Assembly: GCA_944324685.1 (NCBI GenBank) | Contig: CALUXG010000046.1 | Location: forward strand, 1-55,526 | Source of the DNA: an uncultured Elusimicrobiales bacterium | GTDB taxonomy: Bacteria; Elusimicrobiota; Elusimicrobia; Elusimicrobiales; Elusimicrobiaceae | Length of the DNA stretch: 55,526 nucleotides | Reading direction: 5' to 3' | Shown: piece after piece, positions 1-55,526 of the stretch | Position numbering within the stretch: position 1 is the first letter of the stretch | Layout: every line of letters begins with the position of its first letter | Translations under genes and position numbers: made by a program | The notes under the pieces: model-generated | Told to the model about the DNA's origin: nothing | The model's input: only the letters and a program-made list of their open reading frames with translations | The model's database searches: none

Positions 1-25
1 CCGGAGGCTGTTCTCTAACCAAAAC

Positions 26-58
26 AAAATCCCCGTCTTTTACAAGACGGGGATTTTT
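26..58 (-). terminator. Rho-independent terminator after the prepilin peptidase
   Basis: A 12-bp hairpin (AATCCCCGTCTT paired with AAGACGGGGATT, loop TTAC) is flanked by T-runs on both strands. It lies 16 bp past the stop of the minus-strand prepilin peptidase and could also stop plus-strand transcription entering from outside the window. Confidence 0.85.
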
Positions 59-73
59 ACGCTTTTTCATCCG

Positions 74-856
74 CTAAAACCGAATAGCCAACATTTCCGG
101 CCGCACCAGATAGAACAGATTAATCAAGGCACCGGCACTTAAAAAAGGTCCGAAGGGAATAGCGTCTCCTTTTCCTTTATTCTTAAAAACAATCAAAAAC
201 GCGGAATAAATCAAGCCCAACACGGAAGCGAAAACGATAACGGTAATCACGCCCCGCCAACCCACAAAAGCGCCTATTCCCCCCATCAATTTTACATCGC
301 CGCCGCCCATAGCCTCTTTCTTAAACAACACATATCCCAATAAGGCTACCGCCATCGTGCCAAAAAAACCAACCGCCGCACCGCTCAAACTTTGCAAAAA
401 CCGGCTCCAGCCGCTTCCGTCAAAATTTGGATTTAACCAGCAAAAAACCAATCCCAGCACAATCAGCCCCAATGAAAATCGGTCCGGTATAATCATTAGT
501 TCCAAATCAATGACGGACAAAATAATCAAGCAGTATACCGCCGTCAACAATACCGCCGTCCACGCGCCAAGCCCCCAGCGCCACACAAACAATACCGTCA
601 GCAAGCCCGTCAAAAACTCCACTATCGGATACTGTATGGAAATGGGGGCTTTGCAGCGGCGGCACTTGCCGCGCAAAATGAGATAGCTCAGTACGGGGAC
701 ATTATCGTAAAATTTAATCCCCGCACCGCATTTGGGACAAAAAGACGGCGGCCAAACAATGGATTTATTCTGCGGGATACGATATATGCACACATTCAGA
801 AAACTTCCGATAATCAGCCCAAACAAAGCGGAAAAGACTAATATCAGGCTCTCCAT
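74..856 (-). CDS. pilD: Prepilin peptidase (type IV leader peptidase/N-methyltransferase)
   Basis: This inner-membrane aspartic protease cleaves the leader of type IV prepilins and pseudopilins after Gly and methylates the new N-terminus. The 260-residue length is typical. The N-terminal methyltransferase part has the zinc-type cysteine pairs CPKC (40-43) and CRRC (65-68). The protease half carries the two catalytic aspartates, D117 in SVIDLELMIIPD and D187 in GGGDVKL, among about eight hydrophobic segments. An AGGAGA-like ribosome site precedes the ATG. It is the last gene of a minus-strand group, directly after a GspG-like pseudopilin, which is a plausible substrate, as are the pilins at 37.8 and 50.5 kb. 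Confidence 0.95.
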   Translation of the reverse strand: MESLILVFSALFGLIIGSFLNVCIYRIPQNKSIVWPPSFCPKCGAGIKFYDNVPVLSYLILRGKCRRCKAPISIQYPIVEFLTGLLTVLFVWRWGLGAWTAVLLTAVYCLIILSVIDLELMIIPDRFSLGLIVLGLVFCWLNPNFDGSGWSRFLQSLSGAAVGFFGTMAVALLGYVLFKKEAMGGGDVKLMGGIGAFVGWRGVITVIVFASVLGLIYSAFLIVFKNKGKGDAIPFGPFLSAGALINLFYLVRPEMLAIRF

Positions 857-893
857 TCCTTTCTCCTTTTATGTTTAGACAGCCTCTGCGCGG

Positions 894-1310
894 TCAATGC
901 GTATTCCATGCTTTGCCATAGCTGTCCTCACGGTCCGTATTCACAAATACTTCTCCAAAACGAGGATCCGCCGTATCGCTGACATAAGCCCATCCTCCGC
1001 TTTTGTCAAAAGCCTGCTCATAAGTCCCCGTTGTAACCTTGTTTGTGGCGTCCAAACCCGGGACATTGACTTTCGGGATGGCCTCTATGTAGCGCGGGAC
1101 AAGACTGCTTAAATCATCGGTAGGATACGTGCCTTGGTTTTCACCGTAATATGCGGCAATGGCGCTGCGCAAACGCACCAACTGGTGTTTTGTGCTGCCC
1201 TCGCGGGCCTTATGCACCAACGTAATAAATTTGGGGACCGTCAGCCCCAAAAGCACGGCAAACACCACTACGGTAATCAGCACTTCCACAACGGTAAAAC
1301 CTTTTTTCAT
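894..1310 (-). CDS. GspG/PulG-like type II secretion or type IV pseudopilin
   Basis: A 138-residue pseudopilin. It has a short basic leader, MKKG, cleaved before FTVVE with the conserved Glu at +5, then a 20-residue hydrophobic helix. The next stretch (RLRSAIAAYYGENQGTYPTDDLSSLVPRYIEAIPKV) is the GspG-type pattern: periodic short-chain layout, YPT and P-K. Major pseudopilins of this kind polymerise into the periplasmic pseudopilus. The AAGGTG ribosome site is close to the M20 stop, so the two are probably co-transcribed, and prepilin peptidase follows 38 bp later. No other secretion gene lies in the window, so the machine it serves is unknown. Confidence 0.85.
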   Translation of the reverse strand: MKKGFTVVEVLITVVVFAVLLGLTVPKFITLVHKAREGSTKHQLVRLRSAIAAYYGENQGTYPTDDLSSLVPRYIEAIPKVNVPGLDATNKVTTGTYEQAFDKSGGWAYVSDTADPRFGEVFVNTDREDSYGKAWNTH

Positions 1311-1319
1311 AGGCGCACC

Positions 1320-2555
1320 TTATTTTAAGTTTAGGGCCGTCAATAAAAATATTTTGGCGTCCCCCATGGTATTTTTAATGCTGCAATATTCATTCGGCTG
1401 ATGCATCATTTCGTCAAAACGGGCATACACCACCGCCGGAAAACCGGCATTGCGCAAATAAGCCGCCACCGTTCCTCCGCCAACGCCTTGAATTTTAGGC
1501 TGTTTTCGGTATATTTCCCGAACGTATTTGCTGACCAATTTTACCACCGGTTCATTCTTATCCGTCGCTTTGGAAACTTCATCAATAACAGCTTCCACTT
1601 TAATGGCCACTTTATGCTTTTTGGCCACCGCCGCCGCTATTTTTTGGGCTTCAGCCAAAACACGTTTGTTGTCATAACAAGGCAAAATACGGCAATCCAT
1701 ATAAAAAACTTCCTGCCCCGGGATCGTATTTACGTTAGGAACATTGGCTTCATGTTTGGTAGCCTCAAATACGCTGAAAGGCACGTCAAAAAGGCGATCT
1801 TTTTTATTGAATTTTTTATATAAATCGCGCAAAGCCAGCACCAAATAACTCGCCGCGACAAAAGCATTTTTCCCATTTTGCGGCATGGAAGCGTGCGCCT
1901 GTTTTCCGTTGACGGTAATTTTAAGCCACAGCAGGCTCTTTTCGGCTATTTCCACTTTCTCCCCGCCGCAACTGCCGGAGTCCGGCACCAAAAAGCAATC
2001 ATCTTTCCCAAAAAGGCTGCGGTGTTTTTTCAGTATGGAAACAATGCCGTAGCGGCTGCCTACTTCTTCGTCTGCATTCAAAAGCAATCCATAATTAACT
2101 GCCGGACGGACGCCAGCCTCCATCATGGCTTTGGCCACCAAAATGCCCGACACCAGCCCTTGCTGGTTGTCTTCCGTTCCTCTGCCGTAAATTTTATCGC
2201 CTTTTACAACCGCTTTAAAAGGATCCGTTTTCCATAAAGCCAAATCCCCCGCCGGCACGACGTCCATGTGCGCCATCAGCCATAAGGTTTTTTTGCGGTT
2301 CTGTCCATAATACTTAGCCACGATATTCGGGCGAACTCCCGTCGGAGAAGCCGGATCTTTTATTTCTATGACCTTTATTTCGTCAAACTTCAAAGCTTTT
2401 AAGGTTTCCAATATTACTTCCGCTTTCGCCGCTTCCCCCAAGCCGCCTTCCGCGTGCGGCGTAATAGCCGGACAGGCGGTCATCTTCGTCTGCAAATCAA
2501 TAATAAAATCACGGCTTCCGTCAATATTCTTAAGCAACGTCTTTACTTCTGTCAT
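1320..2555 (-). CDS. M20-family metallopeptidase (dipeptidase/deacylase type)
   Basis: A 411-residue zinc amidohydrolase of the M20 superfamily, likely cytoplasmic because no signal peptide is visible. Metal and catalytic residues follow the family pattern: H96-x-D98 in AHMDVVP, bridging D129 in GRGTEDNQQG, catalytic E163 and ligand E164 in NADEEVGS, and a C-terminal His in DEMMHQPNEY. A dimerisation (lid) domain fills the middle. These enzymes hydrolyse dipeptides or N-acyl amino acids; the substrate cannot be told from sequence. An AGGAGA site precedes the start, 11 bp after the Nif3-like gene. Confidence 0.9.
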   Translation of the reverse strand: MTEVKTLLKNIDGSRDFIIDLQTKMTACPAITPHAEGGLGEAAKAEVILETLKALKFDEIKVIEIKDPASPTGVRPNIVAKYYGQNRKKTLWLMAHMDVVPAGDLALWKTDPFKAVVKGDKIYGRGTEDNQQGLVSGILVAKAMMEAGVRPAVNYGLLLNADEEVGSRYGIVSILKKHRSLFGKDDCFLVPDSGSCGGEKVEIAEKSLLWLKITVNGKQAHASMPQNGKNAFVAASYLVLALRDLYKKFNKKDRLFDVPFSVFEATKHEANVPNVNTIPGQEVFYMDCRILPCYDNKRVLAEAQKIAAAVAKKHKVAIKVEAVIDEVSKATDKNEPVVKLVSKYVREIYRKQPKIQGVGGGTVAAYLRNAGFPAVVYARFDEMMHQPNEYCSIKNTMGDAKIFLLTALNLK

Positions 2556-2566
2556 GTAGCTTTCTC

Positions 2567-3319
2567 CTAAATTGAATTCTTGATGTCTATAAATTGCACT
2601 TGCACGTCAAAACGGCCGCGCACCAATTCCATCAAAGCACGCACGCCGCATTTTTCGGAATTATAATGTCCCAGCGCGGCACAATTTAACGCGCCTTCGC
2701 GGCATAATTCCTGCGCCGGTTCGTCCAAAACTCCCGTAACAAACAAATCCAATCCCAATTCTACCGCATCAGGTATCATGCTCCATCCCCCGCCGCTGAC
2801 CACGCCCACCGTGCGGATTTTTTTGGGTCCGAAAGGCAATACGACCGCCTTGCTTTGGCAAAAACGTTCCAACGAACGCACAACTGCCGGCAATAATGCC
2901 GGCTTTATTTCGCCGCAAAAACCGATATTCTGCCCGTGATAACAAGCAAACGGCCGTATATTTTGTGCTTTGAGCTGTTTCAAAAACAGCGCATTATGGC
3001 CGATTTGCGGATGTTTGTCCAAAGGCAAATGATACCCCAGCAGACTCATGTCATGACGCAGCAAAAAACCGACGCGGCGGCCAAACGCCCCCGTCAAAGC
3101 CTGCTCCTTGCCCCACAACAAACCATGGTGTACGACTATCATATCCGCGCCGGCGGCATGCGCTTTCTTAAAAAGCTCCAATCCCGCCGAAACGCCGAAT
3201 ACGATTTTGCGTATATTCGTACGCCCCTGCACCTGCAGCCCGTTATGGCTGCTGTCGGGTATTTCTCCAATATTTAAGTATTCGTTTAAGAAACAAACGA
3301 CTTCCTCGCGCGTGGCCAT
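2567..3319 (-). CDS. Nif3-like dinuclear metal-centre hexameric protein
   Basis: The 250-residue protein is of NIF3/YbgI/DUF34 type. Metal-binding motifs are visible: SHNGLQV (24-30), VVHHGLLW with H64 and H65, LDKHPQIGHN with D101 and H103, and a C-terminal GHYNSEKCG supplying the last His and Glu. Members form toroidal hexamers; a GTP cyclohydrolase I type 2 annotation is common but the physiological role is unsettled. It lacks the inserted PII-like domain of longer homologues. The start codon has no Shine-Dalgarno sequence, and an extended -10 ends 6 nt upstream, so the mRNA is probably leaderless. It heads the minus-strand group and is divergent from the amidase. Confidence 0.9.
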   Translation of the reverse strand: MATREEVVCFLNEYLNIGEIPDSSHNGLQVQGRTNIRKIVFGVSAGLELFKKAHAAGADMIVVHHGLLWGKEQALTGAFGRRVGFLLRHDMSLLGYHLPLDKHPQIGHNALFLKQLKAQNIRPFACYHGQNIGFCGEIKPALLPAVVRSLERFCQSKAVVLPFGPKKIRTVGVVSGGGWSMIPDAVELGLDLFVTGVLDEPAQELCREGALNCAALGHYNSEKCGVRALMELVRGRFDVQVQFIDIKNSI

Positions 3320-3325
3320 AGATTT

Positions 3326-3335
3326 ATGTTATCAT
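3326..3335. promoter_or_regulatory. Overlapping divergent extended -10 elements (Nif3-like gene and amidase)
   Basis: On the minus strand TGATAACAT (3334-3326) ends 6 nt before the Nif3-like ATG. On the plus strand TGTTATCAT (3327-3335) ends 9 nt before the amidase ATG at 3345. The two are nearly the same base pairs read from opposite strands, so polymerase probably cannot occupy both at once. No convincing -35 is seen on either side. Confidence 0.6.
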
Positions 3336-3344
3336 TTTTGTAAC

Positions 3345-5207
3345 ATGAAAAGAACACTTTTATGGGCGGCAACGCTCTTTTTTTGCGTTTGGACTTCCTC
3401 ATACGCGCAGGATTTGCCTGTAGCGCCGTACCTGCCTGCCGTCAGCGGACCAAAAGCCGAAAATGCCCCGATTACCGTGCAATATCCACAGGAAAATATG
3501 ACTGTGCAGCACGGCGCCGACCATATATACCTTTTCGGCAAACTGAATGTGCAAAACGCCGAACTTGACATTAACGGACAAAAGGTTCCCGTAAATAAAA
3601 ACGGCACTTTTATTACTTTCTTGCCTGTAGAACAGGGTACATTTGTTTTTGTTTTAACCGCACGCACACCCCGGCGTGTTTATCAGGCCGTGCGCCATAT
3701 AGAAGTTCCCGGTACCCCCATCAAAAATTTTGAAGCAGAAGCCTGTTTTGACGAAACGGAAATTTATCCGTCCCGCCCCGTATGGGCTCTGCCTGCAGAC
3801 ACCATTAATCTCTACGCCCGCGGCACGCCGCACGCACAGGTAACGGCTTCGATAAGCGGCTTGAAAGGCGGCAAAAAAATCAAATTAAAAGAAGACAGCC
3901 GCACCCCGGGCGTTTACCGTGCCAAATACATTGTCCCCGACAAGGAAAAACCGCACTACGCCAAAATCACATACCAGCTTTACGATCCGGCTTCCGGCAC
4001 AAAAACAAAAATCACCGCCAAAGAACGCCTGCGCATCTTGGACCCGAAAGAAAAACTGCCCGCGCGCATTACTTCCGCCGGAGACAAACTGCGTCAAATT
4101 CCGGTGCGGCAGGGCAGCCTGTACCCCTATTACCGAACATACGGCGAAGCCCTCATCGACGGCAGAGACAACGGGCTTTACCGTCTTAACTTAGGCAACG
4201 GGGAAAAGGCATGGTTTGAAGAGAAAAAAATAAAAAGGCTCTCCGCACGGGATTATGCGCCGAATACTTTAACCTCTTTTCGCACTTTTGCTTCGCAAGA
4301 AGCCACCTCCGTGTATTGGAGCAACAGCAAGCAAGTACCCGTCTATATCCATGAGTTTCCCAACCGCGTGGAGATTGCCTTTTATTATACCCCGTTCTTC
4401 TTGGAAAATTTCAGCTTAGACGCCACCAGTCCCCTGCTGGAACGAGTAGAATGGAGCGGACCGCAAGACGGAGTCGTCAAATTTATTTTATATCTGAAGG
4501 AAAACGCCTTGTTATGGGGATATGCCTATCGCTATGAAAAAGAGAATTTTGTCCTTCAGTTAAACCATCGCCCCCAGACACAAGGCACCCCGAACAGACC
4601 TCTTGCCGGCGCACGCATTTTGATTGACGCGGGGCACAGCCCTAAGCGCAAACCGCCCTATGACGGTTTGGTCAGTCCCAGCGGCATATTGGAATATGAG
4701 GCCAATTTGGCTTTGGCGGAAGCCTTAAGGCCCAAACTGCAGGCCGCAGGCGCCACCGTTATTATGACAAGACAAGGCGACAACCAGATGAATCTGCCGG
4801 CGCGTTACCGAATGGCTTTGGATAAAAACGCTCATATTTTTGTAAGTCTGCACCATAACGCTCTGCCGGATGCGGTTAATCCGCTGGCCGCGCCGAGAGG
4901 ATATTCCGTATATTATACGTATCCCCACAGTTTTACGCTGGCCGAAAGCGTATACCAAGCTTTTAACCGCATAATCCCTTTGCCAGACAACGGCTTAATA
5001 GCCAATGACGTGTTGTTTATCCCGCGCATTTCAGAATTTCCCAGTATTTTAGTGGAAAACGCTTTTATGATTTTGCCGGAACAAGAAGAACTGGTGTTAA
5101 GCAAAAAAGGCCGCGCCCTGTTTGCCGAAGCTTTGTACCAAGGCATAGTGGATTTTTACCGCAGTTTGCCTCCGCAAAAAGCGCAAACGCCGGCCGACAG
5201 CCTCTAA
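3345..5207 (+). CDS. N-acetylmuramoyl-L-alanine amidase (Amidase_3)
   Basis: A zinc amidase that cuts the bond between muramic acid and the peptide stem. The start at 3345 gives a clean signal peptide (cleavage after SSYAQ region), so the 620-residue protein is periplasmic. The long N-terminal part (about 25-420) looks beta-rich, consistent with an AMIN-like or Ig-like substrate-targeting region. The C-terminal catalytic domain has zinc ligands H431 (DAGHS), E450 (LEYEANL) and H503 (SLHHNA), and catalytic E571 (LVENAF). No ribosome site is visible; an extended -10 lies 9 nt upstream. The M23 endopeptidase and bactofilin follow, pointing to a cell-shape or division module. Confidence 0.92.
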   Translation: MKRTLLWAATLFFCVWTSSYAQDLPVAPYLPAVSGPKAENAPITVQYPQENMTVQHGADHIYLFGKLNVQNAELDINGQKVPVNKNGTFITFLPVEQGTFVFVLTARTPRRVYQAVRHIEVPGTPIKNFEAEACFDETEIYPSRPVWALPADTINLYARGTPHAQVTASISGLKGGKKIKLKEDSRTPGVYRAKYIVPDKEKPHYAKITYQLYDPASGTKTKITAKERLRILDPKEKLPARITSAGDKLRQIPVRQGSLYPYYRTYGEALIDGRDNGLYRLNLGNGEKAWFEEKKIKRLSARDYAPNTLTSFRTFASQEATSVYWSNSKQVPVYIHEFPNRVEIAFYYTPFFLENFSLDATSPLLERVEWSGPQDGVVKFILYLKENALLWGYAYRYEKENFVLQLNHRPQTQGTPNRPLAGARILIDAGHSPKRKPPYDGLVSPSGILEYEANLALAEALRPKLQAAGATVIMTRQGDNQMNLPARYRMALDKNAHIFVSLHHNALPDAVNPLAAPRGYSVYYTYPHSFTLAESVYQAFNRIIPLPDNGLIANDVLFIPRISEFPSILVENAFMILPEQEELVLSKKGRALFAEALYQGIVDFYRSLPPQKAQTPADSL

Positions 5208-5219
5208 ATCCGTTCAATA

Positions 5220-5228
5220 TGATAAAAT
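5220..5228 (+). promoter_or_regulatory. Extended -10 promoter of the M23 gene
   Basis: TGATAAAAT ends 7 nt before the ATG at 5236. No Shine-Dalgarno sequence lies between, which predicts transcription starting at or next to the start codon. Confidence 0.6.
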
Positions 5229-5235
5229 AGAAGTA

Positions 5236-6156
5236 ATGGCCAAAAAATTAAATTCCATAAACCGTTTTTTAAGCGACCGTGTGGACATTATGCTTATGCC
5301 CCGTGCGGGCGCGGCGCGGAAATTCAAACTATCCGGTTTGACATTGGTCATTTTGGGACTGATATGGCTGGTCCTGACACTGGGCGCATTGTGGATATGG
5401 AGCCGCGCGTATGATTACCACATGACAAAAGCGGACAACCGGCTTATGCGCGTAAAGATGAAACTCATCGCTGATGAACTGGAACGCGGGCGCGAGTATT
5501 TGAACTTAACGCAAACCACCGAAAAACAAATGCGCCAAATGCTGGGCATGCCCGGAGGAAAATTTATTAATCTGCCCAAAGGACTGGAAGAAAAAGCCCG
5601 CAAAGAAGACGAACGCGCCAAAGAACTTTTCGGCTCCGATCTTAAGGATTTTGATACGGAAGAATTTGAAAAATACATAGACAGTATGCAGGATACGGCG
5701 CAGGAACGGCTGGCGTCTTTTCAGGAAATTGCATGGTATTACGCCAACCGGCGCGAAGGATTGCACTCCACCCCATCCATACGTCCGTCTTCGGCGCGCA
5801 TCAGTTCCGGCTTTGGTTACCGCAAAGATCCCTTTGGTAAACCGGTGGGAAAAATGCACAGCGGACTGGATTTTGCGGGAAAACCGGACAGCCCTATTTT
5901 GGTTACCGCGGACGGTGTGGTACGCCACACGGGATGGGTAAACGGATATGGACAGGCCGTTTTGGTGGACCACGGCTTTGGCTATTCCACGTTGTACGCA
6001 CACGCTACCGGCATTAAAGTCAAAGCGGGCGACGTAGTAAAACGCGGCCAACAAATCGCCTTTATGGGTACCACTGGCCGCAGTACGGGTACGCATTTGC
6101 ATTATGAAGTGTGGAAAGACGGCCGTCCCGTCAATCCGCGCGACTATTTTAAGTAA
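5236..6156 (+). CDS. Membrane-anchored M23 metallopeptidase (peptidoglycan endopeptidase)
   Basis: A 306-residue LytM-type endopeptidase. A basic cytoplasmic segment is followed by a transmembrane helix at about 34-55, a charged, probably coiled-coil region (60-155), and the M23 domain at about 185-306. Zinc ligands are H208 and D212 in MHSGLD and H289 in HLHYE; H287 is the usual partner His, so the enzyme should be active. It probably cuts peptide cross-links in the periplasm. The bactofilin gene starts 15 bp later. Bactofilin with an M23 enzyme is a known cell-shape partnership (for example BacA-LmdC, and CcmA with Csd endopeptidases). Confidence 0.93.
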   Translation: MAKKLNSINRFLSDRVDIMLMPRAGAARKFKLSGLTLVILGLIWLVLTLGALWIWSRAYDYHMTKADNRLMRVKMKLIADELERGREYLNLTQTTEKQMRQMLGMPGGKFINLPKGLEEKARKEDERAKELFGSDLKDFDTEEFEKYIDSMQDTAQERLASFQEIAWYYANRREGLHSTPSIRPSSARISSGFGYRKDPFGKPVGKMHSGLDFAGKPDSPILVTADGVVRHTGWVNGYGQAVLVDHGFGYSTLYAHATGIKVKAGDVVKRGQQIAFMGTTGRSTGTHLHYEVWKDGRPVNPRDYFK

Positions 6157-6171
6157 GCTTTTGGAGGAAGT

Positions 6172-6570
6172 ATGGGATTTTTGAAAAAAGACTCTGATTT
6201 TTCGTCCGGAGAACATTTCTCCGTCGTCAGTGCGGAATGTTACTTTCAGGGAACGCTGAGCGTGCAAGGTTCTTTGCGCGTCGACGGCAAACTGGAAGGA
6301 TCCGTAGACAACGCCCGCCAAGTCATCATCGGTGAAGGTGGTAAAATTACCGGCGACGTAACGGCACAGAATGTAGTCTGCGGAGGCGAAGTGGAAGGAA
6401 ATGTCTGCGCCGAAATGGTGGAAGTGCTGAGCAAAGCCGCCATCAAAGGCGACATCCGCGCCCAAAAAATGATTGTGGAAGAAGGCGGCCGTATCGAAGG
6501 CATGTGCAAAATCGGCGGGGAAGAATCCGTTTCCCCCAAAAATGCAAAAAATACGGACGACGACAAATAA
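6172..6570 (+). CDS. Bactofilin (polymer-forming cytoskeletal protein)
   Basis: The 132-residue protein has a central beta-helix region of short repeats (VQGSLRVDGKLEGSV, GEGGKITGDV, GGEVEGNVCAE, GDIRAQKMIVEEGGRIEG), the signature of bactofilins. These polymerise into non-polar filaments under the inner membrane and recruit cell-wall enzymes. Short flexible tails flank the core. A strong ribosome site (GGAGGAAG) lies 5 nt before the ATG. It sits between the M23 endopeptidase and a SurA-N membrane protein, and probably positions the former. Confidence 0.93.
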   Translation: MGFLKKDSDFSSGEHFSVVSAECYFQGTLSVQGSLRVDGKLEGSVDNARQVIIGEGGKITGDVTAQNVVCGGEVEGNVCAEMVEVLSKAAIKGDIRAQKMIVEEGGRIEGMCKIGGEESVSPKNAKNTDDDK

Positions 6571-6589
6571 TTAAGGAGCGTTTACCAGC

Positions 6590-7279
6590 ATGATTTCTTT
6601 TCTGATTAAATATAAAAAAGTCATCTTAATTGTTACGCTGGCATTTTTCATCGGCAGCATTGGTTACATCGGGCTGGATTCTTTCCGCCGAGGCACATTC
6701 AGCAGCAATGTGGCCATGGTGGGCTCAGAGCCTATCACATACCGAGATTTATACAAAGCCTCCGACGCACAGGCGCGTATATTGCGCAACAACGGCGTGG
6801 AAGTCAACGAAGAAATGTCCAAATACCTCAACCAACAGGTATTAAGTGCGCTGATCAGCGAAGAAGTGCTGGTGCAAGCCGCCAAACAATTCGGCTTGCA
6901 TGTGGCGGATTATGAACTGGCGCTGGAAATACATTCTTCCCCCGCATTCAATCAAAACGGACAGTTTAACAAAACCGCCTACGAATACGCCCTGCGCAAC
7001 CAGCTGGGCGTAACGCCCGCTCAGTTTGAAAAGCAAATACGCCGCAGCAAACTGGCGGACCGTTTTCGCATGGCTTTGTTTTCTTTCTACAAACTTACTC
7101 CGGAAGAAGTGCGTTTTTCTTACCAAATGCAAAACGGCAACATGAAAGATTTTGAAGAAAACAAAAAAGATTTTGAAAAACAACTCTTTGAAACAAAAAT
7201 GCAGACAGCCCAACAGGCTTTCTTTGATGATTTCAACAACCGCGTGGAAATTAAAACGTACTTAAACGAACAGGCTTAA
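6590..7279 (+). CDS. SurA N-terminal-type membrane chaperone lacking a PPIase domain
   Basis: A 229-residue protein with one N-terminal transmembrane helix (about 10-30) and a helical SurA-N chaperone domain (about 40-165: VAMVGSEPITYRDLY, then LISEEVLVQAAKQFG). The layout resembles the first third of PpiD, which assists periplasmic protein release from the translocon. No PpiC rotamase domain follows, and the ORF ends after a charged helix. It may be a shortened PpiD-like chaperone. An AAGGAG site precedes the start. It lies between bactofilin and a sugar kinase. Confidence 0.8.
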   Translation: MISFLIKYKKVILIVTLAFFIGSIGYIGLDSFRRGTFSSNVAMVGSEPITYRDLYKASDAQARILRNNGVEVNEEMSKYLNQQVLSALISEEVLVQAAKQFGLHVADYELALEIHSSPAFNQNGQFNKTAYEYALRNQLGVTPAQFEKQIRRSKLADRFRMALFSFYKLTPEEVRFSYQMQNGNMKDFEENKKDFEKQLFETKMQTAQQAFFDDFNNRVEIKTYLNEQA

Positions 7280-7282
7280 ACC

Positions 7283-8191
7283 GTGAAAAACCAAATATTA
7301 GTAGTAGGTTCCGTGGCTTTTGACTCCGTGGAAAATTCCCACGGCCGTGCTGAACGCGTACTAGGCGGTGCGGCCAGTTATTCGTCCATTTCCGCCAGTT
7401 ATTTTGCTCAACCGGCCGTAGTGGCCGTGGTAGGTACGGATTTTACGGCCGCAGACCGGCGGCCGTTTCAAAAGCGGGGTGTGAATTTGGACGGACTGCA
7501 GGTGAAAGAAGGAAAAACGTTTCACTGGGGAGGCAGTTACGACAAAGATTTGAAAAACGCCGTTACCAAATTTACGGATTTGAACGTTTTTCAAGACTTT
7601 AACCCTGTACTGACCGAAGAACAAAAAAACGCCAAAACCGTGTTTCTGGCCAATATAGATCCGCAATTGCAGCTTAGTGTACTGAAACAGGTCAAGCGCC
7701 CAAAACTCGTCGCCTGCGACACCATGAATTATTGGATTACTTCCAAAAGAGACGCCATCCTCAAAGTACTTAAGAAAACGGATTTATTCTTCCTAAACGA
7801 AGCGGAAGCACGCCAACTGACCGGAGAATACAATTTGATTACCGCCGGAAAGAAAATCCTGAAACTGGGGGCCAAACACGTCATTATCAAGCTGGGTCCC
7901 AACGGCTCCATGCTGGTAAGCAAATTGGGAATCGTCCAATTTCCGCCGTATATTTTGGAACACGTATACGACACCACCGGAGCCGGAGATACTTTTGGCG
8001 GCGGGGCGACGGGTTATCTGGCCAGCCTGCGCAAGTGGGACAGCCTTTCCGCCATTAAACGCGCTATGATGATAGGAAATGTTATGGCCTCTTTTACCAT
8101 TGAATCTTTCAGCGTAAAACGTTTGACCGACGTCAAAAAAGGTGAAATTGAAAAACGCCTCAAAGAATATACATCCATGCTGAAGTTTTAA
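7283..8191 (+). CDS. PfkB-family carbohydrate/nucleoside kinase
   Basis: The 302-residue ribokinase-like enzyme starts at a GTG codon three bases after the previous stop. It shows the N-terminal glycine motif (VLGGAASYSS), internal VACDTMNYW and LFFLNEAEARQLTG, and the C-terminal signature DTTGAGDTFGGG, with the catalytic Asp in GAGD. The family phosphorylates sugars, nucleosides or related alcohols using ATP. Its closest style is the PfkB sugar kinases of Bacteroidetes and Elusimicrobiota; the substrate cannot be assigned. No signal peptide. Confidence 0.9.
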   Translation: MKNQILVVGSVAFDSVENSHGRAERVLGGAASYSSISASYFAQPAVVAVVGTDFTAADRRPFQKRGVNLDGLQVKEGKTFHWGGSYDKDLKNAVTKFTDLNVFQDFNPVLTEEQKNAKTVFLANIDPQLQLSVLKQVKRPKLVACDTMNYWITSKRDAILKVLKKTDLFFLNEAEARQLTGEYNLITAGKKILKLGAKHVIIKLGPNGSMLVSKLGIVQFPPYILEHVYDTTGAGDTFGGGATGYLASLRKWDSLSAIKRAMMIGNVMASFTIESFSVKRLTDVKKGEIEKRLKEYTSMLKF

Positions 8192-8222
8192 CCATATTTT
8201 GAAGCGGACATACAAATTGCAG

Positions 8223-8252
8223 ATGACAACTTAAACGAAAATTTGCTAAAAT
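8223..8252 (+). promoter_or_regulatory. Promoter of tRNA-Leu
   Basis: An extended -10, TGCTAAAAT (8244-8252), follows an ATGACA hexamer at 8223-8228 with an 18-bp spacer. The tRNA begins 17 bp downstream of the -10. Confidence 0.6.
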
Positions 8253-8269
8253 AGAGAGGTACAATTTAC

Positions 8270-8353
8270 GCCGGGGTGCTGGAATTGGTATACAGGATGG
8301 TCTCAAAAACCATTGCCCTTTCGGGCTTAAGGGTTCAAGTCCCTTCCCCGGTA
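8270..8353 (+). tRNA. tRNA-Leu (anticodon CAA)
   Basis: Class II tRNA of 84 nt. The acceptor GCCGGGG pairs with CCCCGGT (one G-T pair at the end). The anticodon stem ATGGT/ACCAT encloses loop CTCAAAA (anticodon CAA, reading UUG). A long variable arm (TGCCCTTTCGGGC) and a T arm AAGGG-TTCAAGT-CCCTT follow. CCA is not encoded. Confidence 0.95.
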
Positions 8354-8362
8354 AAATATAGA

Positions 8363-8387
8363 ATCCGCCGCAAGGCGGATTTTTTTA
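8363..8387 (+). terminator. Terminator of tRNA-Leu
   Basis: Hairpin ATCCGCC-GCAA-GGCGGAT followed by seven T residues, 9 bp after the tRNA. Confidence 0.9.
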
Positions 8388-8542
8388 TTTCTATAGTAAT
8401 ACGCAAAAACTATTTGGCTCAAATTTGTCCGTTCCCAAGCCAATAAACCGTCCGCCCGAGTTTTCCCCCAACGAATGCGCCTGCATGGCTCTTATCATAT
8501 ATTTTTTTCATTTCTGCCGTTATATTTGCCGCAAATTTTAGG

Positions 8543-8548
8543 TACAAT
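8543..8548 (+). promoter_or_regulatory. Likely -10 of the thioredoxin-fold lipoprotein gene
   Basis: TACAAT lies 32 bp before the start codon, leaving room for a short leader with the AGGAG ribosome site at about 8571. The -35 is weak. Nothing else is seen in the 8388-8542 gap. Confidence 0.4.
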
Positions 8549-8580
8549 ATATATATCATATTATTCATCTAGGAGCTTTT

Positions 8581-9066
8581 ATGAAATTCAAAACTTTGTT
8601 GTTTGTCCTATTCGCTACGGTCTTGCTGGGAGCATGCGTAAATATTCCGGAAACACCGAAATTAAACATTTCTCTTCCGGTCGCCGGAACGGAAGAGGTA
8701 TGGACGGCCGCCGATCATGCGGGCCAACCCATACTGGTAGCCGTCATGGCGTCCTATTGCGGCTGGTGCAAACGTTCTTTAAGCGCGCTGGAAACCGCCA
8801 ATGCCGAATTTAAAGACAAAGGTGTAGAAGTAGTGGGCATTTATGTAGACAACGACGAAGACGTCATCTTGGATATTATGGACCAATATGACTTGCAAAG
8901 CACCATTTTGTATCAGGGCGGACAAATTGTTCAAGATTTAATGGTAAGCGGTTTTCCGCATATTATGCTGTTTGACAAAGACCACAATCTGGTCCGCATC
9001 TGGAGCGGTTATTCCGATACGCTGGCCGAACAATACAGACAAGAAATAAACAAACTTTTGAACTAA
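8581..9066 (+). CDS. Thioredoxin-fold lipoprotein (TlpA/ResA-like)
   Basis: A 161-residue lipoprotein: the signal peptide ends in lipobox LLGAC with Cys19 as lipid anchor. A thioredoxin fold follows, with redox motif CGWC (about 60-63) after VAVMASY and the cis-Pro in SGFPHIM. Such proteins reduce disulfides in the periplasm, for instance in cytochrome c maturation or oxidative-stress repair. No cytochrome genes are nearby, so the client is unknown. An AGGAG site precedes the ATG. It is a single gene with its own terminator. Confidence 0.9.
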   Translation: MKFKTLLFVLFATVLLGACVNIPETPKLNISLPVAGTEEVWTAADHAGQPILVAVMASYCGWCKRSLSALETANAEFKDKGVEVVGIYVDNDEDVILDIMDQYDLQSTILYQGGQIVQDLMVSGFPHIMLFDKDHNLVRIWSGYSDTLAEQYRQEINKLLN

Positions 9067-9072
9067 GCCATA

Positions 9073-9099
9073 AAAACCCCGCTTGAAAGCGGGGTTTTC
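9073..9099. terminator. Bidirectional terminator between convergent genes
   Basis: AAAACCCCGC paired with GCGGGGTTTT sits between the lipoprotein stop and the stop codon of the minus-strand radical SAM gene, and works as a terminator on both strands. Confidence 0.9.
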
Positions 9100-10402
9100 A
9101 TTTGCCTATGGAATACGAACAAATATTTGCTTTTTCCATACATACGTAAACGACTGTTTTGGGAAACAATTTTTGCAGCAGCGGTACAAAATAGGCGTAT
9201 ACTTCCTTGCGCAGCGATTCGGGATAGCGCATTTTCCCGTCAAAATCCAACAGAAATTCCCCGTCTAAAATCGTATTGTTCGGGAAACGGTTCTCTATGT
9301 TTTTTTTCAGTTCGCGTGAAAAACGCAAAAGTCCCACGCTGATCCATGCCACTTTGTCCGCCGGCACCGCTTCGGCTATTTGCTCTGCCGCCTGCGTATA
9401 GGCTTCCCGCCAGCCTGCAAACGGCACAACGGGATCAAAATGAAAACCCAGCCGGTATCCGGCCTTAGCCGTTCGGACGGCCGCCTCCAGCCGCTGAGAC
9501 AAAGACGGCGTAAAATGTTCCACTCTTTCTATAAACCGCGGCGCATTTACCGACCAGCTAACCACGACGTTTTCCGCCCCGCCCGCTTGCAAAAGCCCTT
9601 CTATACACACGCTTTTGGTCTTAAATTCAAACTGCAAATGCGGTCTTGCGCGGAAAAATGGCACCAAATCACGGCTGTACTGTGTCAAATCGTCAAAGAC
9701 CAAGGAATCGGTAAACTCCCCACTTCCTATACGGGGCCGATCAAACAGTCCTTTGGTAAATTTCGCTTCATCTATTTTATCCAAAAAATCCTGTACATTT
9801 GCCGGCAGCAACACGGCGTGCAAATTTTGGTATTGCTGTAAAAAGCAATATTCGCATTCAAAACGACAGCCAAAACCCAAATTTATCAAATTGTATCCGC
9901 ACCCCGCATTGCCCTGCGAACAGGGGCAAGGCTTCAAAAAATCATATTTTTCGCGATGAATGACCAAGGTTTCCGTCCGTTGGGAAAAACGAGTACTCCC
10001 CACCATCTCTTTTCCGTCCCATTCGTAAAAAGACGCTTTTGGAAACATCCTCCGCGCACGGGCCGCCAACGCGGTGCCAGAAATACAATTTTCAATATAA
10101 ATCTTCCGAGGATAAAAATCCCGCGGGGTTAGATCCGCGCACAAAGCAGGATTGATTTCCAGTTTCGGCAAATAAAACGCATTTTTAGGCGCGTTTGAAA
10201 AAGCATGAGGGTAACGCTTCTGCAGCAGCATTTTTTTGGCGCATTCAAAATGGAGATTTTTTGCCGGCGGCAAAACTTCTTCCGGGCCCTTTCCGTCCCG
10301 TTTGACGATTTCATATATAAGGCGCAAAATCTCGCGTTTCTTATTCACGCCCAAAGCAGGCAAAACCCCGTCTATATAACGGGAAAGCGTTTCAATGTCC
10401 AT
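9098..10402 (-). CDS. Spore photoproduct lyase-like radical SAM protein
   Basis: A 434-residue SPL-family protein. C179, C183 and C186 form the radical SAM CxxxCxxC motif (GCRFECEYCFLQQY), binding a 4Fe-4S cluster that cleaves SAM. The Cys-rich KPCPCSQGNAGCGY just upstream is family-typical. True SPL enzymes repair thymine dimers in spore DNA and use a downstream Cys as hydrogen donor. Here the matching stretch (226-236, IGSGEFTDSLV) has no Cys, and the window gives no sign of sporulation. The enzyme may therefore act on another lesion or substrate. Its start overlaps the aldo/keto reductase by 11 bp. Confidence 0.85.
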   Translation of the reverse strand: MDIETLSRYIDGVLPALGVNKKREILRLIYEIVKRDGKGPEEVLPPAKNLHFECAKKMLLQKRYPHAFSNAPKNAFYLPKLEINPALCADLTPRDFYPRKIYIENCISGTALAARARRMFPKASFYEWDGKEMVGSTRFSQRTETLVIHREKYDFLKPCPCSQGNAGCGYNLINLGFGCRFECEYCFLQQYQNLHAVLLPANVQDFLDKIDEAKFTKGLFDRPRIGSGEFTDSLVFDDLTQYSRDLVPFFRARPHLQFEFKTKSVCIEGLLQAGGAENVVVSWSVNAPRFIERVEHFTPSLSQRLEAAVRTAKAGYRLGFHFDPVVPFAGWREAYTQAAEQIAEAVPADKVAWISVGLLRFSRELKKNIENRFPNNTILDGEFLLDFDGKMRYPESLRKEVYAYFVPLLQKLFPKTVVYVCMEKANICSYSIGK

Positions 10403-11327
10403 ATTCCAAAAAATCCATTTCTTCTTTCGTCAACGTCAAACCGGCGGCCTGCGCATTCTCCCGCACTTGCCGCACGCTGCGCGCACCGCACAAAACATGG
10501 CTTACGCCTTTTTGCGCCAGCACCCACGCCGCGGCGACAGCAGATGGAGGAGTCTTTTTCCGTTCGGCTACTTTTTTTACGCGGTCGGCGGTAAGCTGAG
10601 CCTTAAAAAAGTTTTCCCCAACGTAATATTTATAAAAATAACGTCTGGCGTCAGCGCGGCGGAAATTAGGTTGCTTTTTATATTTACCGCTTAAAATTCC
10701 GCCGCCCAACGCACCGTAAGCCATAAATCCAATGTGTCGTTCTAGGCAAATAGACAAAACTTCGTTTTGGCAGGCATGCAGCAAAGACAAATTGTTTTGG
10801 ACGCACTCCACAGACGTTAAAGACAAAGCCTGTTTTAGCAAGGCGCCGTCTACATTACAAAGCCCCACCGCTCTAATTTTGCCCGCTTCTCGCAAACGTT
10901 CCATGGTTTCCAGCACGTCCGTCAGAGGCACTTTTGGATCCGGCCAGTGAATAAGATAAAGGTCTATATAATCCGTATGCAAACGACGTAAGGAAGCATG
11001 ACACTGAGAGACGACAGTTTTCGGCCGGAGATCATGATCCGGTCTGCCGCTTTCATTGCGCACAATACCGCATTTGTCCGCCAAAATGACGCGGCTGCGG
11101 CATTTTTTGATAGCGTTTCCCGTTCGTTCTTCCGCTCGCCCCCATCCGTAAGCGGGAGCCGTATCTATCAAATTAATTCCGGCGTCCAAAGCCGCGGCTA
11201 TGACAGAAGAAATATCTTTTTCATCGCCGTCTCCGCCCCAATCAGTCCCTCCGCCCAACCCCCACGTTCCCAAGCCTATGCGGGAGGAAGTCAGACGGAG
11301 CGGCGTAAACGGAGCGCAAGCCATCAT
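10392..11327 (-). CDS. Aldo/keto reductase
   Basis: A 311-residue NADPH-dependent TIM-barrel oxidoreductase. The catalytic tetrad can be located: Asp and Tyr in DTAPAYGWG, Lys in ADKCG and His in IHWPD. The NADP-binding region near the C-terminus includes LCGARSVRQVRENA. The family reduces aldehydes and ketones; the substrate is not predictable here. It begins 2 bp after the EbfC stop and overlaps the next gene by 11 bp, so it is translated from the same mRNA. Confidence 0.9.
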   Translation of the reverse strand: MMACAPFTPLRLTSSRIGLGTWGLGGGTDWGGDGDEKDISSVIAAALDAGINLIDTAPAYGWGRAEERTGNAIKKCRSRVILADKCGIVRNESGRPDHDLRPKTVVSQCHASLRRLHTDYIDLYLIHWPDPKVPLTDVLETMERLREAGKIRAVGLCNVDGALLKQALSLTSVECVQNNLSLLHACQNEVLSICLERHIGFMAYGALGGGILSGKYKKQPNFRRADARRYFYKYYVGENFFKAQLTADRVKKVAERKKTPPSAVAAAWVLAQKGVSHVLCGARSVRQVRENAQAAGLTLTKEEMDFLEYGH

Positions 11328-11329
11328 CG

Positions 11330-11638
11330 TTACGCTTTAGGCAAAGAATCGGCCATTCCCGCCATGCCGCCCATCGCTTGCGCGGCCATACCTTGGCTTT
11401 CGCGTACGGCTTTGTTTATGACGGTTTTCAATTCTTCCGCCACTTGCTCTTTGGAAAAATTTTTTATTAAATCGGACACGGCCACTTCTTTCACTTCCTG
11501 TGCTCCCGATACCGTAATCTCAAACAAATGGTTCGGGCTGTCCACTTTAATGACCATATTGTCCAAACGTTTTTTAATTTCCTGAATTTGGTTTTTCAAC
11601 TGCCACAAATCTTTTAACTGCCCCAATTTGTCAAACAT
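11330..11638 (-). CDS. ebfC: YbaB/EbfC nucleoid-associated protein
   Basis: The 102-residue protein matches the YbaB/EbfC family: an N-terminal helix (LWQLKNQIQEIKKRLDN), a central small beta-sheet (HLFEITVSGAQEVKEVAVS), a long helix and a Met/Gly-rich tail (MAAQAMGGMAGM). It binds DNA as a dimer. In many bacteria it lies beside dnaX and recR; here it follows AddA, still a recombination context. A strong AGGAGG site precedes the ATG. Confidence 0.92.
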   Translation of the reverse strand: MFDKLGQLKDLWQLKNQIQEIKKRLDNMVIKVDSPNHLFEITVSGAQEVKEVAVSDLIKNFSKEQVAEELKTVINKAVRESQGMAAQAMGGMAGMADSLPKA

Positions 11639-11693
11639 TTTTTCCTCCTAAAAACATTTATTAAATTTTACCAATTTAAGCGGCGTTTCGGTC

Positions 11694-14600
11694 TTAAAAC
11701 AGCTCTACCCAACGGGCTGAACGCACAAACGCCACCGCTCCTTTTATTTCTGCATGAGGATACAACTGTTCCATCGCCTGCACATACGCCTGCACCTGAG
11801 GTCGGTAAATTTCGGCGCGGCGATGCCAATCATCCGTTTCATCCGTCTTAAAATCCACCACCCACACCGTTTCATTTTCATCGCGCAAAAGCAAATCAAT
11901 CACCCCGTTTACAATCCCCTGAGACGTCCGACGTGAAAAAGGCATTTCCGTTTCCAACACACGCATTTGCCGCAAGCGCGCACAAAGCTCTGACGAGCAA
12001 AACGCGTCCATTATCTCCTTGGCGACATGACCACAAGCCGTCAGCGCCGTTTCGTTCGCGGCACGGCGCACACAAAGCGCCGCATCTTTTTCCCCTTGCC
12101 AATAATGAGCCAAGGCGGCATGCACCAAAGTTCCTATATCCGCCGACGGGCCGCCTTTTTGTTCTTCTCTGCCCAGCTGTGAAGGGGTCAAGATCTCTTT
12201 TTGCGCGCTCAACCGTTCATATTCCGCCATACGCGCGGCATAAGCAGTACGCCAAGCAGACGTTTCTCTTTTATTTTCCTGAACGGCCGGACGCAAACGG
12301 TGCTGATAAATAAATTCTTCTGGTTTCTGATATGGTATGTAGGTTACACGCAATTCGTTTTCTGCCCCCAAGGTTTCCGGATATTGCTGGGACGCTGGCC
12401 AATAACCCGCCCGCGCGAACATATCGGCCATGGTATATCTGTTTGCCTCTGCGTTTCCCACAATAAGCAATTTTTCCTGCGCACGCGTCAGGGCGACGTA
12501 TAATATACGCATTTCTTCGCAACGGTCATGCTCTTTTTGTTCTTCTTCCAGCCACGCCAGATTTATATCCGCATAGGGACCGACGCGAAAACCGTGCAAA
12601 TCATTGCGCCAAGAATACAAATGGGAAGCTCTCTGGGCGGCGGATACTTTATCTTTTTTGGATATATCCGCCAAAATGACCACTGGAAACTGCAGGCCCT
12701 TGGATTTATGCACCGTCATAACGCTGACGGCGTCCAAAGCTTCTCCTTCCGGCAAAGCCGTCAAACGGCCCAGCTCCTGCTCCATCATTTCTTGTACGCG
12801 GCTTAAAAATTGTCCCAAAGTAGACGGCGTCTGCAGCGAATACCCTTCCGCCAGCCACACCAATTTCTGCAAATTAATAATGCTTCGTTCCCCGTCATAA
12901 GCGGCGGCGCACGCCTCAGCCAAAAAAGTTTCGTTAAGCAAACCATGCAGCAACTCGCGCAGCGGTTCCCGTCCCGAACGAGCGGCAAATTTTTTCAGTA
13001 AAGCAAACAGCCGCCGCGCTTTTGGATTCTGCGTTTCACAACGCCAATCCATTTCGCCGGCTTTAGACAAGCGCATAATTTCCTCATCACTCAAACCGCC
13101 CAGCGGACTTCTCAGCGTGCCGACCAGCGCAATGCGATTGCGCGGATCGTCCGCCGCACGCAAAAAATTAAGAAAATCGTTTATCTCCTGCCGCCGGTAA
13201 AAATCCCTGTCTTCTTCTACGGAAAAAGGCACATCTTCGCGCCGCAAAGCATCGGTAAACGGCGGCAGCGTGGTGGCGGCGCGGGACAGCAAGGCAATAT
13301 CCCTATACTGAAGTTTGTGCCCGTCCTGCAGAGTCAGTTTGCCCACATTTTCCCGTATCCATTGCGCCACGAAACGGCCCTGATTTTGCCGTCCCTCTTC
13401 CGCCAAAACGGTATCTTCCGCACGAAAAACCAATGCCATTTCCGCCGCTCCATTTCGGCTCGTATTGGCTGTAAAAATAGGTTCATAGGCAGGCTGGAAA
13501 GCAATTTTTTCTTCCATAATGCGGCCGCAAACGCCGTTGGCCAACGCCACAATTTCTTGTTTGCTGCGGAAATTTCGGCGCAAATAGGCTTTTATCCCAC
13601 CCTGTTTCAAAATTAAATCCGTAAACAATTGGTAGGCCGTAATATCGGCTCCGCGGAAATGATAAATGGATTGTTTCGGATCGCCCACGACAAAAAGTTT
13701 GCCGGCTTGCAGCTTAACGCTGCTCCAGTCTCGGGCGGCATGGCCTTTTTCCTCGGCCAAGAATAATAAAAGTTCGCCTTGGGCGGGGTCCGTATCCTGA
13801 AATTCGTCTATATATAAAGCGTCGTATTCTTCCTGCAAATAACGCCGCACAAGCAGATTGTCCCTTAACAGGTCGCGCGTTTTGATCAACAAATCGTCAA
13901 AACTTAAAATTCCTTCTTGTTGGCAACGCCTCCGAACGGCACGCACCGGCTCACTCAGCAAATCATAGGCCGCCAGCACCAACTGTTGCACAAAAGGATT
14001 AGCCTGTCGGGAAAAAGAAAGCAAAGTCTCCGCCTCATCAACGCTGGCCTCATCCCAGTCTTTGGGTACAGATTTTACGATAATTGTTTCTTCGTCCGCC
14101 TCAGGCATACGGCCCGTACGCAGCCATGCGGCCGCATTTTCAAAACGAGAAACAGCCTGAAAAAGAGCTTTTTCCAATACGCGGGGCGCTTTTTTCCCTT
14201 CTGAAAAATGTACGGCCAGTTCCTCGGCCCGTTTGGCGCGTTCTTCGCATACTTTTGCCAACAGTTCTTTCTGTCCGAAATAATCGTATCCGGAGGTTTT
14301 TCCTCCGCACATTTCTTGGGCGCAGGCGCGCAAGTCCGACAATTTCATATGAGACAGCACTTTTTTCCATTGTTCCGCCCGTACGGCGTTTACCCCCAGT
14401 TCCTTATCCAAAAAGCGATGCCATTCTTCTTCAAAAACCGCCTGTGCGCGCGGACCTTTGTCTATTTCCGCGCCGGGGGTTAAACCCGCTTCCAGTGGGT
14501 ACATGCGCAAAATATCGGCGCAAAAACCGTGTATGGTTCCTATGGGGCTTCGATCCAGCTGTCCAAGCGCCTTTTCCGCACGCTCAATAATTTGCAACAG

Positions 14601-14912
14601 CGGTACGGAAAAAATTTTCCTTAAATCTTTCAGCATTTCATTGTTTGTTTCCTGCTTGTCGCCGCGCTGCAAAGCCTGTGCCTCACGAAGCACCGTCTGC
14701 AGAGAACTTACCAAACGCGTTTTAATTTCCGCGGCCGCTTTTTCCGTAAACGTCAAAGCCACCAAGCGGGGAGCAGGTATATCCTGCGCCAAAAGCGCCA
14801 AACACAGCCGATCAATCAGCAGCTTTGTTTTGCCGGTACCTGCGCCTGCCTCCACCACCATATTGACGTCCAGCCGCCGGCATACAAGCTGACGGTCTTC
14901 TTTCGGCATCAT
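11694..14912 (-). CDS. addA: AddA-type UvrD helicase/exonuclease subunit
   Basis: The large subunit of an AddAB (RecBCD-like) enzyme that resects double-strand breaks. The chosen start (14912, MMPKEDRQ) follows a GGAGG site and overlaps the AddB stop as ATGA, giving about 1072 residues. Helicase motifs are present: Walker A EAGAGTGKTKLL, DEFQDTDP (Walker B), VGDPKQSIYHFRG, and VMTVHKSKGLQFPVV. The C-terminal nuclease domain has GVIDLLL then VVDFKTD, and YRPQVQAY, the RecB-type PD-(D/E)XK core. Co-encoded with AddB. Confidence 0.92.
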   Translation of the reverse strand: MMPKEDRQLVCRRLDVNMVVEAGAGTGKTKLLIDRLCLALLAQDIPAPRLVALTFTEKAAAEIKTRLVSSLQTVLREAQALQRGDKQETNNEMLKDLRKIFSVPLLQIIERAEKALGQLDRSPIGTIHGFCADILRMYPLEAGLTPGAEIDKGPRAQAVFEEEWHRFLDKELGVNAVRAEQWKKVLSHMKLSDLRACAQEMCGGKTSGYDYFGQKELLAKVCEERAKRAEELAVHFSEGKKAPRVLEKALFQAVSRFENAAAWLRTGRMPEADEETIIVKSVPKDWDEASVDEAETLLSFSRQANPFVQQLVLAAYDLLSEPVRAVRRRCQQEGILSFDDLLIKTRDLLRDNLLVRRYLQEEYDALYIDEFQDTDPAQGELLLFLAEEKGHAARDWSSVKLQAGKLFVVGDPKQSIYHFRGADITAYQLFTDLILKQGGIKAYLRRNFRSKQEIVALANGVCGRIMEEKIAFQPAYEPIFTANTSRNGAAEMALVFRAEDTVLAEEGRQNQGRFVAQWIRENVGKLTLQDGHKLQYRDIALLSRAATTLPPFTDALRREDVPFSVEEDRDFYRRQEINDFLNFLRAADDPRNRIALVGTLRSPLGGLSDEEIMRLSKAGEMDWRCETQNPKARRLFALLKKFAARSGREPLRELLHGLLNETFLAEACAAAYDGERSIINLQKLVWLAEGYSLQTPSTLGQFLSRVQEMMEQELGRLTALPEGEALDAVSVMTVHKSKGLQFPVVILADISKKDKVSAAQRASHLYSWRNDLHGFRVGPYADINLAWLEEEQKEHDRCEEMRILYVALTRAQEKLLIVGNAEANRYTMADMFARAGYWPASQQYPETLGAENELRVTYIPYQKPEEFIYQHRLRPAVQENKRETSAWRTAYAARMAEYERLSAQKEILTPSQLGREEQKGGPSADIGTLVHAALAHYWQGEKDAALCVRRAANETALTACGHVAKEIMDAFCSSELCARLRQMRVLETEMPFSRRTSQGIVNGVIDLLLRDENETVWVVDFKTDETDDWHRRAEIYRPQVQAYVQAMEQLYPHAEIKGAVAFVRSARWVELF

Positions 14913-17900
14913 TGTTTGACCTCCTGCAATTGCCGCGCCTGAGGCGCATGTTTGGCGCGCAGCAGTGTCCGGTATGCGTCTTTGCGGCAGATGGAAGCAT
15001 AGGGACAAAACTGACAGTGTTTAGAGGGATTTACAAAAAATTTTCCGTCCTTTATCAATCGCATCAAACATGTAAAAAATTCCTTCGCGCGCGGCATGCT
15101 GTCTTCATAATCTTGCGCGGAAAGCGTTTGGCGAAAATATCCCGCATCCACGATAAGCAGAGCCGCGCCGTCCGCCTTAAAACCGCGGGTTTGCGGACTG
15201 TCCTGCGCCAAAGACAAATAAACAAACGGCTGCAAAATGACTTTGGCAAACATATCCAATGCCAGATTTTTTCCGCCGAGACGGCTTTTTTTGTAATCAA
15301 CAACGCGGAACGTACGGTTCTGTTCGTTCACATCTATACGGTCCACAATACCCATAAAACGTATATTCAAAGACGGAGAAAGCGCATAATCTTTCTTAAA
15401 ACGCGTTTCAAAAACAGCGGGGACGAATCCTTCCAAATTTTCTGCGTCTTTCACGACAAAATCCGAAAGCGTTTCGCTTATATTCTGCAAAATCAGCTGC
15501 CACACTACGGGATAAATACCGAACTGTTTATAACTTGCCGCATGGTAAAAATGCGCTATGGCCGCTTCCAAACGTTCTTTCAGGGCGGAGGGAAACAAAT
15601 CGGCGGCATTTTGTTTTTCTTGGTACAGCTGTTTATAATAGCGCATTAAAATTTGATGATACATGCGTCCGCGCAAAGCCGGCGCCAAACCGTCGCGGCT
15701 GAGTGCTTCCTCCGGCTCTTTGAGACCTATTGCCTTGTCCATGAAATAACGCATAGGACATTGCGCCAAATGCTGCAGGGCAGAAGGAGAAAATCCTTCC
15801 GTATTCTGGGCGGCAAAAATGTCTTCTCCGCCGCGAACCACGCCGTCCCGTTCCGTCAAAACTCCCGCCGAAGCGATCTGCTTCGCCGCCGCCAAAACGT
15901 CCGCCAGCGCCTCATCGTACAAACCGGCGGCTTGATATTGGTTTTCTTCGGCGTTTTCTGCCGCCAGCAACAAAGACATTTCTTTTTTGCTCAAACGTTT
16001 TATATCGGTTTCTTTCAAACGCTCCGGCAGCCGCCCGCTTATACGCCTAACCTTCGCTGAATCCAATTCCAATCCCGCCGCCCGCGCAAATTCCACCAAA
16101 TAACAGGAAGGAATCAACGGCTTGCCGTCCGCATCCGCCCGCAAAAAGGACAAATACAGTTTTTCTTCCGCCGCTTCCAACAGACAAAAAAACAACAAAC
16201 GTTCTTCATCAAACCGTTCCATCTTCTGGTTTATCCAAAAGCCCAGCTGATCGCGCAAAACGCGGCGGTAATAATCCTTAAGAATGGGGTCTTCATATAC
16301 GGATTGAGGAAAAGTTTTTTCGTTCAGACCCAACACAAAAACTACCTTAAACGCCTGTCCGCGCAAGGTCTGCGCATCCGCCGCCGTTACGCCGGACTCC
16401 ATACTGATATTCTGCGTTAAGACTACATCTTGAAAAGAAGCGAACAATTCATCTAAAAACTCTTTCTCCGCGGCAAACGGTTTAACGGCGCGATAACGCA
16501 CAAAACCGTCTAAAATGGCGCAAAAGGCGTTCCATACGCTCTGTTCGTCGGCTTTAAGACCTTGCACGTTCACATTGTCTTTCACAAACTCCTGCGCCGC
16601 ACGCCACAAGACATTCCAGTCTTGGGAACGTTCCAAAAATTCCAACCGATGTTTTACGTTTTCCAGCCAAGATAGAAATTCGGGATCATAGGAGGGCAGC
16701 GTCGGAAGCACCAAATCCGTCCATTGGGTAAAATCCCGCTGGGCCAAACATTGCTCAATTAAATAACGCCAATCATTTTTCTTCTTAAAATAAGGAGAAG
16801 TAACAACGGCCAGCACGTCTTTTTTATCAAAACCGCCGCGCGCCAAGGCAAATAAATTCATCAAAAAAACACCCAGCGGGCGCGAAGAAAAACCAAAATG
16901 CAGCGTCGTTTTAAGAGGTATACCGTTTTGGGCAAAAACAGTCGGAAGCAGCGTTTTATACGGTTCCAAAGAACGCGCTGACAAAGCCATATCGGCATAA
17001 GCGACATGTTCTTGCTCATGCAGGCGCAGCATTTCTTTTACCACAAAGAACACTTCTCCCTGCGGATCGGGGGCGGAGACCAAACCTACGCCATGCCGCA
17101 TACCGCCAGAAGACGATGTTTGCGAGGTAAACAGATTTTTCAGCACATTTCCAGCGGCCAAACGATCCCAATTTTCGGCCATTTCACTTGTCGTTTCGGC
17201 AGCGCCTATGACATTGGTCTCAAAAAATTTTCTTCCAAACGCAAAAGCCGGATGCGAAGCATACGGCCAGAAAGCCGCCAGCGGATAATGCTTGCAAATC
17301 ATATGAAATAATTCCAATTGTCGTCCCGTCAATTCGTAAAAGCCATACACCAAAATTTCAGCAAAACCTTTTAACCATGGGCTGTCCTGCGCTTCTGCCA
17401 ACGCATTTTGAAAGTAACGATTGTAACAACGATATCCTTCCACCCCGTCTATTTTTTGCAAATAGGCCCGATATATTTTAATTAGCCATTGCAAATGCTC
17501 CTTTTGGCCCTGTAACAGAGGATCGGAAGTCGTCTGTAAATGTTCTTCCAATACTTCTGGCTCCGCCATACAATCGGCTAAATCCTGCAAAGACGCCCGC
17601 AAAGCGCGGGTAAAACCGCGGCTGGGTTTATACAAATTCAGTCCGGCCTTCAAAAGCAAATTTTTAAGAATATAATCATGCAGCGCGTCCATAGGCAGCA
17701 GCGGCGCCGAGGAAGAAAGACACTGCCCGTCCAGCCGCGCAATCAATTGGGAAAACGTAACAAAAAATACATTGCTGACCAAACCCGTTTTTTCCGCCAG
17801 CAGCCGACGCAAACGTGCGGCTACACGGCCCGAAGGACACAACACCAGCACACGCCGCCCCGGTCCTGCATGCAAAGAGGCGGCGTAAGAGACAAACTGC

Positions 17901-17938
17901 GTTTCCAATGTCCTAAAAGGCGCGTAAAAAACCTGCAT
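14909..17938 (-). CDS. addB: AddB-type PD-(D/E)XK nuclease subunit
   Basis: The partner subunit, 1009 residues. The N-terminus has a helicase-like fold but no GKT Walker A (it reads LHAGPGRRVLVLCPSG), so ATPase activity of this subunit is doubtful. The C-terminal nuclease has GRMYHQIL, GIVDRIDV and VVDYKKS. Four cysteines for a 4Fe-4S clasp appear as CPMRYF upstream and CQFCPYASIC near the end. The gene heads the minus-strand group AddB-AddA-EbfC-AKR-SPL and is divergent from sixA. Confidence 0.9.
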   Translation of the reverse strand: MQVFYAPFRTLETQFVSYAASLHAGPGRRVLVLCPSGRVAARLRRLLAEKTGLVSNVFFVTFSQLIARLDGQCLSSSAPLLPMDALHDYILKNLLLKAGLNLYKPSRGFTRALRASLQDLADCMAEPEVLEEHLQTTSDPLLQGQKEHLQWLIKIYRAYLQKIDGVEGYRCYNRYFQNALAEAQDSPWLKGFAEILVYGFYELTGRQLELFHMICKHYPLAAFWPYASHPAFAFGRKFFETNVIGAAETTSEMAENWDRLAAGNVLKNLFTSQTSSSGGMRHGVGLVSAPDPQGEVFFVVKEMLRLHEQEHVAYADMALSARSLEPYKTLLPTVFAQNGIPLKTTLHFGFSSRPLGVFLMNLFALARGGFDKKDVLAVVTSPYFKKKNDWRYLIEQCLAQRDFTQWTDLVLPTLPSYDPEFLSWLENVKHRLEFLERSQDWNVLWRAAQEFVKDNVNVQGLKADEQSVWNAFCAILDGFVRYRAVKPFAAEKEFLDELFASFQDVVLTQNISMESGVTAADAQTLRGQAFKVVFVLGLNEKTFPQSVYEDPILKDYYRRVLRDQLGFWINQKMERFDEERLLFFCLLEAAEEKLYLSFLRADADGKPLIPSCYLVEFARAAGLELDSAKVRRISGRLPERLKETDIKRLSKKEMSLLLAAENAEENQYQAAGLYDEALADVLAAAKQIASAGVLTERDGVVRGGEDIFAAQNTEGFSPSALQHLAQCPMRYFMDKAIGLKEPEEALSRDGLAPALRGRMYHQILMRYYKQLYQEKQNAADLFPSALKERLEAAIAHFYHAASYKQFGIYPVVWQLILQNISETLSDFVVKDAENLEGFVPAVFETRFKKDYALSPSLNIRFMGIVDRIDVNEQNRTFRVVDYKKSRLGGKNLALDMFAKVILQPFVYLSLAQDSPQTRGFKADGAALLIVDAGYFRQTLSAQDYEDSMPRAKEFFTCLMRLIKDGKFFVNPSKHCQFCPYASICRKDAYRTLLRAKHAPQARQLQEVKQ

Positions 17939-18019
17939 AAATGCTATGCTATATTAAATGAGAAGCAATACCCCATGGTAGCACATTTTAATGCGCTGTG
18001 GCGCAGGAAAGTCAAATTT

Positions 18020-18466
18020 ATGAAAATATTAATTTTAATGCGACACGGAAAGGCGCAAGCCCTTGCGGAAACAGACGCCCTCCGACCTCTGACGCCGGCC
18101 GGACAGGAAACGGCACTGGCCACGGTAAGAACTTTACAAAACAAAGGATACAAACCAGACGTTTTATTAACCAGTCCTTTCCTGCGCGCACAACAGACCG
18201 CGCAAATAGCTGGCGACGTTTTGGGGACCGTTCCCCATACGCTGGAAGAACTAGACGGCCGCTTAAGCGGAAAAGGATTAATTGATTTGGCCAAAGAACA
18301 ATTAAAAACCGCCGACTGCGTCATGTTGGTAGGACATAACCCCAATTTTAGTCTTGCCGCAAGCATGCTGCGGCAGGAATACACCCCGTTTGAAGCGGGA
18401 ACCGCCGCCGTATTTGATATGACGGTTCCGAACGCTCCCAAATTTCTTGCTCTGGAGAAAAAATGA
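18020..18466 (+). CDS. sixA: SixA-type phosphohistidine phosphatase
   Basis: A 148-residue histidine phosphatase of the phosphoglycerate-mutase superfamily. Catalytic RHG is in LILMRHGKAQ; supporting residues are in LLTSPFLRAQQTA and the second His in LVGHNPNFS. SixA removes phosphate from His on phosphotransfer proteins (in E. coli, PtsN-pathway NPr). The ATG at 18020 follows AGGAAAG; the longer upstream reading frame is the antisense of AddB. Its stop overlaps the uppP start as ATGA. Confidence 0.88.
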   Translation: MKILILMRHGKAQALAETDALRPLTPAGQETALATVRTLQNKGYKPDVLLTSPFLRAQQTAQIAGDVLGTVPHTLEELDGRLSGKGLIDLAKEQLKTADCVMLVGHNPNFSLAASMLRQEYTPFEAGTAAVFDMTVPNAPKFLALEKK

Positions 18467-19245
18467 CCATTTTGGATGCGGTAATTTTAGGTCTTTTGCA
18501 GGCACTGGGTGAATTTCTGCCCATATCCAGCTCCGCCCACCTTGTACTGCTGCCTTTTTTCCGCGGCGTGCAATACCAAGGCGTTTCTTTTGACGTGATG
18601 CTGCACTTGGCCACGTTATTGGCGGTACTTTTATATTTTTCCAAAGATTGGTTTTATATCATTAAAGACGGCTTCACACACCCCCGCCAGCCGCAGGGCA
18701 AAACTTTGTGGCTGCTGGCTTTGGCAACCGTACCAGCGGGACTGGCAGGCATATTGTGCAAAGACTGGCTGGAAACCGCGCTTCGCCATCCGCTGAGCAT
18801 AGCCGCCTGCCTGATGATATTTGCCGTCATTTTATGGCTGGCCGACCGCAAAGCCGACCCCAACGGCAGAACGGACCTGAATCTGCGCAATTTATTAATT
18901 ATCGGCTGCGCGCAGGCTTTGGCGCTTATGCCCGGGGTGTCGCGCAGCGGCGTTACCATTACGGCGGCCTTATTTTTAGGCTTTTCCCGTGCACAAAGCG
19001 CGCGCATTTCCTTTTTGCTCTCCGCCCCTGTAATAGGAGGCGCGGCCGTATTGGAACTCTCCCACCTGACATGGACCGATATAAACGCCCCGCTTATATG
19101 GGGCTTTATCAGTGCTTTCGCCGGAGCATTGGTCGTCATAGGCGGACTCATGAAATTTATCAAAACGCACAGCTTTAATATTTTTGTCATATACCGTCTG
19201 TTGTTGGGAATGTTTATTTTCATTTGGTACTGTCATTTACATTAA
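18463..19245 (+). CDS. uppP: Undecaprenyl-diphosphatase UppP/BacA
   Basis: The 260-residue polytopic membrane enzyme dephosphorylates undecaprenyl diphosphate to recycle the lipid carrier for peptidoglycan and other surface polymers. Both family motifs are present: GEFLPISSSAHL near the N-terminus (catalytic Glu) and MPGVSRSGVTI (Arg-Ser phosphate pocket). About eight hydrophobic helices are seen. Translational coupling to sixA is likely from the 4-bp overlap. Confidence 0.95.
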   Translation: MTILDAVILGLLQALGEFLPISSSAHLVLLPFFRGVQYQGVSFDVMLHLATLLAVLLYFSKDWFYIIKDGFTHPRQPQGKTLWLLALATVPAGLAGILCKDWLETALRHPLSIAACLMIFAVILWLADRKADPNGRTDLNLRNLLIIGCAQALALMPGVSRSGVTITAALFLGFSRAQSARISFLLSAPVIGGAAVLELSHLTWTDINAPLIWGFISAFAGALVVIGGLMKFIKTHSFNIFVIYRLLLGMFIFIWYCHLH

Positions 19246-19262
19246 GCGCAAACGGGATTTTA

Positions 19263-19268
19263 TATAAT
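19263..19268 (+). promoter_or_regulatory. -10 box upstream of the DMT transporter
   Basis: TATAAT lies 23 bp before the ATG at 19292, followed by an AGGAG ribosome site (19282-19286), so this gene has a short conventional leader. Confidence 0.5.
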
Positions 19269-19291
19269 TGAATATAGAGACAGGAGAATAT

Positions 19292-20179
19292 ATGAGTTAT
19301 TTATTGGCTTTATGTTTGGCTTTGTGTTGGGGAACGGCTTTTTTAGCCACTAAAAACATTGTAGACGTTTTACCGCCTTACTGGGGAACATTTTTCCGCG
19401 TTCTGGCGGGATTGATTTTTTTCATTGTCCTGTATGGCGTGCAGCGCAAAAATCTTCGTTGCCCCGTCAAAGAACTGTGGCGCCCTTGGACCATTGGCCT
19501 TCTGTTGATTTTATTCCCGTTTGCCGCCATTTCATGGGGCCAGCGTTTCGTTGCCCCCACCATCGGCGGTATTTTCAACGGCACCGTTCCTTTATGGTCT
19601 TTTATAGCCGGAGCCGTACTGCTGAAAGGAGTGGACCGTTTTACGTGGCGCCGCGCCGCGGGCGTATTAATCGGCTTGGCGGGGCTGCTGGTCATTATGT
19701 GGCCATCTTTGCAGCTAGGTTCTGATCCCCGCGTATTTTACGGCTGCATTGCTTTTCTGCTGATGGCTTGGTCTTACAGCTTGGGCAATGTGTTGACTAA
19801 AAAAATTATGGTGGACAATAACTCCGTCGCGCCAGAAGCAAACACCTTTCACCAATATCTTTTTTCCGCCATTGTGCTTCTGCTCATATCTTTTGCGGCG
19901 GAACCCATACCGCCGGCTTCGGCGTTCAGCACAAAAGTGATACTTTCCATCGCCAGTGCGGGCGTATTTTCCTCTGCGGTGGCTTTTCTGCTGATGGTGG
20001 CCCTTATCCGCCGCTGGGGAGCTACGCGCATGGCTTCCGTAACGTATTTTACGCCGGTGGTGGCCATGGCCAGCGATATGATTGCTTTTGGACGCATGCC
20101 CGCGGCTTATGAACTATTAGGACTGGCGTTTATTTTTGTCAGTCTGTTCTTAATTCAAAAACCCGTTAAAGCAAAATAA
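19292..20179 (+). CDS. EamA/DMT-superfamily transporter
   Basis: A roughly 295-residue inner-membrane protein with ten predicted helices in two EamA repeats (LCLALCWGTAFLATK at the start and AGVFSSAVAFLLMVALIRRW in the second half). Family members export amino acids or other small metabolites. Threonine synthase follows 5 bp later, so an amino-acid link is possible but not shown. The start at 19292 is chosen for its AGGAG site over an upstream TTG. Confidence 0.88.
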   Translation: MSYLLALCLALCWGTAFLATKNIVDVLPPYWGTFFRVLAGLIFFIVLYGVQRKNLRCPVKELWRPWTIGLLLILFPFAAISWGQRFVAPTIGGIFNGTVPLWSFIAGAVLLKGVDRFTWRRAAGVLIGLAGLLVIMWPSLQLGSDPRVFYGCIAFLLMAWSYSLGNVLTKKIMVDNNSVAPEANTFHQYLFSAIVLLLISFAAEPIPPASAFSTKVILSIASAGVFSSAVAFLLMVALIRRWGATRMASVTYFTPVVAMASDMIAFGRMPAAYELLGLAFIFVSLFLIQKPVKAK

Positions 20180-20184
20180 AAATT

Positions 20185-21426
20185 ATGAAAAAAATTCTAA
20201 ACTTGCAATGCATTAACTGCGGCAAAGAACACAAAACCAGCGAGACGGATTTCGTATGTACGGCCTGCGGAGGCAATCTGGAAGTCAATTACGACTACAA
20301 ATTGATTTCGCGTCGTTTTAGTATCAGCAAACTCAAGGACAATACGCATTTTGACATGTGGCGCTACATGGACTTGCTGCCTATTAACGACCATGACAAG
20401 GTGCCTCACGTACACGTAGGCTGGACGCCTATGTACAATTGCAAGGAATTGGCCCACGAGCTGGATATATCCACGCTGCTTATCAAAGACGAGGGACGCA
20501 ATCCAACCGGCTCCATAAAAGACCGCGGCAGCGCCGTGGCCGTGGCACGCGCGTTGGAACTGGATAAAGAAATTATTGCCGACGCCTCTACCGGCAACGC
20601 CAGTGATTCTTTGGCTTGTCTGACGGCTAGTTTGCCCATGAAATCGATCATTTTCACACCTACGTTTGTGCCGGAACCCAAACTGGTACAGCTGCTGGTA
20701 TACGGAGCCGAAGTCATCACGGTGGAGGGAAGCTACGACAATGCCTTTGACTTATGCCGCAAAGTCGTGGAAGAAAACGGTTGGTATTCCCGCGCGGCCG
20801 GCTTTAATCCGTATACGCGAGAGGGAAAGAAAACCTGCGCTTTTGAAATCTGTGAACAACTGGAATGGGAAGCGCCGGACAAAGTTATCGTTGCCGCCGG
20901 AGACGGAACCGTACTCAGCGGACTGTGGAAAGGATTTGTAGATTTTAATAAACTGGGCATCATAGAACACATGCCCCAGATGATTGCCGTGCAAGCTTTG
21001 GGCAGCGCGGCCATTAAAAACGCTTTTGAAAACAAAACGGAAGTCAGCGCCGTGCACGCCCATACGGTGGCGGACAGTATTTTGGTCAATTTCCCGAGGG
21101 ACGCACAGCTGGCGCTGCAAGCGTTGGAGGAATCCGGCGGCTTTGCTTTGACCGTAACGGATGAGGACATTATTCAAGCTATTCCGGAGCTGGCACGCAA
21201 AGCCAACATCTTTGCCGAACCCGCCGGAGCGGCTGTGTATGCGGCGCTGAAAAAACTGGCTATGGAAGGCAAAATAGAACGTGATGAAACCGTTGTGTTG
21301 GTCATTGGAGGAAACGGACTCAAAGACATAGACTCTGCTCTCAAATCCGTCAACCGGCCGGACGTCATTCCCGCCGACATGGAAGCCGTACGCGCGGAAT
21401 TAAAAAAGAAAGGCCTTGTAAAATAA
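20185..21426 (+). CDS. thrC: Threonine synthase
   Basis: A PLP-dependent enzyme of 413 residues converting O-phosphohomoserine to threonine. It has an N-terminal zinc-ribbon-like element (CINC then CTAC), substrate loop DEGRNPTGSIKDRG with the PLP Lys, STGNASDSLA for phosphate binding, and VIGGNGLKD near the end. This is the shorter (class II-like) threonine synthase type; a related PLP lyase cannot be fully excluded. No ribosome site is obvious, so it may depend on coupling to the transporter gene 5 bp upstream. Confidence 0.88.
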   Translation: MKKILNLQCINCGKEHKTSETDFVCTACGGNLEVNYDYKLISRRFSISKLKDNTHFDMWRYMDLLPINDHDKVPHVHVGWTPMYNCKELAHELDISTLLIKDEGRNPTGSIKDRGSAVAVARALELDKEIIADASTGNASDSLACLTASLPMKSIIFTPTFVPEPKLVQLLVYGAEVITVEGSYDNAFDLCRKVVEENGWYSRAAGFNPYTREGKKTCAFEICEQLEWEAPDKVIVAAGDGTVLSGLWKGFVDFNKLGIIEHMPQMIAVQALGSAAIKNAFENKTEVSAVHAHTVADSILVNFPRDAQLALQALEESGGFALTVTDEDIIQAIPELARKANIFAEPAGAAVYAALKKLAMEGKIERDETVVLVIGGNGLKDIDSALKSVNRPDVIPADMEAVRAELKKKGLVK

Positions 21427-21463
21427 CCGCCAAAGGCTGCGGCATATCCTATTCTAAAATGTA

Positions 21464-21490
21464 AAAACCCCGTCCAATGGATGGGGTTTT
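21464..21490 (+). terminator. Terminator after thrC
   Basis: AAAACCCC-g-TCC paired with GGA-t-GGGGTTTT (one G-T wobble), ending in a T-run, 37 bp past the stop. Confidence 0.85.
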
Positions 21491-21813
21491 CTTATAAAAA
21501 ATACCACAAACAATAAGCGTAATTTTCAACTAACTTCGCATATCCCTTGTTTTTCAAAATCTTCTCCCTAGATCCTTGTCCGCCGTCTCTGGCGCCTACT
21601 CTCCGCAAGCCGGCAGGCAAACCGTATACACGTGTTTTTTGCGGGTCTTGCCCGCTGCAGAAACCATGATGCCCCGTCTTTATATTTTCCTGATAAATAC
21701 ACAACCCGCTCCGCGGAGCAAAACTCCATATAAAAGACATTATTGTAACGATTGTAAAATTAGCGCAAAGACGAAGCAGTTGGCCGAAAGTGCTGAAAAA
21801 ATTCAAGAGCCGT
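21491..21813. other. Gap without a supportable gene
   Basis: Reading frames here have no recognisable domain. On the minus strand part of the sequence just downstream of the leader remnant still reads FLGVLFHK-like, so the stretch is best seen as decayed remains of a pilin-type gene. A small GCGGG/CCCGC hairpin is present near 21648. Confidence 0.4.
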
Positions 21814-21888
21814 TTATGAAACAGGACACCTAAAAAGTCTGCAAAAATCTTTTTGTCCTAAAATGTATTTTTGATAAATTTTACACAT
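21814..21888 (-). pseudogene. Remnant of a pilin leader cassette (copy A)
   Basis: The minus-strand ATG at 21888 opens MCKIYQKYILGQ and stops after 24 codons. The same start (M-x-K/R-I-Y-Q-K/R) heads the pilin at 38474 and the leader at 51675. Past the frameshift a second frame reads DFLGVLFHK, matching GVLGGFIHQ of the intact pilin, so this looks like a frameshifted and truncated copy. Confidence 0.6.
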
Positions 21889-21907
21889 AAACGAAATTTA
21901 TCAAAAA
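21868..21907. repeat. Start-site palindrome, copy A
   Basis: Inverted repeat TTTTTGATAAATTT / AAATTTATCAAAAA with a 12-nt loop containing the minus-strand ATG. On the minus strand TGATAAATT is an extended -10-like box 6 nt before that ATG. Related palindromes are at 38453-38494 and 51657-51691. Confidence 0.8.
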
Positions 21908-21984
21908 ACGATATAAGCTTTTTCCCCCGTTCCCGCTCAACAACTACAAAACCACAAAGCTCATGTTCGTCGAAAACGAAATAT

Positions 21985-22749
21985 TCATGCAGGCGTGTTG
22001 CCGCTGAAATCGGGAGCGTTCGGTTCAAGGTCGGGGCAAGAAGATTTGTCGCAGCGGTTTCTAAAAGCGCAGTCTTTACAATGGGACGTATCCGGCTCAA
22101 ATACGCCGGCTTCCATTTTTTCCCCTATTTCAATAAATTTGGACAAGATGGCATTCTCATCAAATGCGTCAAACGGTGCGCTGACTTGTTTGTCAAACGC
22201 CGTAAAATAAAAAGTGGCTTTGCCTTTTTGCAAATTCCACGCCCGACGCGCACCGACAGCGTAAATCCCCATTTGCAGGGAATCGGTTACCGCGGCGGAA
22301 AAATCTACGTCGTCTCCGGTTTTATAATCTATCACTTCCCACGTACCGTCCGGATGTTTGTCGATGCGGTCTATTTTTCCGCGCAGTGTCCATTTTCCCT
22401 GTTGGAAAATAAATTCCCTCTCCGTGCTGTCCACCGTCGTTTTACGTTCATATTCACGTTCCGCATAACGTTCCAGCATTTTCTTCCCTTTGAGATAATA
22501 TTCCATCTGCTGGGACGCGCTGGTATATCCTGCCCCCAGCCAACAGTCATCATAATAAGCCAAAAGTTCGCTGGGATCGTTGCTGTGGCGGTGATATTGC
22601 TCCAGCGTACGGTGTATGGACACCCCCAAAGAAGAAGCCGGCACGAGTCCTTCTTTGCGTCCGTCCATGTATTTGTATTTATACAGGAGGGGACATTCCA
22701 TATAGGTTTTTATTTTGGAATAGTTCAACTCGTGTACATCGCTGTACAT
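21985..22749 (-). CDS. Small RecB/Cas4-type PD-(D/E)XK nuclease
   Basis: A 254-residue nuclease-only protein starting at MYSDVHELNYSK (22749, 1 bp after the rsmD stop). The longer upstream frame is antisense to rsmD coding. The order of motifs matches AddB/Cas4 nucleases: Cys in YMECPLLYKYKY, His in GVSIHRTLEQ, RGKIDRID, VIDYKTGDD, then CKDCAFRNRC, so a 4Fe-4S clasp is likely. It lacks helicase motifs. The role may be DNA repair or end processing. Not a CRISPR protein here, as no array or other cas gene is present. Confidence 0.88.
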   Translation of the reverse strand: MYSDVHELNYSKIKTYMECPLLYKYKYMDGRKEGLVPASSLGVSIHRTLEQYHRHSNDPSELLAYYDDCWLGAGYTSASQQMEYYLKGKKMLERYAEREYERKTTVDSTEREFIFQQGKWTLRGKIDRIDKHPDGTWEVIDYKTGDDVDFSAAVTDSLQMGIYAVGARRAWNLQKGKATFYFTAFDKQVSAPFDAFDENAILSKFIEIGEKMEAGVFEPDTSHCKDCAFRNRCDKSSCPDLEPNAPDFSGNTPA

Positions 22750-22750
22750 A

Positions 22751-23332
22751 TTAACCCGCCTTATAGCGCAAAAAATGCACCAGCGTATCGCCGTATTTTT
22801 CGGCACGGAAAATTTCCAAATTTTCCGGCACGGCAAACAATTCGGTTTTATGTGTTTGCAGCACAATAATCCCTTTTGAGGCCAACAATTTGGCTTGCGC
22901 CACGTTTTTCAAAGCCGGTTCGGACAATGCCAACATTTTGTTATTCTGATCGCGGTACGGAGGCCCCATAAAAATAATATCGTATCCCTCATTATCACTG
23001 TAAGAAAGCAAATAGTCCAACGGCTTCAGCACGTCCGCTTTTATGACGCGGGCACGCTCCTCAAACCCCAAATGAACCAAATTGCGGTGAATATTTTTAA
23101 TACAGGCCGGTTCTCTGTCTACGCAAACGACGCGCAAAGCCCCGCGGGACAATGCTTCCAAAGACACATTGCCCGTACCCGCGAACAAATCCAGCCACAT
23201 TGCCCCCGCCAAACGCGGACGCAATATGTCAAAAACAGATTGTTTGATTCTGTCCGAAATGGGCTTAACCGGCAAATTTTTGGAAACGGAAAAAATCCGT
23301 CTGCCGCGCGCACTTCCTGCAATAATACGCAT
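22751..23332 (-). CDS. rsmD: 16S rRNA (guanine-966 N2)-methyltransferase RsmD
   Basis: The 193-residue SAM-dependent enzyme methylates G966 of 16S rRNA in the assembled small subunit. Visible motifs are MRIIAGSARGRRI, KPISDRIKQSVFDIL, the SAM loop DLFAGTGNVSLEALSRGA, and the catalytic-site sequence FMGPPYRD. The latter has Gly where D/N is usual ((D/N)PPY). Co-transcribed with the response regulator upstream (9-bp gap) and the nuclease downstream. Confidence 0.92.
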   Translation of the reverse strand: MRIIAGSARGRRIFSVSKNLPVKPISDRIKQSVFDILRPRLAGAMWLDLFAGTGNVSLEALSRGALRVVCVDREPACIKNIHRNLVHLGFEERARVIKADVLKPLDYLLSYSDNEGYDIIFMGPPYRDQNNKMLALSEPALKNVAQAKLLASKGIIVLQTHKTELFAVPENLEIFRAEKYGDTLVHFLRYKAG

Positions 23333-23341
23333 AATTTTCCC

Positions 23342-23989
23342 TTACAGCTGTGCTATTCCTTCCTTAATGGCATAACGCACCAATTCGGCCTGTTTATGGA
23401 TGCCCAATTTTCTCATAATATTGTTTCGGTGCACGTGTATGGTATTTAAGGACAGATTAAACGTTTTGGCAATTTGTTTGCTGCTGTATCCTTCGGCAAT
23501 CAGCTGCAGGACTTCCTTCTCTTTCGGCGTCAGCCCCGTAACGTCTCTTTTGCGGGAGGACGTCCTGCCCAAAAAGCCCTGCACAATATACTTAGATACT
23601 TTGCTGCACAAATAGAACCGTCCGGCCGACACTTCGTTTATGGCGTCCACAATCTCATCGGCTGTTGAAACTTTAACAATAAAACCTTTGGCGCCGGCTT
23701 TAAGCGCTTTTTCCACTGATACGCGGTCATCATACATGCTGAGCATGACTACTTTCGCTTCGGGTTTCATTTTTACCAACCGCTGCGTGGCTTCTATGCC
23801 GTTTAACAGCGGCATAGAGATATCCACCACGTATACGTCCGCATCATGGAGGGAAGCCCATTCCACCAGCTCTTTGCCGTTGGAAATTTCCGCCACGACT
23901 TCCATATCTTTTCCTTTGCGTTCCAATACGGCGCGGACGCCATCGCGCACAATAGCGTGATCGTCCGCCAATACCACTTTTGTACTCAT
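23342..23989 (-). CDS. NarL/FixJ-family response regulator
   Basis: A 215-residue two-domain regulator. The receiver has the acidic pocket (VVLADDHAIVRDG), phospho-acceptor Asp in VYVVDISMPLLNG and Lys in GFIVKVS. A LuxR-type helix-turn-helix follows: LTPKEKEVLQLIAEGYSSKQIA and LSLNTIHVHRNNIMRKLG. It should bind DNA when phosphorylated by the adjacent kinase, with which it overlaps by 4 bp. Confidence 0.95.
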   Translation of the reverse strand: MSTKVVLADDHAIVRDGVRAVLERKGKDMEVVAEISNGKELVEWASLHDADVYVVDISMPLLNGIEATQRLVKMKPEAKVVMLSMYDDRVSVEKALKAGAKGFIVKVSTADEIVDAINEVSAGRFYLCSKVSKYIVQGFLGRTSSRKRDVTGLTPKEKEVLQLIAEGYSSKQIAKTFNLSLNTIHVHRNNIMRKLGIHKQAELVRYAIKEGIAQL

Positions 23990-25095
23990 AATTTATTCAC
24001 CCCGTATACAACCTTTGGACACTTAACTTCTATAACGGTACCTGCGCCTTTCTTGCTTTTAATCGCAAACGTTCCTCCCAAATAGGCCACGCTGTCGCGC
24101 ATGGACAGAAGTCCAATATGCTGAATGGACTGCTGAGAAGATAGTTCAAATCCTTTTCCGTTATCTTTGATTTTCAGCGTCAGGTCTTTTACACCACATT
24201 TCAAAATCACGTCCACGCGCGTCGCGGCGGAATGTTTAATGACATTATTTAAGCTTTCCTGCGCTACGCGGTAAAGCACTATTTTTACTTCCTCGCTCAC
24301 CACTTCCGAATCGTCTATTTCTGCTTTGAACGTATATTTAATATTCTTATACTGCAAAATGTTGCTCAGCAGTTCCTGCACGGCGTCTGTCAACGTCAGT
24401 GTTTCCAGATTAGGCGGACGCAAGCTGACCACAATATTCTTTACGCGCTCAATATATTTTTTGATCTGTGCATCTAAATCCGCAATTTCTTTCAGCGCCT
24501 GTTTGCGGTCTCCCGCACGGACGCTTTCTTTTACCATGCTTAAAAGCGAAGTCAAAATGACCGCTGCCGAACCGATTTCATCGTGCAAAGCAGAAGAGAC
24601 CCTCTTTCTTTCTTCTTCCCGAGCCATCAAAAGCAACTGAGGAAAAGTGCGGCCGCTTATCTCTTTTAAAAAATGTGTGCGCGCATAATCGCTGGCCCAA
24701 GAAGTGATATTTTTAACCAGCCCCAACACACTGCCCACCTGTCCCGCCCCGTCACGCAACGGAATAAGCGTAGACTGAAAGAAACATGCGTCGCCGGCAC
24801 GGTTAACGGTCCATTCATAGCTGATGACCTCGCCGGAGACGGCTTTTTCATGAGCATGGGCATGAACCGGCAGGGTCAAATCGGCCGAAATATCCTTCCG
24901 AAAACCGCTGGGTTTGCCAAACATGAAAATATGCTTGTTGCGCATATCGGCCACATATACCAAATCATATCCGCCCACCCCCTTTTCTTCCAAGGGGGAA
25001 TACGAGGAATATTCATTCAAAAACAGAGCCGTTTCCGCACAGCCTTCCGGACACTGGTAAATGCAAGTTTTTTTATCTTTTTTTGGTTTGGCCAT
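23986..25095 (-). CDS. Soluble NarX/NreB-like histidine kinase with PAS domain
   Basis: A 369-residue kinase with no membrane segment. A short N-terminal Cys cluster (C11, C15, C19 in CIYQCPEGCA) precedes a PAS domain (about 40-140). Then come the HisKA_3 dimer with phospho-His in SSALHDEIGSA and an HATPase domain (SLNNVIKHSA, IKDNGKGFEL, GLLSMRDSVAYLGG). Cytoplasmic kinases of this shape often sense oxygen or redox through PAS cofactors or iron-sulfur clusters. The Cys cluster could bind metal, but its CX3CX3C spacing is not that of NreB. Operon with its regulator. Confidence 0.9.
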   Translation of the reverse strand: MAKPKKDKKTCIYQCPEGCAETALFLNEYSSYSPLEEKGVGGYDLVYVADMRNKHIFMFGKPSGFRKDISADLTLPVHAHAHEKAVSGEVISYEWTVNRAGDACFFQSTLIPLRDGAGQVGSVLGLVKNITSWASDYARTHFLKEISGRTFPQLLLMAREEERKRVSSALHDEIGSAAVILTSLLSMVKESVRAGDRKQALKEIADLDAQIKKYIERVKNIVVSLRPPNLETLTLTDAVQELLSNILQYKNIKYTFKAEIDDSEVVSEEVKIVLYRVAQESLNNVIKHSAATRVDVILKCGVKDLTLKIKDNGKGFELSSQQSIQHIGLLSMRDSVAYLGGTFAIKSKKGAGTVIEVKCPKVVYGVNKL

Positions 25096-25269
25096 ACGCC
25101 CACCGTTCCCATATTAGTTAAATTTTACTATTTTTTGACTCTCTTTCCATAAAATACTTCTTCCCCCGTACCGGTTCCGCCACCGAAAAAGCTGCGGCAC
25201 AAACCATTTCCCGCGAGGAATTTTTCGGGAAAAACAATGCGCGGACGCTCGGCGCAAATACAGCAAGTT

Positions 25270-25278
25270 TGCTATAAT
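25270..25278 (+). promoter_or_regulatory. Extended -10 promoter of the PBP1A gene
   Basis: TGCTATAAT, a near-perfect extended -10, ends 6 nt before the ATG at 25285. There is no Shine-Dalgarno sequence; a leaderless mRNA is predicted. Confidence 0.7.
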
Positions 25279-25284
25279 TTAATC

Positions 25285-27417
25285 ATGAGAATGCTGGGCA
25301 GATTTTTTACTTCCAAATTCTTTTTGTACGGCGTGTTAGCCGTCCTGTTTGTATGCATTATCGGCGGGGCGGTATTTATGCGCTATATTTTTTCGGGTAT
25401 TCCTCCCGTGTACGAAATGGAGGAATACACCCCTTCTCTGACCAGCAAAGTTTTTGACCGCAACGGGAAACTCATTCACGAATTTTCCATAGAAAAACGC
25501 AGCATGGTGCCGCTGGAAGAAATCCCCGTGGATTTGCAAAATGGCGTAGTGGCCATGGAAGACCGCGATTTCTTTGAACATGCAGGGTTTTCCGTACGGG
25601 GCATTTTGCGCGCACTCATGCATGACGTAGTGACGGGACAGATGAAACAAGGCGGCTCTACGCTGACCCAGCAACTTTCCCGCGGCGTTTTTTTAACCCA
25701 ACAGAAAAAAATTATTCGTAAAATACGCGAGATTATTTTGGCCGTACAAATTGAACACCGTTTCAGTAAACCGGAAATATTGCAGCTGTATCTAAACGAA
25801 ATTTATCTGGGCAGCGGGGCTTATGGCGTTAAAGCCGCGGCCAAACGTTATTTCAACAAAGAACTCTCCGAGCTGACCACCGGCGAAGCGGCGCTTATTG
25901 TCGGTCTTATTCCGTCCCCGGGCAATTACAATCCATTTGCCAACCCGCAACGCGCCAAAGCGCGGCGGGACTTGGTATTGCAGGTAATGCACGAACAAGG
26001 TTATATCAGCCAAGAAGACATGGATAAAGCCATGGCCGAACCGCTGCCTGAAAAAGAACCCTCGCCGGAAGGCGATAAACCCGGGCTGTATTTCATAGAA
26101 CAGGTACGGCGCATTTTGGAGCCCAAATACGGTACGGAAACCTTGTGGAAAGGCGGATTAAACATTTACACCACCGTAGACATTGACCAGCAGGCCGCCG
26201 CTGAAAAAATCATGAATGAAAAGCTCAACGAACTGGACATGGTGGTGGCCAAAGGCTTGGGTATAGAAATAGAGCCGGAAGATCCGGACGCCGAAGTGGA
26301 AACCGTAGAAGCCCAAGAATCAGCCGAAACGGAAGAAGAATTGCCGGATTTCCCGCGCTTGCAGGGAGCATTCATGGTGCGCGACGTCAAAACCGGCGCC
26401 GTACGCGTGCTGATAGGAGGACGCAGTTTTACGGACAGCAAATTCAACCGCGCCACACAGGCCAACCGTCAGCCCGGATCCTCTTTTAAGCCTTATGTGT
26501 GGATGGCCGCCCTGCAGCAAGGATACACGCCTGCCACATTGGTGAAAGACTTGCCCAGCATGTTCTATTTTGACGGACGCAACTGGCATACTTTCAATGA
26601 AAACGCCGATTTGTACTCATTGGAGCTGGCTTCACAGTCTTTCATTGCCAACAAATCCTTTAACGTATGGGCGCCGCAAAATTTGGGCGGACGCAATGAA
26701 GGGTGGATTACTTTGCGCCGCGCCTTGGAAAAATCTAAAAATCTTGTGGCCGTCAATTTAATTGACGCCATCGGCCCGCGCAAAGTTATTTCCGTCGCAC
26801 GCAAAGCCGGTCTGACGGGAGACCTGCCCAATGTTCCCGCCTTGGCGTTGGGCGTCAGCGTTTTGCATCTGGACGAGCATTTGGCCGCGCTGACCACCTT
26901 TGCCAACGGCGGCATACACACGGAAAATTATTATATTGAAAAAGTGGAAGACAATAACGGACGCCTGCTGGAAGAACACATCAGCCAAGAAACAGAAGCT
27001 TTCAGCCCGCAGGATTCCTATCTGCTGATCAATATGATGAAAGGCGTGGTGCAAAACGGCAGCGCCCGTTCCACGCGTGTTTTGGGCCGACCGCTGGCCG
27101 GTAAAACCGGCACAACGCAAAGCCACCGTGATATGTGGTTTGTAGGCATGACGCCGCATACGTCCGCGGCGGCGTGGATGGGCTATGACGACGACACTTC
27201 CCAAGAAAAATATCAATGGCAAGGCAGCACCACCGCGCGGTGGTGGGCAGCCATCATGCAGGAAATATTAAAAGACGAACCAAAAGACGATTTTCCCGTT
27301 CCGGAGGGCATTTCGTTTTCTTACATTAACCCCAATACCGGCAAATTGGCCACGCCCACAGATCCAAATAAATTCTTGGAAGCTTTCAAAAAAGGCACGG
27401 AACCCACCAGCTTTTAA
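25285..27417 (+). CDS. Class A penicillin-binding protein (PBP1A)
   Basis: A bifunctional peptidoglycan glycosyltransferase and DD-transpeptidase of 710 residues, anchored by one N-terminal helix (about 10-35). The GT51 domain has VAMEDRDFFEHAG and GGSTLTQQLSRG. The transpeptidase has SxxK in PGSSFKPYVW (about 397-402), SKN in EKSKNLVAV and KTG in AGKTGTTQSH. A short acidic linker (EPEDPDAEVETVEAQ) sits between domains. The start at 25285 is chosen because it directly follows the membrane-anchor frame and promoter; the upstream extension has no support. Confidence 0.95.
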   Translation: MRMLGRFFTSKFFLYGVLAVLFVCIIGGAVFMRYIFSGIPPVYEMEEYTPSLTSKVFDRNGKLIHEFSIEKRSMVPLEEIPVDLQNGVVAMEDRDFFEHAGFSVRGILRALMHDVVTGQMKQGGSTLTQQLSRGVFLTQQKKIIRKIREIILAVQIEHRFSKPEILQLYLNEIYLGSGAYGVKAAAKRYFNKELSELTTGEAALIVGLIPSPGNYNPFANPQRAKARRDLVLQVMHEQGYISQEDMDKAMAEPLPEKEPSPEGDKPGLYFIEQVRRILEPKYGTETLWKGGLNIYTTVDIDQQAAAEKIMNEKLNELDMVVAKGLGIEIEPEDPDAEVETVEAQESAETEEELPDFPRLQGAFMVRDVKTGAVRVLIGGRSFTDSKFNRATQANRQPGSSFKPYVWMAALQQGYTPATLVKDLPSMFYFDGRNWHTFNENADLYSLELASQSFIANKSFNVWAPQNLGGRNEGWITLRRALEKSKNLVAVNLIDAIGPRKVISVARKAGLTGDLPNVPALALGVSVLHLDEHLAALTTFANGGIHTENYYIEKVEDNNGRLLEEHISQETEAFSPQDSYLLINMMKGVVQNGSARSTRVLGRPLAGKTGTTQSHRDMWFVGMTPHTSAAAWMGYDDDTSQEKYQWQGSTTARWWAAIMQEILKDEPKDDFPVPEGISFSYINPNTGKLATPTDPNKFLEAFKKGTEPTSF

Positions 27418-27454
27418 GCGCACACAACGCACAAGCGGCGTGATTTTATGATTT

Positions 27455-30400
27455 ATGACCACAAACAAGCAAACGGATATTTCTTTCTTTTACGGCCTGC
27501 CCAATCAAAGCGCGGCGGGATATTTTACATCTAAAAAATACCTTTCCCAAGCGCAAAACGTTTTATATTTAACATCCGAAGATCCCGCTTTGTTTATCAG
27601 CTCCTTGGAAGAATTTGCACCGCCGCATTCCGTCAATTTGATTTCTTTTCCGGAACAAAAAACCGGTCAAATGGCTGCTCTATACGCCATTTTGACGAGC
27701 AAAAAACCTTTTGCCGCCGCCGCCCAATACGAAGACTGGAAAACCCCTCTGCCCGCACCGGCAGATTTTTTGGCAAACACTTATACCGTACGCCGCGGCG
27801 CAACGCTGCGTCGGGGTGATTTGTTGGATATGTTGCAACGCTTCGGATATACCCGCGAAGATTACACGGAAAATACGGGACAGTATGCCGCCCGCGGCAG
27901 CGTAGTGGACGTTTTTCCCCCCGCTGCACAGCGGCCTTTGCGTTTATATTTTGCGGCCAACCGTATAGAAACCATCAGCAGTTTTGACATTGACACACAA
28001 AATACCAAGGAACAAAAAGATGAGGCGCTTATTCTGCCTTTGAAATTTGAACGCACACCAGCATCTTTGGCCGACTATGTGCAAAACGCACAATATATAT
28101 TTGACGAGCCGCCCAAAGATTTTGATTTCGCCCAATACTCCTCCTGTGCCGTATTAACACAGCTCCCCACACCGCAGGGGATCAACTGCCGCTTAAAAGC
28201 CAACGTGGAATTTAACGCCAATTTTAAGTTGCTGAACGCGGAAGCGGAGACCCTGACCAAACAAGGCATGCAGCTGACCATTACTTGCTTGAACCGCGGC
28301 GAACTGGACCGTTTAAGCGAAATTATGCAGGACTATGAACACCTCAAAAATATTCCGCTTAAGATTTCTCCGATTACGCAAGGCTTTTATTGTCCGGATG
28401 AAAAGTTTGCTTTCATTACGTCCGCCGAAATATTGAACCGCCGATACCGTCCGTCTTCCGTACTCAAGCAGTTTGACGTACAAAGCGCACAAAGAGTGCG
28501 TTTTAAGGATTTGCGGCCGGGAGACTATGTCGTACACCAAAGCCACGGCATCGGCAAATATTTGGGACTGGAAATTATGGACAAGGAAGAAAATCCCACC
28601 GATTGCCTGATTATAGAATATCGCCGCGGCAACAAACTTTACGTACCCATGTACGACTTCAAACGCGTACAAAAATATATAGGAGCCGGCGGCAAAGCCC
28701 CCACGCTTTCGGTTCTGGGCGGCGTAGCATGGAAAAACGTTAAGAAACGTGTCAAAGAAGAAGCACAAAAAACCGCCAAAGAAATTTTGCGTTTGGAAGC
28801 CATGCGCCAAGCGGCCGGCGCGCAAGCTTTAATAGGCGACGAACGCATAGAAAAAGAATTTGCGGATTCTTTTCCTTACGTACAAACGGAAGGCCAAACA
28901 CAAGCCATAGAAGACGTTTTGAGAGATCTCTCACGCGAAAAACCGATGGACCGCGTGTTGGTGGGAGACGTCGGCTTCGGCAAAACGGAAGTGGCCATGC
29001 GGGCCGCTCTGCATACCGTGATGAGCGGCAAACAAGTCATGATGTTGGTTCCGACCACCATTTTGGCAGATCAGCATTGTAAAACTTTTTCCAAACGCAT
29101 GGCGGGTTTTCCGGTCAATATACAAATGCTTTGCCGATTTCAGACCAAGAGCCAACAGCGTCAAATCATCCAACAAATCAAGGACGGCGTATGCGATATT
29201 ATCATTGGTACGCACCGTTTATTGTCCAAAGACATTTCTTTTAAGGACTTAGGTTTGGTTATCATTGACGAAGAACACCGTTTCGGCGTAAAACAAAAAG
29301 AAAAAATTAAAGCAAAAAGCGCCGGCGTGCATACACTGATGCTCAGCGCTACACCCATACCGCGCACATTAAACCAATCCCTTTCGGCCCTGCGGGATAT
29401 TTCCCTCATAGACACTCCGCCGCGCGGACGGACGCCGATTAAAACCGTCGTTACCGCATGGAACAACGAATTGGCCGCCTCCGCCATTACGCAGGAACTG
29501 GCGCGGGGAGGACAGGTATATTATGTCTACAACAGCGTGCAAAGCATGCAAAGCCGTTATTTATTTCTTAAACGTCTCGTACCGCAAGCACGCATTTGTA
29601 TGGCACACGGACAAATGAAAGAAAGCGATTTGGAACAGACTTTATGGGACTTTAATAATGGGAAATACGATATTTTATTGGCTTCCACCATTATTGAATC
29701 GGGTTTGGACATCACCAATGCAAATACGCTCATTGTTGAAAATGCGCAAAATTTTGGACTGGCCCAGCTGTATCAGCTGCGCGGACGCATAGGCCGCGGA
29801 GACAAAAAAGCCTATTGTTATCTGTTTCATCCGGATTGGCTGTTTCAAAAAGCCCCCGCAGCGGAAGACACCTCTTACATGCAGCTGCTGGCTATGCCTT
29901 ATAAAACCCCTCAGGAAAAAGACCCAACGGAAGAAGCAAAAAAACGTTTGGCGGCGCTGATGGAATTTAGCGATTTGGGCAGCGGTTTCAAACTGGCTCT
30001 GAGGGACATGGAAATACGCGGAGCCGGAGAATTGTTGGGAGTCAAACAACACGGTTATGTCAATGAGGTGGGCCTAAGCTTGTATTGCGATTTAGTGGCC
30101 AACGAAGTAAAAAAATTAAAAGGAGAAAAAGTAACGCGTCAAATACGAGCCACGGTCAACCTGCCTTTGGCGGCTTATATCCCACCGGATTATTTGCCCG
30201 ATGACAGCGAACGTCTCAAATATTACAAAGAACTCATGAACGCAGATCAAACGCGCGCCGATAAAATTTTGGACAAAATGGCCGATTTGGCCGGCCCCAT
30301 TCCGCCTCAATTACACAACTTAAACCGCGTGCTTCAGCTTTCGCGCCGCGCGGGAATCATCAAAATTTATCATGTGGAATATGCTTACGGAGCCTTGGAT

Positions 30401-30607
30401 TTATTATTTACGCGCGACTTTCAGATGCCTCCCGACTTGCCGGCGCGCGTACTGGAAAAATATGGTCCGCGCATTCAATTTATTAAATCACGCAACGGCG
30501 ACGGAGTGCGGCTGCGGCTGCCTGAAAAAGCACAGCCGGTACTAGAAGCCGAAAATGCCATCTCTTTTTTTGAAAGCCTCTTAAAATCCCAAAATGCTAT
30601 AGTATAA
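27455..30607 (+). CDS. mfd: Transcription-repair coupling factor Mfd
   Basis: The 1050-residue DNA translocase removes RNA polymerase stalled at lesions and recruits UvrA. The N-terminal UvrB-homology region is followed by the RNA-polymerase-interaction segment (RPGDYVVHQSHGIGKYLG) and RecG-like helicase motifs: GDVGFGKTEVAMRA, VPTTILADQH, IIDEEHRFG, LSATPIPRTL, STIIESGLDI and QLRGRIGRGDKKAY. The C-terminal domain is complete. It is about 100 residues shorter than the E. coli protein, mainly N-terminally. The next gene starts 2 bp after the stop. Confidence 0.96.
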   Translation: MTTNKQTDISFFYGLPNQSAAGYFTSKKYLSQAQNVLYLTSEDPALFISSLEEFAPPHSVNLISFPEQKTGQMAALYAILTSKKPFAAAAQYEDWKTPLPAPADFLANTYTVRRGATLRRGDLLDMLQRFGYTREDYTENTGQYAARGSVVDVFPPAAQRPLRLYFAANRIETISSFDIDTQNTKEQKDEALILPLKFERTPASLADYVQNAQYIFDEPPKDFDFAQYSSCAVLTQLPTPQGINCRLKANVEFNANFKLLNAEAETLTKQGMQLTITCLNRGELDRLSEIMQDYEHLKNIPLKISPITQGFYCPDEKFAFITSAEILNRRYRPSSVLKQFDVQSAQRVRFKDLRPGDYVVHQSHGIGKYLGLEIMDKEENPTDCLIIEYRRGNKLYVPMYDFKRVQKYIGAGGKAPTLSVLGGVAWKNVKKRVKEEAQKTAKEILRLEAMRQAAGAQALIGDERIEKEFADSFPYVQTEGQTQAIEDVLRDLSREKPMDRVLVGDVGFGKTEVAMRAALHTVMSGKQVMMLVPTTILADQHCKTFSKRMAGFPVNIQMLCRFQTKSQQRQIIQQIKDGVCDIIIGTHRLLSKDISFKDLGLVIIDEEHRFGVKQKEKIKAKSAGVHTLMLSATPIPRTLNQSLSALRDISLIDTPPRGRTPIKTVVTAWNNELAASAITQELARGGQVYYVYNSVQSMQSRYLFLKRLVPQARICMAHGQMKESDLEQTLWDFNNGKYDILLASTIIESGLDITNANTLIVENAQNFGLAQLYQLRGRIGRGDKKAYCYLFHPDWLFQKAPAAEDTSYMQLLAMPYKTPQEKDPTEEAKKRLAALMEFSDLGSGFKLALRDMEIRGAGELLGVKQHGYVNEVGLSLYCDLVANEVKKLKGEKVTRQIRATVNLPLAAYIPPDYLPDDSERLKYYKELMNADQTRADKILDKMADLAGPIPPQLHNLNRVLQLSRRAGIIKIYHVEYAYGALDLLFTRDFQMPPDLPARVLEKYGPRIQFIKSRNGDGVRLRLPEKAQPVLEAENAISFFESLLKSQNAIV
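30595..30603 (+). promoter_or_regulatory. Extended -10 promoter inside the end of mfd
   Basis: TGCTATAGT ends 6 nt before the ATG at 30610 and overlaps the last codons of mfd. No ribosome site is visible, so the downstream foldase gene could be made from a leaderless mRNA as well as by read-through. Confidence 0.55.
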
Positions 30608-30609
30608 AT

Positions 30610-31455
30610 ATGAAGAAAATTTTCTTTTTGCTTTTGCCGCTGACGCTTCTCTGTTCCTGTCAAAAAACACAGCCAGAAAATGCCGGCGCGCGCGATTTAT
30701 CGGCCGATGCCGTGGTGGCACAGGTCGGCTCAGATGTCATTACCCAAAAACAATTGGACGACAGGCTGGCCGTACTGAGCGAAGAAGATCAAAACTTTGC
30801 CCAAACCGCCATCGGACGCAGAAACTTTTTAAGCTTGCTGGCGCGCGAACGCTTGATTGCGTTGGATGCGCAAGACGAGGGATTAGATCAGTCCGACGTA
30901 TATTTGACCGCCATGGAAGACAAACGACAGCAGCTGGCGGATATCTATCGTGAATATTCAGATCAACTTTTGGAAAAACTGTGGGAAAACAACTTGCGGG
31001 AAAAAGGTATTCTGAACGTTACAGATGAAGAAATTGACGCTTATTATGACAAATATCCTTATGAAATGACGATTAAACAAATCATTATTTCCGACGCGCA
31101 AACCGCTGACGCAGTATGGAGAGAACTGAAACGCTCCAAAAGCCGCTGGAACGCATTGGAAAAACAATACTCCGTCGCACCGGAACAGAGCCGCGGCAAA
31201 GAAATTACGTTCATGCCCGGGGAATTTATTCCCGAACTGGAAGTCATAGCGGCCAACTCGCCCGCCGGTACCGTACAGGGATTTGTCAAAACATCACAGG
31301 GATTTCATATAATAATGAAAACGCGGGAACGCAGACTGTCTTTGAAAAACGCCGCGGCCCGCATACGCGCCGTATTGGAAAATCAAAAAATAGACGCGGC
31401 GTTAAACGCTTTGAAAAATAAATACAAGGTGGTAATTTATGAACAAGATGAGTAA
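30610..31455 (+). CDS. PpiC/SurA-type peptidyl-prolyl isomerase lipoprotein
   Basis: A 281-residue foldase lipoprotein. The signal peptide ends in lipobox LLCSC (Cys17). A SurA-N chaperone region (VVAQVGSDVITQKQLDDRL) and a single parvulin domain follow (MTIKQIIISDAQTADAVW, then EFIPELEVIAANSPAGTVQGFVKTSQGFHIIMKTRER). Likely anchored to a membrane in the periplasm, helping outer-membrane proteins fold. Its end overlaps the next SurA-like gene by 17 bp. Confidence 0.9.
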   Translation: MKKIFFLLLPLTLLCSCQKTQPENAGARDLSADAVVAQVGSDVITQKQLDDRLAVLSEEDQNFAQTAIGRRNFLSLLARERLIALDAQDEGLDQSDVYLTAMEDKRQQLADIYREYSDQLLEKLWENNLREKGILNVTDEEIDAYYDKYPYEMTIKQIIISDAQTADAVWRELKRSKSRWNALEKQYSVAPEQSRGKEITFMPGEFIPELEVIAANSPAGTVQGFVKTSQGFHIIMKTRERRLSLKNAAARIRAVLENQKIDAALNALKNKYKVVIYEQDE

Positions 31456-32686
31456 ATTTTGGCTGCCCGTGCTGGCTTTGTGTCTGGCCTCGGGTGCAAT
31501 GGGGAAAGTGATGGAATCTTCCGTGGCTACCGTTAACGGCAAACCGGTGCTAGCCTCGGAATACGACACTTATTACGACAGCGTCATTGAACAATATCAG
31601 GCTGCGGCGCCGCAGTTTTTGGAGCAACCTTACGCCAAAGATTTTCTGGGAAAAGAAGTGCTGAAAGAATTAATTTCCAAAGAGCTGTTATATCAAGCTG
31701 CCGACGAGGCGAAAATTACGGTTTCGGATTCGGAAGTAGATGACGGCATTAACGAAATTAAAACCCGTTTTATCATAGATGAAGACGGAAAGCAAGATCC
31801 CAAAGGGGCCGACAAGCGTTTTAATGAAGCGCTGAAGAAACAACATATGACGCTGAAGTCTTACAAAGAAAAAATCAAAAAAGACATTTCCGTCAAAAAA
31901 CTCATGGAAGCGCAAATACAGGCCACCGTCAAACCCGTGGAAGAAGCAGACGTAAAAGCCCTTTATGCCAATGTGGAGGCGGCCATGGACAATGACAACA
32001 AAGCACTGAAAAAATTGGAAAAAGAAGATCCCATGAAGCTCCGCGAAGCGCAGCTGATTGCCGCCAAACTGAAACAATTAACCGCCGAACAAGTGCGCGT
32101 GGGCCACATTTATTTGGCCGTTACGCCGGACACTTCCGAAGAAGACGCCAAGAAAAAAGAAGAGCTCGCCAAACAAATCAAAAAAGAATTGGACGAAGGC
32201 ATGGATTTCTCCGCCGCCGTCAAAAAATATACGGAAGACAAAACCGCTTTAGCCAGCGGCGGCGATATGATTTTAATCAAAGGCGTTGCACCCAAAGAAA
32301 TGGACAAGGCCGCTTTCTCGTTAGCGGTGGGCAAAGTCAGCGCACCGATCAAAACCGATATCGGCTGGCATATCATCAAAGTAAAAGAAAAACGTGCCGA
32401 GGCAGAAATCGGATATGACGACATTGCCAGAGATTTGGCGCAATACATTGCCCAGCAGAAAATCCAAACGGCGTTGGCAGAGTATGTAAACGGACTGGCC
32501 GACAAAGCCGATATCAAAGTAACAAAAACGTTTGAAGTAGACGCCGCCATAGAGGCTGAAGCGGCCAAACGCGCCGCACAGCAAGCAAAAGAAGCCGCCC
32601 AAGCTGAAACGAACGGTAAAACCGAAGAAACGGCAAAAAACGATACCAAAAAAACAGCTGAGGAAGAAAAAAACGCCGAAAAATAA
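31439..32686 (+). CDS. Periplasmic SurA-like peptidyl-prolyl isomerase
   Basis: A 415-residue secreted chaperone. After a signal peptide (MNKMSKFW...ASGAMG) comes a SurA-N domain (SSVATVNGKPVLASEYD). The parvulin domain (about 220-320) reads VRVGHIYLAVTPDTSEEDA and GVAPKEMDKAAFSLAVGKVSAPIKTDIGWHIIKV-like in order. The C-terminal tail is low-complexity Ala/Glu/Lys. The ATG at 31448 is an alternative start three codons in. Together with the preceding lipoprotein it forms a foldase pair behind mfd. Confidence 0.92.
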   Translation: MNKMSKFWLPVLALCLASGAMGKVMESSVATVNGKPVLASEYDTYYDSVIEQYQAAAPQFLEQPYAKDFLGKEVLKELISKELLYQAADEAKITVSDSEVDDGINEIKTRFIIDEDGKQDPKGADKRFNEALKKQHMTLKSYKEKIKKDISVKKLMEAQIQATVKPVEEADVKALYANVEAAMDNDNKALKKLEKEDPMKLREAQLIAAKLKQLTAEQVRVGHIYLAVTPDTSEEDAKKKEELAKQIKKELDEGMDFSAAVKKYTEDKTALASGGDMILIKGVAPKEMDKAAFSLAVGKVSAPIKTDIGWHIIKVKEKRAEAEIGYDDIARDLAQYIAQQKIQTALAEYVNGLADKADIKVTKTFEVDAAIEAEAAKRAAQQAKEAAQAETNGKTEETAKNDTKKTAEEEKNAEK

Positions 32687-32707
32687 CGTTTGTATGACAC
32701 AATACGA

Positions 32708-32739
32708 GGCGGCGCCCGCTACATGGGAGCCGCCTTTTT
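32708..32739 (+). terminator. Terminator between the foldase pair and pdxA
   Basis: GGCGGC paired with GCCGCC over a 15-nt loop, then five T residues, ending 10 bp before the pdxA start. Confidence 0.7.
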
Positions 32740-32748
32740 GGAACCGCC

Positions 32749-33690
32749 ATGAAAAAAGATAAACCTTTTCTGCTGATCACCGCCGGAGAACCGTCGGGTA
32801 TTGGGCCGGAAGTAACCGTAAAAGCTTTGCAGGATCTACGCGTACGGGCCGCCTGTCATGCGGTGCTGGTCGGGGAACCGATTTCTCTTATTGAAGCGGG
32901 GTATACGCCACAGCTGGGCGCGTTGCTGCCCATACAATCTCCACGCAGAAGACCCGCCGCGCGCAAACCCAGCGCTTGGGGAGGAGAAATTTCGTTTACG
33001 GCTTTGGAAACGGCCTGCGAACTGGCCGCACAAACCCATACGCCGCTCGTTACCGCTCCTATTTCCAAACAAAGCTGGGCTAAAGCGGGCATAGCGTTTA
33101 CGGGACATACGGAATTTTTACGCAAATATTACGGAAAAGAAGCGTTAATGATGTTTACCGACGGAGCGCTTCGCTGTGCACTGGTCAGTGAACATTTTGC
33201 CATAAAAGATTTGCCTCGCATGATTACCAAAGAACGCATCGTACATACCGGCAAAGCTTTTGCTCAAGCTTTGGAAAAGCTGGGTATCGCCAAGCCGCAT
33301 ATAGCCGTAAGCGCTCTAAATCCCCACGGCGGGGACAACGGACGTTTCGGAGAAGAAGAGAAACGCATTATTTCTCCCGCCGTACGCACGCTTCAGGCTT
33401 GCCGCATAAACGCGCAGGGGCCATATCCCGCAGACAGTTTATGGCAGGCACACTGCCGCGGACGGTTTGACGGCATTTTATGCATGTATCATGATCAAGC
33501 TTTGTTAGGCCTGAAATTGGGGGCCTTAAAACCCGTGGTGCATATTACGGCAGGGCTGGAATTTTTGCGTGTTTCGCCCACACACGGTACGGCTTTTGAT
33601 ATTGCCGGCAAAGATCAGGCTGATCCCTCCAGTATGACGGAGGCTATTTTATTTGCCGCGCAGCGCTGCCCCAAAAACCGCCTCTTATAA
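32749..33690 (+). CDS. pdxA: 4-hydroxythreonine-4-phosphate dehydrogenase PdxA
   Basis: An NAD-dependent enzyme of 313 residues in the DXP-dependent pyridoxal phosphate pathway. Motifs are TAGEPSGIGPEVTVKAL at the N-terminus, metal-site His in FTGHTEFL, ALNPHGGDNGRFGEEE, and MYHDQALLGLKL. The C-terminal SPTHGTAFDIAGKDQADPSSM is typical. No other pdx gene is in the window. Confidence 0.95.
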   Translation: MKKDKPFLLITAGEPSGIGPEVTVKALQDLRVRAACHAVLVGEPISLIEAGYTPQLGALLPIQSPRRRPAARKPSAWGGEISFTALETACELAAQTHTPLVTAPISKQSWAKAGIAFTGHTEFLRKYYGKEALMMFTDGALRCALVSEHFAIKDLPRMITKERIVHTGKAFAQALEKLGIAKPHIAVSALNPHGGDNGRFGEEEKRIISPAVRTLQACRINAQGPYPADSLWQAHCRGRFDGILCMYHDQALLGLKLGALKPVVHITAGLEFLRVSPTHGTAFDIAGKDQADPSSMTEAILFAAQRCPKNRLL

Positions 33691-33830
33691 AAATCCATAC
33701 CGCCGCAGTTTTATTTTCAGCACATCTTGCTTTATTGCCCTCTGCACAAAACATACCTCCTTTTTTAATGTGGACTGGCCAACAAGCTATCGCCCGCCGC
33801 CAAGACATTTCCCTTTTTATGCTTTCATTA

Positions 33831-33839
33831 TGATAAAAT
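33831..33839 (+). promoter_or_regulatory. Extended -10 promoter of the birA-oad operon
   Basis: TGATAAAAT ends 6 nt before the birA ATG (33846) with no ribosome site between; leaderless start predicted. The rest of the 33691-33830 gap shows no gene. Confidence 0.65.
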
Positions 33840-33845
33840 GAAAAC

Positions 33846-34550
33846 ATGAGACACATACTCCGTTTTGACGAGTTAGACTCTACCATCACTTACATAAAAC
33901 AACATTATGCCGAATTGACGGACGGAACCGTCATTGTCGCCAAACGCCAAACGGCCGGACGCGGCCGATTTGACCGCAAATGGGAGTCTCAGAACGGAGG
34001 GCTTTATTTAGGCATTTGGCTGAAACCCGACAAAACCGATTTTCTTCCCAATTTAACCCAGCTGATGGCTCTGTCCGTCTGTCTGACTCTGCGTGAGCTG
34101 GGGGCAAACGCATGGCTGAAATGGCCCAATGACGTATTGGCGGAAGGTAAAAAAATTTGCGGCATTTTGAGTGAGGCCGTAGCCACGGCAGCCGGCTTCA
34201 AAGGGCTGGTCATCGGCCCGGGCGTCAACGTGCGGCAGACGGATTTAAGTCATGTCGGCCAACCGGCGGTTTCCTTAAAAATGCTGGGTATAGACACCGA
34301 TGAAGAAACGGTCATGCAGCGTCTGCTGGACATATTTTTTACGCATGAAAAAGCCGTAGCGGAAAAAGGATTTAGCCTCATCCGCTCCGAATATATAAAA
34401 CATTTCCCCTATATGGGCAAAAAAGTAAGCATACAATACGGCGCAGAACCGGCAAACGGCGTCGTACAAACGATTTCTCCCGAAGGCAGGCTGGTGCTTC
34501 ATACGCCGCAGGGAATGAAGGAAATATCCATAGGAGACATGATGGTATGA
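33846..34550 (+). CDS. birA: Biotin-protein ligase (catalytic domain only)
   Basis: A 234-residue ligase that activates biotin with ATP and transfers it to the biotin-domain Lys of carboxylases. It has the biotinyl-AMP loop TAGRGRFDRKW, the catalytic KWPNDVLAEGKKICGIL and a C-terminal SH3-like region. The N-terminal DNA-binding domain of E. coli BirA is missing, so it should not be a repressor. It overlaps oadG by 4 bp; its obvious client is the biotin domain of the OadA-like protein in the same operon. Confidence 0.93.
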   Translation: MRHILRFDELDSTITYIKQHYAELTDGTVIVAKRQTAGRGRFDRKWESQNGGLYLGIWLKPDKTDFLPNLTQLMALSVCLTLRELGANAWLKWPNDVLAEGKKICGILSEAVATAAGFKGLVIGPGVNVRQTDLSHVGQPAVSLKMLGIDTDEETVMQRLLDIFFTHEKAVAEKGFSLIRSEYIKHFPYMGKKVSIQYGAEPANGVVQTISPEGRLVLHTPQGMKEISIGDMMV

Positions 34551-34774
34551 GTGCAGAAAATCTGTTCGTGCAAAGTATTATTCTTACCGTCATCGGCATG
34601 CTGGTCGTGTATGTATTCCTTACCATTATGATAGGAGTCATGAACTTGCTGGCATGGCTGGTGAAGGTGTTGGAAAAGTATTTCCCGCAGGACACGCCCC
34701 AAACGGCGGCCGCAGCGGATAACGCCATAGTGGCCGTGGCCATCGCGGCGGCAAAAAGATTTCAAGGCAAATAA
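34547..34774 (+). CDS. oadG: Decarboxylase sodium pump gamma subunit (OadG)
   Basis: A 75-residue protein with a single N-terminal membrane helix (about 8-35: SIILTVIGMLVVYVFLTIMI) and a charged, Ala-rich cytoplasmic tail. Size, topology and position before OadA and OadB fit the gamma subunit, which holds alpha and beta together. The start overlaps the birA stop (ATGA). Confidence 0.85.
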   Translation: MSAENLFVQSIILTVIGMLVVYVFLTIMIGVMNLLAWLVKVLEKYFPQDTPQTAAAADNAIVAVAIAAAKRFQGK

Positions 34775-34789
34775 ACAAGCGAGGGAAAA

Positions 34790-36580
34790 ATGAAAAAAAT
34801 TAATTTTATGCTCACTGCGTTTCGTGATGGATTTCAATCCGTTTACGGTGCACGCGTATTGACCAAAGACTTTATGCCCGCCGTGGAAGCCGCCCGCCAC
34901 GCCGGTATTAACCATATGGAGTTTGGCGGCGGCGCACGCTTCCAAGCTTTATTTTTCTATTGCAATGAGAACGCTTTTGACATGATGGACACCTTCCGCA
35001 AAACCGCCGGACCGGACGCCAACTTGCAAACGCTGGCCCGCGGCGTCAACGTGGTGGGGCTGGAAAGCCAATCTTCCGACGTCATTAAAGCGCATGCCGA
35101 ACTGTTCAAAAAACATGGCACCACCACCGTACGCAATTTTGACGCATTAAATGACGTCAACAATCTCATTTATTCCGGAAAATGCATTCATGAGGCGGGC
35201 CTAAAACACGAAGTCTGCGTATCCATGATGTCGCTGGCCCCGGGCTGGGACACAACGGGCAAAATCCACAATGAAATTTTTTATGAAAAAGTCCTGCGTT
35301 CCATTTTGGACTCCGGCGTACCGTTTGACTCTGTATGCTTCAAAGACGCTTCCGGCACATCTACTCCCGTAACGGTGGGCAAGACTATCGCCATGGCGCG
35401 CAAACTGTTGCCTAAAGGAACCAAAATCGTATTCCATACGCATGAAACGGCCGGCAATTCCATAGCCTGCTGCTTGGCGGCCATTGAAAACGGAGCGGAC
35501 TCTTTGGACTTGTCCATGCAGCCCGTTTCCGGAGGCACCTGCCAACCCGACATTTTGACCATGTGGCACGCCCTGCGCGGAAGTGAATACACCTTGGATA
35601 TTGACCCTAAGAAAATACAGGAAGCGGAAAATGTGTTTCAGGACTGCATGAAAGATTATTTCCTGCCGCCCGAGGCCACCAAAGTCAACCCGATTATTCC
35701 GTTCTCTCCGCTGCCCGGAGGAGCTTTGACCGCCAATACGCAAATGATGCGTGACAACGGTACGTTTGACAAATTCCCCGAAGTGGTGAAAGCCATGGGT
35801 GAATGCGTCAGGCTGGGCGGTTTCGGCACGTCCGTTACCCCCGTTTCCCAGTTTTACTTCCAGCAGGCGTACAGCAATGTCATGTTCGGCCCGTGGAAAA
35901 AAATCACCGACGGCTACGGCAAAATGGTGCTCGGCTATTTTGGCAAAACGCCGGTGGAGCCTGATCCGAACGTGGTGAAAGAAGCCAGCCAGCAGCTGGG
36001 GCTGGAACCCACTGCCAAAACGCCGTTGGAAATCAACGATGCCAACCCCAAAAAAGGCCTCAAACCCGCCAAAGCGAAACTGGAAGAAGCGGGTCTGCCG
36101 ATAACGGATGAAAATGTGTTCATTGTGGCCACCTGCGGAGAAAAAGGCTTGATTTACCTCAAAGGCGAAGGCAAAGTAAACGGTGTACGCAAAGTAACCA
36201 AAAAAGTATCCGGTGATGCCTGCAAAGTTACCGTAGACGGCAAAGCTTACAACGTGTCTTTTGAAAGCGACAGCGTGGCCGTGGTCAACGGCAAACGCTA
36301 CAATATCGGTGTAGGAGCGGCCGACGCCAAAGCCGCTGCTGCCAAGCCGGCTGCCGCGGCATCCGGTGCGGGCACGACGCTGAACTCCCCCCTGCCCGGA
36401 GCTGTACTGCGCTTAAGCGTGAAAGACGGCGACACAGTCAGCGAAGGACAGGAAGTGCTGGTGCTGGAAGCCATGAAAATGGAAACAGTCATCAGCGCCC
36501 CCGCTGCGGGTACCATTACGCTTTTGGTCAAACAGGGCGATCAAGTACAGACCGGCCACCCGCTGGCTGAAATCAAATAA
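34790..36580 (+). CDS. oadA: Oxaloacetate decarboxylase alpha-like carboxyltransferase with biotin domain
   Basis: A 596-residue cytoplasmic subunit. The carboxyltransferase TIM barrel includes TAFRDGFQS, metal-site Lys in VCFKDASG and the HTHETAG metal histidines; then a conserved linker and a C-terminal biotinyl domain with EAMKMET, K563 being the biotin site. It moves CO2 from a 2-oxoacid or related acid to biotin, and OadB then decarboxylates it to drive sodium export. RDGFQS and HTHETAG differ from the common RDAHQS and H-x-H-x-T-x-G forms, so the true substrate could be something other than oxaloacetate. Confidence 0.88.
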
Positions 36581-36591
36581 GAGAGGCCCAC

Positions 36592-37746
36592 ATGAACCTG
36601 ATTGATTCTCTTGTTCAAATTTCACACGCCACGTCTTTGTACGCATTGACATGGCAGCAGCTGGTCATGATGATCGTATGCTTATTCCTGCTGTGGCTGG
36701 GCATTAAGAAACAGTTTGAACCGCTGCTTTTGGTGCCTATTGCTTTTGGCGGGCTTTTGTCCAATATTCCGGTGGCGGATATGGCTGCCGCGGGGAACTT
36801 TTTGGGCATTATTTACAACTTCGGCATCAACTCGGGGCTGTTCCCGCTGTTTATCTTTATGTCCGTAGGCGCGATGACAGACTTCGGGCCGTTAATCGCC
36901 AACCCGAAAACCGCCCTTTTGGGCGGAGCGGCTCAGTTTGGCATTTTTGCCACGCTTATAGGCGCTATCGGCCTGTCTTACATTACCGTTGGGGACAAAC
37001 AGCTCTTTGAGTTTGGACTGAAAGAGGCGGCCTCCATCGGCATTATCGGCGGGGCAGACGGCCCGACGGCCATTTTCCTAACCACGCGTCTGGCTCCGCA
37101 TTTATTGGGCGCCATCGCTGTGGCGGCCTACTCCTATATGGCGCTGGTACCGGTGATACAGCCGCCTATCATGAAATTGTGTACCACGGAAGCGGAACGC
37201 AAAATCGTCATGAAACAGCTGCGCCCCGTGTCCAAACGGGAGAAAATTCTGTTCCCCATTGTGCTTCTGCTGCTGTGCGCTTTTCTGCTGCCCGATGCCG
37301 CACCGCTTATCGGCGCGCTGACGTTTGGGAACTTAATTAAAGAATCCGGTGTGGCGGAACGTCTGTCCAAAACCCTGCAGAATGAGTTTTGCAACATTGT
37401 TACGATTCTGCTGGGCCTGTCCGTCGGCTCCAAGCTGCAGGCCAGTCAGTTTCTGCGCACGGAGACGCTGGGTATTTTGCTGCTGGGCGTTATTGCGTTC
37501 TCTATCGCGACGGCAGCGGGCGTACTGATGGCGCGGCTGATGAATCTGTTCAGCAAAGACAAAATCAATCCGCTTATTGGTTCCGCCGGCGTATCGGCCG
37601 TGCCTATGGCAGCGCGCGTATCCAACAAATTGGGTTTGGAATACGACAAAAACAATTACCTGCTGATGCATGCCATGGGTCCGAACGTGTCGGGCGTTAT
37701 CGGCAGCGCGGTGGCGGCGGGCGTACTGCTGGCCCTGCTGAAATAG
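36592..37746 (+). CDS. oadB: Sodium-translocating decarboxylase beta subunit (OadB)
   Basis: A 384-residue polytopic membrane protein that decarboxylates carboxybiotin and exports Na+. Family signatures are [34 protein letters not shown] (with the key Asp) and [15 protein letters not shown] at the end. About ten helices. Directly follows OadA (11-bp gap) and ends in a strong terminator, closing the birA-oadG-oadA-oadB operon. Confidence 0.95.
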
Positions 37747-37762
37747 TCGTTTGTGTGAATAC

Positions 37763-37792
37763 AAAAAACCCCGCTTCATGGCGGGGTTTTTA
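37763..37792. terminator. Bidirectional terminator between oadB and a pilin gene
   Basis: AAAAACCCCGC paired with GCGGGGTTTTT (loop TTCATG) between two convergent genes. Confidence 0.9.
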
Positions 37793-37802
37793 TTTTTCAA
37801 AT

Positions 37803-38474
37803 TTAATCTATCAGCCAGCAGTCGCCTTTTACATAAGAACAAGTGGTGGCTTCTTTGCCGCTTAATGATTTACAAAGGCTTTTGCTTTTTTCGTCATCTT
37901 CCACGACGGCATGGCATTTAATTTGGCCGCTTTTCTCCACTCCTTTTTCCCCCGCCTGATGCACCGGCAGCCGATACCAAACATTATAAGGGCCTTTTCG
38001 GTATTCCACCACCGCATGGGCCGTACCGGTACGCAAAGAAAATTTGCCAAAAGTCACTTTTGCGTCTCCGTTTATACAGCTTCCGTCCTCATTGGTCCCC
38101 AACTGGCAGCCCAGTACGGCCCCTGCGGGCAGCTGCAGATCCGGATAATGATGTAAATCCTGATCTAAACTGGAGCCGCCGGCCATTAAATACAGCTGCC
38201 GTGCGCGGTGAATTTCTTTGAGTATTAAACGGATTTGTACAAAATCCGCCTCCGCTTTGGCCTTATAATACTTCGGAAGCACCACCGCGGTCAAAATACC
38301 GATAATCAGCACAACGACCAAAAGTTCTATAAGCGTAAAACCGCCCTGTTTGAGGCCAAACGAAGAAGATTTGGAGAAAAAACGCCCCGAAATGGACTGA
38401 TGAATAAAGCCGCCTAAAACGCCTGCCATGCGGCGTTTTTCCTGCAGATACATTTTTTGATAAATTTTGCCCAT
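37803..38474 (-). CDS. Type IV pilin-like protein with long leader
   Basis: The 223-residue pilin starts at ATG 38474; the codon upstream at 38480 is TTG. The leader is unusually long: 45 residues (MGKIYQKMYLQEKRR...SFGLKQGG) before cleavage ahead of FTLIELLVVVLIIGILTAVVLP. An N-terminal helix and a globular domain with five or so Cys follow, ending WLID. The leader's first 30 residues match the leader copies at 21.9 and 51.7 kb. No ribosome site; an extended -10 sits 6 nt before the ATG. Pilins of this style are numerous in Elusimicrobiota; adhesion or DNA uptake roles are guesses. Confidence 0.85.
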   Translation of the reverse strand: MGKIYQKMYLQEKRRMAGVLGGFIHQSISGRFFSKSSSFGLKQGGFTLIELLVVVLIIGILTAVVLPKYYKAKAEADFVQIRLILKEIHRARQLYLMAGGSSLDQDLHHYPDLQLPAGAVLGCQLGTNEDGSCINGDAKVTFGKFSLRTGTAHAVVEYRKGPYNVWYRLPVHQAGEKGVEKSGQIKCHAVVEDDEKSKSLCKSLSGKEATTCSYVKGDCWLID

Positions 38475-38494
38475 ATGCAAAATTTATCAAAAAA
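38453..38494. repeat. Start-site palindrome, copy B, with pilin promoter
   Basis: Perfect 18-bp arms (TTTTTTGATAAATTTTGC and GCAAAATTTATCAAAAAA) around a 6-nt loop holding the pilin ATG on the minus strand. The upstream arm contains TGATAAATT (minus 38489-38481), an extended -10 6 nt from the ATG. The other arm encodes KIYQK. Confidence 0.85.
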
Positions 38495-38560
38495 AAAAAA
38501 CAATTCAAGCCTTGTAAAATATTCCGCCGAACTTTCTCTTGTTTCCATCTCCAGCACAAG

Positions 38561-38585
38561 AAAAACCCCGCCTTTCCGGCGGGGG
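38561..38585 (-). terminator. Terminator of the zinc-uptake/nth operon
   Basis: On the minus strand CCCCGCC-ggaaa-GGCGGGG followed by five T residues, 14 bp past the nth stop. Confidence 0.88.
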
Positions 38586-38598
38586 CAAGGTGCATAAA

Positions 38599-39246
38599 TT
38601 ACTGCGCTTGCTTGACGCCGTTTTTAGGACACCACGGACTAAGAGAACACTTGGAACAAAAAGGTTTGCGCGCGGGACAGACGCTTCGTCCGTGCAGAAT
38701 CAGCGCAATGCCTATCCACTGCCATTTGTCTCTTGTCAGCAGCTTCATCAAGTCCCGTTCTATTTTAACGGGTTCTGTTTGTTTGGTAAAGCCCAGTCTG
38801 TACGAAAGCCGCTTGACATGCGTATCCACCACCACGCCTTCCGGCGTACCGAAATAGTCACCCAAAATCACGTTGGCGGTTTTGCGCGCCACACCGCGCA
38901 GCGTCAATAATTCCTTCATGCTTTGCGGTACCTGACCCGCGTAAACTTCGCATATCCGTTTGGAACTTTCTATTAAAGACAAAGCCTTGCCGTGGTAAAA
39001 CCCCGCCGAGTGAATAATGGCTTCCACATCTTTTATTTCCGCCGAAGCCAACTTTTGCGGAGTGGGATATTTCTTAAATAAATTCGGAGTAATCTGATTT
39101 ACGCGCGCATCCGTACACTGTGCCGATAAAATAACCGCCATTAACAATTCCCATGCGTTTTGATGTTTCAGCGGAATAATAACGCGCGGATAAAGCTTTT
39201 TCAATTCCGCCAACACCAAAGGTAAATCATTTTTTTTCATCAGCAT
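38599..39246 (-). CDS. nth: Endonuclease III
   Basis: A 215-residue base-excision-repair glycosylase/AP lyase for oxidised pyrimidines. It has the helix-hairpin-helix LLTLRGVARKTANVILG with the catalytic Lys, the catalytic Asp in VVDTHVKRL, and the C-terminal 4Fe-4S motif C-x6-C-x2-C-x5-C (CPARKPFCSKCSLSPWC). The start at MLMKKND follows a GGAGG site with 6-nt spacing and overlaps the znuB end by 20 bp, so it belongs to the zinc-uptake operon. Confidence 0.95.
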   Translation of the reverse strand: MLMKKNDLPLVLAELKKLYPRVIIPLKHQNAWELLMAVILSAQCTDARVNQITPNLFKKYPTPQKLASAEIKDVEAIIHSAGFYHGKALSLIESSKRICEVYAGQVPQSMKELLTLRGVARKTANVILGDYFGTPEGVVVDTHVKRLSYRLGFTKQTEPVKIERDLMKLLTRDKWQWIGIALILHGRSVCPARKPFCSKCSLSPWCPKNGVKQAQ

Positions 39247-40072
39247 ACGCGGCCTCCTTTTTATAACCGCGTCCGATACGCGAAAATATAAAAGCCACAA
39301 GCAAAAATAATAAGTTAACCAAAATAATCGTAGCGCCGGAAGGAATATTAAACAAGAAAGACAAATAAACGCCGCTCCAAACGCTTAACAGCGCCAATCC
39401 GCTGGCCAGCCACAGAATCTGCTTAAACGTACGAGCCAGCAGCAGAGCCGTAACGGGCGGCAAAATAGTCAATGCGGAAATCAGAAAAATCCCCACTACC
39501 TTAAACGCCAAAACCACAGCCAAAGACGTAAACACAATCAACGCACCGTTTAAACGCTTGACGCGCACTCCGCGCGTACGCGCAAAAGCCTCGTCAAAAC
39601 TGGCGGCAATTAAATCCCTGTACCAAAACAACAAAAACAACAGCAACGCCGTCAGCAAAGCCGCACACCAAAACACTTCCGCGCGGCCGACGGTTAAAAT
39701 ACTGCCGAAAAGAAAACCAAACAAATCCGCATTAAATCCGCCGGCCAACGCCGTAATAAATATGCCCAACGCCAACCCCGCCGCACTGACGATGCCGATG
39801 GCGGCGTCTCCATATATTTTCACTTTCTCCATAATTTTCAAAATCCCAAGCGAAGACAGAAGCACCACCGGCACGGACATATACAAAGGGCTGGTTTGCG
39901 TCAAAAGCCCCAAAGCCACTCCCGTCAAACAAACGTGGCTCAGACCGTCTCCGATCAGAGACAGCCTTTTCAATACCAAAAATACGCCCAATACGGCACA
40001 GGTTACCGCCGCCAAAGATCCCGCCAATAAACCGCGCTGTACAAAACCGTAAGAGAGAAATTCGCTAATCAT
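39227..40072 (-). CDS. znuB: Zinc/manganese ABC transporter permease (ZnuB-type)
   Basis: A 281-residue membrane permease starting MISEFLSYG after a GGAGG site; the extended frame upstream is antisense noise. It has about eight helices, FLVLKRLSLIGDGLSHVCLTG (the EAA-like coupling loop), and LTILPPVTALLLA typical of family-3 metal permeases. Works with the neighbouring ATPase and binding protein. Overlaps znuC by 8 bp and nth by 20 bp. Confidence 0.92.
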   Translation of the reverse strand: MISEFLSYGFVQRGLLAGSLAAVTCAVLGVFLVLKRLSLIGDGLSHVCLTGVALGLLTQTSPLYMSVPVVLLSSLGILKIMEKVKIYGDAAIGIVSAAGLALGIFITALAGGFNADLFGFLFGSILTVGRAEVFWCAALLTALLLFLLFWYRDLIAASFDEAFARTRGVRVKRLNGALIVFTSLAVVLAFKVVGIFLISALTILPPVTALLLARTFKQILWLASGLALLSVWSGVYLSFLFNIPSGATIILVNLLFLLVAFIFSRIGRGYKKEAAYADEKK

Positions 40073-40898
40073 GCCTCGCCTCCGCTCCGTGTGCGGCTTT
40101 GTGGCCGGCAGCGGCCACATCTTCACAACGGCATCCCAGCGGACAATGTCCGTGATTATGCAAATGATCAATGGTATGTTGTGCGAAAGGCCCCAATTTT
40201 TCCGCCACTTTCTGCGAATGGCAGAAAGCCTGTTTATCCCCAAAAAACACCAATTCCTTATCTATATACATAAATTTGGAAATATATTTGCCCACTTCGC
40301 CGGTATCATGCGTAATCAGCAAAATGGTAACACCGCGTTTTTTGTTTAACTCTCCCAGCAAATCAAAAAACATTTCCCGACTTCCGGCGTCCATAGCGGC
40401 GGAAGGCTCGTCCAAAATCAACAGTTCGGGCCGGCTGACTAATGCGCGCGACAGCAGCACGCGCTGCTGCTGCCCTACGGACAAATCCGAAAAAATCCGC
40501 CCCGCCAAATCCCGCGTACGGGTCCGTTCCAGCGCCAAATTCACCTGCTGTAAATTTTCTTTGGTGGCTTCTTTATGTTTGCCATCATAACACAAACCCA
40601 TCAATACCACTTCTTCCACCGACAGCGGAAAGCGCGTCTGGGATACGGGACTTTTCTGCGCCAAATAACCTATTTTCTGCCATTGTTTGAATTTATTCAC
40701 GGGCGTACCAAACAGTTTTATCTCTCCGGCGCCTTTTTCCAAGCCCAAAATAAGCTTAAGCAGCGTGGTTTTGCCTCCGCCGTTAGGGCCGATAATCCCC
40801 ACATAATCCCCCGCCTCCACACAAAAAGACACATCCTCCAACACCAGCGTGCGGGTATACTTAAAAGAAACTCTCTGTGCTTGCACTACAGGCGGCAT
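40065..40898 (-). CDS. znuC: Zinc/manganese ABC transporter ATPase (ZnuC-type) with His/Cys-rich tail
   Basis: A 277-residue ATPase. Walker A GPNGGGKTT, Q-loop IGYLAQKS, signature LSVGQQQRVLLSRAL, Walker B LLILDEPSAAMD and the switch His in ITHD are all present. The last 35 or so residues are rich in His and Cys (HTIDHLHNHGHCPLGCRCED, then AGHKAAHG and ARHD), which could bind zinc and regulate the transporter from the cytoplasm. It overlaps the binding-protein gene by 13 bp. Confidence 0.92.
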   Translation of the reverse strand: MPPVVQAQRVSFKYTRTLVLEDVSFCVEAGDYVGIIGPNGGGKTTLLKLILGLEKGAGEIKLFGTPVNKFKQWQKIGYLAQKSPVSQTRFPLSVEEVVLMGLCYDGKHKEATKENLQQVNLALERTRTRDLAGRIFSDLSVGQQQRVLLSRALVSRPELLILDEPSAAMDAGSREMFFDLLGELNKKRGVTILLITHDTGEVGKYISKFMYIDKELVFFGDKQAFCHSQKVAEKLGPFAQHTIDHLHNHGHCPLGCRCEDVAAAGHKAAHGAEARHD

Positions 40899-41788
40899 TG
40901 AAGGCCCTCCATCAAATTGTGCAAATTGCGTTTCATATACGCACCATATGTGGTGGCGGCGTCAAAATCTTTTTTACTGACTTCTTCCACGGTATATAAA
41001 GGCAGCACCCGCACTTTCGTTTCCGCGGCTACCGTGGAGGCCAAATCCTGAGACAGCATTTCCTCGCTAAACACCGCCGGAACATCGTGTTTTCGTATAT
41101 AACGCACCAGCTCCGCCAATTTATGCACGGAATGTTCACTTTGATGAGAAGTTCCGCTCAAAGATAATAAATGCAGATGATACGTTTGAGCCAAATTGCC
41201 AAAAGCCAAATGCCCTATATGCACCACGTCTCTGCTTTTGCAGTCGGCCAATCCGCTCTTAAACGCCGCATGCAGCGCTTGGATTTCTTGTTCAAAATTT
41301 TTTAAGTTTTGTTTGTAATAATCTTTTCCCGAAGGATCGGCCTTTATCAAGGCTTTGGTGATGCGATTAGCCATTTCCAAAGCGCCGTAAGGGGTCATCC
41401 ATACATGCGGATCCCGCTCCGGCAGGGACGGGCCGGCCTCCAACGCGTTTACGTCAGCCAATCCGCCCAATATGTCTTTGACCCACGGTTCCACACGCGG
41501 AGAAATATATACAAATAAATCCGCCTCACTGACGGAAATAATAGTCCCCGGGGTCGGTTCAAAACTGTGCGGCTCCGTCCCTGCCGGCACCAGCATGGAC
41601 AGATGCAGCCGCTGCCCGCCGATTTGCTTGGCTAATACATACGGCACATAACCGGAAGCGACGACGTTAAGCCGCTGCTGCGGCAGAGACGCGACAGGGA
41701 TGTTGGAGCGTCTAAAACCTCTCAGCCACCAAAAGCTAAACAGCACAAACGCCAGTATGACCAAAACGGCCGTTATTTTCTTTTGCAT
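40886..41788 (-). CDS. znuA: Zinc ABC transporter substrate-binding protein (ZnuA-type)
   Basis: A 300-residue cluster A-I metal-binding protein. The start at 41788 (MQKKITAV) is chosen for its GGGGGA ribosome site; a GTG 18 bp upstream is the alternative. An N-terminal helix (about 8-25) may be an uncleaved anchor or signal. Metal His residues are likely in TEPHSFEPTP, HIGHLAFG and the Asp/Glu near the end (SEEMLSQD). No long His-rich loop is present, so zinc rather than manganese is not certain. First gene of the znuA-znuC-znuB-nth operon. Confidence 0.9.
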   Translation of the reverse strand: MQKKITAVLVILAFVLFSFWWLRGFRRSNIPVASLPQQRLNVVASGYVPYVLAKQIGGQRLHLSMLVPAGTEPHSFEPTPGTIISVSEADLFVYISPRVEPWVKDILGGLADVNALEAGPSLPERDPHVWMTPYGALEMANRITKALIKADPSGKDYYKQNLKNFEQEIQALHAAFKSGLADCKSRDVVHIGHLAFGNLAQTYHLHLLSLSGTSHQSEHSVHKLAELVRYIRKHDVPAVFSEEMLSQDLASTVAAETKVRVLPLYTVEEVSKKDFDAATTYGAYMKRNLHNLMEGLQCRL

Positions 41789-41819
41789 AAATTTCCCCCG
41801 CTTCACGGTTATTGTATGT

Positions 41820-41828
41820 ATTCTAGCA
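41820..41828 (-). promoter_or_regulatory. Extended -10 promoter of the znu operon
   Basis: TGCTAGAAT on the minus strand, 31 bp before the znuA start, leaving a short leader with a ribosome site. No convincing Zur-type palindrome was recognised. Confidence 0.5.
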
Positions 41829-41863
41829 TTTTCCTTTCGTTCTCCAAACTCCGCCGCAATAAA

Positions 41864-41891
41864 GGCGGATAAAACCTAGGTTTTATCCGCC
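41864..41891 (-). terminator. Perfect 28-bp palindrome after greA
   Basis: GGCGGATAAAACCTAGGTTTTATCCGCC-type uninterrupted palindrome (14-bp arms, no loop), 25 bp past the greA stop. The T-run that follows on the minus strand is short and broken, so it may be a terminator or an operator near the znu promoter. Confidence 0.6.
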
Positions 41892-41915
41892 CTGCAAAAC
41901 CAAAAAGAGAAACTC

Positions 41916-42386
41916 TTATTTATATTCCAGTTTTACCAATTTATATTTATGCGGTCCTTTAGGCAGCTGCGCTTCAAATTCTTCGCCTTCTTTGTGGCCC
42001 AGCACTCCGGAAGCCAAAGGACTTTTCACCGACAGCAGCCCTTTATCGGGATTAGATTCCATGGACCCTACCAGCGTATACGTAAACTCTACGTCCGCCT
42101 CCAAATCTTTAATCGTTACGGTGGCGCCTATGCGTGCTTCACTGCGGTCTACATCCAAATTGTCTGTAATCTCCGCGTTGCGCAGCGTCTCTTCCAACTC
42201 TTGAATGCGGATTAATGTTTCGGCTTGTTTTTCTTTGGCGGCGTGATATTCAGCGTTTTCTTTCAAGTCCCCCTGTGCCGCCGCCTCTCCGATCTCCAAA
42301 GAAAGCTGCGACTTTGCATCCTTTAAGTTTTTCAGCTCCCCCAACAGAGATTCATATTTTTTACGGCTGATATACACTTTTTCCAT
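41916..42386 (-). CDS. greA: Transcription elongation factor GreA
   Basis: A 156-residue factor that stimulates transcript cleavage in backtracked RNA polymerase. The N-terminal coiled coil has the acidic tip GDLKENAEYHAAKEKQ, and the C-terminal FKBP-like domain ends in SPLASGVLGHKEGEEFEAQLP. Ribosome site GGAGC at 10 nt. Single gene. Confidence 0.95.
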   Translation of the reverse strand: MEKVYISRKKYESLLGELKNLKDAKSQLSLEIGEAAAQGDLKENAEYHAAKEKQAETLIRIQELEETLRNAEITDNLDVDRSEARIGATVTIKDLEADVEFTYTLVGSMESNPDKGLLSVKSPLASGVLGHKEGEEFEAQLPKGPHKYKLVKLEYK

Positions 42387-42496
42387 AATACGTATCGCTC
42401 CTACACGGCATTGCCGCTTTGTAAAGTGTACAATTTATACGCCGGCTTGGCAACCGCCGGCTCCCGAATGCGCACGCACGCGCAAATCGAAATTTA

Positions 42497-42502
42497 TATA
42501 AT
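42497..42502 (+). promoter_or_regulatory. -10 box of the trypsin-like protease gene
   Basis: TATAAT ends 6 nt before the ATG at 42509 with no ribosome site between; leaderless start predicted. Not preceded by TGn. Confidence 0.6.
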
Positions 42503-42508
42503 CATAAC

Positions 42509-43261
42509 ATGAAACGACTGGGTACTTTCTTTTTAATAATGTTCTTGGCGGCGGCCTCCTCCGCCAAAACGCGCATAGAAATAGCCGAAGAAAATTCACC
42601 GGCCATTGTGGCTGTAAACGTATTAAAAGAAAACGGATCAACCTTTACCGGTACGGGTTTTGTCGTAACGGAAGACGGCGTCATAGCCACCAGCCGGCAC
42701 GTGCTTGATGAGGCGCTGTATATAAACATTACGTTCAATACGGGAGCTGTATCCGGCCAAGCCACAGAACTAGCTAAATCCGAACAAGCGGACTTGGCTT
42801 TGTTAAAAATCAGCGCACGCCACCTGCCCACCGTTACGCTGGCAGACTCGGACTTTGTGCTGCCCGGACAGGAGATTACTGTCATCGGAAACCCGCGCCG
42901 ATTGCAAAATTCCGTTACTTCCGGTTTGATCAGCCAAGTGCGCCGAAAGTCAGACGGCACGCTGTTGCACCAAATCAGCGCCCCTATTTCCCCCAGTTCC
43001 AGTGGAAGCCCCGTATTTGACGAAAACGGACATGTGATTTCCATCGCTTTTGGTAGTTACAAAGGGGAAGGAAACCAAAACTTAAATTTTGCCGTCCCGT
43101 CTAATTATTTGACGCGCCTGCTGCAGCAAAACCATTATGCCGCGCCGCTGGCGGCGCCTGTTTTGGATTCCTCTGATCTGTCAGCATGGGAAAAAATCAA
43201 GAAACATTTGGCAAAGTCGTGGGAAATGACCCAAAAAATTTTCAGTCGCATGTTTCATTAA
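42509..43261 (+). CDS. Secreted trypsin-like serine protease (S1C-type, no PDZ)
   Basis: A 250-residue protease with a signal peptide (cleavage near AASSA). The catalytic triad can be read: His in VIATSRHVLDEA, Asp in EQADLALLKI and Ser in ISPSSSGSPVFDENG. It resembles DegP/HtrA catalytic domains but lacks PDZ domains, and ends in a short charged tail (WEKIKKHLAKSWEM). Likely periplasmic quality control or processing. The Gln-rich membrane-anchored protein follows 94 bp later. Confidence 0.88.
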   Translation: MKRLGTFFLIMFLAAASSAKTRIEIAEENSPAIVAVNVLKENGSTFTGTGFVVTEDGVIATSRHVLDEALYINITFNTGAVSGQATELAKSEQADLALLKISARHLPTVTLADSDFVLPGQEITVIGNPRRLQNSVTSGLISQVRRKSDGTLLHQISAPISPSSSGSPVFDENGHVISIAFGSYKGEGNQNLNFAVPSNYLTRLLQQNHYAAPLAAPVLDSSDLSAWEKIKKHLAKSWEMTQKIFSRMFH

Positions 43262-43355
43262 GCCCTATAAGACGACTGGGCCGAAAGGACCTTGCCACCG
43301 CCGTTAAAAACGGATAAACTTTATGTAAATACTTTTTAGTACCAAAGGAGCATGC

Positions 43356-45353
43356 ATGTCAAAAAGCGACCAAGCAAAAAATGCCGGAAAGTTTATTATC
43401 ATCATGCTTTGCTTCGCCATTTTGTTTTTCTTATTACTGCCTTTTTTGGAGGATCCCTCCGCCGTAGGCGCCGCGCAAAGCAAAAAGGCCACTCCACAAA
43501 TTTTTACATCCAATCCGCTGACGGAATTGGCGCGCAAAGTCTATGCTTTGTTCAGCACCCATTCCAAAAAGACCCACAGAACGGACGGCACACGAAACAG
43601 ATGGCCCGCCGCAGAAGTTTCCCCTCATGTACAAGAAACTTTCGTATCCGCGGAGCTGCTGCCGGATGAAGTGCTCTACTCTGTACGGCGCAACGACGAA
43701 AACGCCGCGCAAAATAACGGCGCGGACACCGCCGTTTATTTTCCCGAAGGATATGATTATGCAGAAGCCGAGTTCGTCAACGAAGACGGACAGTGGGTAC
43801 TGGTACGCCAAACCGCTCCCGATGCGGCGCAGCGCGGCATGCACGACATTAATACATCTGACACTCCGTATGACCGCCTAATCCGGCGGGAACGCGCCGC
43901 CAAATACGGTGCAGAACCGGCCAGACAAACGCAAACCATTCCTTCGTCCAAATGGGCGCGGCTGTTCCAGCCTATTAATCGGTTTTTGGGACTTCCGGAA
44001 AGCGATTCTCCCAATGAACGAAGCGGACAAGACGGTTTTGCGCTGGCGGCCGCCACCGATGGTTTGGGCCAAGGAAATGAACGCCGTCCCAACGAACGCT
44101 TTGCGCGGCGGCCGGATTTAGACATGAACGCGCCGGCGCCCAATATCCACATCCCTGTTCCACAACCCGCCGCCGCTTCGGGGGACTGGAGCTTGTTGGA
44201 CGTGCTGGATCCGACACAGGCTTTTGAACGGCTGCGCAGCAGCGTAGACCGCTGGTACGGCCGACGAAACGGGGAAGACACCTCTCAAACCAATAAAAAT
44301 CGCCGAGAAGAAGCTTTGGAAATGATTCGTCAGCAGCAATTACAGTTCCGGCAGGAAAATCTTTCCCAGATACAGCAAGACGCCGCCAATCAACAGCCCG
44401 CCAGCATGTTGGACACGTTTTCTTCCTGCTATGGCGCCACTTTGTCTTACCAAGCGCAGCAACCTCCCGCCACTGACGAACAAACGCAAGAAGAAGAGTC
44501 CTGCCCTCCGCCGCCGGACCGAAATCAACAAATGCAACAGGCGCAAGAACAAGGAAAATTAAGCCTGCAGCAGCTGGAGAAAGCGCTGGGTTTTACGCCG
44601 CCGCCGATGAATGTGGTCATCGTTATGGGCAAAGAACAGCCTATTTTCAATATAAACGAAGAAGAATACAAACAAACGCCGGAGGAAGCTTTTACCAAAG
44701 AATTCTATAACTATCTTTCCACGCAAAACTGTCCGGACGGCAACTGCTATTGGGTGGCCGCTTCGGATGAAGCCGACGCTTTAGCCGTTGCGCTGGGAGG
44801 AAAATTATACAGCGATCCGCTCAATGTCATGAGTGAACAGCTGCCGGCGTTTAAGCAAGCCAAACTCCAGCAAGCCCAGCAAAGCGGTATGGGCGAAGAA
44901 GAATTGCAACAGCTTACCGCCCAGTTAGATATGTTGCAGCCTCATTACATCGCGTATAACGCGCAGCAGTGGCAGGCATTACAGACGCCGCCGCGCGCAC
45001 AGGGCGAAAACCGCGTAAAACCCAGTCTGTTTATTACTCCGACAGCGGCCAACGCTCAGACTTTTGCGCCGGATACGCGCATGCCTTCCGCCATATTTTA
45101 TGATACGAACGGACAAGTGCTTAATGGAGACTCGGACCTCTCCCCCGCGCAGCAGGGTGCGCTGCTCACGCCCCAAATCGTTCGCCGTATAGAGACGATG
45201 AAGCAGGAAATGCAGGAACTGGAACAGACGCTGGCTCAAATGCAGCTGGACGGTACGCTGGGAGATCAGATGGAACAAACGCGTCGCCAGCTTGAACAAC
45301 GAAAACAAGAATGGGAACAGATGCGCAATATGTCGGCCCAAATATCCCGCTGA
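43356..45353 (+). CDS. Large Gln-rich membrane-anchored protein of unknown function
   Basis: I do not recognise this 665-residue protein. It has an N-terminal helix (about 12-30, FIIIMLCFAILFFLLLPFL) that should anchor it in the inner membrane with the rest outside. A long disordered region rich in Pro, Arg and Gln follows; then Gln/Glu-rich helical stretches, a compact part around YNYLSTQNCPDGNCYWVAAS (thioredoxin-like CxxxxC is possible but not convincing), and a C-terminal coiled coil (MKQEMQELEQTLAQMQL). An AAGGAG site precedes the start. It may be structural or a substrate or partner of the upstream protease. Confidence 0.75.
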   Translation: MSKSDQAKNAGKFIIIMLCFAILFFLLLPFLEDPSAVGAAQSKKATPQIFTSNPLTELARKVYALFSTHSKKTHRTDGTRNRWPAAEVSPHVQETFVSAELLPDEVLYSVRRNDENAAQNNGADTAVYFPEGYDYAEAEFVNEDGQWVLVRQTAPDAAQRGMHDINTSDTPYDRLIRRERAAKYGAEPARQTQTIPSSKWARLFQPINRFLGLPESDSPNERSGQDGFALAAATDGLGQGNERRPNERFARRPDLDMNAPAPNIHIPVPQPAAASGDWSLLDVLDPTQAFERLRSSVDRWYGRRNGEDTSQTNKNRREEALEMIRQQQLQFRQENLSQIQQDAANQQPASMLDTFSSCYGATLSYQAQQPPATDEQTQEEESCPPPPDRNQQMQQAQEQGKLSLQQLEKALGFTPPPMNVVIVMGKEQPIFNINEEEYKQTPEEAFTKEFYNYLSTQNCPDGNCYWVAASDEADALAVALGGKLYSDPLNVMSEQLPAFKQAKLQQAQQSGMGEEELQQLTAQLDMLQPHYIAYNAQQWQALQTPPRAQGENRVKPSLFITPTAANAQTFAPDTRMPSAIFYDTNGQVLNGDSDLSPAQQGALLTPQIVRRIETMKQEMQELEQTLAQMQLDGTLGDQMEQTRRQLEQRKQEWEQMRNMSAQISR

Positions 45354-45367
45354 GTTTTCGCCGTTTT

Positions 45368-45401
45368 AACGCCCGCTTTCCGGCGGGCGTTTTTATTTTT
45401 T
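45368..45401 (+). terminator. Terminator after the Gln-rich protein gene
   Basis: AACGCCCGC-tttccg-GCGGGCGTT followed by a T-rich run. Confidence 0.9.
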
Positions 45402-45465
45402 TGATTCTTCAGACGAACGAAGAAAAAACGCGAAAGCCTGCCCATGTTTCCGCAGGGATTTTCTC

Positions 45466-45495
45466 TTGTCAAAACATGAAAAAAACAGTTATACT
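45466..45495 (+). promoter_or_regulatory. Sigma-70-like promoter of the envelope operon
   Basis: TTGTCA (45466-45471) and TATACT (45490-45495) with an 18-bp spacer, 47 bp before the lipoprotein start, so this operon has a normal leader. Confidence 0.6.
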
Positions 45496-45542
45496 GGAAA
45501 TAAGGGTCTTTGGCCCCCTATTTTCCAATGAACGGAGTTGTC

Positions 45543-46097
45543 ATGAAAAAACTGATTCTGCCTATTCTTTTTCTTTCCGTTGTTCTAGCCGGCTGCCACC
45601 AACAAAAAGAAACGCCTTATGACCGCTCTTTCCGCGCCGACAATTATGAACGCAATTTCAGCAGCAATGTTTTTGCCGCGTGTATGAACGAAGGAAAGCC
45701 TTACGCCACGTATGCCTTGGCCCGCGTAAACCGTAAACCGACGGACTGCGATCCGCGTTATAAAGTAACTTTTGTCAACGGCCCCTGCAAAGGAAGAACC
45801 GCCCTCACGGCAGACGTCATAGAAAAAACCTCCCCTGTTGGCGGAGGACAATTGCTGAAAGGACAGGTGGTATTGCGCAATTACCGCAATCCCCGCAAAT
45901 TGGACAAAGATACCGATTTGTTAGACCGATGGAACCGCGGCGTGGTATATGACACGTCCCGTATGGAAGAAGGCGTGGTGGAGCTGGAATTTCCGCGCGA
46001 TAAAAACGACTTTATGGCCGCGAGGGAATTTATCTTCCTGCACAATATCCGCTATATAGAGAAACCCGAACAAAAAGAGCCGCGCACATGGCTGTAA
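45543..46097 (+). CDS. Lipoprotein of unknown function
   Basis: A 184-residue lipoprotein with the start at 45543 (GGAG site; signal peptide to lipobox VLAGC). The mature part has Cys in the FAACMNEGKPYAT and NGPCKGRTAL regions, so a disulfide is possible. No family was recognised. Its end overlaps a longer possible frame of the next gene, whose better start is 20 bp downstream. First gene of a tightly packed envelope operon. Confidence 0.8.
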   Translation: MKKLILPILFLSVVLAGCHQQKETPYDRSFRADNYERNFSSNVFAACMNEGKPYATYALARVNRKPTDCDPRYKVTFVNGPCKGRTALTADVIEKTSPVGGGQLLKGQVVLRNYRNPRKLDKDTDLLDRWNRGVVYDTSRMEEGVVELEFPRDKNDFMAAREFIFLHNIRYIEKPEQKEPRTWL

Positions 46098-46117
46098 GCG
46101 GCAAGGAGAATAGACTC

Positions 46118-46828
46118 ATGACTTTGAAAAAAATTGTTTTTGCTTTTATTTTTGCGCTGCTTCCTTTTTACGCCGCGGCACAGGATTATGACGGATATTC
46201 GCCGGAAACGTTGCTTATTGACGCCCCCACCGCCCACGTACTGGACAAATACCAAGCTTCTTTTACCACGCGTTCTTACGCCGACGGAAGCGTTATGGAA
46301 AGCTTGGATTTCGGCGTCATTCCGCAAATTAACATTGGCTTTTCCATCGCCGTGTATGAACTTATTGGCAGCTCGGATGACATTAAAGTGCTGGATCCGG
46401 ATTTCCAAGTAAAATGGAAACTTTTTGACGGCAGCCTGTACTTGCCGGCCATCGCTATTGGCTATGACGGACGTCGGTACGGATACAACCGCCAAAGCAA
46501 GGAATACATGGACGACCGCAAAGGCGGTTATATTACTTTAACGCGGGAAATTTTTACCCCGGGGCTGAACGCTTCGGCCGGCATGAATCTGTCCGATTTT
46601 GACCGTCATGATTTGTACTTTTTCCTAGGCGCTTCATGGCGTCTGAACGACTGGCTGGCTCTTGTCGGAGAATGGGACAACATCAACAATATGCGCGATT
46701 CCCGCTTAAACTTGGGAGCGCACATTAACATCACACCCGCGCTGGTGCTGTCGGGAGCGGTACGCCGCATCGGACGCGGAGACGAAAACGAACGCATGCT
46801 GCAATTGCGCTACGTTACCAATTTTTAA
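46118..46828 (+). CDS. Predicted outer-membrane beta-barrel protein
   Basis: A 236-residue protein with a signal peptide (ends YAAAQ). The mature part shows alternating amphipathic strands (ASFTTRSYADGSV, INIGFSIAVYELIG, LYLPAIAIGYDGR, LYFFLGASWRLNDWLALVGEWD) and a terminal Phe (RYVTNF), the usual C-terminal beta-signal for BAM insertion. The specific family is not assigned; it may be an 8-12 strand barrel. Start chosen for AGGAG at 46104. Confidence 0.78.
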   Translation: MTLKKIVFAFIFALLPFYAAAQDYDGYSPETLLIDAPTAHVLDKYQASFTTRSYADGSVMESLDFGVIPQINIGFSIAVYELIGSSDDIKVLDPDFQVKWKLFDGSLYLPAIAIGYDGRRYGYNRQSKEYMDDRKGGYITLTREIFTPGLNASAGMNLSDFDRHDLYFFLGASWRLNDWLALVGEWDNINNMRDSRLNLGAHINITPALVLSGAVRRIGRGDENERMLQLRYVTNF

Positions 46829-46846
46829 CATCTATCAAGAGGATTT

Positions 46847-47314
46847 ATGAATCAACAGCAGCCCGCCCCGCCGTCAACGCAATTTAAAAGACGCACTATC
46901 TTTATTAAAAAGAAGCTGCAGTTTAGCTATATGACGCTTATTATATTAAGCGTGCTGGCGGGACTGTTGATCATGGCCTTTGAACTGACGTTTACCTTAA
47001 ACGACATATTTGACCAGTATCCCGTTCTGCTCCAACCGCTTTATGATCATTTCCCGACGCTGGCTTACGGATTTATTTATAAAATCATCATCTACGTTAT
47101 TTTCGTCATATTAATATCGGCCATCGTTTCGCACAAAATGGCTGGCCCCATATACAGGTTTGAGCAGACTTGCAAAGCCATCGCCAAAGGAGACTTCTCC
47201 CAGCGGGTACACCTGCGCAAAGGAGATCAGCTGACGGATTTGCAAGACGAATTTAACAAGATGATGGACCGAGTGGAAGAAGAAATAAAAAAGAATAAAC
47301 ACGGGGGAGTATGA
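46847..47314 (+). CDS. HAMP-only membrane protein
   Basis: A 155-residue protein with two membrane helices (about 29-48 and 76-95), a short periplasmic loop, and one HAMP linker domain (MAGPIYRFEQTCKAIAKGDF...DLQDEFNKMMDRV). HAMP domains relay signals in kinases and chemoreceptors; here nothing follows, so output must come from a partner. Small HAMP-only proteins of this MAGPIYRFE type occur in other bacteria with unknown roles. It overlaps the TolC-like gene by 4 bp. Confidence 0.88.
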   Translation: MNQQQPAPPSTQFKRRTIFIKKKLQFSYMTLIILSVLAGLLIMAFELTFTLNDIFDQYPVLLQPLYDHFPTLAYGFIYKIIIYVIFVILISAIVSHKMAGPIYRFEQTCKAIAKGDFSQRVHLRKGDQLTDLQDEFNKMMDRVEEEIKKNKHGGV

Positions 47315-48612
47315 AAAAAATAGCTTTGCTGTGTCTGGCTTTGGCGCTGGCACTGCCGGCGGCGGCCCAGCGTGAATACGGGCTTCGTTTTTCCAGTTTA
47401 ATCAACGATGAATTAACACTGGAAGACGCTATACGTTTAGGACTGGAAAACAACAGCGATTTTTTGGCCGCACAGCAGGAAATCATCATCGCCGAACAAA
47501 AAGTAAAAGAAGCCAAATTTTTATTTTTGCCGCAGTTGTCCCTGCAAGGCACGGCCACATGGTATGACTTAGATTATCCCATGGTTCTGCCCGACTCAGT
47601 GGCCAACCGTTTTATCCCGAACAACGATTTACTATCCGCCGACACCAAACACCAATTTTTCGGTGCCGGCATTACCGGTACGCAATATCTGTATGCCGGC
47701 GGGCGTCTGCGCAGCACGCTGAAGATGGCCCAAGCCAACTTAAAACAAGTCCAAAGCAAATATGAAGCCGTCAAAAATGCAGCTGTCCTGAATATTAAAA
47801 AAGCGTTTTTCCGTTTATTATGCGCCCAACATATCGTGGAACTGGCTGACGAAGTGCAGCGCAAAGCCACGCAATATTCCCGCTCTTTGCGTACGGGGGC
47901 GTGGGACAAAATTAAAGCGCAATATTTGCTCTCCCGTTTAACGTCGCTGAAAAACGAGGCGGACAATGAACTGCAAAAAGCCCAGCTGGGCATGCTGGTC
48001 AACCTCAACAAAGAGCTGAACTCCCACATTACGGTGCGCGGAGATTTTAAGCCCGTGGAGGTGGAACTGGATCTGCCTAAGCTGAACTTATGGTCCATGG
48101 AATTCAGACCCGAATTAAAAGCCGCCATTTACGCGCTGGAACTGGATAATTTGGCCATTGATTTGGCGCTGTCGCGCCGTTATCCGGATTTGATTTTAAC
48201 CGGCAGCTACGAAAGATTGGGCTTTGACGATTTGGATGACGAAAATAAGCAAGTATCTTTGGCCGTACGTTTGCCGCTGCCCTACAATCTCTCCACGCAA
48301 AACGCGCAGCGCAAAGCCGAACAAAATCAAAGCACCCTCCGCCGCGCCGCCATAGAAGACGCCATACGCGTGCAAGTGGCCGAAAATTATGCCGACCTGA
48401 TATTCTGGCAGGCGGAAGTTTTCAGCCGCCAGCAGGTTTGGCGCGACGTGAAAAAACTGCTTGCTCAAGCCGAAAAAACGGCCGCGGCGGACTTAAACGC
48501 ATTGGAAGCGCTGGACGCTTATTATCAAACGGGACGCAATTATTACGACGCTATACGCCAAAACCTGACGGCCAAAGCCGGTCTGGAATGGGCCATAGGA
48601 CAAGATTTGTAA
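47311..48612 (+). CDS. TolC-family outer-membrane channel protein
   Basis: A 433-residue outer-membrane efflux protein. After a signal peptide (ALPAAAQ) it starts with LTLEDAIRLGLENNSDFLAA, the typical TolC/OEP N-terminal motif. Two OEP repeats with long helices follow, and FLPQLSLQGTATWY marks a strand region. TolC trimers form the periplasm-spanning exit duct for efflux or type I secretion. No inner-membrane pump or adaptor protein is encoded nearby, so the partner is elsewhere or unusual. Confidence 0.9.
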   Translation: MKKIALLCLALALALPAAAQREYGLRFSSLINDELTLEDAIRLGLENNSDFLAAQQEIIIAEQKVKEAKFLFLPQLSLQGTATWYDLDYPMVLPDSVANRFIPNNDLLSADTKHQFFGAGITGTQYLYAGGRLRSTLKMAQANLKQVQSKYEAVKNAAVLNIKKAFFRLLCAQHIVELADEVQRKATQYSRSLRTGAWDKIKAQYLLSRLTSLKNEADNELQKAQLGMLVNLNKELNSHITVRGDFKPVEVELDLPKLNLWSMEFRPELKAAIYALELDNLAIDLALSRRYPDLILTGSYERLGFDDLDDENKQVSLAVRLPLPYNLSTQNAQRKAEQNQSTLRRAAIEDAIRVQVAENYADLIFWQAEVFSRQQVWRDVKKLLAQAEKTAAADLNALEALDAYYQTGRNYYDAIRQNLTAKAGLEWAIGQDL

Positions 48613-48625
48613 CGGGAGTCCCCGC

Positions 48626-49582
48626 ATGAAAAAATTATCCGCGTTTTTACTGCCGTTGCTGGGCATGTTTTTTGCCCAGCCGCTGCACGCCTTACCCGCC
48701 GTAACGCAAGACGCCATTTTGCGGGATTTTCTGTGGGAAGAATTTATTAATCTGCCGCCGGAGCGGCGCCCCACCGTAGGGCTGGCGCTTTCGGCCGGAG
48801 GGGTGCGCGGGTTTGCCCATGTCGGCGTGCTGGAAGTATTGCACAATGCCGCCGTTCCCATAGACGTCATGGCGGGGACATCCATGGGCGCGGTGGTCGG
48901 TTCTTTATATGCCGCCGGACTGCCTACGGACAAACTATGGGAAATAGGCCAGCATATACAAATGGACACCATTACGCCGGATTTCAACCTGATGGGCCTG
49001 CTGAAGCTCTTGTTTCTGCAAAAACTGCCTTCCTCGCGCAATTTGCAGGATTTTTTCCACCGCCAAATCGGACACATGCGTTTTGAAGACATGGCTATCC
49101 CTTTTGCCACGGCGGCCATGGACGTTAAAACCGGTGAACAGGTGGTATTTGACTCCGGTCCGGTAGATATCGCCGTACGCGCCAGTATGAATTTGCCGGG
49201 CATATTTGATCCCGTTCCTTACCGGCACCGTTATTTGGTGGACGGAGCTGTGGTAAATTATCTGCCCGTCAATCTGGTCAAGCAAAAAGGTGCCGACTAT
49301 ATTATCGCTTCCGTTACGCCGCCGGATTTTTATTCGCAGGCACCGCAGACGGTGGCGGCATACTTGCTGCGCGTAGGCGACGTACGCGGGGCGGCCATGA
49401 TAGAAGAATCGGCGCAAAAAGCCAATTTTGTCATTCAGAACCGCGTGCTGGACATCGGCACGCTGGAGCTGGACAAGCTGCACGAAGCCGGAGAAGTGGG
49501 CATTCGTTCCGCCAATGAAAACTTGGAGGCGCTGCAGGAAGATCTTATTCTGTCAGCGATAGACGATGTGGTGCAAAAATAA
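48626..49582 (+). CDS. Patatin-like phospholipase
   Basis: A 318-residue lipid acyl hydrolase with a signal peptide (ends LHA). The oxyanion loop is GLALSAGGVRGFAHVG, the nucleophile Ser lies in GTSMGAVVG and the catalytic Asp in VDGAVVNYLP, forming the Ser-Asp dyad. The RssA-like arrangement is complete, and the signal peptide puts it in the periplasm or outer membrane. It may trim lipids or lysophospholipids. It lies between the channel gene and a TPR gene; overlap with the latter is 17 bp. Confidence 0.92.
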   Translation: MKKLSAFLLPLLGMFFAQPLHALPAVTQDAILRDFLWEEFINLPPERRPTVGLALSAGGVRGFAHVGVLEVLHNAAVPIDVMAGTSMGAVVGSLYAAGLPTDKLWEIGQHIQMDTITPDFNLMGLLKLLFLQKLPSSRNLQDFFHRQIGHMRFEDMAIPFATAAMDVKTGEQVVFDSGPVDIAVRASMNLPGIFDPVPYRHRYLVDGAVVNYLPVNLVKQKGADYIIASVTPPDFYSQAPQTVAAYLLRVGDVRGAAMIEESAQKANFVIQNRVLDIGTLELDKLHEAGEVGIRSANENLEALQEDLILSAIDDVVQK

Positions 49583-50534
49583 AATTTTAATCCCCGTGCT
49601 CATGACGGTTTGTTTAGCCGCACCGGCGCAGGCGGGGCTTTTCGGCATCAGTTTTAAGGACAAACAAGAATTTGTGGACGCGCGCGAAACCTATAACCGC
49701 GGTGATTACCGCCAAGCCGTAGTGGAGCTAAGCAATTATATTTACAAGACCAAAAACATCAAACGCCGAGAAGCCCGCGCATACCGCTTGCTGGGGCTTG
49801 CTTACGAACAGCTCAATCAGCCGGAAAAGGCCTTGGAAGTCTATTTGGAAGCCTTGGAATTCCATCAAAAAGACATACCACTGCTCTTGGCGGCGGCCTC
49901 GCTGTATCAGCGCACCGGTTTGACGGACCGTTCCATTGAGCTCTATGACCGCGTACTGGCATTGGAACCTCATAACTTGGAAGCGTTGTCCGGCCAAGCC
50001 GAAAATTATATAGAAATGGGATTTTATTCCAAAGCCCGCCAATATTATGACTTGTTTTTCAGCCTAAATCCGCAGGCCGCGCCCATCAACCGCGCCCGCT
50101 ATGCCTATACTTTTTTGAAACAGCGCAATTATGCCGACGCGTTTATCCACATTACCATGGCTAAAACGGAAGAACCGGAAAACGCCAATTATTGGCTGCT
50201 CAGTGCGCGGGCTTATAAAGGGTTAAACCGTTTGAATGACGCTTTGGTGGACTTGGACGTCGCGCTGTCATTGACGCCCGAAAGAGAAGATTTGAAAACA
50301 TGGCGCCCCATGTGGCTTTATCAAGCAGGGGAATACCAAAAATCTTTGGAAGAAACAAAGCTTCTGCTCAAACAAAACCCCGACAATGAGCTGGCCCTGT
50401 TTATGCTGTATATGAACCTGAAAAAAATCGGCCAAACCAAACAGGCCGAAGAAGCATTGAAAAAAATACAAGAGCTGGACAAAGATTCTTTCGCCCACCG
50501 CGTCGCAAATAAACTGCTGGCGGACAAAAAATAA
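49566..50534 (+). CDS. Secreted TPR-repeat protein
   Basis: A 322-residue protein with a signal peptide (ends PAQAG) and about six tetratricopeptide repeats (for example LLGLAYEQLNQPEKALEVYLEAL and SIELYDRVLALEPHNLEALS), a periplasmic protein-protein scaffold. The start at 49566 lies within the patatin gene, so translation is coupled. Last gene of the envelope operon; it converges on a pilin gene 2 bp away with no clear terminator. Confidence 0.88.
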   Translation: MWCKNKILIPVLMTVCLAAPAQAGLFGISFKDKQEFVDARETYNRGDYRQAVVELSNYIYKTKNIKRREARAYRLLGLAYEQLNQPEKALEVYLEALEFHQKDIPLLLAAASLYQRTGLTDRSIELYDRVLALEPHNLEALSGQAENYIEMGFYSKARQYYDLFFSLNPQAAPINRARYAYTFLKQRNYADAFIHITMAKTEEPENANYWLLSARAYKGLNRLNDALVDLDVALSLTPEREDLKTWRPMWLYQAGEYQKSLEETKLLLKQNPDNELALFMLYMNLKKIGQTKQAEEALKKIQELDKDSFAHRVANKLLADKK

Positions 50535-50536
50535 AT

Positions 50537-51067
50537 TCAGGGCAGCTTGTAAAAACGGAAACAATAACTCCCATCGACTACCGGCTCGCCTTTTGCGCCC
50601 ATCACATCTTTGCAAAAACTGCCGGCAGGCACCCCGTGGCAGGCGTGTTCAGCGCAAACCAGCGGATAGTTTTGAGAGGCATCCCGCGCATGCAGCTGCG
50701 CTCCGTATCCGCCGAAATCTCCGCCGTATTTGAGGATGGGTTCCGCCACCATCACGCGGAAAATATATCCGCCATAATCAAATAAATGAAACGATAGATC
50801 CGATGTGAATGTTCTGTTGGCCTCCAGCTGGACTGTAGGCCATTTATGTTTATAATCCAAATTTAAGTCTTCAATATTGCCCGTATAGCGCCCGTTGGCC
50901 AGATAATATTCCTGTTCTGCGGCCACAATACGCTTGACCCATACGGCCGCTTCCGCTGCGCGGGCCCGACGCACGGCTTTTTGGTATTGCGGCAGCGCTA
51001 CGGCCGCCAATATGCCGACAATCAGCACTACTACCAACAGTTCAATTAATGTAAAACCTTTTCTCAT
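50537..51067 (-). CDS. Type IV pilin-like protein, short leader
   Basis: A 176-residue pilin: MRKG then FTLIELLVVVLIVGILAAVALPQYQKAV, the canonical cleavage site and N-terminal helix. The globular part has several Cys (CAEHACHGVPAGSFCKDV) likely forming disulfides, and ends VDGSYCFRFYKLP, a pattern common in Elusimicrobium-type pilins. Ribosome site AGGAAG at 7 nt. Upstream on the same strand lie palindromic repeats and, beyond them, a leader cassette (51675) like that of the pilin at 38 kb, which may once have been its own 5' end. Confidence 0.88.
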   Translation of the reverse strand: MRKGFTLIELLVVVLIVGILAAVALPQYQKAVRRARAAEAAVWVKRIVAAEQEYYLANGRYTGNIEDLNLDYKHKWPTVQLEANRTFTSDLSFHLFDYGGYIFRVMVAEPILKYGGDFGGYGAQLHARDASQNYPLVCAEHACHGVPAGSFCKDVMGAKGEPVVDGSYCFRFYKLP

Positions 51068-51235
51068 TTTTTTCTTCCTATAACAGCGTTTAATTGTTCA
51101 AAAACACGTCTCAGCGGCGTTTGATTTTTCGCCATGTATAGGGTTCAAAAAAAAAACAAATCAAGCTGTACCGGATTTTCAATAAATAAACGGCCACGAT
51201 ATAACACCGTCGGACAAACACCGTACGGCCATCCT
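51068..51235. other. Gap between the pilin and the repeat mosaic
   Basis: A low-complexity A/T-rich stretch. One minus-strand frame (51353-51111) reads CRVKTSRHD repeats and then unrelated sequence; it is not a credible protein. Nothing else supported. Confidence 0.5.
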
Positions 51236-51348
51236 CGTCATGCCGAGACGTCTTTACTCGGCATCCCAGTATATTAGCGTCATGCCGAGACGTCTTTACT
51301 CGGTATCCCAGTATATTAGCGTCATGCCGAGAGGTCTTTACTCGGCAT
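51236..51348. repeat. Three tandem palindromic repeats, module 1
   Basis: Hairpin units ATGCCGAG-n9-CTCGGCAT at 51240-51264, 51282-51306 (one variant base) and 51324-51348, joined by CCCAGTATATTAGCGTC spacers, a 42-bp period. On the minus strand each reads CRVKTSRHD in one frame. Confidence 0.9.
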
Positions 51349-51410
51349 CTCAACCGCTTTATATGATCAAAAAGACTGAGATCCTGAGTAAAAACTTCTC
51401 AGGATGACTC
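51349..51410. repeat. Palindromic repeat, module 2 (first copy)
   Basis: A shared CCGCTTTATATG-like stretch, then ATCCTGAG-n9-CTCAGGAT (51381-51405) ending GGATGAC. The same block recurs at 51541-51597. Confidence 0.85.
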
Positions 51411-51420
51411 TATTTATATT

Positions 51421-51465
51421 GTTGTCATTTATATTAGCGTCATTTATATTCTTGTCGTTTATATC
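51421..51465. repeat. 15-bp tandem repeat
   Basis: Three degenerate 15-bp units of the form nnnGTCATTTATATT lie between the two palindrome groups. On the minus strand they encode the NIND-rich run of the leader frame. Confidence 0.75.
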
Positions 51466-51469
51466 ATCG

Positions 51470-51597
51470 TCATGCCGAGACGCTTTTACTCGGCATCCCA
51501 GTATATTGGTGTCATGCCGAGACGTCTTTACTCGGCATCCCAGCCGCTTTATATGCTCAAAAGACTGAGATCCTGAGTAAAAACTTCTCAGGATGAC
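51470..51597. repeat. Second group: two module 1 units and one module 2 unit
   Basis: Module 1 hairpins at 51472-51496 and 51514-51538 (42-bp period) are followed by the CCGCTTTATATG block and the module 2 hairpin at 51570-51594. It repeats the order seen at 51324-51405, so the whole block was probably duplicated. Confidence 0.88.
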
Positions 51598-51656
51598 TTT
51601 ATCCATAAATCTGCCTAAAATGCCTTTAGAGCGGTTTTTTGCGCTCGAATACATTC

Positions 51657-51691
51657 TTTGATAAATTCTGCACATACGTAAATTTATCAAA
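51657..51691. repeat. Start-site palindrome, copy C
   Basis: TTTGATAAATT / AATTTATCAAA (11-bp arms) with the minus-strand ATG in the loop; flanks GCTTGTATCG match copy A (GCTTATATCG). Confidence 0.8.
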
Positions 51692-51770
51692 AAAACGATA
51701 CAAGCCCTTTCAAACACACTGGTCAAACATACAGCCGTTCTGTTTTCCAAACAACTTGTTTACGCCTATA

Positions 51771-51801
51771 AAAAAAGGCGGCCTTAAAGGCCGCCTTTTT
51801 T
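51771..51801 (-). terminator. Terminator of the TldD/TldE-like pair
   Basis: AAAAAAGGCGGCCT paired with AGGCCGCCTTTTTT, 10 bp past the stop of the minus-strand operon. Confidence 0.92.
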
Positions 51802-51810
51802 CATAACAGA

Positions 51811-53454
51811 TTACGGCAAAGGCACAAACGGCGCTCTGTCCGGTTTACGTTGGGTAGGCAATATTTCTATTTCATCCACCAGTATGGACGGAGCCGCCAC
51901 CGCCACCGGCAAGAAACTGCTGCTTGAAAACTCAGATACTTTCATATTTTCACCCGCCGCCAATATATCGCGCAAACTGCGCGTGGTCATATTTTCCAAA
52001 CGCAAACCGTACACGGGTTCTCTCCGCCCGTCTTTGGCATATATACGCCACGCAAAGTTCAGCTCCCCCTTACCGGAGTTAATGACGGGAAAATAAGGGA
52101 AAATATATCCATATTCCAGTCCCAGTTCCCGACAGCGCTCCAATAACTTTTGTTCCAACTGAGAAGAAGACAACGTTTTTTGGGGCACAAAAAACACATT
52201 CGTCAACGCCGCCCTAGGATAGGTCCAACGGTTCATGCGCGCATGACCATTGCTCTGCTTTTGTCCTTCTATTAAACTGCGTGCTGCGGGAAGCGTTAAC
52301 AGTTTTCCGCTTTGCACCAACTGCAATTGCTGCGCTTGCACGCCCTCATCGTCCAATGGGGTAAACGCCGTCAAAGGTTCTCCTTGGTATTGCTTCAGCT
52401 GAGGACGGTCATACACGTCAAAAAAAGGACTGATAACACGCAAGCCGCGTTTATCTTTAAATTGTCCGGTGGAGGCGTCTGTTTCATCCTGCGCCGACAA
52501 AAGAGGCTTTGGATTGTTGACATTACGTACAAACAACTGGTTAAAAAATCCGCCCGCCGCCTCGGCCTCCAGCAACACCGGCCCCAAATACGGCTCGGCT
52601 TTTTTAGCCTGATACATACTGTCAAGCCGCGCTAAAAATTCCCGTGTTTTGCTACGCCATTGCTCTACAGAGGGCATTTGGCCGCATAAAAAAGGCGTAT
52701 ATTCCGTTTGATTTTCTTGATACCCTTCCTTGGTCCGCAAAGCGGCCGTCAACGTTAATGAACAGAGAGGCTGACTATATTGATAAAAATCATTTTCGCT
52801 GTCCAAAAAATAAATATCCTGCTGGCTTATCTGTAAAGAAGCCGAAAAGCTTTCCAAATACGCCGTCTCTTTTCCCATGGCGGAAAGCTCCTGCACCAGT
52901 TTTTGGCCGTACTGCTCATCCAGCGGCTCAAACGGTGTAATATCGCGCACATAAAATGCGCGGGAAGCGGCGGAAAAATCCGGCTGGTCATCGGTTAAAT
53001 TTTTTTGGCGTTTATAAGCCATTTTCTTTTCATAAGAATCACCCGCCGCCGCATAAGCATTGTCCGTCAAACGCCACAAAATACGCCTCAGGCCATCATA
53101 ACTTACGGGAACGGACAACGACGTCGCCGGACGATAGTAATACACATTGTTTACAAAACCGGAGCTGTTGTTTTTGGCATTGCCCGCATAGACATAAGCC
53201 ATAGCCTCCAAGCCGCTTTGGGCCTGTTTTGGCGCGGCATACGGCACGCCGAATTGAGCCGTAAAACTTTGCGTGGTGGAAAAAATCACTTTATACGCGG
53301 CAAAATACGGGCGGGCGCCTCCTTTCATGCGCAATTCTTTGCGGGTGCGCTGCATCTCATCATGCATAGCACGGAAATACATATTGTCCGGCAGAGCCTC
53401 CGCCCCTAACGGCAACGCCAATAGCGTCAGACAAAATAAAAGATATTTCCTCAT
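51811..53454 (-). CDS. Secreted TldE/PmbA-like protein (metal site missing)
   Basis: A 547-residue TldD/PmbA-family protein with a signal peptide (LALPLGAEA). The family fold is visible: VSYDGLRR..., the LDDEGVQAQQLQLVQSGKL segment and YGLRLENMTTRSLRDILAAG. Where TldD has HExxxH it reads EAEAAGGFFNQLF, and the C-terminal zinc Cys is also absent (FSSSSFLPVAVAAPS). It should therefore be the non-catalytic partner, as PmbA/TldE is for TldD. Overlaps the active partner by 4 bp. Export of such a pair is unusual compared with cytoplasmic E. coli TldDE. Confidence 0.85.
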   Translation of the reverse strand: MRKYLLFCLTLLALPLGAEALPDNMYFRAMHDEMQRTRKELRMKGGARPYFAAYKVIFSTTQSFTAQFGVPYAAPKQAQSGLEAMAYVYAGNAKNNSSGFVNNVYYYRPATSLSVPVSYDGLRRILWRLTDNAYAAAGDSYEKKMAYKRQKNLTDDQPDFSAASRAFYVRDITPFEPLDEQYGQKLVQELSAMGKETAYLESFSASLQISQQDIYFLDSENDFYQYSQPLCSLTLTAALRTKEGYQENQTEYTPFLCGQMPSVEQWRSKTREFLARLDSMYQAKKAEPYLGPVLLEAEAAGGFFNQLFVRNVNNPKPLLSAQDETDASTGQFKDKRGLRVISPFFDVYDRPQLKQYQGEPLTAFTPLDDEGVQAQQLQLVQSGKLLTLPAARSLIEGQKQSNGHARMNRWTYPRAALTNVFFVPQKTLSSSQLEQKLLERCRELGLEYGYIFPYFPVINSGKGELNFAWRIYAKDGRREPVYGLRLENMTTRSLRDILAAGENMKVSEFSSSSFLPVAVAAPSILVDEIEILPTQRKPDRAPFVPLP

Positions 53455-55148
53455 TCTTTTCCCCCTTTTTGCACGTCAGGAGCCGGCAACAGCGGCGGCT
53501 TAAAATCACTTTTTTGAGTTTTTTCCATTTCTAAATTCTCAAACAACAAACTGGGCGCGATATTGCTTTGTGGCACCCAGCCCGAATCCGCTCCGCAGGA
53601 ACCGTTAAACAGCGTATCATCATCCCCCGCCGCCAAAATTTTATTAAAGCTTACCAGCGGCGTTCCCACGACATCCAGTCCGCGGACGACTTCCTTTCGC
53701 CCGTCCGGATACACGCGCAAAACGCGCTTGGCCTGCAACTTGAAACTTTGCGGCAGTCCCGTACCTGTCAACGTAAAACCGCCGCCCAAATCATCCACAA
53801 TAAACCCATAGGGTTTTCCCTGCCGCTTAATTTCTTCCAACAGCATTTCTTCCAACTTTTCATAAGGAACCGTTTTTGACGCCGTGGCGCGTATCACGCT
53901 CATGCGGGCTTCGGCGCGGTAGCCGGTTTCTTTGCGGCCATGTCCGTTGGAATGAGCAAACCCCTCTATGGGGCTGCTTTGCATAAGAAAATTTTTTAAC
54001 ACACCGTTCTCTATCAAAGTAACTGGGCGGGCTTTTACCCCCTCGTCGTCATAAACATAATGTCCGCGCAATGGCTCCCCCTTAAAAGCCGTTTGGGTCG
54101 GATCGGCCGTAATGGTAATCAGCGGAGAAATAACCTGCTGCCCCACTTTGCCGGCCAGCGTTTGTCCGTCCCCCGCATTTTTCAGACGATATCCCTCCAA
54201 ACGGTGTCCCATCACTTCATGTACGAATACGGCGGCGGCGCGGCCTTTTAATATGGTAGGCGCACTATAGGGCTCCCCCTCCGGCGCTTTGGACAGTTCT
54301 TCCAACTCGCGCAAAGATTGCCCTACATCTGCCAAAAGCCGTCCGCGGGACGGAAAATCCTGCGGAGAAAACACGTCATAAATACCGTCGCGGCTGATCT
54401 CCAGTCCGTCTTTCCCGCGTCCGGAAAGCTGATACGACAAACGGAAAAAAGCATAAGGCGTTTTCAGACGCGTGCCTTGGCTGTCCGCAAAATACCGGTG
54501 TCCCTGTTCCACACTGATGACAAAAGAAGCTCCCAGCACAAAATCTTTTCCGCGCACCAAGCGGGAAGCTTCCCTCAGCAAGGGGTCATACTTGTCCAAA
54601 TCCACCGTTTGCAAAGATTCCGTACGGCAATAGGTTTCTTTCGGAGGAAAAACAAAATCATCCGATTGATCGCGCACGGCTGCCATGGTACGGACATTAG
54701 ACTGTACGCGGCTGAAATCCCTTTGCGCATTCTCGGCCGCTTGCTGCGTGCCGCGCCACCAAGCGCTTAAAAAACCTTTAGGATCGGCGGCGTCGGGTAT
54801 AGGCGCCGTCCAAACCGGCAAAGTCCAGTTTTCGCGTTCGGCGCGCAAAGCGTGCGTATTGTCTAATTTGGCACTGCCGGCGCGGGCCATTACCTCCGCT
54901 GTGGATACGGGCGTTTGCCGTTTGATGGCTACACCGTCGTACGCCACCGCCAAAACGGCATTTTCTCCCGTTTTATAGGTATAGGAAAGATAGTAAATGG
55001 GCGGGTTTTGTTTTTTTAATATCTTAAAACTGCGCTTTAACTCCTGCCCCATCAATTGTAAGGGCAGTTCTTTTTGAATATCACAATTGACCGATGCAAA
55101 AGCCGTTATCGGGCACAAAAGCAAAACCGCCAAAAAGTGTATTTTCAT
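53451..55148 (-). CDS. Secreted TldD-like metallopeptidase
   Basis: A 565-residue TldD-family protease with a signal peptide (PITAFASV). The zinc site is intact: H310-E311 and H315 in FVHEVMGHRLEG, and C518 in NGSCGADSG as third ligand. YVYDDEGVKA, GYRAEARMS and VVGTPLVSFNKILAAG are family signatures. Cytoplasmic TldD/TldE degrades unfolded peptides and trims ribosomal peptides (microcin B17, CcdA). Here the signal peptide places the pair in the periplasm, perhaps to process short peptides. Promoter TGCTACAAT and a GGAGG site precede the start. Confidence 0.92.
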   Translation of the reverse strand: MKIHFLAVLLLCPITAFASVNCDIQKELPLQLMGQELKRSFKILKKQNPPIYYLSYTYKTGENAVLAVAYDGVAIKRQTPVSTAEVMARAGSAKLDNTHALRAERENWTLPVWTAPIPDAADPKGFLSAWWRGTQQAAENAQRDFSRVQSNVRTMAAVRDQSDDFVFPPKETYCRTESLQTVDLDKYDPLLREASRLVRGKDFVLGASFVISVEQGHRYFADSQGTRLKTPYAFFRLSYQLSGRGKDGLEISRDGIYDVFSPQDFPSRGRLLADVGQSLRELEELSKAPEGEPYSAPTILKGRAAAVFVHEVMGHRLEGYRLKNAGDGQTLAGKVGQQVISPLITITADPTQTAFKGEPLRGHYVYDDEGVKARPVTLIENGVLKNFLMQSSPIEGFAHSNGHGRKETGYRAEARMSVIRATASKTVPYEKLEEMLLEEIKRQGKPYGFIVDDLGGGFTLTGTGLPQSFKLQAKRVLRVYPDGRKEVVRGLDVVGTPLVSFNKILAAGDDDTLFNGSCGADSGWVPQSNIAPSLLFENLEMEKTQKSDFKPPLLPAPDVQKGGKE

Positions 55149-55174
55149 AAAAATCCTCCGCCGAGATATATATT

Positions 55175-55183
55175 ATTGTAGCA
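55175..55183 (-). promoter_or_regulatory. Extended -10 promoter of the TldD/TldE-like pair
   Basis: TGCTACAAT on the minus strand, 26 bp before the ATG; the short leader holds a GGAGG ribosome site. Confidence 0.65.
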
Positions 55184-55247
55184 CAATACGCCTGAAAGGT
55201 TTGTCGGCCGGCAGGCAAATTTGATAAGATAATAAGAAAGAAATTAC

Positions 55248-55320
55248 GCCGAGATAGCTCAACTGGCAGAGCAACGGTTTTGTAAACCGTAGGTTGTGGG
55301 TTCGACTCCCATTCTCGGCT
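55248..55320 (+). tRNA. tRNA-Thr (anticodon TGT)
   Basis: A 73-nt class I tRNA. Acceptor GCCGAGA pairs with TCTCGGC. Anticodon stem ACGGT/ACCGT holds loop TTTGTAA (anticodon TGT, reading ACA). T arm GTGGG-TTCGACT-CCCAT. Discriminator T; no encoded CCA. The D arm is normal (GCTC...GAGC). Confidence 0.95.
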
Positions 55321-55344
55321 TAATTTATTCGCAAAGCGAATAAA
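55304..55344 (+). repeat. Direct repeat of the tRNA-Thr 3' end, copy 1
   Basis: A 41-bp sequence running from the T loop through the acceptor 3' strand and the adjacent TTTATTCGC-aaa-GCGAATAAA hairpin. It recurs exactly at 55486-55526. Confidence 0.95.
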
Positions 55345-55485
55345 AGCCGGAAAGCGGGCAAACTGCTTTGCCCGCGTTGGGAGGCGAAGACCGGAGCGAT
55401 GTTTTTGTTTGAGGCCTTAGGCCGAAAGGCAAAAACCGCGAGGTCCGGCCCGAAGGAAAATTCCGTCAGGAATTTTACCGCAGGG
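55345..55485 (+). other. Hairpin-rich spacer between tRNA 3'-end copies
   Basis: No gene. Several palindromes: GCGGGCAAA-ctgc-TTTGCCCGC (55354-55375), TTTTTG...GGCC-tta-GGCC...CAAAAA (about 55401-55435) and AAAATTCC-gtca-GGAATTTT (55457-55476). Confidence 0.8.
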
Positions 55486-55526
55486 GACTCCCATTCTCGG
55501 CTTAATTTATTCGCAAAGCGAATAAA
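55486..55526 (+). repeat. Direct repeat of the tRNA-Thr 3' end, copy 2 (runs to the window edge)
   Basis: Identical over 41 bp to 55304-55344 at a distance of 182 bp. The 5' half of the tRNA is missing, so this is not a second tRNA gene. The repeat may continue past the window. Confidence 0.95.

What the first reader, a model, noticed from the sequence alone, without database searches (positions are those of the whole stretch)
55304..55526. tRNA-Thr 3' end duplicated 182 bp downstream around a hairpin-rich unit
Forty-one bases from the T loop to a hairpin past the acceptor end recur exactly at 55486-55526. The spacer holds at least three more palindromes and no gene. Possible explanations are an att-type duplication left by a tRNA-targeting element, the first unit of a tandem tRNA-tail repeat array, or a mobile hairpin element carrying the tRNA tail. 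The window ends inside the second copy.
Basis: partly seen in the sequence, partly recalled or inferred. Interest (0 to 1): 0.75.

Follow-up and report, generated by a model that had tools for sequence, protein, structure and literature searches.

The report
Hairpin element family behind tRNA genes
The repeat at the end of this window is one copy of an apparently undescribed family of about 150-base, gene-less mobile hairpin elements that insert at one exact point inside bacterial tRNA genes, leave the tRNA intact by duplicating its end, and carry a short sequence complementary to the very tRNA they sit behind.

Summary
In detail: 55304-55344 recurs exactly at 55486-55526. It is not a contig-end artefact, because a second genome (G010) spans the whole locus and contig C49 continues it. 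The unit belongs to a family found in 60 of 61 genus relatives, 101 of 295 Elusimicrobiota genomes and 27 of 287 genomes of the phylum of a Parcubacteria (Patescibacteria) genome. Units sit behind at least 28 tRNA species, always on the tRNA strand. Anatomy: tRNA tail 1, terminator-like hairpin, anti-acceptor segment, hairpin H1 (loop CTGC), anti-T-arm segment, hairpins P2 and P3, tail 2. The junction is fixed in the T-loop (TT^C). Locus L263 is a clean insertion: 147 bp with a 28-bp target duplication, against an empty site in L261. The antisense segments match the local tRNA far better than other tRNAs. The nearest copies behind different tRNAs share the same T-loop seed (4 of 4) but have different antisense segments. 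Stems covary strongly. No tested mobility enzyme (reverse transcriptase, IS110, Y1, extra tyrosine integrase) is consistently present. Best reading: a non-autonomous mobile element that homes to tRNA T-arms, probably guided by base pairing, with guide updating and an unknown enzyme. I found no match in Rfam, the phage and plasmid collections or the open literature held here.

The parts
55248..55320 (+). tRNA-Thr(tgt), the host gene, left intact
   Evidence: ARAGORN and Rfam RF00005, 71.5 bits
55304..55344 (+). tail 1: copy 1 of the duplicated stretch, from the T-loop (after TTC) to past the tRNA end
   Evidence: exact repeat; fixed T-loop start in other copies
55325..55343 (+). terminator-like hairpin TTATTCGC-AAA-GCGAATAA
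   Evidence: sequence and coordinates
55345..55350 (+). anti-acceptor segment AGCCGG, complementary to the tRNA 3' acceptor strand (CTCGGCT)
   Evidence: coordinates; complementarity above chance across the family
55354..55375 (+). hairpin H1, conserved loop with CTGC
   Evidence: stem pairs 95% Watson-Crick over 64 distinct stems
55377..55389 (+). anti-T-arm segment TTGGGAGGCGAAG, complementary to the T-loop and T-stem (TTCGACTCCCA) with one mismatch
55390..55444 (+). hairpin P2 (AGCGATGTTTTTG...CAAAAACCGCGAG), the conserved core
   Evidence: covariation; model R1 hit, E = 4.5e-26
55449..55485 (+). hairpin P3 with GTCA loop; the 3' end of the element (GCAGGG)
   Evidence: covariation; junction with tail 2
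55486..55526 (+). tail 2: copy 2 of the duplicated stretch, cut by the contig end; continues in G000:C49 into a truncated second unit

Best explanation
A small non-coding, non-autonomous mobile element (about 140-160 bp without the duplicated tail) has inserted in the T-loop of the tRNA-Thr gene with duplication of the target stretch downstream of the T-loop. The tRNA therefore stays whole (tail 1) and a second tail lies beyond the element. Shown: family, fixed T-loop junction, target duplication with empty sites, tandem arrays, conserved hairpins, and antisense segments matched to the host tRNA. Inferred: the anti-T segment pairs with a tRNA T-arm (seed of about 7-9 nt, TTCRANTCC) to choose the target; insertion starts at a nick in the T-loop to which the conserved 3' end of the element is joined; and the antisense segments are re-made to fit the new tRNA at or soon after insertion, for example by fold-back copying of tail 1. 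Repeated insertion or unequal exchange between tails gives arrays. The enzyme is unknown, and it is open whether the moving form is RNA or folded single-stranded DNA.
For: Family: 60/61 genus genomes, 101/295 Elusimicrobiota genomes in 20 of 90 genera, nine genomes reached through non-Elusimicrobiota or unnamed-bacterium loci, most Patescibacteria, with 2-24 hits each, 27/287 genomes of the phylum of the Parcubacteria genome G310. Location: 123 of 159 units lie 40-140 nt behind a tRNA 3' end, 28 tRNA types; 77/96 vs 0/96 same vs opposite strand. Clean insertion: L263 has 147 bp plus a 28-bp duplication, and joining its flanks aligns base for base across the tRNA and 11 nt beyond with empty site L261. 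Fixed junction with variable duplication lengths, many of 13-57 nt. Patchy presence in sister species. Guide: anti-T matches 7.9/10 to own tRNA vs 6.0 to others, p = 4e-37; anti-acceptor p = 1e-24; where tail 1 and tail 2 differ, anti-T fits tail 1 better in 63 units and tail 2 in 2. Nearest copies: all 4 pairs with cores at least 95% identical behind different tRNAs share the 7-nt T-loop seed (10% expected), including Thr and Arg copies in this genome whose antisense segments differ. Covariation: 243 double changes vs 65 shuffled. In G310 (Parcubacteria) about 24 of 40 tRNAs examined carry a unit; the one behind Arg(tcg) has a perfect inverted copy of its tail.
Against: No enzyme found: RVT_1 in 10/61 (the four loci read are DGR-like or retron-like), Y1_Tnp in 13/66, IS110 in 0/20 above cut-off. 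Antisense fit does not depend on how well tail 2 is preserved, so gradual updating after insertion is not supported. Stems hold few G-U pairs (18 G-T vs 17 A-C cells), which does not favour RNA, although one P3 pair is a conserved G-T in 29 of 35 Patescibacteria matches. L263 lacks the anti-acceptor segment. Only one clean occupied/empty pair was aligned in detail. Many tail 2 copies are decayed. One unit (L095) has no recognisable tRNA upstream.
Confidence: 0.6

Rival explanations
1. DNA-level palindromic repeat in the style of REP or MITE sequences, spread by an unrelated transposase or by replication template switching at tRNA hairpins. The antisense tail match is not a guide: it arises because tail 1 and the antisense segment form one long quasi-palindrome that template switching keeps perfect.
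For: Few G-U pairs and no strand bias; perfect 24-bp inverted tail behind Arg(tcg) in G310; anti-T tracks tail 1 rather than tail 2; complementarity often runs on through the terminator hairpin.
Against: Closest copies behind different tRNAs share the T-loop seed; conserved loop and core letters across two phyla; conserved G-T pair in P3; junction always at the same T-loop base; no terminal inverted repeats seen.
Confidence: 0.2
2. Host functional RNA: a tRNA-like or regulatory RNA that each tRNA acquired, acting on processing or level of its own tRNA.
For: About 24 of 40 tRNAs in one Parcubacteria genome carry it; strong covariation; H1 sits where a tRNA would have its D and anticodon arms; stable fold.
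Against: Patchy between sister species and between tRNAs: 4 of about 44 tRNAs here, 9 of 44 with a full core in G030; empty sites; a terminator-like hairpin separates unit and tRNA; tail 2 decays, breaking the tRNA-like closure.
Confidence: 0.12
3. Att-type remnant or satellite of a tyrosine-integrase element that uses the tRNA tail as attachment site.
For: Duplication of a tRNA 3' end starting in the T-loop is typical of integrase sites; a direct repeat flanks the unit.
Against: One conserved core sits behind 28 tRNA types with different tails, whereas an att site would need one shared tail; no integrase in any unit read; only two Xer-sized recombinases here and none found in G303.
Confidence: 0.06
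4. Assembly artefact at the contig end.
For: The window ends inside the copy, and the 127-bp overlap of C46 and C49 looks like an assembler k-mer break.
Against: G010:C55 spans the locus with the same sequence and spacing, and related arrays lie inside long contigs of other genomes.
Confidence: 0.01

Closest known systems
REP/BIME, MITE and Rickettsia palindromic elements (small bacterial palindromic repeats; from general knowledge)
   Same: About 100-200 bp, no gene, hairpin-rich, many copies, patchy
   Different: Target is a fixed base in the tRNA T-loop; long variable duplications; segments antisense to the host tRNA; tandem tail-unit arrays; no terminal inverted repeats seen
Eukaryotic SINEs and tRNA-targeting LINE-type retroposons (e.g. 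Dictyostelium TRE5-A)
   Same: Non-autonomous, variable target duplication, conserved 3' end with chimeric 5' parts (L256, L270), tRNA-linked targets
   Different: Bacterial; no universal reverse transcriptase; insertion inside the tRNA gene rather than upstream; antisense guide-like segments
Bridge-RNA elements (IS110/IS1111)
   Same: Structured non-coding part with split target-complementary segments
   Different: Both segments here match one strand; long target duplication; no IS110 transposase above cut-off in 20 genomes tested
Casposons and CRISPR adaptation
   Same: Casposons insert at tRNA gene 3' ends with target duplication; repeat-unit-repeat arrays recall CRISPR growth
   Different: Unit is one conserved hairpin element, not a Cas1-encoding transposon or a variable spacer; Cas1 was not tested here
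tRNA-integrating genomic islands (tyrosine integrase)
   Same: Duplicated tRNA 3' end
   Different: No integrase, many different tRNA tails served by one core, 150 bp rather than many kb

Membership tests
Tyrosine-integrase element with tRNA att site | integrase encoded in, or available for, the element | tested here: not met
   No ORF in units; G000 has two Xer-sized recombinases only; none found in G303, which has 7 copies but is incomplete
Tyrosine-integrase element with tRNA att site | duplicated tRNA 3' end as direct repeat | tested here: met
IS110/IS1111 (bridge RNA) | DEDD transposase in genomes with copies | tested here: not met
   PF01548: no match above cut-off in 20 genomes
IS200/IS605 (Y1 transposase, hairpin ends) | Y1 transposase in genomes with copies | tested here: not met
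   PF01797 in 13 of 66 genomes, whereas nearly all carry copies
Retroposon (SINE/LINE-like) | reverse transcriptase in genomes with copies | tested here: not met
   RVT_1 in 10 of 61 genomes; the four loci read are DGR-like or retron-like
Retroposon (SINE/LINE-like) | variable target duplication, conserved 3' end, 5' chimeras | tested here: met
   (L256 and L270 keep the 3' part with a foreign 5' part)
MITE | terminal inverted repeats and short fixed target duplication | tested here: not met
   Ends of L263 (GGAGC... / ...AAAGG) are not inverted repeats; duplications are long and variable
Known Rfam RNA family | match above gathering score | tested here: not met
   Only tRNA; best other on the unit is IMES-4 with 21.1 bits against 48 needed
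Casposon | Cas1 homologue | not tested
   No search made
Self-splicing or self-cleaving RNA | catalytic activity | not testable with these tools
   Needs the bench; no Rfam match

The most novel reading that the evidence does not exclude
A cross-phylum class of gene-less mobile elements that choose tRNA genes by base pairing between a short antisense guide and the T-arm, and rewrite that guide to fit each new tRNA on insertion, so that the guide always matches the current host gene; moved by an unidentified enzyme.
Probability: 0.4. Interest if true: 0.92.

Novelty: categorically new. Interest (0 to 1): 0.83.

Why it matters
Small mobile repeats with a self-matching antisense segment would be a new way of targeting DNA and a new parasite of tRNA genes, in two bacterial groups with little genetics (Elusimicrobiota and Patescibacteria). 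The fixed target base, the natural set of guide-target pairs and the clean occupied/empty sites make the question of how a guide is copied from its target directly testable. The units also break assemblies at tRNA genes, as here. Being absent from Rfam, they are probably mostly unannotated.

Tried and rejected
Rfam at relaxed thresholds: no family. Phage and plasmid collections: no match; the six viral contigs pattern hits are chance matches. Group I intron reading (anti-T as internal guide) was considered and dropped: no Rfam intron match and tail 2 is often decayed. tRNA-like molecule closed by tail 2: rejected because anti-T fits tail 1 rather than tail 2 in 63 vs 2 units. Gradual perfection of the antisense segment after insertion: tested, no correlation with preservation of tail 2. 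Retroposon with a resident reverse transcriptase, IS200/IS605, IS110 and integrase: tested, none universal. Literature: seven searches found no description; only open-access PMC papers were held, no preprints. PMC9897764 on tRNA fragments treats integrase islands and CRISPR spacers.

Full report
Observation. The 41-nt repeat is exact at the stated coordinates, and the first copy starts in the T-loop of tRNA-Thr(tgt) 55248-55320. The window is the whole contig C46 of a 1.4-Mb genome. The last 127 bases equal the first 127 of contig C49, which goes on into 25 more repeated bases and then unique DNA. A second genome, G010, contains the entire locus in one contig, so the second copy is real and is the start of a truncated second unit.

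A family. The same core lies behind Arg(ccg), Leu(gag) and Thr(cgt) in this genome, each time followed by a copy of that tRNA's own 3' tail where the contig allows. A DNA search found it in 60 of 61 genomes of the genus, and a pattern scan in at least 118 stretches of the GTDB collection, mostly gut Elusimicrobiaceae but also Paceibacterota, Kaiserbacteria, Nomurabacteria, Zambryskibacteria and Parcubacteria. A covariance model gave 101 of 295 Elusimicrobiota genomes (20 of 90 genera) and 27 of 287 genomes of the phylum of the Parcubacteria genome G310.

Location. 123 of 159 units lie 40-140 nt behind a tRNA 3' end, covering 28 tRNA types. Among 96 units with enough flank, 77 have a same-strand tRNA 3' end just upstream and none an opposite-strand one. 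Most exceptions are later units or longer inserts behind a same-strand tRNA; L097 and L151 lie behind a tRNA 3' half whose gene appears interrupted, L058 behind a degenerate tRNA, and L095 has no visible tRNA. In Parcubacteria LiPW_30 (G310) about 24 of the 40 tRNAs examined carry a unit, some with other core variants.

Anatomy. Order: tail 1, terminator-like hairpin (in most), anti-acceptor segment, H1 (loop CTGC), anti-T segment, P2, P3, tail 2. H1 falls at the boundary between acceptor and T-stem complement. Over 51 divergent cores 92.6% of cells pair, with 243 double changes against 65 in shuffles; G-U pairs are rare except a conserved G-T in P3 of Patescibacteria. The molecule that folds, RNA or DNA, is therefore not settled.

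Insertion. Orthologous Thr(tgt) loci in 66 genomes show occupied, empty and tandem states. In L263 the unit (147 bp) is flanked by an exact 28-bp duplication that starts at TTC^GACTCC; L261 has the empty site, aligned across the tRNA and 11 nt beyond. In the family the junction stays at the T-loop while the duplication length varies. Neighbouring species differ in copy number at one locus (L257 two units, L258 one). L256 and L270 join a foreign 5' part to the same 3' part.

Guide. The anti-T segment matches its own tRNA at 7.9 of 10 positions against 6.0 for other tRNAs, and the anti-acceptor segment 5.5 of 8 against 4.3. The own tail is among the best three of 49 in 84 of 101 units. Where tail 2 has diverged, the anti-T segment follows tail 1 in 63 units and tail 2 in 2. 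The four closest core pairs behind different tRNAs all share the 7-nt T-loop seed, against 10% expected. The Thr and Arg copies of this genome are the best example: nearly identical cores, same seed, but different anti-acceptor segments and a T-to-C change in the anti-T segment, each fitting its tRNA. This suggests target choice by seed pairing and re-making of the antisense segments, but does not prove either.

Enzyme. None of the usual suspects is universal: reverse transcriptase 10/61 (DGR-like or retron-like where read), Y1 transposase 13/66, IS110 0/20, and only two Xer-sized tyrosine recombinases in this genome. The mover is either unknown or the host's own replication and repair machinery.

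Verdict. Shown: an apparently undescribed, cross-phylum family of tRNA-tail-associated hairpin elements that insert at a fixed T-loop base with long duplications. Inferred: base-paired targeting and guide rewriting. Unknown: moving form, enzyme, any benefit to the host. The literature check was limited to open-access papers.

Noticed in passing
L170 (G000:C34:59700-60600), behind tRNA-Val(cac); similar in L254, L256, L270: A second repeat family (motif CAGTATACACTCGG), tandem in this genome; in L254 it is inserted behind tRNA-Thr with a 22-bp direct repeat. tRNA ends seem hot spots for more than one small element.
   Followed up: partly
L174 (G000:C43:1-900), behind tRNA-Glu(ttc): Same plan (tail, terminator, contiguous antisense tail, hairpins, second tail) but an unrelated core sequence and no H1.
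   Followed up: no
L028, L059, L082, L054: A structured insert of roughly 250-300 bp with ends TGGGTTGGCAAGG / CCTTGCCAACCCA sits between the anti-T segment and P2.
   Followed up: no
tail 2 of many units: Tail 2 differs from tail 1 most often around tRNA positions 59-61 (T-loop/T-stem), as if this part were mutated or re-made at insertion.
   Followed up: partly
L335 (G310:C7:223100-223900), behind tRNA-Arg(tcg): The tRNA tail is followed by a perfect 24-bp inverted copy of itself with a 2-nt loop, then the core, without H1.
   Followed up: partly
L097 and L151: Element behind a tRNA 3' half whose gene appears interrupted by an intron (ARAGORN misses the tRNA).
   Followed up: no
L165-L168: Reverse transcriptase genes of the genus: three near DGR-like variable proteins, one retron-like.
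   Followed up: partly
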